Below, one piece after another: positions 1 through 28,837 of a DNA stretch of 28,837 nucleotides (positions are counted from its first letter, which is position 1; the number at the start of each line of letters is the position of its first letter). The notes under the pieces were generated by a model. It had not been told where the DNA came from, did no database searches, and saw only the letters and a list, made by a program, of their open reading frames with translations. Position numbers and translations under genes: made by a program. The DNA is from a virus. The stretch spans positions 1-28,837 of the IMG/VR virus record IMGVR_UViG_3300010367_000065. One strand, 5' to 3'.

Positions 1-46
1 ACCTGATTACGCCGGATCGGCTGGAATCGGAGGCTTTGGCAGTCAC
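1..46 (-). CDS. Putative N-terminal part of terminase small subunit (continues at the other window end)
   Basis: If the window ends are joined, the terminase small-subunit frame entering at 28837 stays open through position 1 and back to a GTG at 46..44, with a TTG at 52..50 as an alternative and an in-frame TAG just upstream at 58..56. This adds about 16 residues (beginning VTAKASDSS) and gives a protein of about 122 residues. The open frame and the upstream HNH gene, a usual neighbour of terS, support closure. No strong ribosome binding site is visible; a GGGG run lies about 9 bases before the TTG. Circularity is inferred, not seen. Confidence 0.45.
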   Translation of the reverse strand, partial: MTAKASDSSRSGVIR

Positions 47-135
47 GGCCAAAGTCTAAACCCCGACTTGAGAGTTTCGCGGCAAGCCAATCAGCCCGTA
101 CGGCGTGGGGTCCGAGCCGTCCGCACGCCTGACAG

Positions 136-239
136 GGGCTCAGATCGGCACCTCGTGAGCCTCCGGGGCGTTCTTCGGCCTGCTTGGAGAGAGATACGGA
201 CGAGGTGGGGCGGGGTGTCCAGCGGCGCGATCTGAGCCC
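136..239. repeat. 12-bp perfect inverted repeat flanking 80 bp
   Basis: GGGCTCAGATCG at 136..147 is matched exactly by its reverse complement at 228..239. The arms are too far apart for a simple terminator. Lying upstream of the terminase genes, they could be binding sites for a dimeric protein such as the small terminase, but function is unknown. Confidence 0.6.
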
Positions 240-264
240 AAAACCGCCGAATTCTGAGCGGTTT
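237..264 (-). terminator. Rho-independent-like terminator ending the early operon
   Basis: On the minus strand AAACCGC, a 10-base loop, then GCGGTTTT forms a 7-bp stem (arms 258..264 and 241..247) followed by a short T run. It starts 26 bases after the stop of the last early gene, so it plausibly separates early transcription from late transcription beginning at terS. Confidence 0.6.
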
Positions 265-289
265 CGATGCGAAGAGCATGACCGTGCGC

Positions 290-1012
290 TCACCATTCGC
301 GAGTAGCTGTGGTGGTGGGGGCAGGGGGGGTTGGGGTGGTGTGGGTCCATGCGGTGAGGCGGTCGTGGTGGTGGGTGTACCAGTCGAGGATTGCGGGGGT
401 GGTGCCTTTGCCGCGGGTGCGGGCGCGTTGGAGGCAGGTGCCTTTGCCGGGGTCGATGAGGTGGGGGTGGGCTGATGCCCGGGTGTAGTGCTCGATCGCT
501 GCGATGGTGGGGGCGGTGTCGATGATCCAGGTCGGGACCTCTGCGCCTTTGGTCAGCACGGTGGTGATGACGTGGCTTCGGCAGGAGCGGGCGAACCCGG
601 CGTGGAGTCCTGCCGTGGTGTGTCCGGGCTTGGCGCCGAGGGCGAGTGCGATCGCGTCGGTGTCGACGATGAGGTCACCAGGCTTGGCGTTGTGCTGGAC
701 GTACGTCGTCTTGCCGGCGGTGGGTGGTCCCATCACGACGGTGATGAGGGCTCGAGGTGCAGCTGGTCGTCGTGGTCCTGCGAAGTCGCCTCGGGCGTAC
801 TGGCCGGGGCAGTCGTATTCGGGTCGGGCGCTGCCGTGTGCTGCGGCCCAGTTCGTCTCGTCCCACGTTCGTTCTGGTGCGACGGAGCGGGGAACGATGT
901 GGTCGAGGCTGTCGGCGCCAGGGTGGCCGCAGATCCAGCAGATGCCTTTGTCGCGGTTGAGGACGTGGGTGAGAGCTGCTTGTGCTCGACGTCCGGACCA
1001 GTCGTTGCTCAC
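290..1012 (-). CDS. HNH endonuclease fused to a P-loop NTPase domain
   Basis: A 240-residue protein with two recognisable parts. Residues 1 to about 75 look like an HNH nuclease: CWICG near residue 25, then DHIVPRS, then an Asn/His-rich segment ending in a Cys. Residues about 88 to 240 begin with a Walker A motif, GPPTAGKTTY, followed by an acidic VDTDAIA strand, as in T4-type polynucleotide kinase or AAA-like nucleotide kinases. The GTG start at 1012 is chosen because it overlaps the upstream stop as GTGA. As the last early gene directly before the terminase region it may aid DNA packaging, as HNH proteins of HK97-like phages do, or process nucleic-acid ends. The C-terminus is rich in Thr and Pro. 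The fusion is seen; the role is inferred. Confidence 0.75.
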   Translation of the reverse strand: MSNDWSGRRAQAALTHVLNRDKGICWICGHPGADSLDHIVPRSVAPERTWDETNWAAAHGSARPEYDCPGQYARGDFAGPRRPAAPRALITVVMGPPTAGKTTYVQHNAKPGDLIVDTDAIALALGAKPGHTTAGLHAGFARSCRSHVITTVLTKGAEVPTWIIDTAPTIAAIEHYTRASAHPHLIDPGKGTCLQRARTRGKGTTPAILDWYTHHHDRLTAWTHTTPTPPAPTTTATREW

Positions 1013-1227
1013 GCGTCTGGGTCCCACTTGTCGGCGAGTGCGGTGTGGAGTCTGGCGCGTGCTCGGTGGTAGTCGGTCGAGGTGAGCTGGTCGACACGTA
1101 GCCAGGCTTCGTGTGGTGTGTCGCCGAGGCTGATGTAGAGCTCGACGGCGGTCTCGATGGTGTCGTTGTGCTGTTCGGCGAGGGCTCGGTGCTGGGCCGC
1201 TTTGCGGGCTCGGAATCTGCGGATCAT
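1009..1227 (-). CDS. Small hypothetical protein
   Basis: A 72-residue basic protein starting MIRRFRARK, with a helical Ala/Arg-rich N-terminus and a segment reading TAVELYISLGDTPHEAWLRVDQL that resembles no family I know. The internal ATG at 1227 is preferred over the far upstream start because GAAAG lies about 8 bases before it and the upstream region holds the repeat cluster. Its stop overlaps the GTG of the HNH gene. It is the first gene after the iteron region, so it may be reached by a separate promoter. Confidence 0.6.
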   Translation of the reverse strand: MIRRFRARKAAQHRALAEQHNDTIETAVELYISLGDTPHEAWLRVDQLTSTDYHRARARLHTALADKWDPDA

Positions 1228-1420
1228 CGTCTGCAACTTTCGTTCGTGGTGTCGTGCAGTTCGATCCCTAGTGAGTAGTACCAAGGTCTCTAGGGAGTCT
1301 TATCTCTACGGGAGTACTTACGGGTGGGGTCATTGGTGGATGACCCTGTTTCCACTGGTGGATGACCCTCTCTGTGCGGCGGATCGGGTTTTCCACAGGG
1401 TGTAGAGGGTCATTGGCTGA
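1228..1420. other. Non-coding region with iterons; candidate replication origin
   Basis: This gene-free stretch separates the 153-residue gene from the HNH pair. It contains most of an iteron cluster (1326..1451), a DnaA-box-like TTTTCCACA at 1389..1397, and a less GC-rich segment at about 1260..1320. That segment carries CCCTAG and CTAGGG half-sites and TAGGGATC (minus strand, 1263..1270), which resembles the phage operator. Origin function is inferred from repeat structure plus the adjacent winged-helix gene. Confidence 0.5.
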
Positions 1421-1451
1421 TTACCCTGCAGGGTCACTGGTGGATGACCCT
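1326..1451. repeat. Four 22-bp iteron-like repeats in two pairs
   Basis: Copies lie at 1326..1347, 1348..1369, 1406..1427 and 1430..1451. The shared core is CTGGTGGATGACCCT or a close variant. Three copies are also internally palindromic, with arms GGGTCA(t) and (a)TGACCC around TGGTGG; the third copy has diverged to GGCTGATTACCC. The two pairs flank a 36-bp spacer with a DnaA-box-like site. The last copy forms the final codons of the upstream 153-residue gene. Confidence 0.75.
1389..1397 (+). promoter_or_regulatory. DnaA-box-like site
   Basis: TTTTCCACA differs at one base from the consensus DnaA box TTATCCACA and sits between the two iteron pairs. A single box is weak evidence alone; its position gives it weight. 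Confidence 0.4.
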
Positions 1452-1882
1452 GTTGTGTTGTCGAGCAAGGGTGCGACGGCCGATCGGAACTCGACGAGGT
1501 GGGCCCACACGATGCCCGAGTTGATGTCGTCTCGGGACGTCATGCGACCTACCTCATTGGTCCACTTGAGCAGGGCGTCGATGGTGTCTCGTGGCACCTT
1601 CACGATGTCGGCGGCAGGGTCAGGTCCGACTACGTCGAGCTCTATATCGGCGCTCATGATCAGCAGCGGGTGACCTGGGAAGACGCGGTGCATGTCGGTG
1701 CGGATCCGGTCGAAGTCGGCTTCGGTGATCAGGTCACGGTTGACGCGTACGACGAGCGTGTCGTCGGGCTGGAGGTTGACGCGTCGTACGTCCTCGAGCT
1801 CCGTGGCGTGTTCGACGGGCGCGGCCGACGGTGGGGCCACGAAGTCGTCTGGGACGTCAGGAGCGGGCTCGTGGAGGGTCAT
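1421..1882 (-). CDS. Hypothetical early protein next to the putative origin
   Basis: A 153-residue acidic protein (starting MTLHEPAPDVPDD). The Pro-rich N-terminus to about residue 35 looks disordered. It is followed by a mixed alpha/beta region with VVRVNRDLITEADFDRIR and a strand ending PLLIMSADIELDVV. The ATG at 1882 is chosen over a long Arg/Pro-rich upstream extension because it overlaps the previous stop as ATGA. No family is recognised. Its 3' end runs into the iterons, so its C-terminal residues (SSTSDPAG) are encoded by repeat DNA. With the preceding winged-helix gene it could form a replication pair; this is inference. Confidence 0.7.
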   Translation of the reverse strand: MTLHEPAPDVPDDFVAPPSAAPVEHATELEDVRRVNLQPDDTLVVRVNRDLITEADFDRIRTDMHRVFPGHPLLIMSADIELDVVGPDPAADIVKVPRDTIDALLKWTNEVGRMTSRDDINSGIVWAHLVEFRSAVAPLLDNTTGSSTSDPAG

Positions 1883-2199
1883 GCGGTGTCTCCTTTGGGT
1901 GTGGCGACAGCGTCGCGGTGGTGGTCGTACAGCTCGGTGATTCGGTAGTGCTGGATCGTGCCGAGCTGGCCGCGGTGGAGGGGCTTGATCAGGCCCCGGT
2001 CGGTGAGGTGCTTCAAGATGTTCTTGACCGATCCGGGCGCGAGGCAGGTGTGGTGTGAGAGGACCGCGACGGATGAGAATCGGGCGAGCCGGTCGCGGTC
2101 GCGGGCGTCCTCGGCTAGGGCGACGAGGACGAGTCTCTGGGCGGGTGTGAGGTCGACGGGCGCGCACTTGAGGACTTCCCCGACGAGCCGGCCGCTCAT
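1879..2199 (-). CDS. Winged-helix/HTH DNA-binding protein, possible replication initiator or regulator
   Basis: A 106-residue protein (MSGRLVGEVLKCAPVD) with a clear winged-helix pattern: LTPAQRLVLVALAEDAR (helix 1), FSSVAVLSHHTCLAPGSVKNILKHL (helix-turn-helix), then a wing GLIKPLHRGQLGTIQHYRI. This layout is common in actinobacterial phage HTH proteins resembling the N-terminus of replication initiators. The ATG at 2199 overlaps the upstream stop (ATGA). It lies about 400 bp upstream of an iteron cluster, the natural place for the gene of a protein that binds there. The domain call is firm; the initiator role is inferred. Confidence 0.7.
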   Translation of the reverse strand: MSGRLVGEVLKCAPVDLTPAQRLVLVALAEDARDRDRLARFSSVAVLSHHTCLAPGSVKNILKHLTDRGLIKPLHRGQLGTIQHYRITELYDHHRDAVATPKGDTA

Positions 2200-2435
2200 G
2201 ACGTCCACCGATAGACGTAGCGCCAGCGGTGCGTCTCGTCGCTGATCCGGTCGCGGTCGTACTCCGCGACCTGCATGCGGCTCCGCGGGTACAGATCGTC
2301 CGCCTGGGCCTTGTAGAACGTGGTGGCCGGTTCTACAAGCGGCACCCTGATTCGAGGTAGGAGCGACGACACGCTGTAGATCCGGCCGTCAGCTGGTCCG
2401 CCGACGAGTTCGACGTCGAGCTCGGGGAGCGTCAT
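2196..2435 (-). CDS. Hypothetical protein with GGPADG motif
   Basis: A 79-residue protein of a type often seen in actinophage early operons: an N-terminal strand followed by GGPADGRIY, then a Tyr/Arg-rich C-terminus ending RWRYVYRWTS. No function is known to me. The ATG at 2435 overlaps the preceding stop by 4 bp and its own stop overlaps the winged-helix gene, so it sits in a translationally coupled chain. Confidence 0.7.
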   Translation of the reverse strand: MTLPELDVELVGGPADGRIYSVSSLLPRIRVPLVEPATTFYKAQADDLYPRSRMQVAEYDRDRISDETHRWRYVYRWTS

Positions 2436-2674
2436 GTGTTCTCCCGGAGGTCGCGGCGGTCGGTGTCACCGGACTTCACCCGCGCCGACAGGTGCCCGTA
2501 GTGGTAGACGTCGCCGCAGGGGTAGACGGAGAGTCTGCGGTCTTGGTGGATTGCGCGCATGGCTCGTTTGGCTGCTTTCCGGGTTTTGAATGCTTGTTTG
2601 CCGCAGCGTGGGCAGGTGCCGATGGAGCAGTCGACGGGGACCTCGTGGGCGGGCCGCGCCTTCCGCTTGCTCAT
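2432..2674 (-). CDS. Small zinc-ribbon protein
   Basis: An 80-residue basic protein with Cys at 16, 21 and 24 (CPRCGK) and a fourth Cys near 53, followed by a His-containing stretch (YHYGHLS), consistent with a structural zinc site. The middle is Lys/Arg/Ala-rich (KTRKAAKRAMRAIHQDRR), suggesting nucleic-acid contact. Start and stop both overlap neighbouring genes by 4 bp. Small proteins of this style are common in actinophages; function is unknown. Confidence 0.7.
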   Translation of the reverse strand: MSKRKARPAHEVPVDCSIGTCPRCGKQAFKTRKAAKRAMRAIHQDRRLSVYPCGDVYHYGHLSARVKSGDTDRRDLRENT

Positions 2675-3087
2675 GCGCTCATCACCGCCCTGTAGATCAC
2701 CGGGTCGTAGACGCGCCCACCGCAGGCGAGCTCGCCGAGCACCACGCGAGTGATCCAGTCGTCGGTGACCCCGGACTCACGTGCGAGGCGGATCGCGTCT
2801 TCCAGGTCCGTCCACGCCTGGTCGGGCTTCCACTTCTTCGGGCGGATGCGTCCGGGCCAGACGCCGCGGGTGGACACGGCGCGGGCGAACGAGATCACGT
2901 GGTTGCGGCGTAGCCGTCGGCTCAGGCAGTCGCCCCACTCGTCGCCCGGGATCGGGCCGTGGCCGGTCATGTAGTCGTAGCGGCGGACGTCGCGTCCGCA
3001 CCCCTCGCAGCGTTGCTTCGCGTCCCAGTCGACGGCTGGGGGTGGTTCGGGCTTGGGGTCGTCCCAGAGCGTCAGCTGCTCACCCAT
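2671..3087 (-). CDS. Hypothetical protein with CxxC motif
   Basis: A 138-residue protein. Residues 26 to 31 hold CEGCGR, possibly half of a zinc site completed by the later Cys and His residues. A basic stretch (SRRLRRNH) is followed by WPGRIRPKKWKPDQAW and a C-terminal helical region ending CGGRVYDPVIYRAVMSA. The ATG at 3087 overlaps the end of the upstream DNA-binding gene by 8 bp. I do not recognise a family. Its place between DNA-binding and zinc proteins suggests a DNA-metabolism role at most. Confidence 0.7.
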   Translation of the reverse strand: MGEQLTLWDDPKPEPPPAVDWDAKQRCEGCGRDVRRYDYMTGHGPIPGDEWGDCLSRRLRRNHVISFARAVSTRGVWPGRIRPKKWKPDQAWTDLEDAIRLARESGVTDDWITRVVLGELACGGRVYDPVIYRAVMSA

Positions 3088-4060
3088 GCTGCTGCTCGTA
3101 CTGGTCGAGGACCTGCAACGGGATCACACCACGCGGCGACACCTTGAGACCCTGCTCGAGCGCCCACGCACGGACCACGGTCGACTTCACACCGAGGGCG
3201 GCGAGGCGGGTGCGGATCTCGCCGAGGGTGTCACCGCCACCAGACTGCCCCTCGCGGGCTTCGATGCCGTGGCGGGCCATGATGCACTGGACGACTTTCA
3301 CCCCGATCCCGAGACGTTGGGCCACCCGGGTCTGTGAAAGGTGTTCGTCGACGTAGAGCCGGCGGACGTCCTCAATCTCGGTGGGGGTGTAGTCGCGGCG
3401 GTTGTTGCCGCCGGAGTTCGTCTTGCGGTCGTCCCGCAGCTGCACACCGGCGTCGAGCAGGTGGGTGCGTACGGTGGCCTTGGTGTAGCCGAGGTCCGCT
3501 GCGGTCTGCGCGATCGTCCTGCCGGACTCGTACGCCTGGACGATCATGTTGGTGTCGGCTCTGGGGCGCCCCTTGGACTTGGCGGGGGTGCGGGGCTTGG
3601 CTGGTTTCGTCTTTGGCTCTCTGGGCCGGGTCGGTGGCGTCGGCTGTGGCCTCGACGTCGCGACGGTGCGGAGGTGCTGCAGTGCGGCGACGACGAGCTC
3701 ACGTGCGGAGCGTGTGGCCGGGTCGGTGGCGTCGGCTGTGGCCTCGAGCAGGCGCACGACCGGGTGTGTGACATCTGCCGGAATATCGTTCGTGGGAATG
3801 TCAGCCGGGCGCGCTTCGATCGTCTCGACGCGTTGGCGGGCTTCCTCGTGCGCTGCGGTGTTGTCGGCGTACGCCTGGGCGCGTGTCGCCGGCATCTCGG
3901 AGACCGGCTCTGGTGCGGCGTCGACGGGCTCGGGGTCGGGTGCGGTGTGCTTCGCCCAGTCCAACCCGGTCGGGCGTCGTGTCGGCTCGCTGTAGGTCGT
4001 GACGGGCAGCGGGCGAGGCCAGTCGCTGCCGACGATCGCGGACCCGCCAGCGCCGTTCAC
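3080..4060 (-). CDS. Multi-module DNA-binding protein: two HTH segments and a C-terminal Lsr2-like domain
   Basis: A 326-residue protein. Residues 1 to about 145 are Pro/Ala/Asp-rich and probably flexible. A basic linker (PKTKPAKPRTPAKSKGRPR, about 149 to 167) includes an AT-hook-like GRP core. Residues about 168 to 205 form a resolvase-type HTH (TIAQTAADLGYTKATVRTHL), about 225 to 262 a second HTH (SQTRVAQRLGIGVKVVQ), and about 294 to 325 match the Lsr2 C-terminal DNA-binding domain (VRAWALEQGLKVSPRG followed by IP). The GTG at 4060 overlaps the upstream stop as GTGA, preferred to a GTG 9 bases earlier. Lsr2 is an actinobacterial xenogeneic silencer, so this protein may counter, mimic or recruit it, or act as a phage regulator. 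Confidence 0.75.
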   Translation of the reverse strand: MNGAGGSAIVGSDWPRPLPVTTYSEPTRRPTGLDWAKHTAPDPEPVDAAPEPVSEMPATRAQAYADNTAAHEEARQRVETIEARPADIPTNDIPADVTHPVVRLLEATADATDPATRSARELVVAALQHLRTVATSRPQPTPPTRPREPKTKPAKPRTPAKSKGRPRADTNMIVQAYESGRTIAQTAADLGYTKATVRTHLLDAGVQLRDDRKTNSGGNNRRDYTPTEIEDVRRLYVDEHLSQTRVAQRLGIGVKVVQCIMARHGIEAREGQSGGGDTLGEIRTRLAALGVKSTVVRAWALEQGLKVSPRGVIPLQVLDQYEQQHG

Positions 4061-4188
4061 GACCCGCACCCGTCAGAGCAGCCGCAGGGTACGAGCTCGT
4101 CGGCGTCGAAGTCCCACGCCGTGCCGTTGCAGTTGCGATGCTTCCCGGCTTCACACTCCGGGCAAACCCACGATGAGGGAGTAGGCAT
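4057..4188 (-). CDS. Very small Cys-rich putative zinc protein
   Basis: A 43-residue frame, easily missed. It starts [17 protein letters not shown], continues with [17 protein letters not shown] and ends GCSDGCGS. It has seven Cys, including CPEC and CGC, plus a His, a pattern recurring in actinophage mini-proteins and suggesting one or two zinc sites. It lies between the repeat protein and the Lsr2-like gene with a 4-bp GTGA overlap downstream, so the operon would have an unusual gap without it. Its ATG (4188..4186) sits inside a 14-bp palindrome. Confidence 0.7.
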
Positions 4189-4194
4189 GCCTAC
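4181..4194. promoter_or_regulatory. Operator-like palindrome GTAGGCATGCCTAC
   Basis: A perfect 14-bp palindrome spanning the end of the repeat-protein gene and the start codon of the Cys-rich gene. It matches the switch-region site at 10937..10951 at 12 of 15 aligned positions. It could be a dispersed repressor-binding site; a chance match cannot be excluded by eye. Confidence 0.35.
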
Positions 4195-4820
4195 TTGCCG
4201 CCAAGCGTGACCATGCGTTCGAACAACTCGATCGCGGAGTCCTGCAGAAGGTCAGTCGTGGGCTGCAGAGCGTCCCTGGCAGCGTCCCTGGCAGCGTCCC
4301 AGGCAGCGTCCCAGGCAGCGGCCCTGGCAGCGGCCCAGGCAGCGTCCCAGGCAGCGTCCCAGGCAGCGTCCCCGGCAGCACGTGCCTTTTCACGAGCAGC
4401 ACGCACGACCGGCACCGCGGCCTCGACGTCGTCCCACGTCGCCTGACGCGGCAACGTCTCCAACGACACCGCAGCTTCCTCGAGCCCAGCGAGCCGCAAC
4501 CACGTGGGCGTGTAGACCCGGATCAGCCAGTCCGCGGCCATAAGGCCACGCTCCTGGTCGTGGCCGTCTCCGGCTGTGCCGACGATCTGCGGGACCAGCG
4601 GGACGAGCTTCTGCCGCTTGTCGTCGGGGAGCACGTCGTTGAGGTTGCGGCCGAACGACCCGAGGATCGGGGACGCGCACTGCGGCTGGTCGGTGAACGG
4701 TTCGCCGGCGACGTAGGAGACGGCTTCGAGTAGGCACATGCCGTGTTCGGGGTTGCGGTGTCCGCCCTTCTTGAGAGCGATGGTGTCCAGGTCGGTGAGT
4801 CGTTCGGGGATTACGGTCAT
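4191..4820 (-). CDS. Hypothetical protein with Ala/Trp/Asp-repeat segment
   Basis: A 209-residue protein. Residues 1 to about 135 are globular ([26 protein letters not shown], then [27 protein letters not shown]). Residues about 148 to 185 are a low-complexity run of four-residue units such as DAAW, AAAR and DAAR. This is encoded by near-identical 12-bp DNA repeats at about 4266..4375 and should form one long helix with aromatic and charged faces. A short C-terminal helix follows. A GAAAGG ribosome binding site lies just upstream of the ATG. Similar Ala-Trp/Arg-Asp repeats occur in other actinobacterial phage proteins, but I know no function. Repeat number is likely variable. Confidence 0.75.
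4266..4375. repeat. Tandem 12-bp coding repeats (GCAGCGTCCCAG variants)
   Basis: Units of the form GCAGCGTCCCAG, GCAGCGTCCCTG and GCAGCGGCCCAG follow one another about nine times. They encode the DAAW/DAAR units of the overlapping gene on the minus strand. Such arrays expand and contract by slippage or recombination. Confidence 0.85.
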
Positions 4821-4843
4821 GATCGTGCCTTTCGTTGGGTGGG

Positions 4844-5308
4844 TCAGAGTCGGTAGAGGCGGATGAACACGCCAGGGCGGTGCAGGACGTCGGCGACGTC
4901 CGGGGTATCGGGGTAGACCTTCGACGCGGCTATCGAGCAGATCTGCGCGTCGTTCACGACGACCCGCGCCTGCTCGAGCGCGTCGAGCACGGTGCGGGCG
5001 AGCTTGTCGACGTCGCCCCCGCCACCGTCGGACGTGCGTGCCGTCTTGTGGGGCCAGGGCCGTGACGCCGGCTTGACGGACTTCGGTCGGTCGACGGTGA
5101 ACGTGAGCTGCAGACCGAGCGGCACGGTGAGCGGCTCGCTGATCTCGAACAGTTCACACGCCTTCGCGACACGGTCTTGCCACGGTGTGGTGGCGGGGTT
5201 GTTGTTGACGAGCTGGTGTCGGCCGCGTCCGCCTACGCATTTCATGGAGCCTTTGGGGGCGGGTGAGCCGTAGACCTTCACCGCCCATGCGCCCGCCCCC
5301 TCGGACAT
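4844..5308 (-). CDS. rusA: RusA-family Holliday junction resolvase
   Basis: A 154-residue protein with the RusA signature. An N-terminal strand followed by GSPAPKGSMKC (residues 14 to 24) is the usual basic substrate-binding loop. The catalytic acidic cluster GDVDKLARTVLDAL (D99, D101) is followed by a strand and NDAQI (D120). RusA dimers cut four-way junctions made during recombination and replication. Here the protein would act downstream of RecT and before packaging. The ATG overlaps the upstream stop as TGATG. Length fits the family's usual 120 to 155 residues. Confidence 0.88.
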   Translation of the reverse strand: MSEGAGAWAVKVYGSPAPKGSMKCVGGRGRHQLVNNNPATTPWQDRVAKACELFEISEPLTVPLGLQLTFTVDRPKSVKPASRPWPHKTARTSDGGGGDVDKLARTVLDALEQARVVVNDAQICSIAASKVYPDTPDVADVLHRPGVFIRLYRL

Positions 5309-5595
5309 CAGCAGTTCACCAGCACGTGCCGGCGGTCTGCGTGGTCACCGCAGGGCCCGGGGTACGTGCGAGCCTGCTGCACGTCCTCCGGGTAGCAGTC
5401 CCAGAAGGCGTCCGGGATCTCGTCGAGCGGTGTCGCCACCCACTCGTTCAGAGACGTGCCGGGCGGATCCTCTGCGGTGTAGCGCGCCGCAGCGTCCTCG
5501 GGTGTGACGCCCTCGGGTACGCACAGCGAGGTATAGACCAGCCCGCCACCGACGCGCACGACGTCGGGGATGACGTCCGGGTCTGACTCAGGCAT
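5308..5595 (-). CDS. Hypothetical early protein
   Basis: A 95-residue acidic protein. It starts MPESDPDVIPDVVRVGGGL and ends with a Cys/His-rich tail, GPCGDHADRRHVLVNC. The tail may bind a metal, but the spacing does not match a known finger. It sits directly before rusA (TGATG junction) and one base after the stop of the preceding gene. No family is recognised. Confidence 0.65.
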   Translation of the reverse strand: MPESDPDVIPDVVRVGGGLVYTSLCVPEGVTPEDAAARYTAEDPPGTSLNEWVATPLDEIPDAFWDCYPEDVQQARTYPGPCGDHADRRHVLVNC

Positions 5596-5596
5596 G

Positions 5597-5965
5597 TCAG
5601 AAGTCGCCCACGGTGACGTTGTCGGGGCCGCCCTCGAGCGTGCCCTGCCCGGCGTCCTTCACGACCTCCGCGATATCGAGCGGCAGAGCCTTTCGGCCCG
5701 TCCGCTCTTCCACCGCCTTGGTGTACGCCGCCCGGATCGTCTCCGAGATCTCGTCAGCCTTGCCGAGCGGCTCGAAACGCCGCACCCTGACAACGGGCAC
5801 CCTGGTGTCGGTGTCGACGTCCACGTTCTCCTTCACGACGTCGTAGACGACGAATCCGGCGCGGAGCTCCTTCGGGTTCTCCAGCAGATCCTCGACTGTG
5901 GCGTCGAGGCCGTTGACCTCGAAGTCCCCGGGCATCTTGCCGGCCAGCTTCACTACTGCGCTCAT
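5597..5965 (-). CDS. Hypothetical protein following the frameshift pair
   Basis: A 122-residue protein: N-terminal strand MSAVVKLAGKMPGDFEVNG, a region VVYDVVKENVDVDTDTRVPVVRVRRFEPLG, then a helix-rich C-terminus (SETIRAAYTKAVEERTGRK). The DTDTRxPVVRVRR pattern recurs in actinophage early operons, but I know no function. Its ATG overlaps, as ATGA, the stop of the -1 frame product upstream rather than that of the 0-frame product. This supports the frameshift reading being real. Confidence 0.7.
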   Translation of the reverse strand: MSAVVKLAGKMPGDFEVNGLDATVEDLLENPKELRAGFVVYDVVKENVDVDTDTRVPVVRVRRFEPLGKADEISETIRAAYTKAVEERTGRKALPLDIAEVVKDAGQGTLEGGPDNVTVGDF

Positions 5966-6545
5966 GCTGTTCCTTCTTCCTGTTGGTGTTCGTCCTCGTC
6001 GATCCGGCGATCGACTTCGGCCTGCTCAGCCGCGACCTTCTCGGCCTCGAGCTGGTCGTTCATGTACGCGATCTCGCGTAGCGTGCACGCCCTCAGTTGG
6101 GCGGGGGAGCATCCCCAGATCCGGGAGAGGGTGACGCAGACTCGGGTGAGTTCGTTGAGGCTTTTGGGTCGTCCTCGGTTGCCTCCCGGACGGGCTCGTC
6201 GTCGGCGGGCGCGGTGTCGTCGGACTCGTCCTCGTCGTCTGCCAGCAGGTCGTTGAGCTGCTGCAGCGGCAACGTCAGGAGCGCCTCGAAGTCGAGCGGC
6301 TCGGCTTCCTTCCGGGTGACCCACCAGAGCAGCGCACAGTCGCCGTGGACGGTGGTCGGGGGTCGGAGCAGGTCGACCTTCGTGTGCATCTTGATCGCGA
6401 ACAGATCGTTGGGGGTGAGGTCCATGATCTCGGGGAGCCTGTACTGACGGACCGGGCCGGGTTCGGCTGCGGGGATCGGGGGCAGGGGCTCGAAGCCGGG
6501 CGCGTAGGTCTGGGGCTTCGGGGGCAGCAGTGGGTCGGTGGTCAT
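5962..6545 (-). CDS. Predicted -1 frameshift fusion product, tail assembly chaperone-like
   Basis: Slippage at CCCAAAA (6162..6168) would join residues 1 to 128 of the shorter frame (6545 down to 6162) to a 66-residue extension ending at 5962, giving 194 residues. The extension (SLNELTRVCVTLSRIWGCSP, then AQLRACTLREIAYMNDQLEA) looks like folded helical protein. It has no ATG, GTG or TTG start of its own before its ATG at MNDQ, 33 residues in. The layout (short product plus -1 extended product, with a helix-rich conserved extension) is that of siphovirus tail assembly chaperones (lambda G/GT type). The location, in the early operon 14 kb from the tape measure, is not. Frameshifting is well supported; chaperone identity is uncertain. 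Confidence 0.55.
6093..6545 (-). CDS. 0-frame product of the frameshift pair
   Basis: A 150-residue protein read without slippage. It has a Pro-rich N-terminus, a helical core (LTPNDLFAIKMHTKVDLLRP, then HGDCALLWWVTRKEAEPLDF, then LLTLPLQQLNDLLADDEDES), and an acidic, low-complexity tail after residue 105 ending in SPGSGDAPPPN. The core followed by a disordered tail fits the short form of a frameshift pair, where ribosomes that do not slip read a filler sequence. The ATG at 6545 overlaps the stop of the upstream zinc protein. The role is unknown if it is not a tail assembly chaperone. Confidence 0.7.
   Translation of the reverse strand: MTTDPLLPPKPQTYAPGFEPLPPIPAAEPGPVRQYRLPEIMDLTPNDLFAIKMHTKVDLLRPPTTVHGDCALLWWVTRKEAEPLDFEALLTLPLQQLNDLLADDEDESDDTAPADDEPVREATEDDPKASTNSPESASPSPGSGDAPPPN
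6162..6168 (-). promoter_or_regulatory. -1 ribosomal frameshift slippery heptamer CCCAAAA
   Basis: Read in the 0 frame as C CCA AAA, this fits X XXY YYZ exactly, and both tRNAs can re-pair on CCC AAA. It is the point where the upstream frame stops looking folded and the -1 frame starts to. A small GGGGA-TGC-TCCCC hairpin lies about 45 bases downstream, farther than a typical stimulatory stem. Confidence 0.65.
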
Positions 6546-6847
6546 CGTTCCTCGGTTTCGATTCGGTCGAACAGGGTCTGCGGTCGTGGGGATCCACGGC
6601 CGCGGGTGATGCGCGCACGGCAGGTTGCGTAGTGCGGCATGAACAGGGCGTAGCCAGCGGGGGTCTCTTCGCCGCGGCGTCGGGGGTGGCCTTCGAGTTC
6701 CTTGGAGGGCTCACCGGTCGTGAAGCGGATTGGGCGGGCGAGGAAGTTGCCGCCTTCGTCGGGAACGGGGTCGACGGGGACGCGGCGTCCGGTCTCGGTG
6801 TTGGTGACGAACCGGATTGGGTCGCCGCACTTCCTGCACGCGCTCAC
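6542..6847 (-). CDS. Zinc-ribbon hypothetical protein
   Basis: A 101-residue protein starting VSACRKCGDPIRFV. CxxC at residues 4 to 7 and a later HYATC provide four metal ligands, with the pattern TNTETGRRVPVDPVPDEGGN between. This C-CGxPIxF-x-PVDP-H-C arrangement recurs in actinophage early regions as a small protein of unknown function. The GTG at 6847 overlaps the preceding stop (GTGA). A longer GTG start exists but would overlap the upstream gene much further. Confidence 0.75.
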   Translation of the reverse strand: MSACRKCGDPIRFVTNTETGRRVPVDPVPDEGGNFLARPIRFTTGEPSKELEGHPRRRGEETPAGYALFMPHYATCRARITRGRGSPRPQTLFDRIETEER

Positions 6848-7029
6848 TGGGCACCCGCTTGATGAGTGGATGCACACTCGTCGGCGATCGCTGCTTCACG
6901 GGTATCGCGCAGGGGCCCACCGGACTGAGCCCGGAAGCGAATGGGACCGGTCGGGTTGAATCGACTGCCTACGGGGACGGCCATGGCGGCATAGTGAGTC
7001 CACCCGCAAGGACCGATAGGCCCGATCAC
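6844..7029 (-). CDS. Small hypothetical protein
   Basis: A 61-residue protein containing GSRFNPTGPIRFRAQSGGPL followed by RDTREAAIADEC. This pattern is familiar from actinophage early operons but has no assigned function. It starts at GTG 7029, overlapping the preceding stop as GTGA, and ends by overlapping the GTG of the zinc-ribbon gene. An internal ATG (MAVPVGS) is an alternative start with less overlap support. Confidence 0.65.
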   Translation of the reverse strand: MIGPIGPCGWTHYAAMAVPVGSRFNPTGPIRFRAQSGGPLRDTREAAIADECASTHQAGAQ

Positions 7030-7382
7030 AGTGCACCTCCGGCGACTGACACCGCGTGCGCGTACTCCCGGAGCATGTTCGCCCGCATGTGATCGCCCTT
7101 CACGTCCAACCGGTTCGCCGCGTCACCGAGCAGCTGCGACACCTGCACACACCGCCCGTAATCCGAGGTGGGAATCTCGGCGCGGAACAGGAGCCGGCCG
7201 ACCGCTTCGGCCAGGTGCGGGCCGGTCAGCGGGATTCGTTCGAGCATCCCGAGGTCGGTCAGGTCCGGCGGGTCGAGTGCGTCGGCGAGCATCACGAGGT
7301 GCTGCCGGACTTCGTCGCCGGTCCAGGTCGCTTCAAGGTCGGTGATCTTCGCGGCCGCAGCCAGGATGAATGCGGCGCTCAC
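7026..7382 (-). CDS. Hypothetical helical protein
   Basis: A 118-residue, mostly helical protein starting VSAAFILAAAAKITDLEATW. It runs through WTGDEVRQHLVMLADALDPP and GRLLFRAEIPTSDYGRCVQV, ending SVAGGAL. No motif is recognised. The GTG at 7382 overlaps the stop of the upstream two-helix membrane protein by 4 bp; upstream in-frame sequence is Arg-rich and looks like a shadow of that gene. Confidence 0.65.
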   Translation of the reverse strand: MSAAFILAAAAKITDLEATWTGDEVRQHLVMLADALDPPDLTDLGMLERIPLTGPHLAEAVGRLLFRAEIPTSDYGRCVQVSQLLGDAANRLDVKGDHMRANMLREYAHAVSVAGGAL

Positions 7383-7579
7383 GACAGCCCCCACATCGCG
7401 CCGACCACGAGCGCGAACGCCACGTAGAGGCCGAGCAAGATCGCGGCGTCCTGGGCCCGGCGACGGCTGGGCTCGTGCAGCACGGCGCCGATCAGGTCCG
7501 CGATGTGCCACACAGCGAAGGCGAGCGCGCCGGCGGCGAGCGGGACAAGGCAGACAAGGCCGATGATGGTCCTCATCAC
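7379..7579 (-). CDS. Small two-helix membrane protein
   Basis: A 66-residue protein with two predicted membrane segments: residues 3 to 22 (RTIIGLVCLVPLAAGALAFA) and about 45 to 65 (AAILLGLYVAFALVVGAMWG). A short charged loop (EPSRRRAQD) lies between. The start may be GTG 7579 (GTGA overlap) or the next codon ATG 7576 (TGATG overlap). The gene could modify the host envelope early in infection, for example in superinfection exclusion; this is only inferred from position. Confidence 0.65.
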   Translation of the reverse strand: MMRTIIGLVCLVPLAAGALAFAVWHIADLIGAVLHEPSRRRAQDAAILLGLYVAFALVVGAMWGLS

Positions 7580-7758
7580 CAGTCGCTCCCGTCGATGTGC
7601 AGACGCGCACGCAACCGGCTGTTCTCATCCCGATCCGCGTCATCCTCGGCCACACGGCGGCGGTCCTCCGGCGAGATCCGACCCGACCCGGTCAGCAGCA
7701 CCGCGACGGCGACACCCGACAGGACGAGCATGAGCACGATGTCCCACATGTCACTCAC
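7576..7758 (-). CDS. Small single-helix membrane protein
   Basis: A 60-residue protein starting VSDMWDIVLMLVLSGVAVAV. One membrane helix covers about residues 5 to 23, followed by a charged cytosolic tail (ISPEDRRRVAEDDADRDENS). GTG 7758 follows an AAGGGCGG stretch and overlaps the recT stop by 8 bp; ATG 7749 is an equally reasonable start three codons later. It forms a pair with the next two-helix membrane gene. Confidence 0.6.
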   Translation of the reverse strand: MSDMWDIVLMLVLSGVAVAVLLTGSGRISPEDRRRVAEDDADRDENSRLRARLHIDGSDW

Positions 7759-8842
7759 CGCCCTTCTCGCGGTGCGCGACCGTGGCCTGGATGATCGCCT
7801 CCAGATCGTCACGCGTCTTGCACTGCTCGAGCGCGTCGATCACGCGAGACGCTTCCTTCAACGTCAGCTCGTTCGCCGACTCGATGCTGCGGCCGATCAG
7901 GTCACACGTGACCTGCAACCGCTCCGCCCGGTCAGCGACGTCCAGACCGGTGAAACCGGCCATCATCTTCGCGCGCTGCTCCGGCGTCCACCGCGGCTCT
8001 GCATCCTCGACGATCTCGGCCGGCACGGCGCCGTCCTCGTCCGGCTCCGGGTCAGCGAGGTACTCCTGGTTGTTCTCGTCCAGCTGCTCCGGGTTGAACG
8101 GTGGCTCGGACGCTCGGGAGGGAGTGGCGTCCGAGCCACCGGACTTGCCCTTGGACGCATCGGCCTCGTCCTCGGGCTGCTCAGGAGACGCGGAGTCGGT
8201 AGCTTGGGCCGTGGCTTCCCCTGCCGCCGGCTTGCCTTCGTCCGACTCCGCGCCGGTCTGCGGGATCTCCATGAACGGCGGCGCCGTCCTCGACCTCTGG
8301 ATCCGGTTCACTTCCGGATTGCCTTCCGCGTCGACGGTCGCACCGAGCTCTTCGGGCGTGTAGACGACGCCGTAGAGCGCGTCCGAGGCGCCCATCCGGG
8401 CCACTTCGGTGATCGCGCGAGCACGGAGCATCGAGCCGGGGTACTTGAGCCAGTTGCCCGTCCCCCACAGCTTCGCCGCGCGCGCCTTCGCCTCATCCCA
8501 GCGGGCGACGAACGTGAAGTCAGGATCATCGGCCCGGATGAGCTGCGCCTCGGCGTACGTGTCGTCCCCGATGATCCGCAGCTTGTGCCCCGCCTTGCGG
8601 ATCAGACCCGCGATGAGGTCAGCCGACGCCGAGGGCTTGCCGCCGATGACGTGAATCGACGTGATCGCGTTGATTCGATCGACACCGAGCGAGTCGGCGA
8701 ATTCGACGGCATAGAACAGGTTGCCGGGGTTGTCCCGGTACTGCGCCGGCAGCAGGCTCGCGGTCGCCATGAGCTTGACCCACTCGACCTTCTGCTCGAG
8801 GGGCTGCTGTCGATGCAGTTCGACCTCGGTGCTCGTGCTCAT
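7751..8842 (-). CDS. recT: RecT-family single-strand annealing protein
   Basis: A 363-residue protein. Residues about 10 to 200 match the RecT family: AQYRDNPGNLFYAVEFADSL, SIHVIGGKPSASADLIAGLI, and GNWLKYPGSMLRARAITEVA followed by YGVVYTPEELGA. RecT anneals complementary single strands in phage recombination and genome circularisation or repair. Residues about 200 to 290 are an acidic, low-complexity linker rich in Asp, Glu, Ser and Pro. A C-terminal helical segment (WTPEQRAKMMAGFTGL, then SIESANELTLKEASRVIDAL) follows. No obvious partner exonuclease lies next door; the immediately upstream gene is the candidate accessory. ATGA overlap with that gene. Confidence 0.85.
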   Translation of the reverse strand: MSTSTEVELHRQQPLEQKVEWVKLMATASLLPAQYRDNPGNLFYAVEFADSLGVDRINAITSIHVIGGKPSASADLIAGLIRKAGHKLRIIGDDTYAEAQLIRADDPDFTFVARWDEAKARAAKLWGTGNWLKYPGSMLRARAITEVARMGASDALYGVVYTPEELGATVDAEGNPEVNRIQRSRTAPPFMEIPQTGAESDEGKPAAGEATAQATDSASPEQPEDEADASKGKSGGSDATPSRASEPPFNPEQLDENNQEYLADPEPDEDGAVPAEIVEDAEPRWTPEQRAKMMAGFTGLDVADRAERLQVTCDLIGRSIESANELTLKEASRVIDALEQCKTRDDLEAIIQATVAHREKGGE

Positions 8843-9369
8843 TCGGTCTCCCCCTCGATCGCGGGCCGCTCGGCCGTCTGCAACAGGCCGGTCAGGATCT
8901 CGTTCAACTCGCCACGGTCGAGCGCCTCGAACAGCTCGTCGAGCTGGGTGTCGGAGATCTTCACCGACACGTACGGCTCACCGGCTACCTGCTGAATGCC
9001 AGGGACCACTTCGCCGGTCGTCGCGTCGACGAGCAGCCCGTCGACGACCTCCGCCTGATCAGCGAGCGCCTTCGTGTACGCCGGCCTGACCTGCTCGACG
9101 GGCTCGGGGGCGAACACGTTGTGCGGGGAGTGCTCGCGCACCCACTCCCGGTACGCGGCCTCGTCAACGACCCGGATCGTCTTGCGGCCCTTCGCTACCG
9201 ACACGGTGCCGATGTCCGACCCGTCAGGCAGCACGGCGCCCTTGCGGTCGCCCGGGTCGAGCGTCGCCATGACGTCACCGTTGAGGGACCGGCGGGCTTC
9301 CTTGACGCGGTCCTCGATGAACTTCGCCAGGGTGGCGCGCATCGCGGCCTCACGTGCTGTGGTGGTCAT
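8839..9369 (-). CDS. Conserved-type hypothetical protein upstream of recT
   Basis: A 176-residue protein. The N-terminus (MTTTAREAAMRATLAKFIED, then RVKEARRSL) is helical and basic. LPDGSDIGTVSVAKGRKTIR forms a beta segment, and FEALDRGELNEILTGLLQTA ends the protein. The order 'AREAAMRA...DRVKEAR...PDGxxxGTVS' is one I associate with actinobacterial prophages next to recombination genes. I know no biochemical function. Start and stop overlap neighbours (TGATG and ATGA), so it is almost certainly co-translated with recT and may be a recombination accessory protein. Confidence 0.7.
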   Translation of the reverse strand: MTTTAREAAMRATLAKFIEDRVKEARRSLNGDVMATLDPGDRKGAVLPDGSDIGTVSVAKGRKTIRVVDEAAYREWVREHSPHNVFAPEPVEQVRPAYTKALADQAEVVDGLLVDATTGEVVPGIQQVAGEPYVSVKISDTQLDELFEALDRGELNEILTGLLQTAERPAIEGETE

Positions 9370-9569
9370 CAGATCAGCCCTTCTACTCGGAGCGCCGCGA
9401 CGACGTTCGATGCGAGGTGTTCGGGTCCGATCGAGTAGTCGGCGTCGTCGGTGACGATGCCCTCGGCGTTGCAGGCTCGGAGCACCTTGATCGCGACGTC
9501 GGTCGCGGCGGTGTAGCGTCGGTCTGCATCACTCACCGCCGCTGGCGCGTTGGGGTTCGGCCCGGTCAT
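9369..9569 (-). CDS. Small hypothetical protein
   Basis: A 66-residue protein starting MTGPNPNAPAAVSDADRRYT, with two helical segments (ATDVAIKVLRACNAEG and EHLASNVVAALRVEG). The ATG at 9569 overlaps the preceding stop as ATGA; the longer in-frame extension upstream is Arg/Pro-rich and is a shadow of that gene. No family is recognised. Confidence 0.65.
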   Translation of the reverse strand: MTGPNPNAPAAVSDADRRYTAATDVAIKVLRACNAEGIVTDDADYSIGPEHLASNVVAALRVEGLI

Positions 9570-10048
9570 GACTGCACCGGCTTGAGGATCTCGTTCACGG
9601 CGGCGAGGAACTCGTTCTCTTCGCCGTCCTTGAAATTCCACGGCTCGACACCGTCCCCGTAGAGCACCCATCCGTCGACGTCTCCGGCCTCGTTGAAGTT
9701 GAGGCCGATCGCGAACCCGCGGGGGTGGAACACCTGACGGTTGATCAGCCACAGCAGGCCGGTCTCGCGGAGTTCGGCCAGGGGGTGCCAGCCCTCGGGC
9801 CGAGGATCGGTCGGCAGCAGATCGGTGGCGTAGCGGATCTCTTCCGCGCACCGGGTGCACAGCTTCTTACGGTCGACCTCGTCCCCCATCGGGAACAGCC
9901 AGTGACCGTCGTGGACCTTCTCCTGCCCACACAGCGGCACGTGACGGCCGGTGGTGTACGAGTCGGCCGTGCTATCGCGGTCGTACGCGTAGATCCCGAC
10001 GTGATAGACGGTCGAGGGCCGCAGGTCGCGGGTGATCAGGTGGCTCAT
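9566..10048 (-). CDS. Hypothetical protein with possible zinc site
   Basis: A 160-residue protein. The N-terminal half carries LCGQEKVHDGHW and LCTRCAEEI, which could form a zinc site of three Cys plus His. The C-terminal half (HPRGFAIGLNFNEAGDVDGW, then VLYGDGVEPWNF) is an alpha/beta region with a conserved look. No function known to me. It overlaps both neighbours by 4 bp within the early operon. Confidence 0.65.
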   Translation of the reverse strand: MSHLITRDLRPSTVYHVGIYAYDRDSTADSYTTGRHVPLCGQEKVHDGHWLFPMGDEVDRKKLCTRCAEEIRYATDLLPTDPRPEGWHPLAELRETGLLWLINRQVFHPRGFAIGLNFNEAGDVDGWVLYGDGVEPWNFKDGEENEFLAAVNEILKPVQS

Positions 10049-10281
10049 GACTGCACCCGCAGCGACGGGTGAATCAGGTGCACCGGCACGAGATACCGCG
10101 AGTGCGGCTCAACCTCGAGCAGCTCGGGATACGTCCGCTCCAGCCGATCCTTGATCAGATCGACCGCGACAGCAGCGCGGAGCGACGGCGGAGCCGGCGA
10201 GCGGAGCGCGTGACGTACGGCGGTGTTCAGGGACTTCTCCCCGCCGGCGAGGCGGGGTGTCTTCGTGGCGGTGGTCGGCAT
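10045..10281 (-). CDS. Small basic hypothetical protein
   Basis: A 78-residue protein beginning MPTTATKTPRLAGGEKSLNT, with a helix (SLRAAVAVDLIKDRLERTY) and a beta-rich C-terminus (HSRYLVPVHLIHPSLRVQS). Nothing in it identifies a family. It follows the tiny membrane protein by 26 bases and overlaps the next gene by 4. Confidence 0.6.
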   Translation of the reverse strand: MPTTATKTPRLAGGEKSLNTAVRHALRSPAPPSLRAAVAVDLIKDRLERTYPELLEVEPHSRYLVPVHLIHPSLRVQS

Positions 10282-10307
10282 GGCGGAGCCTCTCAGTGGT
10301 GGACGGA

Positions 10308-10418
10308 TCAGGTGATGGTGTAGATGCCGAGGAAGACCAGCCCGACGAGCAGGCCGATCACGTAGGCGGTGAGCGCGAGGGCCAGGACGAACACGACGGC
10401 GGCGAGCAGGTCACGCAT
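10308..10418 (-). CDS. Tiny single-span membrane protein
   Basis: A 36-residue frame that is almost entirely hydrophobic: MRDLLAAVVFVLALALTAYV, then IGLLVGLVFLGIYTIT. It would form one long or two short membrane helices. The ATG (10418) overlaps the GIY-YIG stop by 8 bp, and without it a 129-bp gap would break the tightly packed operon. Codon use is like its neighbours. Function is unknown. Confidence 0.6.
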   Translation of the reverse strand: MRDLLAAVVFVLALALTAYVIGLLVGLVFLGIYTIT

Positions 10419-10716
10419 GAGCGCGCTCCCTGTAGATCGCCTGGCCGCAGGCTCGCGCGATCTCGACGGCTGTCATGCCGAAGCGGTCAGCGATGTTGTG
10501 GCGGGGCTGCAGCGTGCGAATGAGATCGCGCTCAAGTGCTTCCGCGTCTGCGCGGGGCAGGCGCTCGGAGAGCACGACGTCGACCACCTGCGGCCACCAC
10601 GCCCGCGTGAAGCGGTGCTGTCGAATCCGCTCGGCCGGGTCTGCCGAGACGCCGACATAGAGCGGGGCGCCGCGGGCATCCAGCAGCTGGTACACGATGC
10701 CTGTCGAGACCTTCAT
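10411..10716 (-). CDS. GIY-YIG nuclease domain protein
   Basis: A 101-residue single-domain protein. It has the GIY-YIG elements in order: G-I-V-Y at residues 6 to 9, Y-V-G at 20 to 22, the catalytic-type Arg at 30 (PAERIRQH), an acidic helix (ADAEALERDLIRTL) and a terminal Asn in RHNI. Such proteins cut or nick DNA. Standalone copies in actinophages may act in recombination or host-DNA breakdown. The ATG at 10716 overlaps the excisionase stop (ATGA); the upstream in-frame sequence is a shadow. It is the second gene transcribed from the early promoter. Confidence 0.75.
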   Translation of the reverse strand: MKVSTGIVYQLLDARGAPLYVGVSADPAERIRQHRFTRAWWPQVVDVVLSERLPRADAEALERDLIRTLQPRHNIADRFGMTAVEIARACGQAIYRERAHA

Positions 10717-10925
10717 GAGGTGGCCCGCGTCGGTGCGAGCTGGGCGAGCTTCTCGAGGTCGCCACGGCGGAACACGCGGTAGCCGCCTCCGGGCGTACGG
10801 CCTGCCGTGATGAGTCCGCGGGCTTCCCAGCGGCGGAGGGTGGCGGGCGAGCACCGGGCGACGACTGCAGCGTCAGCGATGAGCAGGAGGTCATCCTCGC
10901 TGGTCTGGGTATCCCTATCGGTCAT
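10713..10925 (-). CDS. MerR-like HTH protein: putative excisionase or Cro-like regulator
   Basis: A 70-residue protein with a winged HTH of the MerR/excisionase type: LLLIADAAVVARCSPATLRR, WEARGLITAGRT, then GGGYRVFRRGDLEKL. It is the first gene of the early operon, divergent from the repressor, as expected of an excisionase or a Cro-like switch protein in actinophages. The ATG lies only 8 bases after its predicted -10 box, so the message is nearly leaderless. The first codons contain a third operator-like site (10907..10919). Excisionase versus Cro function cannot be decided from sequence. Confidence 0.7.
   Translation of the reverse strand: MTDRDTQTSEDDLLLIADAAVVARCSPATLRRWEARGLITAGRTPGGGYRVFRRGDLEKLAQLAPTRATS
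10907..10919. promoter_or_regulatory. Third operator-like site
   Basis: GGGTATCCCTATC (minus strand GATAGGGATACCC) repeats the TAGGGAT core of the two promoter operators and lies in the first codons of the excisionase/Cro-like gene. It may bind the repressor cooperatively with the promoter sites. Confidence 0.5.
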
Positions 10926-10933
10926 GGGACGAG

Positions 10934-10962
10934 ACAGTAGGCATCCCTATCAACGTTGTCAA
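10934..10962 (-). promoter_or_regulatory. Early (lytic) promoter with embedded operator
   Basis: On the minus strand TTGACA (10962..10957), a 17-base spacer and TACTGT (10939..10934) form a good sigma-70-type promoter. The ATG of the HTH gene lies 8 bases downstream. The operator GATAGGGATGCCTAC (10951..10937) covers the spacer and -10 start, so a bound repressor would block it. Confidence 0.7.
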
Positions 10963-10984
10963 GGGCTATGCAAGAGTGTCGTAC

Positions 10985-10997
10985 CTATCATTGATAG
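10985..10997. promoter_or_regulatory. Inverted repeat CTATCA-T-TGATAG between the promoters
   Basis: A perfect 6-bp-arm palindrome midway between the two divergent promoters. Its GATAG arms match the outer part of the operators, so it may be a further regulator site. Confidence 0.45.
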
Positions 10998-11000
10998 ACC

Positions 11001-11030
11001 TTGACAAGGTTGAGTAGGGATCTCTACCTT
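11001..11030 (+). promoter_or_regulatory. Repressor promoter with embedded operator
   Basis: TTGACA (11001..11006), an 18-base spacer and TACCTT (11025..11030) precede the repressor ATG at 11038 by 7 bases, implying a leaderless or near-leaderless transcript. The spacer holds GTAGGGATCTCTAC (11014..11027), nearly the same as the operator in the opposing promoter. This suggests autoregulation or competition with a Cro-like protein. Confidence 0.7.
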
Positions 11031-11037
11031 GAATCTC

Positions 11038-11415
11038 ATGACAACAAACGTCGCCTATCTCCCCGGCACCGTCCCCACATGGACGTTTGCTGAGCGCGTA
11101 CGCAAGGTCCGCAGGGACCAAGGACTCACCCAGGCAGCATTCGCCGACCAGCTCGACGTCGGAGAGAAGGCATACGCCGCCTGGGAGTCGGGCAAGAACG
11201 AACCCGGCAGCCTCGTCGACGTCGCCGTGAAGCTCGAGCAGACCACCGGCGTCCCGCGCCAGTGGTTCCTCGGCTGGCTCGACGAGCCCACGAGCCCGAC
11301 CGACGGTGGTGAGCGCGCCCGGCAGGATTCGAACCTGCGACCTAGAGATTACAAAGGCGAAGGACGCGTTCTGGAACTTCCCCGACTTTCCCCTGCAATC
11401 GCAGTGGCGGCGTGA
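11038..11415 (+). CDS. XRE-family immunity repressor with attP-encoded C-terminal tail
   Basis: A 125-residue protein. Residues about 17 to 72 form an XRE helix-turn-helix (VRRDQGLTQAAFADQLDVGE, KAYAAWESGKNEP), followed by PRQWFLGWLDEP. Residues about 92 to 103 (ERARQDSNLRPR) are encoded by tRNA-complementary attP DNA. The final 20 or so residues end in PAIAVAA, an ssrA-like hydrophobic Ala-Ala terminus. The ATG at 11038 is preferred over TTG 11029, which overlaps the -10 box. In mycobacteriophage BPs an equivalent layout makes the virion-form repressor unstable and the integrated, truncated form stable. The stop overlaps the integrase GTG. Confidence 0.82.
   Translation: MTTNVAYLPGTVPTWTFAERVRKVRRDQGLTQAAFADQLDVGEKAYAAWESGKNEPGSLVDVAVKLEQTTGVPRQWFLGWLDEPTSPTDGGERARQDSNLRPRDYKGEGRVLELPRLSPAIAVAA
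11313..11344. other. attP core (tRNA 3'-half identity segment)
   Basis: The minus strand reads TAGGTCGCAGGTTCGAATCC and continues to TGCCGGGCGCGC. It contains a perfect tRNA T-arm (GCAGG, TTCGAAT loop, CCTGC) and acceptor 3' strand, but the upstream sequence does not form the rest of a tRNA. That is what an attachment core restoring a host tRNA after integration looks like. From memory, the acceptor strand fits actinobacterial tRNA-Arg with a GCGCCCG 5' end, possibly the TCT isoacceptor. The exact core limits need the host sequence; identity may extend a few bases past 11344. Confidence 0.8.
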
Positions 11416-12353
11416 CCGGCACCGTAACGTCGCTCCCTGTTACCCGTTGGTTAACTATGGGAGCAATCCGGGGGGATTCAGACGGCAACGCCGTCCCTCT
11501 CGTCGCGTCTTGGCGTACGTGGATGCGTGCCCAGTCGTGGGCCGACCGGACGATCGACGACCGTATCGACCTCGTGCTCAGGGTCGCCCGACTGTCGGAT
11601 CGGCCGGCGGAGCAGCTCGACGTCGACGACGTCCTCGGGTTCCTGTCGGGGTCGTTCCAGGCGTCGACAAGGCAGACGTATCACGTGAATCTGCAGTCGT
11701 GGTTCCGGTGGTTGGAGCTCGTCGGGATCCGTGACGACAACCCAATGCGGCGGCTGTCGATCCCGAAGGCGAAGCGACGCGCGCCGAGGACGATCGCGAC
11801 GACACACGTCGTGCGCCTGCTGAACACCCGCATGCACGCCAGGACGAGGACGATGTGTCTGCTCGCCGCGTATCAGGGGTTGCGGGTGTCGGAGGTCGCG
11901 AAGGTGCGGGGCGCCGATATCGACCCGGTGGCGCGTGAGCTGCGGGTGATCGGCAAGGGCAACGTCGACGCCGTGCTGCCGCTGCACCCGCTGATCGAGG
12001 CGGAGGCGTCACGGTACGGGTCGGGGTGGTGGTTCCCGCAGTGGAAGGCGAACAAGGCCGGCGAGACCGGCGGGCACGTGCTCGGCCGGTCGGTGTCGAC
12101 GATCATCGGGAACGTGATGCGCCGGTCCGGGATCCCGGGGTCGGCTCACTCGTTGCGGCACTGGTACGCGACCGAGCTGCTTCGCGCCGGCGTGGACTGT
12201 CGGATCGTGATGGAGCTGATGCGGCACGCCTCGCTCGCGACGACGCAGAGGTATCTCCACGTGGACGACACACAGCGCCGTGCTGGGCTGTTGCTGCTGC
12301 CGGATGCCACCGGGCCGCTGGAGAGGGCACAGCGGCTCATTGTGGCTGCGTAG
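11412..12353 (+). CDS. int: Tyrosine integrase
   Basis: A 313-residue tyrosine recombinase. An N-terminal core-binding SAM-like domain covers about residues 28 to 120. The catalytic domain carries R158 (AYQGLRVSEV), K182 (GKGN), H246-x-x-R249 (HSLRHWYATE), H272 (MRHASLATTQ) and Y281 (QRYLHV), a complete active site. It would recombine attP with a host tRNA attB. GTG 11412 overlaps the repressor stop (GTGA), implying coupled translation; ATG 11457 is an internal alternative that would remain usable after integration separates int from the repressor promoter. The C-terminus RLIVAA is ssrA-like, as on the repressor. Confidence 0.93.
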   Translation: MTGTVTSLPVTRWLTMGAIRGDSDGNAVPLVASWRTWMRAQSWADRTIDDRIDLVLRVARLSDRPAEQLDVDDVLGFLSGSFQASTRQTYHVNLQSWFRWLELVGIRDDNPMRRLSIPKAKRRAPRTIATTHVVRLLNTRMHARTRTMCLLAAYQGLRVSEVAKVRGADIDPVARELRVIGKGNVDAVLPLHPLIEAEASRYGSGWWFPQWKANKAGETGGHVLGRSVSTIIGNVMRRSGIPGSAHSLRHWYATELLRAGVDCRIVMELMRHASLATTQRYLHVDDTQRRAGLLLLPDATGPLERAQRLIVAA

Positions 12354-12355
12354 GA

Positions 12356-12368
12356 CCCCCGCTGGGGG
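12356..12368. terminator. Short GC hairpin between convergent genes
   Basis: CCCCC-GCT-GGGGG forms a compact hairpin immediately after the integrase stop and before the stop of the convergent gene. There is no T run, so it may act as a weak bidirectional terminator, as often seen in actinobacteria. Confidence 0.45.
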
Positions 12369-12860
12369 CTAGCCGACCTTCTTCCACGTGCCGCAGTCGT
12401 TCGACAGCTCGAGGTACTGGCCCTTGTTCACGTCTACGGTCTGCGGCCCGCCACCGTTGTGGTTCGCCACGATGTTGTTGCCGTTCGGGTCGGAGTTGAT
12501 CGACCAGTAGCAGCCGTCGGACGCGTCGGCGTTCTTCCACTTGCCGGGCTTCATATCGACGCCGATCTCGAACGTCCCGTCACCCTCGATCGTGTTGGCC
12601 TTGGCCTTCTGTTCGGCGCGTGCGAGTTGCCGTTCACGTACGTCGAGCTCGTCGGTGCGTTGGGAGAGCTCGGTGCGTTCGTCGTCCAGCGAGGACTCGC
12701 GCTTGTCGAGATCTGCGGTGGTGCTCCCGCGGCTGGACTTGACGGCCGGCTTCTCGTCCTCGCCGCTGCTGCCAGCAGCACCGATTCCTACCCCGATGAG
12801 TAGAGCGATCACGCCGACGATCGTCGGTAGCAGCCAGGCGCGGGACTTCGTCTCAGTCAT
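12369..12860 (-). CDS. Membrane-anchored coiled-coil protein with C-terminal extracellular-type domain
   Basis: A 163-residue protein. An N-terminal membrane helix or uncleaved signal anchor lies at residues 9 to 29 (LLPTIVGVIALLIGVGIGAA). A charged coiled-coil region follows at about 50 to 88 (DLDKRESSLDDERTELSQRT). The C-terminal beta domain, GDGTFEIGVDMKPGKW through CYWSINSD to YLELSNDCGTWKKVG, resembles an actinobacterial secreted-protein domain. It has two Cys that could pair outside the cell. It lies at the end of the late strand, convergent with int and next to the immunity genes, so expression from the prophage or a superinfection-exclusion role is conceivable. This is not shown by sequence. 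Confidence 0.7.
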   Translation of the reverse strand: MTETKSRAWLLPTIVGVIALLIGVGIGAAGSSGEDEKPAVKSSRGSTTADLDKRESSLDDERTELSQRTDELDVRERQLARAEQKAKANTIEGDGTFEIGVDMKPGKWKNADASDGCYWSINSDPNGNNIVANHNGGGPQTVDVNKGQYLELSNDCGTWKKVG

Positions 12861-12906
12861 GCCTCGACACCCTACGCCGACAGGTCGTCTCGCGGAGGCT
12901 GTTCGG

Positions 12907-13131
12907 TCAGGGTCCGGGAGCCAGGTCGGTCAGGTGGACCGGGTCCGTGCTCCCGTCAGACGTACGGATCGGCTCGCCGCCCGCGTCGGACGTCCAGATC
13001 GTGCCGTTGTCGTTCCAGTGCACGTTGTCCTCGGGGTCCTCGTCGTGCGGCTCGCGTACGCACACGAGCTGCAGGTCGTCCTCGGGGCGGTCGGGCTGGC
13101 CGTCGTCGGTGATGCCACAGAGCTTCGTCAT
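12907..13131 (-). CDS. Small acidic hypothetical protein
   Basis: A 74-residue, strongly acidic protein starting MTKLCGITDDGQPDRPEDDL, with VCVREPHDEDPEDNVHWNDN in the middle. It has two Cys and several His, which might bind metal. GAGGA lies 7 bases before the ATG at 13131, 10 bases after the hydrolase stop. It is probably the last gene of the late operon. No family is recognised. Confidence 0.65.
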   Translation of the reverse strand: MTKLCGITDDGQPDRPEDDLQLVCVREPHDEDPEDNVHWNDNGTIWTSDAGGEPIRTSDGSTDPVHLTDLAPGP

Positions 13132-13141
13132 GGTCGTGTCC

Positions 13142-13927
13142 TCACGGGTTGTGCTGGTCGAGGTAGTGGACGTAGTGACCCCAGAACGGGCCACCGGGGT
13201 GCGTCGGGTTCTCCGCGATGTTCATCGCCGACTGCATCGTGAGCTCGTCGTGGTTGTTGACCGCGTCGACGACCTCGGCGGCGATGCCGAGCGCCGCCGC
13301 CAGCGTCGTGACCTCGGCCGGGAGCACGGTCGTGTCGGCCGACGAGTAGAGCAACCGCACCGGGGTGCCGTTCGCGACGAGGACCGGCGCGTGCGTGTTC
13401 ACGAGGTCGGACTGTGCGGGGAGCGCGGCCGGGTAGGTCACTCCCCAGGCTGCGGCGATGGTCGCGCGGAACCCTGCCCGGTTGGCCTGGTAGACGGCGT
13501 TGATGTCCGACAGGGGCATCACGCTCATGATCGACGCGACCTTGGTCGGGTTGAGGCTGGCGTACCGCATGGCGAGCTCGTTGCCCATCGAGACGCCGAC
13601 GAGGTGCACCCGGGACGCGTCGACGCCGGGGAAAGCGTCGAGCACGGTGCGCGCGGACTCGACGCACGTCATCCCGAGGTCGTTGCCCATTGTGTCGCCA
13701 CCCATCCACCCAGAGATCGAGGGAATGTTGTGGTGGTAGAGGATCCCCGGCAGGGTCGCGTGGGCGTAGAACGACGCCGACGCGAACGCATCGCGGGCGG
13801 TGCTCCCGGCGCCGTGGAGCAGGACCACCGGGTAGCCGTCGTACGGCTCGGCCGGCATGTTGAGGTAGTCGACCTCGCCGACCCGGATCCGGCCCGTCTT
13901 CGTCGTGGCGTCCACCCGTGTCTTCAT
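13142..13927 (-). CDS. Alpha/beta hydrolase (esterase/lipase type) in the tail-tip cassette
   Basis: A 261-residue alpha/beta hydrolase. The oxyanion-loop motif HGAG is at 38 to 41, the nucleophile elbow G-V-S-M-G gives Ser113, and Asp198 (SSADTT) and His226 (NNHDEL) complete a plausible triad. The gene directly follows a tip protein (ATGA overlap) in the late operon, after the holin and minor tail genes. The enzyme may cleave host-envelope esters during adsorption, or cell-envelope lipids at lysis like the LysB mycolyl esterases of mycobacteriophages. It lacks the GYSQG-type motif usual in LysB. No signal peptide is seen. Confidence 0.8.
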   Translation of the reverse strand: MKTRVDATTKTGRIRVGEVDYLNMPAEPYDGYPVVLLHGAGSTARDAFASASFYAHATLPGILYHHNIPSISGWMGGDTMGNDLGMTCVESARTVLDAFPGVDASRVHLVGVSMGNELAMRYASLNPTKVASIMSVMPLSDINAVYQANRAGFRATIAAAWGVTYPAALPAQSDLVNTHAPVLVANGTPVRLLYSSADTTVLPAEVTTLAAALGIAAEVVDAVNNHDELTMQSAMNIAENPTHPGGPFWGHYVHYLDQHNP

Positions 13928-14412
13928 CGCTGCACCATTTCCAGGAAGGGACGCCAGTAGTCGGTGTCCGAGTTGACGATCGACGCAGCGAGCGAGCTGC
14001 CCGCGTCACGCGACAGGCCGAGGTTCAGGGCCATGAGCCGCGGGATCGTCGAGGGGACGAGCTTCGTCGGGCCACCGGTGATCCGCTCACCGGCAGTCGT
14101 CGTCGGTGTGCCGGGCTCGAGCCTGATGTTCGACGTCCCCCGCAGCGTCAGCGCACCGTTGACGCCCACCTCGTAGAGGTTGAGCGCGACGTACCCGCCG
14201 CCGGCCACGGCGATGATCGGCGTCGCGCCCCAGAACAGCTCGACGGGCGTGTCGGTGGGCGGGACGACGAGGCACAGTCCGGGCAGGTTCACCCCGGCCG
14301 ATGGTGACCCGGCGACGCTTGAGGTGTTGCGCTGCTCGGCGAACCCGACCATTCCGGGGCTCAGCGCGTCGGCCTGCCGACGCGAGTACGTAGGTGCATC
14401 GAGAACACCCAT
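13924..14412 (-). CDS. Minor tail / tail-tip protein
   Basis: A 162-residue protein with a Ser/Gly/Thr-rich N-terminus and a beta-rich centre (DTPVELFWGATPIIAVAGGG, YVALNLYEVGVNGALTLRG). No enzyme motif is visible. Its position between a large beta-structured tail protein and the hydrolase, with overlaps to both, suggests a receptor-binding or decoration role at the tail tip. The order of tail genes supports this more than the sequence does. Confidence 0.6.
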   Translation of the reverse strand: MGVLDAPTYSRRQADALSPGMVGFAEQRNTSSVAGSPSAGVNLPGLCLVVPPTDTPVELFWGATPIIAVAGGGYVALNLYEVGVNGALTLRGTSNIRLEPGTPTTTAGERITGGPTKLVPSTIPRLMALNLGLSRDAGSSLAASIVNSDTDYWRPFLEMVQR

Positions 14413-15140
14413 CAGGACACCTCCATCGGGGGACGAACCGTGACCTGGTCAGATCCGTCACGAGTCATGAGCGGCTGGGTGACAGTCAGGTCGACGTCGC
14501 CCTCATACGTGATCGAGTAGGAGTTGGTCAGCAGGCCGTCAATGTCATCGGCGGTGTAGGTGCCGAGAGTGCCGTCGGGCCAGACCACGTCCGCGGTGGT
14601 CACGACGCCGTCCACGTTGCGGGTGATGGTGCCGAAGATGATCGCGTCGGGGTTCGCCGCCCACCCGATCAGACTCCCCTCACCCACCATGACGATGCCG
14701 GTCTGACCGTTGACCGACAGCACCGGCGGGATCGTGACCGACACCGGTGCACCGATCGACGCGTCAGGCACGAGATCCAGGTCGACCGCGTCCTGCCCCA
14801 CGAGGACCTGGAAGTCCTGCTGATACTGCACGGTCTGCCGGCCGATGAGCAGCGAGATCTCGGCGCGGTAGAACCACAGCGTGAACTCGTCGCCGGTGCC
14901 GTCGACGAACCCGGCCTGATCCACGTGGGGCACCTCGAACTCGACCTGCTCACCGACGGTGCCAGTGAACGTGCCAGCGAAGTTCGCGAGCAGCTCACCG
15001 GTGGCCGTCCACACGATGCGCTTCGCGTTGCCGCCGAGGATCGGGGTCACCTTCACCGAGATCTCCGCGTCCTTGCCGAAGAAGTCGAACGCGCGGCCGA
15101 CGGTGACCGTGCACAGCGAGATCCCGGCGGGCAGGCTCAT
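14412..15140 (-). CDS. Minor tail protein, beta-structured
   Basis: A 242-residue protein starting MSLPAGISLCTVTVGRAFDF. It has an N-terminal Ig-like beta domain ending around VPHVDQAGFVDGTGDEFTLW, a linker VGQDAVDLDLVPDASIG, and a C-terminal domain starting PPVLSVNGQTGIVMVGEGSL. The PHVDQxGFxDGxG and LVGQDxVDLDLVPDG elements recur in tail fibre or minor tail proteins of actinophages. It is therefore likely part of the tail tip, contacting the host. Starts one base into the overlap with the holin stop. Confidence 0.72.
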   Translation of the reverse strand: MSLPAGISLCTVTVGRAFDFFGKDAEISVKVTPILGGNAKRIVWTATGELLANFAGTFTGTVGEQVEFEVPHVDQAGFVDGTGDEFTLWFYRAEISLLIGRQTVQYQQDFQVLVGQDAVDLDLVPDASIGAPVSVTIPPVLSVNGQTGIVMVGEGSLIGWAANPDAIIFGTITRNVDGVVTTADVVWPDGTLGTYTADDIDGLLTNSYSITYEGDVDLTVTQPLMTRDGSDQVTVRPPMEVS

Positions 15141-15382
15141 CGGAGCACACCGCCCTCTCGGAGCGACTTCACGGTGCGGACCTTGGCCCGGGTGATCCGG
15201 CCGGCGACCAGCGGCGCGACGAACGCGAGGAACGTCAGCACCGCGTTCGCCTTCTCCGGGAGGTCGCCCACAGTGATGCCCAGGCCAGCAGCCAGGACGA
15301 ACGCCGCGGCGACGACGGACGACACCACGGCCGGCTCGTAGCCTGCAGCTGCGGAACGTACGTACGCGAGCATCTTCCTCAT
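15137..15382 (-). CDS. Putative holin
   Basis: An 81-residue protein with two membrane helices, about residues 18 to 36 (AVVSSVVAAAFVLAAGLGI) and 45 to 61 (NAVLTFLAFVAPLVAGR). A short polar turn separates them and the C-terminal tail is basic (KVRTVKSLREG). Topology, size and position directly after the endolysin gene are those of an actinophage holin, which forms membrane holes to trigger lysis. A strong AGGAGG site precedes the ATG at 15382; the Arg/Glu-rich upstream extension is not coding. Confidence 0.75.
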   Translation of the reverse strand: MRKMLAYVRSAAAGYEPAVVSSVVAAAFVLAAGLGITVGDLPEKANAVLTFLAFVAPLVAGRITRAKVRTVKSLREGGVLR

Positions 15383-15393
15383 GACCCTGCCTC

Positions 15394-16566
15394 CTACTTC
15401 TTCCCCACGACGACGATCGTCGGGAGGTGGTTGCTCAGCTTCTTCTTCGCCGTCGTGGTCGACTGCGTGGCCTTCACGACCGGCCGCGATCGGTGGACCT
15501 TCACGTGATCCGTACGCGGGCCCTTCGGCGCGCTGCCGGACCACCCACAGATCGAAGAGAACGCCCTACTTGACGACGTGATCGCCTGGTCGAACGCGTC
15601 AACCCGGGTCGGCTCGTACGCCTTTTCCAGCACCCACGCGGCGCTGTTGTCGTCGTCGCCGTAGAAGATGCGATCCGACGGGACCTCGCAGACCTTCGCG
15701 AACGCCTCGGCGGCTGCGATCTCCTGCTTGGCCTGGGTGACGCGGGTCGTGTCGTACTTGTCGCCGTCCCGGTACTCGAGGTGCCCGGCGCTGATGATCG
15801 CGGCGTTCGGGCTGTTCGACGGCCAGACCTCGGCGAGCACGACCTGCTTGTCATCGTTCGCGGGCCCGTCCTCGGCGAGCGTCACGACCTTGGTGCGCCC
15901 GACCTTCATGCCCTTGCGGGTCACGATGCTGCGGCCGTCCTTGGAGATCGCGAGGTGGTACGCGGCCTTGGTCAGCTTGGCGCCGAACTCGTCACGGCGG
16001 GGCTCGGGGACCTCGGTGAGGCAGTAGACGTCGGCGCCGATGCGCTTGATCTCGTCGACGATCTTCTGCTCGATGGTGTTCCAGTGCGCCTGCCCGTAGT
16101 CCTTGTCGAACCCGGCGAGCGGCCACAGGCACAGCGTGAACCACGTCCCGGACGGCTTGGGCTTGGGCGCCGCGGCCTGGTCGTCGAGGAACTCGGGCTT
16201 CCGGTCGGCGGTGTACGAGTAGGCGGTGAACTCGCCGTAGTGCAGGTGGGGGCCGGTGGCGTTGCCAGTCTGGCCGGACTTGCCGAGGATCTGGCCCATC
16301 TTGATGGGCTGCCCGGAGTAGACCGACTCGGCCGACAGGTGGGCGTAGATGTGGTAGATCCCCTGGGACTTGAGCACGACGTGGATCCCGAACGCGACAC
16401 CCATGCCGCCTCGGCCGGCGTGGACGACTGTGCCGGCGACGGTCGCGCGGACGGACGTGCCGGTGGGGCACCCGAAGTCGATCCCGCGGTGAATGTAGTC
16501 CGGCCGGGATGACATCTTCTCCCGGTATCCCAGGGTGACGGGGTACTTGCTATCGACTGGCCTCAT
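15394..16566 (-). CDS. Endolysin: M23 peptidase fused to an endonuclease/exonuclease/phosphatase-like domain
   Basis: A 390-residue protein. Residues 1 to about 128 are an M23 (LytM-type) zinc peptidase: H26-R-G-I-D30, H76 in YAH, and H107-L-H109 are the expected ligands and catalytic His. It would cut peptidoglycan cross-links. After a Pro/Lys linker (about 131 to 140), residues about 142 to 365 have the DNase I-like EEP pattern: LTEV with E185, AGHLEYRDG with H262, GDDDN (D304 to N307) and T-D353-H354-V. No signal peptide is seen, so release would depend on the adjacent holin. A good ribosome site (GTGAGGAA) supports ATG 16566. The second domain's substrate is unknown. Confidence 0.82.
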   Translation of the reverse strand: MRPVDSKYPVTLGYREKMSSRPDYIHRGIDFGCPTGTSVRATVAGTVVHAGRGGMGVAFGIHVVLKSQGIYHIYAHLSAESVYSGQPIKMGQILGKSGQTGNATGPHLHYGEFTAYSYTADRKPEFLDDQAAAPKPKPSGTWFTLCLWPLAGFDKDYGQAHWNTIEQKIVDEIKRIGADVYCLTEVPEPRRDEFGAKLTKAAYHLAISKDGRSIVTRKGMKVGRTKVVTLAEDGPANDDKQVVLAEVWPSNSPNAAIISAGHLEYRDGDKYDTTRVTQAKQEIAAAEAFAKVCEVPSDRIFYGDDDNSAAWVLEKAYEPTRVDAFDQAITSSSRAFSSICGWSGSAPKGPRTDHVKVHRSRPVVKATQSTTTAKKKLSNHLPTIVVVGKK

Positions 16567-16576
16567 GATCGGTTCC

Positions 16577-16987
16577 TCACTTCTTCTCGGGCTCGAGCTG
16601 CTGCGTGACGCAGGCACGGATTTGGGTGACGGTCTGCTCGCCGGGCAGGTCCCCGCAGGCGACGGTGATCGCGGTGATTTCGTTGATGGAGCTCACGGCG
16701 CCCGCGGTCTGCCTCTGGCCGTTCTCGTAGCAATCCCGGCCGGGGGTCACGCATCCCGCGATGAGGTTCGACAGGTCGATGAGCCGCTGCTGCGAAGGTG
16801 AGCCCTCCTGCTGCGTTGCCCGGATCTCGTCGATGGTGTTGCCCTGTCGGGCGATGACGACGCCCAGCACAACGAATAGGGCAGACACGGCAACGGCGAT
16901 GAACACGATCAGGCCGCGCTTCCACAGTTCGGCGCGGCCGACACGGTGCTCGATGGCAGGGTCGAGGTGGAGCTGGTGTTCGGTCAT
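16577..16987 (-). CDS. Membrane protein of the lysis/tail cassette
   Basis: A 136-residue protein. An N-terminal His/Glu-rich tail is followed by a strong membrane helix at about residues 26 to 46 (LIVFIAVAVSALFVVLGVVI). The soluble region (NTIDEIRATQQEGSPSQQRL) then contains four Cys suitable for disulfides outside the cell. The pattern is one I recall from small late proteins of actinophages directly before the endolysin. A spanin-like or lysis-timing role is possible but not demonstrable. It overlaps the upstream coiled-coil membrane gene as ATGA. Confidence 0.65.
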   Translation of the reverse strand: MTEHQLHLDPAIEHRVGRAELWKRGLIVFIAVAVSALFVVLGVVIARQGNTIDEIRATQQEGSPSQQRLIDLSNLIAGCVTPGRDCYENGQRQTAGAVSSINEITAITVACGDLPGEQTVTQIRACVTQQLEPEKK

Positions 16988-17307
16988 CGTTCGCCCTCCA
17001 GGATCCGCATAGTTTCGGTGTGGTGCTGGGACAGCTGGGTGGCGAGCGCCTCGATCGCGCCGGCCGACGACGGCACGGCTGCGAGGATCTGGTTCTCACG
17101 TTCAAGCGCCTCAATGCGGGCCGTCTTCGTGGTGTCCGCGGTCTCCAGGAGCAGCACCCGGTCGCGGAGGGCGTCGGCGTTGCGACGCATCGCCTCGATC
17201 GTGCCCTTGTCGATCGCCGTCTTGAGGTAGACGACGATCGCGGCCACGGCACCGATCACGCCGATGATCGGTCCCACCAAGCCGAAGAACTGCTGCAGGG
17301 AATCCAT
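16984..17307 (-). CDS. Membrane-anchored coiled-coil protein
   Basis: A 107-residue protein. It has an N-terminal membrane helix, residues 8 to 28 (GLVGPIIGVIGAVAAIVVYL). A long heptad-rich helix follows (GTIEAMRRNADALRDRVLLL, TKTARIEALERENQILAAV). The single-helix plus coiled-coil layout, paired with the next membrane gene just before the endolysin, suggests a lysis-accessory complex. It follows the fibre gene after 3 bases. No family name can be given with confidence. Confidence 0.65.
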   Translation of the reverse strand: MDSLQQFFGLVGPIIGVIGAVAAIVVYLKTAIDKGTIEAMRRNADALRDRVLLLETADTTKTARIEALERENQILAAVPSSAGAIEALATQLSQHHTETMRILEGER

Positions 17308-17310
17308 GAG

Positions 17311-17892
17311 TCAGGCGCCGATCCTCGTGATTTCCAGGCGGGTGTACTCGCCGTCAATGAGGTCGAGCGCGACACCCGAGGACTGCGACGCGAACGGCTG
17401 GAAGCTGTCGCCGGCCTCGGCCCGCCTGACCTTCGACATGGACACGCTCACACCGCCAGAGCCGGCGTTGCCGACACGTGCCCGCGCGATCTCTGTGGCG
17501 TTGTGCTCGAGCGTGAGGAACCGGTTGCCGTTCGCGTTGCCCTCGAACGTGATCGTCATCGTGATCAGGTAGAGGCCGTCGTGCAGAATGTCGAACGACG
17601 CGCCACCCGGCGAGCTGATCCCGTCGTCCCCTGTGCCCTGATCCGGGAGCACGATCGGGGTCGGCGACGTGCCGGGGATGCTGTTGACGTAGTAGCCGTC
17701 GTCGGCGAATCGCTCGATGTGCGCGACGAGCGCGTACTTCGCCGCGGCGTCCGCGATCGCAGCAGCGAGAGCCGCTGCCTGTGCCTCACCGATCGCGGTG
17801 TCGGCCGACTCGGCGAGGTTCTGCAGGTGGGTCCAGATCTCAGTCGAGCCCGCCGAATCGGGGAACTCGAGACCTCTCGGGGTTTCAGGCAT
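17311..17892 (-). CDS. Tail fibre-like protein with C1q/TNF-like C-terminal domain
   Basis: A 193-residue protein. Residues about 20 to 65 form an Ala-rich helix (NLAESADTAIGEAQAAALAA), probably a trimeric stalk. Residues about 90 to 193 show the beta jelly-roll pattern of C1q-like heads: FDILHDGLYLITMTITFEGN, NRFLTLEHNATEIARARV, RRAEAGDSFQPFASQSSGVA and TRLEITRIGA. Such trimers bind receptors at phage fibre tips. It follows the minor tail genes and precedes the lysis genes, as expected for a host-recognition protein. Confidence 0.72.
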   Translation of the reverse strand: MPETPRGLEFPDSAGSTEIWTHLQNLAESADTAIGEAQAAALAAAIADAAAKYALVAHIERFADDGYYVNSIPGTSPTPIVLPDQGTGDDGISSPGGASFDILHDGLYLITMTITFEGNANGNRFLTLEHNATEIARARVGNAGSGGVSVSMSKVRRAEAGDSFQPFASQSSGVALDLIDGEYTRLEITRIGA

Positions 17893-17906
17893 GACGCAAC
17901 TCGCTT

Positions 17907-18668
17907 TCAGGTGTGGAGACTCAGGGAGCGGGACGGACCCGCCGGGACAGTGGTGAGACCGGGATCGGTCCCGGAAGGGCCGAACATGATCGAGCCGGCC
18001 GACCCGTCAGCGAACGCGTCGATCCACTCCGCTGGCAGGTCGATGACATTCGGGACGTCCGGGCCGTAGTAGTCCAGCGACGGCGTCAGCGTCACGTCGA
18101 CAGGCGTGTGAGCCTCGTCGGGGTAGTGCGCGGCCAACAGCGTCAGCTCGAGCGGGACGGGGTTCGGCTCGGTCACGAGAATGCTCAGCTTCTGCGCCGG
18201 CTGAACACCGAGCCCGGGGTACGCCCAACGACCCGAGTGACCCCAGTACGCGACCGACGTCCGATCAATGCCACCGACACGGCCGTACGTGAGCTCGGGG
18301 CGGTCCTGGTAGCCGATGACCAGCGCGGCGGGGAGCACACTGATCCCGGAGTAGAACGTCGAACCGGAGCCGCCGTCCCACCCGATCTGCTGGTAGTCCC
18401 ACGGCAGCTCGTACGTCTGGAACTCCGTCGACGCCCCGGCACGGTGGCCGAGGATCGCGGTCGCCTCGTAGACGCCCGTCTCGGACTCGGTGATCTGCAG
18501 GACGTCGTCGGCCACCACGACGTCAGCGAAGTCCGCGCTGCGGCGCACCGTGAACGTGTTGTTCCCGATCTGCCCCAGGAACCGGGCGGGTGACGACGCG
18601 ACCGCGATGACGTGCAGGGCGTCGAGGGTCGCGCCGTCGTCTGTGGGTGTGAGGTCCGCGAGCTTCAC
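17907..18668 (-). CDS. Minor tail protein
   Basis: A 253-residue protein starting VKLADLTPTDDGATLDALHV. It is beta-rich, with GHRAGASTEFQTYELPWDYQ and AYWGHSGRWAYPGLGV segments and a C-terminal region ending GLTTVPAGPSRSLSLHT. No catalytic motif is visible. GTG 18668 overlaps the upstream hub-protein stop (GTGA); the longer Arg-rich extension is a shadow. By gene order it belongs to the tail tip. Confidence 0.68.
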   Translation of the reverse strand: MKLADLTPTDDGATLDALHVIAVASSPARFLGQIGNNTFTVRRSADFADVVVADDVLQITESETGVYEATAILGHRAGASTEFQTYELPWDYQQIGWDGGSGSTFYSGISVLPAALVIGYQDRPELTYGRVGGIDRTSVAYWGHSGRWAYPGLGVQPAQKLSILVTEPNPVPLELTLLAAHYPDEAHTPVDVTLTPSLDYYGPDVPNVIDLPAEWIDAFADGSAGSIMFGPSGTDPGLTTVPAGPSRSLSLHT

Positions 18669-19801
18669 AACAGCACCCCCGAGAAGGTCATGGGGCCCGA
18701 TGTCGCCGTGAGTGGGAGCGCGACCTGCTGCACGAGCCCGAGGTACGTCTGCCGGTCCTTCGACAGCTCCACCACGTCGTTGACCTCGAGCCGCGGATCC
18801 GGGCCGGCCTCGACGGTGAACGTGCCGTTCGCGCCGAGCATCCAGCCGGCAAGGATCGACTTCGCTGCGGCGATGCACCCGGCGACGGTGCGGAGCAGCG
18901 GTGAGAAGAAGTACCCGGGGTTCGCGCCGTACGCCGAAACGACGTCGGGCTGCACCGGCCAGGCCATGGGCCCCTCGGTGACGTACGCGCCGCCGTAGAC
19001 CGGTGCGCCCTCGGCGGTGACGCCCTGCACGATGCAGGCGTTGAACCCGCGGGAGTCGTTGACCTCCGGTCGCAGGTCCACGATCGTGCCCCGGTCACCA
19101 CTGGTCGGGTCGGCGCCGTACCCGTCGGTGAACCGCAGCACCGGCTCCGGGTCGGTCAGGTCCGGCACCGACGTGATGACCAGCGCACCGGACACGTCGA
19201 CGGACGCGGTCGCGGACACCGCCTGGAGAATGTCGACGACACCCTGCCGGCGGTCGCGGAGCACGTACAGCGCGCCAGCGAGATCGGGCAGCGTGTCGAG
19301 CACCGCCACCGGCAGGATCCCGGTGACGAGGTACTCCAGCGCGGTAGCCGGGTCGAACAGCTCCGTTGCGGGGTTCGCAGACACCGGCGCGGTCAGCTGC
19401 ACCGGCGTGACGAGCCGCGCACGCTCCAGCTCGAGGGTGAGGTCGCGGGCACGCAGCTCCATCACGCCGTTGGATGCGTTCGACGGGGTGATCCGGGACC
19501 AGCCCAACGCCACCGACTCGACCTCACCCGACGCCGACGTGAGGTCGATGAACAGGCGCACACGCTGCCCGTACGCCCCCAGCGGGTTCAGCGGGTCCGA
19601 CAGGTCGAACTCGCCCTTGTACGGCACAGAGGCGGCAACCTCGTGCGTGTCGATGACGTCCGCAGTCGACGTCAGGGTGCCCGACTCGACCGGGAGCGCC
19701 TCGGCGAGCAACTCGCCGGAGTACCACGACTCCGCACGGCAGGAGTACGTGACCTGCGGGCCCTCGAGCAGCGCCGCGAACCGGTCGCTTGCCGGCCTCA
19801 T
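18665..19801 (-). CDS. Tail hub-like minor tail protein (DUF5047-like)
   Basis: A 378-residue protein. The N-terminus MRPASDRFAALLEGPQVTYS and the following 'ADVIDTHEVAASVP' beta segment resemble the DUF5047 family found after the tape measure in actinophages. A long middle region (ELRARDLTLELERARLVTPV) and a C-terminal region ending GPMTFSGVLL are typical of baseplate-hub proteins with tandem beta domains. It would form the distal tail ring or hub. It overlaps its neighbours by 4 bp on both sides. The family call is from pattern memory. Confidence 0.7.
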   Translation of the reverse strand: MRPASDRFAALLEGPQVTYSCRAESWYSGELLAEALPVESGTLTSTADVIDTHEVAASVPYKGEFDLSDPLNPLGAYGQRVRLFIDLTSASGEVESVALGWSRITPSNASNGVMELRARDLTLELERARLVTPVQLTAPVSANPATELFDPATALEYLVTGILPVAVLDTLPDLAGALYVLRDRRQGVVDILQAVSATASVDVSGALVITSVPDLTDPEPVLRFTDGYGADPTSGDRGTIVDLRPEVNDSRGFNACIVQGVTAEGAPVYGGAYVTEGPMAWPVQPDVVSAYGANPGYFFSPLLRTVAGCIAAAKSILAGWMLGANGTFTVEAGPDPRLEVNDVVELSKDRQTYLGLVQQVALPLTATSGPMTFSGVLL

Positions 19802-20598
19802 AGCGGTGCCGCCGCGATCTCGTAGAGGAAGTCGAAGTCCGCCGCGATGTCCGCGAGCGTGCCGCCCGGGTAGGCGTCGGCGAGATCCTGCAGCGTCGTG
19901 CCAGACGCGACGATGTTCGGCGACGGCTGCCCCGTCTGCGTCACGTCGAGCGTGTGGATCCGGCGCGTGTCAGCGGCCCTGTTGGTCATCCGGGACATCA
20001 CGTACCGCGACGGGAGCAGGTAGGCGTCGTCGACGAACGGCACGCTGGCCCGGACCTGGATGACCTGCCCGAGCCGCAGCAGCGCGTACAGGGTGCGCCA
20101 CGACGTCGCGTCGAGGGTGCGGAGGACCATCTGCGACGTGGGCGAGCTCATCGGCGCCGTGATGACGTACGGCTCCGGTCGGCCGTCGACGTCGAACACC
20201 GACGCGCGGGAGTCCGACGTCAGGTCAGGCCACTGCACGATCGTGGCGTCGACGCCCTCACCGGTGATCGGGTTCGAGATCCTCGGCAGCTCACGCTCGG
20301 CCGGCTCGATCCAGTTCGAGTAGAGCGTCACCTGCCCGTCGACGGCGTCGACGTACCGCAGGACGTACAGGAACGGTCGGGAGATCGGGTACTCACGGTC
20401 ACGGACCACAGCCGACGACGCGGCCACCAGAGGCCGCTCGAACGCCGCGCGTACGGGCTGCTCGGTGAGGCCGTCGGAACGCGACAGCGTCCACGGTGTC
20501 GCCGGCCACGGATCGCCAGGCGCGGGAAGCACAGGGAGGTCGGTGATCGTGACCGCGACCTGCCACTGGTCCTGGTTGAGCACTGCGGTGACGGTCAT
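19798..20598 (-). CDS. Distal tail / minor tail protein
   Basis: A 266-residue beta-rich protein directly downstream of the tape measure, where siphoviruses carry the distal tail protein. Segments include WQVAVTITDLPVLPAPGDPW, FLYVLRYVDAVDGQVTLYSN and LRLGQVIQVRASVPFVDDAY. No enzyme motif is seen. The ATG overlaps the tape-measure stop as TAATG, and its stop overlaps the hub gene as ATGA. Confidence 0.7.
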   Translation of the reverse strand: MTVTAVLNQDQWQVAVTITDLPVLPAPGDPWPATPWTLSRSDGLTEQPVRAAFERPLVAASSAVVRDREYPISRPFLYVLRYVDAVDGQVTLYSNWIEPAERELPRISNPITGEGVDATIVQWPDLTSDSRASVFDVDGRPEPYVITAPMSSPTSQMVLRTLDATSWRTLYALLRLGQVIQVRASVPFVDDAYLLPSRYVMSRMTNRAADTRRIHTLDVTQTGQPSPNIVASGTTLQDLADAYPGGTLADIAADFDFLYEIAAAPL

Positions 20599-22037
20599 TA
20601 GCGTGTCCTCTTCGTCGCCAGCACCTGCGTGCTGATCTCGTCGCGCGCCTCACGCCGGGCCACGTGCTTGAGCTCGCGCCCGTCAAGCAGCACCACGAGG
20701 TTGACCGTGGGAGCCGACACGCGGATCGAACCGCCGCCACCGAACCCGAGCGCGCCAATCCCTGCGGCACGACCGAGCCCGCCCGGAAGCGACGCACCGG
20801 AGCTGAACAGGCCACCCAGACCAGCGAACGGGCCACCCAGAGAGCCGAGACCGAGACTGCCGCCGCTCTTCGCTGCCTTCGCGAGCTGGCCGAGTTTGTC
20901 GAGGGCCGTGTCAACCCAGCCGATCATCGTCTGGATCGCCTTAGAGATCCGGCCAACCATGCGGGCCGCTTCCCCTGCCGCAGTGCCGAGAGCCTCGAGA
21001 TAGGTGCCGTAGAACTTGCCCAGGATCGGGGCAGCTTTCTCGAGGAAATCACCGACCTTGTTGACGGCCTTCCCGAGCGAATTGCTCTCCCCGGTCGCAT
21101 CGTCGAGGCCGGCAGTGAACTTCTTCCACCCACGAACCGCGCCCTCGACCGTGGGCTGCACGACCGACGCGTAGATCTGGGCAAGCCTCTTGATCGCCTT
21201 ACCGGTGTTGTTCGACCCCTCGACAGTGTCCGCGAGCCAACTCACGAGCTTCGTCGCGACCGGAAGCAGCTTCTGCCCGATCGTCGCCTTGAGGTTCTCC
21301 CACCGAGCGCCGAGCACCTGCTGCTTCTGCGCGAGAGTGTCAGACTCCCGACTGAAGGCCTTGTACGACGACGCCGTTTGATCATTCAGCAGCTTGAGAC
21401 GAGCCTGCTGCTCAGCCTGAGTCTTCGCCCGGCCGGTGAGCTTGCCCAGCCCCTTAGCCGCCAGCTCGGCGTTGATCGCCGACTGCTTGATCGAAACGCC
21501 GTACCGCTCGATGGGGTCGAGCTCACCACGGAGCAGTGACGAGATCGCCTCAATCGCGTCCTTCGTCGTCCCGCCGAACTGGGCCGCGAGATCAGCACCC
21601 TTGAAAATCAGGTCCTGCGTCTCGCCGGTGAAGTCCTTGATCCCGGTGTTCTTCAGCATCGACCCGAGCACCGTGGCGAGCTCGGCGTACTCAGACTTCG
21701 CCAGGCCGACGTCGGTCGCAGCCCTTCTCGCCCACTGCTTGACGACCGCCGAGTTCTTGCCGAACACGGCGTCGATCGCACCGAACGCCTGCTGCAGACG
21801 GGAGGCGGCCGAGATCGCAGAGAACCCGAACTTCACGACCCCAGCGGTTGCAGCTGCCGCCGCGAGCGGTCCGAACCGGCGAGCCGCGCCGGCGAGCGCC
21901 CCACCGAACTTGCTGACCTTCCCCGACGACCGGTCAGCACCCCGCCCGAGCCGGTCGTATCCGCGCTCCGCAGCCAACGTCGACCGCTGGGCGGACTTAG
22001 AGTCCCCCAGAATGTCGATGCGAATGACTGCGGACAC
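20598..22037 (-). CDS. Tape measure protein (short)
   Basis: A 479-residue tape measure. The N-terminal helical region includes GGALAGAARRFGPLAAAAAT and the family segment FGAIDAVFGKNSAVVKQWAR, AATDVGLAKSEYAELATVLG, then GSMLKNTGIKDFTGETQDLI. The C-terminus is Gly-rich (GLGSLGGPFAGLGGLFSSGA) and ends in a basic tail. Tape measures set tail length at roughly 0.15 nm per residue, so a short tail of about 70 nm is expected. The start is GTG at 22037, three bases after the preceding stop. No peptidase domain is visible. Confidence 0.85.
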   Translation of the reverse strand: MSAVIRIDILGDSKSAQRSTLAAERGYDRLGRGADRSSGKVSKFGGALAGAARRFGPLAAAAATAGVVKFGFSAISAASRLQQAFGAIDAVFGKNSAVVKQWARRAATDVGLAKSEYAELATVLGSMLKNTGIKDFTGETQDLIFKGADLAAQFGGTTKDAIEAISSLLRGELDPIERYGVSIKQSAINAELAAKGLGKLTGRAKTQAEQQARLKLLNDQTASSYKAFSRESDTLAQKQQVLGARWENLKATIGQKLLPVATKLVSWLADTVEGSNNTGKAIKRLAQIYASVVQPTVEGAVRGWKKFTAGLDDATGESNSLGKAVNKVGDFLEKAAPILGKFYGTYLEALGTAAGEAARMVGRISKAIQTMIGWVDTALDKLGQLAKAAKSGGSLGLGSLGGPFAGLGGLFSSGASLPGGLGRAAGIGALGFGGGGSIRVSAPTVNLVVLLDGRELKHVARREARDEISTQVLATKRTR

Positions 22038-22040
22038 CGG

Positions 22041-22448
22041 TCAGATTCCCTTCACCTTGTTGAGCTCGTTCTGCAGGTGCGACTCCCAGCCGTGGAGCAC
22101 CACTGGCATGGCCTGCTCGGCGCCGCGCTTGAGGAAGTTGTTCGCCGCGATCGGCCCGCCGCGCCACCCGCGCGAGGCGTTCGGACGCCCAGGCCAGCCC
22201 CAATTGATCGGCCCTGCGTACGGGAGGCGCTTCCGCCCGGCGAGCACCGAGATCTTCGTCTTGGCCTTGGAGCCGCGGACGTCGCCAGCGAGCCGCCCAG
22301 ACCGCTTCGGGGCTTCTGCCGCCACGAGCGCCGCCGCATCGGCCGCGAGCGCCGTGTTCGTCTCCTTGAAGTCGGCCATTTCCACGCCCGCCTGCCGGAG
22401 AGTCCGCTGCAGACGGGCTCGCCCCAGGACACGTACGAGCGCCGGCAT
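22041..22448 (-). CDS. HK97 gp10-like morphogenesis protein
   Basis: A 135-residue basic protein. LAADAAALVAAEAPKRSGRL, a beta segment KTKISVLAGRKRLPYAGPIN and a C-terminal helix (NNFLKRGAEQAMPVVLHGWE) match the HK97 gp10 pattern (helix, 'aP..sG.L', 'YA..v'). Such proteins act at the head-tail junction or in tail completion. Unusually it lies between the major tail protein and the tape measure, the slot where tail assembly chaperone genes usually lie. Confidence 0.65.
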   Translation of the reverse strand: MPALVRVLGRARLQRTLRQAGVEMADFKETNTALAADAAALVAAEAPKRSGRLAGDVRGSKAKTKISVLAGRKRLPYAGPINWGWPGRPNASRGWRGGPIAANNFLKRGAEQAMPVVLHGWESHLQNELNKVKGI

Positions 22449-22458
22449 GACCGGGCTC

Positions 22459-22872
22459 CTACGGTGCAGGCGTACGGACGGGCTTCGCGGACAGGATCCA
22501 CTCGGCCTCGACGTTGAGCCGCTTGTTCACGTCGCCACCGGTCTCCAGCGGAGAGACCTTCACCGTCCCGGCGTACGACGGGCCAGCGGCACCGATCGGC
22601 TGCCAGGTGAACGGCACCACGTCGCCCTCGCGGTCCCACGAGAAGACCTGCAGGCCGTCGTCGTTCGTGAAGTCCTGGACCGAGTTGAACCCGAGCTTCC
22701 ACGGCTTCTCGGTGTCCTCGCCCTCGAGCGGGGTGCCGTCCAGCACTTCCTCGATCGCGTCGTCGGAGACCTCGGGCGGGATGATGCGGACGTTTGTCTG
22801 CTGGCAGGCGAACGCCTCGCCGTCGACGGTGAAAATGCCGTTCTTCTGCTTGGAAACTGTGTGGGTGCTCAT
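22459..22872 (-). CDS. Major tail (tube) protein
   Basis: A 137-residue beta-rich protein. NGIFTVDGEAFACQQTNVRI, KPWKLGFNSVQDFTNDDGLQ and YAGTVKVSPLETGGDVNKRL, then NVEAEWILSAKPVRTPAP fit a small siphovirus tail tube protein. The latter half resembles tube proteins of streptomycete-type phages. It lies after the tail terminator candidate and two genes before the tape measure, as expected. The start overlaps the upstream stop (ATGA). Confidence 0.72.
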   Translation of the reverse strand: MSTHTVSKQKNGIFTVDGEAFACQQTNVRIIPPEVSDDAIEEVLDGTPLEGEDTEKPWKLGFNSVQDFTNDDGLQVFSWDREGDVVPFTWQPIGAAGPSYAGTVKVSPLETGGDVNKRLNVEAEWILSAKPVRTPAP

Positions 22873-23231
22873 GATGCTGTGACCTCCAGGTCATCGCTGA
22901 AACTGATGGAGTAGGCCGGGAACGGGTCGGACCCGGACGGCAAGGTGTAGGACGTCGGGTCCGCCGTCTCGAAGTCGAGGACGCCGGCCGCGAGCACGAC
23001 CAGTTCCTCCAGCGCCTTCGCGGCCTGCAGGTTGCCCGGTGACTTCGCGATCGCGTAGACCGTCCACGTCAGCGACGAGCCGCCGTCAAGGTCGGTCCCG
23101 AACGCGTACTTGGGGATCGGGATGACGAGATAGCCAGGCAGATCGACCTTCGTGACGTCGAGCGTCGCGGGCTTCCCCGTCGTCTTGAGCAGCGCGACGA
23201 ACTCCTGAGCTCGCGCCGTCACGCTCGTCAC
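22869..23231 (-). CDS. Tail terminator / head-tail joining protein
   Basis: A 120-residue alpha/beta protein: TARAQEFVALLKTTGKPATL (helix), DLPGYLVIPIPKYAF, SSLTWTVYAIAKSPGNLQAA and YSISFSDDLEVTAS. This fold order and position before the tube protein fit a tail terminator, which caps the tube and joins it to the head. It starts at GTG 23231, overlapping the connector stop as GTGA. Confidence 0.65.
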   Translation of the reverse strand: MTSVTARAQEFVALLKTTGKPATLDVTKVDLPGYLVIPIPKYAFGTDLDGGSSLTWTVYAIAKSPGNLQAAKALEELVVLAAGVLDFETADPTSYTLPSGSDPFPAYSISFSDDLEVTAS

Positions 23232-23632
23232 GGCGTGACCTCGTCGAGCACCTCGACGACCGGGACCGCGGCGCCGAACAAGAACTTTCCGTCGGTGCCG
23301 ATCCCGAGCAGCTTCGCGATGTCCGGGTCGTACCGCAGGATCGTCCCGCCGAGCTCGCTGTACTGCGCCGCGCCCAAGGGCGAGCTACGGCGCTGATACC
23401 AGCGGTGCGCGAGCATCGCCGTCCCGAGCTTGATCGCGCCGTCCGCCACGAACTCCGGGTCGACCGGCGGATCCGCAAGCGGATCGCCAGCCGTGAACAG
23501 GTCCGAACGCTTCTTCTCGACCCAGTCCCGAGCGGCCTCCAGAGCACCGCCGAAAGCGGTCTCATCAGACGTATCCCCAGGCTCGAGCCCGATCAGGGCC
23601 CGAGCCTGGGAATCAGTCAGCCACTCGGCCAT
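23228..23632 (-). CDS. Head-tail connector protein (gp6-like)
   Basis: A 134-residue mostly helical protein starting MAEWLTDSQARALIGLEPGD, with ARDWVEKKRSDLFTAGDPLA and IKLGTAMLAHRWYQRRSSPL. The helical pattern and 'A..lLa..wy.RR.sP.G' motif are typical of HK97 gp6-type connectors directly after the capsid gene. The ATG at 23632 (GCAGG upstream) is chosen over an Arg/Ser-rich extension that overlaps the capsid gene. Confidence 0.75.
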   Translation of the reverse strand: MAEWLTDSQARALIGLEPGDTSDETAFGGALEAARDWVEKKRSDLFTAGDPLADPPVDPEFVADGAIKLGTAMLAHRWYQRRSSPLGAAQYSELGGTILRYDPDIAKLLGIGTDGKFLFGAAVPVVEVLDEVTP

Positions 23633-23648
23633 TCGACGAACCTGCGGC

Positions 23649-25073
23649 TCAGGCCGCGTCGACGAACGTGACCTCAGCGAACGCGGCCGGCTTGAGCGTG
23701 CCGGAGGCCATGTAGCCGCCGTACGCCAGCTCGACACCGAGAACGCGAGGCTGGACCGCGGTCAGGAACCCGATCCGGTCCTCGTAGACCTCGGTGCGGG
23801 ACTTCACACCGACGATCAGCGTGCCCGACGCGAGCGAGGGGACCACGATCCGCGGGACGTTGAGCAGGTTGCCCGCGAACGAGTTGATCGCCGAGTCGCC
23901 GCCGCCGTTGCCGGCGTTCGCCGCCTTGAGCGAGTCGATCAGCGGACCCATCTGGGCCCACATGTCGAGCGACGCCCAGATCGTGTCAGGGAGCCGGCCC
24001 GAGCCCGCGTACGCCAACGCCGCGGCCTCGTACAGCGCCTTGAGGAAGTCGTTGAGCGTCGGGTTGGCCGAGTCCGCGACCTCGGTCGCCGTCTGCTGCG
24101 TGACCGCCGTGGCGAAAGCATCGGCCGCGGCGTTCTCCGTCTGGAGACCGTAGATCTCCATGAAGTCGGTCAGCAGCGCGTCCCAGACCCCGGGAGAGGT
24201 CCAGTCGATGTCCTGACGGGAGACGTTCGTCCAGCCGCCGTAGGTGTCCTTCGCGAAGTCCACCGACCCGACCTTGAACTGGCCGTCTTCGACCTCGGCC
24301 TTCTCCGCCGACTGCTTCCCGACGGTCACCGACTGCGTGACGATCGGGCGCTTGAACGACGTGCCGGGGATCCCACCGAGATCCTTCGGGCCGACCGAGC
24401 TCACGAACGGCCGCGCGGCGTCGATGTTCTTCATGATGTCGCCGACGATCGGGACCGGGAGCAGGCCAGGCGTCTCGGCCGTGGTCGTGTGCGGCGCGGC
24501 TGCGCGGACGAGCATGCCGCCCTCGATGTCGACGCCGTGGCTGCGGAGCTTGTCACGCGAGGACTCGTCGCCCTTGTTGACGGCGCGCCAGCCGGCGGCG
24601 AGGAACTCACCGGCGGTGCGGAACTCGTACTCGCGTCCCTGGCTGTTCGGGAAGCTCAGCGCCGAGCGACCGCCGTTGTCGGCGGGCGCCGGCGTCGGGC
24701 GGTACTGCTGACCGGCCTGCTGGCCCGCCGCGCGGAGCTCTTCGATCCCACGCAGCTGCTTGAGCTGCTTGTCGATCGCGATGACGCGCTCACGGATCGT
24801 GGAGAGCGACCGCTCTTCGGTGTCGGACAGGTCGCGGGACTCGGCCTCGACCTCGGCCAGGATGCCGTCCATGAGCTCGGTCTGGGTCTGGCGCTCTTCC
24901 TCGAGCCGCAGAAGGACCGGGTTGCCGGAACCCGCGTTCGCGTCTTCACGCGTCAGGGTGCCGCCGGTCTGGATGACGAACGATGCCGCCGGAGCGACAC
25001 GGAGTCGCAGCAGGCGGGGGGTGATGAGCGCGATGATCAGCAGGACCGCCAGCGCCAACAGGGCAGTGAACAT
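23649..25073 (-). CDS. HK97-fold major capsid protein with N-terminal hydrophobic helix
   Basis: A 474-residue protein. The scaffold-like delta domain is residues about 55 to 120 (LRLEEERQTQTELMDGILAE, SDTEERSLSTIRERVIAIDK). The HK97-fold core runs from about 140 to 474, with TPGLLPVPIVGDIMKNIDAA, GTSFKRPIVTQSVTVGKQSA, KDTYGGWTNVSRQDIDWTSP and GTLKPAAFAEVTFVDAA. Before the delta domain lies an unexpected membrane-type helix, residues 2 to 24 (FTALLALAVLLIIALITPRL), then a basic LRLRV. An AAGGGAG ribosome site supports the ATG at 25073. The helix would be removed with the delta domain if the upstream protease cleaves near residue 130 to 150. Confidence 0.88.
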   Translation of the reverse strand: MFTALLALAVLLIIALITPRLLRLRVAPAASFVIQTGGTLTREDANAGSGNPVLLRLEEERQTQTELMDGILAEVEAESRDLSDTEERSLSTIRERVIAIDKQLKQLRGIEELRAAGQQAGQQYRPTPAPADNGGRSALSFPNSQGREYEFRTAGEFLAAGWRAVNKGDESSRDKLRSHGVDIEGGMLVRAAAPHTTTAETPGLLPVPIVGDIMKNIDAARPFVSSVGPKDLGGIPGTSFKRPIVTQSVTVGKQSAEKAEVEDGQFKVGSVDFAKDTYGGWTNVSRQDIDWTSPGVWDALLTDFMEIYGLQTENAAADAFATAVTQQTATEVADSANPTLNDFLKALYEAAALAYAGSGRLPDTIWASLDMWAQMGPLIDSLKAANAGNGGGDSAINSFAGNLLNVPRIVVPSLASGTLIVGVKSRTEVYEDRIGFLTAVQPRVLGVELAYGGYMASGTLKPAAFAEVTFVDAA

Positions 25074-25250
25074 GATGGGGCTCCCTTCGGAGCACTCGAA
25101 ACGGATTGGTTACTTCCGGGTCGGGTGCTCTCCGGGTGCTCGGCCAGGTGGACGACTAGGTCCGGCGTGGTGAGCGGCGCATTGAGCGGCGCGGCCTTTC
25201 ACGAGCAGGATAGACGACCTGCATGCCTCCCGGCGACAGGCATGCCTATC
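25074..25250. other. Intergenic region between protease and capsid genes
   Basis: A 177-bp stretch without a gene, unusual in this packed late operon. It holds direct repeats (GGGTGCTC at 25123 and 25134; TGAGCGGCGC at 25171 and 25183), a nested inverted repeat next to the protease stop, and the capsid ribosome site. It may allow separate control of capsid expression by RNA processing or an internal promoter; no clear -35/-10 pair is seen. Confidence 0.5.
25209..25250. repeat. Nested inverted repeat after the protease gene
   Basis: Outer arms GATAG (25209..25213) and CTATC (25246..25250) enclose GCATGCCT (25221..25228) and AGGCATGC (25238..25245). The right half (25236..25250) matches the switch-region operator at 10937..10951 in 12 of 15 positions. 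It could be an attenuating hairpin or a dispersed repressor site. Confidence 0.5.
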
Positions 25251-25877
25251 TCAGGGCGTGTCGCGGAGCTCGTCGAGGACCTTCTGCCACGCCTCGAGCT
25301 TCTTCCCGCCGGTCGCGTCACGGTGCAGCGCACGCTCGTTCGAGCGCACCCAGGTGACGGTCGCGCTCTTGAACGCCGGCGTCGAAACCAGAGAAACCTC
25401 GACCAGCCGTGACTCGACCCGGGTGACCTTGTCCTTGTGCGAGGGGCCCAGGTTGGGATTGAAGTCGTTGGCGTACTCCCAGTCCGAACGGATGGGCTGG
25501 AATCGGATCGACATGTAGCCCAGCGGGGACTTGCCGTCCTCGTCCGGCTTCGCAAGCTCGGCGGCGCGCTGTGCCTCGGCGGAGTTGTCGAGCTTCCAGA
25601 ACCCGTCGAGGCCCTCGGTGCCGTCCTCCCACTTGTCCGACACCCCGATCGGGAACGTCGATGCGTTGTGGAACATCAGCAGCGGCAGACCGCGCGCCGC
25701 TTCCTTGATCGACTTCGCGAGCGAGCCGGGCGCGTGGTCCTCCAGGAACCACCCGATATCGGCCTGCTCGCCGTACGGCACCGCGCGGCCGTGGAGGAAA
25801 CTGTGGCCGTTGACCTTCTCGACGGCTCGGAGCTCGATGCCTGCGTACAGCCGGGATTCGGCCTGCGTGGTTGTCAT
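25251..25877 (-). CDS. HK97-family prohead protease
   Basis: A 208-residue serine protease that matures the prohead. Family elements: HGRAVPYGEQADIGWFLEDH, catalytic His70 in LLMFHNAS, and RLVEVSLVSTPAF with Ser162 as nucleophile. GYMSIRFQPIRSDW between them is the usual 'lS.gf' strand region. It sits between portal (ATGA overlap) and capsid, the canonical order. It would cleave the capsid delta domain. Confidence 0.9.
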   Translation of the reverse strand: MTTTQAESRLYAGIELRAVEKVNGHSFLHGRAVPYGEQADIGWFLEDHAPGSLAKSIKEAARGLPLLMFHNASTFPIGVSDKWEDGTEGLDGFWKLDNSAEAQRAAELAKPDEDGKSPLGYMSIRFQPIRSDWEYANDFNPNLGPSHKDKVTRVESRLVEVSLVSTPAFKSATVTWVRSNERALHRDATGGKKLEAWQKVLDELRDTP

Positions 25878-27022
25878 TTCGTGTCGCCTTCCTTGGGGGT
25901 GTTCACCGAGATCGCCGGTTCCGGTTCCTCGGACGTGTCGGGTGTCGCGGACGGGATCCGCGGCGTGGTTGCCTCCGGCGTGCCGAACGGCGTCAGGCCC
26001 ATGTAGACCCGCGACTCGTCGACCGTCATCAGGCCCTCACGGATCGCGACGACGAAGCTCGTGATCATCGAGGCCATGTCGTCGCGGGTCAGCTGGGTGC
26101 GGTCGAACCGCAGGTCAGTGCCGTAGGGGAGCATCTTCTGCCCCCACACCTGCTCCAGCTCGCGGAGGATCGGCTCGAGCGTCGTACGCAGCAGGATCAG
26201 GAACATCACGCCCGGCGTGCGGTAGGTGTGCGAGCTGGCCGGCGCACCGAGCCAGTACGCGTCCAGGTTCATCATGTTCGCGACGTCGGTGAGCGTCATC
26301 TGCCGCGCGAGGACCATCTGCTGATCGTTCGGCGACCACGACAACGGCTTGACCTCGGTCCCGTTCGGGAAGATGCCAGGCCGCCGCACCGGCCCCCCGA
26401 ACCGCTCCTGCCACGCCGCACCCGCCTCGTCGAGCTCGGCCTGGGTGAGTTCCTTCTGCGGCGCGATCACCGCGACCGACGGCACACCGCCCGAGCGGAG
26501 GTTCTGCCGCTCGTACTCCGACTGCAAACCGGCTCGTTCGAGCTCCTTGAGGTGCTGCTCGACGATCCCGACACCACGGCGCGGGTTCATCGGGTCAGAG
26601 CCACGCTTCGCGTGGAGCACGTTCTCCGGGTCGACCGGGTGCCCGTTGAGGTAGTAGCGGTCGTCGTCCTTGATCGTGGACCAGCACCACGCCGGGAACC
26701 ACCTGCACGCCGCCGCCTGCCCGCGGGAGTCCCAGGCGGTGATGAGGCTCATCGAGTTGCCCTCGATGAGGTATTCCTCGGCCGACTCCGACGTGAACCC
26801 GACCAGCGTCTTGTCGAGGTCCGGCTGCTGCAGCACCCGCGGCCGCGGCGCGAGGATCTGGCCGGCCTTCACCGGGTCGAGGTTCATCTGCCCGATCAGG
26901 CCGCAGATCAGCGCGAGCGCGCGGCCGATGCCGGGCAGCGACTTGACCTTGGCCGTGCCGGTCACGTCCCACGTCAACGTGGAGGGGTCGACCACCATCG
27001 GGGGCCAGAGCTGTGAGGTCAT
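25874..27022 (-). CDS. Portal protein
   Basis: A 382-residue HK97-type portal. It has an N-terminal alpha/beta region, IALICGLIGQMNLDPVKAGQ-like helices and AEEYLIEGNSMSLITAWDSR. MVLARQMTLTDVANMMNLDA, YWLGAPASSHTYRTPGVMFL and LRTTLEPILRELEQVWGQKM give the wing, stem and crown elements, and residues about 300 to 382 the C-terminal tail. It is slightly short for the family. It forms the dodecameric DNA gate at the capsid vertex. GAAGG precedes the ATG at 27022; the terminase stop is 12 bases upstream. Confidence 0.88.
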   Translation of the reverse strand: MTSQLWPPMVVDPSTLTWDVTGTAKVKSLPGIGRALALICGLIGQMNLDPVKAGQILAPRPRVLQQPDLDKTLVGFTSESAEEYLIEGNSMSLITAWDSRGQAAACRWFPAWCWSTIKDDDRYYLNGHPVDPENVLHAKRGSDPMNPRRGVGIVEQHLKELERAGLQSEYERQNLRSGGVPSVAVIAPQKELTQAELDEAGAAWQERFGGPVRRPGIFPNGTEVKPLSWSPNDQQMVLARQMTLTDVANMMNLDAYWLGAPASSHTYRTPGVMFLILLRTTLEPILRELEQVWGQKMLPYGTDLRFDRTQLTRDDMASMITSFVVAIREGLMTVDESRVYMGLTPFGTPEATTPRIPSATPDTSEEPEPAISVNTPKEGDTK

Positions 27023-27034
27023 GCGGGTGCCTTC

Positions 27035-28615
27035 CTAGCGGATCTTGAACGTGCCCGGGTCGTACTCGGGTTCTGGGAGGTGGTCGAACGCCCACAGGGC
27101 GAGCGCGGTTGAGGTGAGCTCCACGATCGGCTCGTCACGGACAGCGAACACACGGCCACCGCCCCGGCCGGCGTCACGCCAACCGGCGCCGGCGACAGAC
27201 TCGAGATACTGCGGGTGCCCCTCATGCCACAGCGTCGGCTTCGGCTGACGGTGCTCGTCGACGGCCGTCGTCTCGTCGTACCACCGGTTGCACGCACCGG
27301 CGTAGTCGATCGAGTTGACCTTGAGCAGCTCGAACCCCGCCGTGTGGATCTGGTCGGCGACGTCGCGCGTCACCGTCGTGTCGTTGACCGCGATGTGCGG
27401 GTAGAGGTTCAGGCCACGCTCGAGGATGCCGATCGCCTCCGATGCGACCCAGGTCGTACCCGGCTTCGACTTGATGATCGTCGACCGGGCGACACCCTGC
27501 TCGTCGCGCCACACCGCCGAGATCGCGCCGCGGCGCTTCTCCGGGTCGAGGTCGAACGCCAGCCCCACCGCGATGTCCGACCCGACCGGGATCCCCGCCG
27601 ACGTCTTGAGACCGCGCGCCATGACCGGCGCCGCCACCAACGGGATCCGCGACACGTCGAGCACGGTGTGGTTGCCGTACGCCCGCAGGAACCCGTCCCG
27701 GCCCTCGCCCTCCGGCTCCTGAGCGTTCGCGAGCTCGTCCCGTAGGAACTGGATCATGTCGAGGTCGTACGAGCGTGGGTGGTGCGCTGCGATCAGCTCG
27801 ACGAGCGCCTCGTCGGACAACTCTTCGACCTTCACCCCGCCGACGACCTCCGGCACCGAGAACTCGATGTAGAACTTGCCGCGGTTCCGGCCCGACTTCA
27901 CCGCTTCGCGGCCCTGCCGGCGCATCGCGTTGTAGTACGCCGACGCCGACGTGCCCGCCGTGGAGAACCGCCAGAACTGCAGGTTGTTCGTGAGCATCAT
28001 CGGCCGGATCGCCTGGTCGAGCGAGTGACCCTGCGCGGCGTCGATCTTCCAGACCTCGTCCGCACCGATCAGGTCGTGCTCGTCGCCGTGGTTCGCGTCG
28101 TCCTTTGGGGAGAACGGCTCGAGGATCGACTTCGACTTGACCCACGTCAGCCGCTCCCGGCCCACGCTCTCGCGTTTCCGGACCCGGTCGCCCATGTACG
28201 AATCCTCGATGACGTTCGCCAGGTCGAGCCAACGCTTCGTAGCGGCCTTCCCGGTCTGCGCCGTCATCGCGATCGACGCCCGCTGGATCAGCTCCGCCCG
28301 GTGCATCACGACCGGCTGAAACGTGACCGTCTTCGACCCCCGCCGCGGCAACGTCAGGTCACATGTGTCGTACGCCCACTCGCCAGGGTTCGGGTCACCC
28401 GCCGCCTCGGACTGGACCTCGAGCGCGACGTCCCAGATGTACTCCTGCACCGGGAGCCGCTTGAGGCCGAGCAGCTTCGCGATTTTCCGGACCTGCGGGC
28501 CGAACGTCTCCCGCTCAGGCGTTCTTGGTGTTGCGTAGCGCGGGGCCGGACCCCACGATGTCGGCCAGCTCACGGTCGAGGACATCTCCGTCGGCGTCGT
28601 CTCCGTCACCGTCAT
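27035..28615 (-). CDS. Terminase large subunit
   Basis: A 526-residue packaging motor. Residues about 20 to 60 (GPAPRYATPRTPERETFGPQ) are the usual terminase N-terminus. A Walker A-like LTLPRRGSKTVTF has Ser where Gly is usual before the Lys-Thr. Walker B is DLIGADEVWKID, followed by a motif III-like FSTAG. The C-terminal RNase H-type nuclease begins near IAVGLAFDLDPEKRRGAISA, with a second acidic strand at HIAVNDTTVTRDVADQI. ATG 28615 follows a G-rich ribosome site at good spacing; GTG 28624 and ATG 28585 are alternatives. The start lies within the 3' end of the small subunit gene. Confidence 0.88.
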   Translation of the reverse strand: MTVTETTPTEMSSTVSWPTSWGPAPRYATPRTPERETFGPQVRKIAKLLGLKRLPVQEYIWDVALEVQSEAAGDPNPGEWAYDTCDLTLPRRGSKTVTFQPVVMHRAELIQRASIAMTAQTGKAATKRWLDLANVIEDSYMGDRVRKRESVGRERLTWVKSKSILEPFSPKDDANHGDEHDLIGADEVWKIDAAQGHSLDQAIRPMMLTNNLQFWRFSTAGTSASAYYNAMRRQGREAVKSGRNRGKFYIEFSVPEVVGGVKVEELSDEALVELIAAHHPRSYDLDMIQFLRDELANAQEPEGEGRDGFLRAYGNHTVLDVSRIPLVAAPVMARGLKTSAGIPVGSDIAVGLAFDLDPEKRRGAISAVWRDEQGVARSTIIKSKPGTTWVASEAIGILERGLNLYPHIAVNDTTVTRDVADQIHTAGFELLKVNSIDYAGACNRWYDETTAVDEHRQPKPTLWHEGHPQYLESVAGAGWRDAGRGGGRVFAVRDEPIVELTSTALALWAFDHLPEPEYDPGTFKIR

Positions 28616-28837
28616 CGTCTGCACCCCCCACCGGCAGGGAGAAGTTCACCAGACCAAGCGCCCGCGACAACGCGAGCAGCTTCTGCGCCGCCGTCATGAA
28701 CGTCCGGAAGTCGTCGGCTCGCCAGGCGGCATCGGCCACACCCGCCATGCGCTCCGCCAGGGTCGCCACGACCGACGAATCGGGCACGGTGCCAGCCTGA
28801 CGAGCCTCCGCAAGCGACCGCGCCAACGCCGTCCCGA
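28515..28837 (-). CDS. Terminase small subunit (cut by the window end)
   Basis: The visible part is 107 residues, helical and Ala-rich: ALARSLAEARQAGTVPDSSV, VATLAERMAGVADAAWRADD, FRTFMTAAQKLLALSRALGL. An acidic tail (DDDGDGDDADGDVLD) and a short basic end follow. This helical core plus acidic tail upstream of terL is typical of actinophage small terminases, which recognise the packaging site. The frame is open to the window edge; a TTG at 28826 could start it, but continuation across a circular junction to GTG 46 is more natural. Its end overlaps terL by about 100 bp. Confidence 0.7.
   Translation of the reverse strand, partial: GTALARSLAEARQAGTVPDSSVVATLAERMAGVADAAWRADDFRTFMTAAQKLLALSRALGLVNFSLPVGGADDDGDGDDADGDVLDRELADIVGSGPALRNTKNA

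Follow-up and report, generated by a model that had tools for sequence, protein, structure and literature searches.

The window, i.e., the whole stretch of 28,837 nucleotides analyzed here, carries an immunity cassette which we consider, with a probability of about 90%, to be an integration-dependent immunity switch of the type known from mycobacteriophage BPs. Judged by every sequence feature that allows a conclusive test, the window is a member of the BPs kind. The initial annotation had proposed a BPs-like layout with a repressor becoming functional only after integration. This proposal is supported at the sequence level as well as by natural prophages of distant relatives, and its functional part would follow from the experiments performed on BPs. 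The features referred to throughout are given below, with the basis of each assignment in brackets.

11038..11415, + strand: rep, XRE/HTH_3 immunity repressor, virion form of 125 aa (ORF, Pfam, PHROG, tblastn)
11038-11349, + strand: predicted lysogen form of rep, 104 aa (in silico integration)
11312..11351, - strand (tRNA strand): attP common core, 40 bp, corresponding to the 3' half of the host tRNA-Arg(TCT) (sequence identity)
11350..11352, + strand: switch codon 105, TAC (Tyr) in attP and TAG (stop) after integration (in silico junction, core matches)
11350..11412, + strand: virion-only rep tail of 21 residues, YKGEGRVLELPRLSPAIAVAA, with a predicted ssrA-like degron end (sequence)
11412..12353, + strand: int, tyrosine integrase of 313 aa ending in RLIVAA (Pfam Phage_integrase, 2e-21)
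10713..10925, - strand: divergent MerR-like gene, 70 aa, candidate excisionase or early regulator in the Cro position (Pfam MerR_1, 2.3e-8)
10950..11013, no strand assigned: candidate operator, 20-nt inverted repeat (arms 10950-10969 and 10994-11013, 90% complementary)

Gene arrangement of the immunity cassette

The rep gene starts with an ATG at 11038 and ends with a stop codon at 11413-11415, its virion form having the C-terminus ...RPRDYKGEGRVLELPRLSPAIAVAA with AIAVAA as the final residues. An HTH_3 domain covers residues 21-77 (Pfam HTH_3, 4.9e-9), the best PHROG is 2328, transcriptional repressor (1.2e-19), and the nearest matches among named phages in a tblastn search are immunity repressors of Arthrobacter, Gordonia (Obliviate type), and Brevibacterium phages; the assignment as an XRE repressor gene is hence confirmed. 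The same holds true for the position of int directly downstream, the GTG start of which overlaps the rep stop by 4 bp (GTGA, 11412-11415). Both genes are adjacent on the same strand, consistent with one operon. The integrase contains the motifs GLRxSE, HxLRH, and HASxxTTxxYxH, usual for tyrosine recombinases, and is most similar among named phages to the integrases of Brujita and the cluster P mycobacteriophages (43% identity). Just the catalytic domain was matched by Pfam, the absent match to an arm-binding domain being a weak indicator, and a search for arm-type sites revealed no convincing direct repeats that occur to the left as well as to the right of the core.

The divergent gene had been described as Cro/Xis-like. 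Its Xis-like character is retained on the basis of a weak match to PHROG 66, “excisionase and transcriptional regulator” (3.8e-5), next to the MerR-like one; Cro is at most a putative role. Two divergent TTGACA boxes (10957-10962 on the minus and 11001-11006 on the plus strand), recognized by eye and script only, are located within the inverted repeat. A consensus promoter scan called no promoter in the 10950..11013 region. Taken together, the repeat and its boxes plausibly represent a candidate operator and promoter pair. Directly downstream of the MerR/Xis-like gene, a gene with a GIY-YIG endonuclease domain was found (10411-10716; PHROG 3312, 8.8e-12).

The same cassette is present, with 97.6% identity, on a second viral contig (L002/L043; IMGVR 3300031911_000296), the rep part of which differs from that of the window by three synonymous changes only. 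The gene just 3' of int differs between these phages, which are otherwise 95-98% identical: the window encodes a putative membrane-anchored protein of 163 aa (12369-12860), the second contig a small putative membrane protein (L043 1261-1582). This slot adjoining the immunity cassette looks like a site for a moron or prophage-expressed cargo.

Attachment core and candidate host

Within the tRNA, the attP core spans the region from the discriminator and acceptor stem to the anticodon loop. A tRNA 3'-half segment inside rep had already been noticed at 11313..11344; its presence was verified, its actual extent being larger (11312-11351). These 40 bp are identical to tRNA-Arg(TCT) in an Aeromicrobium MAG (L010) and a Nocardioidaceae MAG (L030), and 39 bp thereof (11313-11351) are identical in Aeromicrobium sp. 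Root344 (L020). Aeromicrobium and the one Nocardioidaceae MAG thereby show the longest core identity including the acceptor stem (39-40 bp). Besides the core, the three sequences share just one stretch of at least 16 bp with the window, a single 16-mer, which excludes chance as the source of the tRNA segment. With the 31-bp core as query, GTDB was scanned at one genome per species (84,980 species). The 38 matches all belong to Actinomycetota by record title, and a tRNA-Arg(TCT) gene was present at the match in 17 out of 17 loci scanned with ARAGORN. This bears out the earlier expectation of an actinobacterial tRNA-Arg(TCT) as attB. A plasmid search with the core gave no match.

From the length of the core identity alone, the Aeromicrobium lineage is predicted as the candidate host, an assignment we regard as rather probable. 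One genome of the candidate host family (G050) contains a relative of the window terminase with 49% identity, compared with only about 29% for the best match among named phages. A further genome of the Nocardioidaceae family (G174, C1:5623943-5642272) harbors a prophage related to the window phage, with integrase (34%) and terminase (44%) matches 17 kb apart in a window-like orientation; its repressor was not found.

In principle, the core might also be a chance or captured tRNA fragment without a role in integration, the true attP being located elsewhere. In line with this, 342 genomes of the candidate host family (the Aeromicrobium family) yielded neither a lysogen of the window phage nor one of a close relative, an integrase search of these genomes revealing nothing above 38% identity. 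However, the core terminates at the anticodon loop, which is typical of attachment cores; it lies 61 bp ahead of int and is also conserved in L043. Moreover, in the relatives described below, the corresponding position of the homologous gene holds the real attachment junction. An incidental tRNA fragment is consequently very improbable, and we regard the segment as the attP core.

Several other carriers of related sequences were evaluated and rejected. The tRNA-Arg of phage Grayson was dismissed as the core donor because it diverges in the acceptor stem, at which end the match is also shorter, and L044 and L046, obtained in a viral scan with the core, are phage-encoded tRNA-Arg genes rather than cassette relatives. 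In a megablast of the whole window to phages, the sole match was likewise a phage tRNA-Arg. L045 represents the end of an Actinopolyspora provirus with the tRNA-Arg(TCT) core at 359-390; as its integrase is a different one (48% identity over 48 residues only), it was rejected as a cassette relative, and the tRNA-Arg(TCT) site is thus used by unrelated elements. Actinopolyspora genomes contain several additional, partial copies of the core (L013, L019, L034, and L037).

Switch codon and in silico integration

The 40-bp core match ends at the second base of Tyr codon 105. At the following position, 11352, the phage has a C, in contrast to all 38 bacterial sequences matched by the 31-bp core, which have a G; TAC is hence converted to TAG upon integration. 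Where exactly the crossover occurs within the core is immaterial because all 40 bp are identical. Integration was reproduced in silico with 13 attB sequences, and in each of them rep was truncated by a junction stop to 104 residues ending in ...ARQDSNLRPRD; a truncation by a junction stop is also seen in natural lysogens of relatives. This form keeps the whole HTH domain and loses the 21-residue tail ending in AVAA. The initial annotation had expected these lengths (about 104 residues after integration versus 125 in the virion), the loss of the AVAA tail, and an immediate stop after the residues RPTD; all of this was recovered except for the residue string, which reads RPRD. The predicted lysogen junction consists of the rep sequence followed by CCTAGAGATTAGAAGGC.

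At the rep-side in silico junction, a complete tRNA-Arg(TCT) was rebuilt in five out of five hosts (ARAGORN), and no tRNA was detected in attP or at the int-side junction of these hosts. This restoration bears on the option of a tRNA-dependent lysogeny, in which the host tRNA is lost upon integration and substituted by one from the phage. A tRNA gene as attB would suit this option. The 40-bp core, on the other hand, restores tRNA-Arg, compared with cores of about 10 bp in that system (PMC10865867), and no tRNA is encoded in the window, which may be incomplete. We therefore rate such a replacement as extremely improbable, even more so than an incidental tRNA fragment.

C-terminal tails and predicted degradation

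An ssrA-like C-terminus is present on both virion proteins, with Rep ending in AVAA and Int in QRLIVAA (IVAA). Only three of the 45 predicted genes in the window end in AA, two of which are rep and int, and the frequency of VAA in the proteome is about 0.0009. The tmRNA tag of the candidate host is ADSKRTDFALAA, and Aeromicrobium tags end in TDFALAA. As a counterpoint, the degrons are short, and AVAA and IVAA are not identical to ALAA. In BPs, the 103-aa repressor is stable and active, and the 136-aa form is degraded via an ssrA-like tag (PMC4557955). By analogy, the tails of Rep and Int would fit recognition by a protease handling ssrA-tagged proteins, the 125-aa form would be degraded, and the 104-aa form would act as repressor.

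Considering that proteolysis of the 125-aa form is a prediction, attP might instead be located in rep without a degron switch, both repressor forms being active and the truncation being a neutral consequence of site placement. Some integration-dependent repressors of M. abscessus are indeed devoid of an AA tail (PMC8092301). Yet, the shared VAA end of rep and int at such a low proteome frequency, the alanine-rich ends of reconstructed virion forms from independent relatives, and the degradation demonstrated experimentally in BPs speak against neutrality. We thus consider a neutral truncation unlikely and favor the degron switch.

Natural prophages of distant relatives

When 342 Aeromicrobium-family genomes and 395 genomes from the class were searched with the 104-aa repressor, six distinct homologues were obtained. 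In five of the six genomes, the reading frame of the homologue terminates within an oppositely oriented tRNA gene (Asn-GTT, Lys-CTT, and three times Arg-ACG), with stops at tRNA positions 32-41, around the anticodon. Two genomes (G508 and G564) carry a related integrase on the same strand 21-22 kb from the repressor, as would be predicted for a prophage inserted between these two genes, and the 35-41 bp core of the tRNA 3' half is repeated as a direct repeat upstream of int. A third genome (G449) has a 45-bp core repeated upstream of int, with rep and int being located on different contigs. In all three, the repeat extends as far as base 2 of the repressor stop codon, which is thus completed by the host base. 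Rejoining of the prophage ends in silico restored a Trp or Tyr codon and led to longer virion repressors ending in GRAA, RAVA, and LAAA. Imperfect tags among the relatives are one virion tail (RAVA) and one integrase tail (ATVA). In G117, the integrase is 33 kb away and the attachment repeat is less clear (18 bp with a gap); reconstruction from this weaker repeat gave the same outcome with an AVAA tail. At the level of sequence, these prophages constitute a test of the mechanism independent of the window, and together with the window they indicate that integration-dependent immunity can be recognized, and the lysogen form predicted, from genomic data alone.

In one branch, the repressors read the T-arm in antisense as DSNxxPxD, followed by a codon antisense to nucleotides 35-37 of the tRNA. 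A tentative and rather doubtful extension is that the host anticodon itself might be the immunity switch and limit the tRNAs usable as attB, as a stop would arise only if the anticodon ends with U and has U or C in the middle (Asn, Lys, Ser-GCU, and Arg-UCU/CCU). The window (Arg-TCT, TAG) as well as the Asn-GTT and Lys-CTT prophages (TAA) fit this rule, and virion repressors of Thr-targeting phages have Tyr at the corresponding position. As a conjecture, the C at 11352 may possibly mark attP as a relic of tRNA-Thr(TGT).

Proposed mechanism

As long as the genome is in its virion or replicating form, rep and int would be expressed together as an operon, and Rep and Int, both with an ssrA-like VAA tail, would be proteolyzed, so that the lytic genes stay on. 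If enough Int survives, it would catalyze recombination between the rep-internal core and the tRNA-Arg(TCT) gene of the host. The first host base past the core, G instead of C, would complete the TAG, antisense to anticodon-loop nucleotides 35-37, and the degron-free 104-aa repressor with its HTH domain would accumulate and silence the divergent early gene. Integration would at the same time restore the host tRNA-Arg and separate int from the rep promoter. The window represents an unusually clean case in which a single base is predicted to decide between a tagged and an untagged repressor.

Further genes outside the cassette were additionally recorded. An alpha/beta hydrolase (13142-13927; Abhydrolase_6, 2.9e-7), which may be a tail or lysis enzyme degrading the envelope, is encoded in the structural-gene arm close to a gene for an M23 peptidase (15394-16617), and a phage nucleoid-protein-like gene at 3080-4069 has a C-terminal Lsr2-type DNA-binding domain (2e-9).

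Comparison with known systems

Integration-dependent immunity has been described for Brujita, Donovan, and Obliviate or their clusters (PMC4929511, PMC5559632, PMC9635641). The window shares its gene order with Brujita (cluster I) and Donovan (cluster P), the source of the similar integrases mentioned above; these phages have virion repressors with ESNPRPIHYQTT...HAA/LAA and integrases ending in SAA. In contrast, the N-terminal domains of their repressors are unrelated or distant, and the attB of cluster P is tRNA-Thr (PMC9635641). Gordonia phage Obliviate and cluster CV share a repressor homologue (38% identity) and an Xis-like divergent gene with the window. In Obliviate, for which integration-dependent immunity was predicted by its authors (PMC4929511), Rep ends in ADAA and Int in RLAA. 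Unlike in the window, one small gene is located between rep and int, and attB is tRNA-Thr (PMC5559632). In the M. abscessus prophages MabC, MabK, MabN, and MabO, the first bacterial base juxtaposed to phage sequence creates the stop, leaving the repressor 20-35 residues shorter once integrated (PMC8092301); these differ from the window in their hosts and, in some cases, by an attB outside tRNA genes.

BPs (cluster G; Broussard et al. 2013) likewise has attP in rep, int directly downstream, a tRNA-Arg attB, and ssrA-like tails on Rep and Int. In both, the first host base changes the third codon base to give a stop, as reported for BPs (PMC9262239), with repressor lengths of 103 versus 136 aa in BPs and 104 versus 125 aa in the window. 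Differences are the codon used (Tyr TAC to TAG in the window, Cys to stop in BPs) at another place in the tRNA, the Gordonia/Arthrobacter-like lineage of Rep, the MerR/Xis-like divergent gene, and a candidate host from the Nocardioidaceae. The switch principle itself, established since 2013, is already known from mycobacterial phages; the window provides a clear new example from an uncultivated phage, for which a host of the Aeromicrobium lineage is predicted, and extends the system accordingly.
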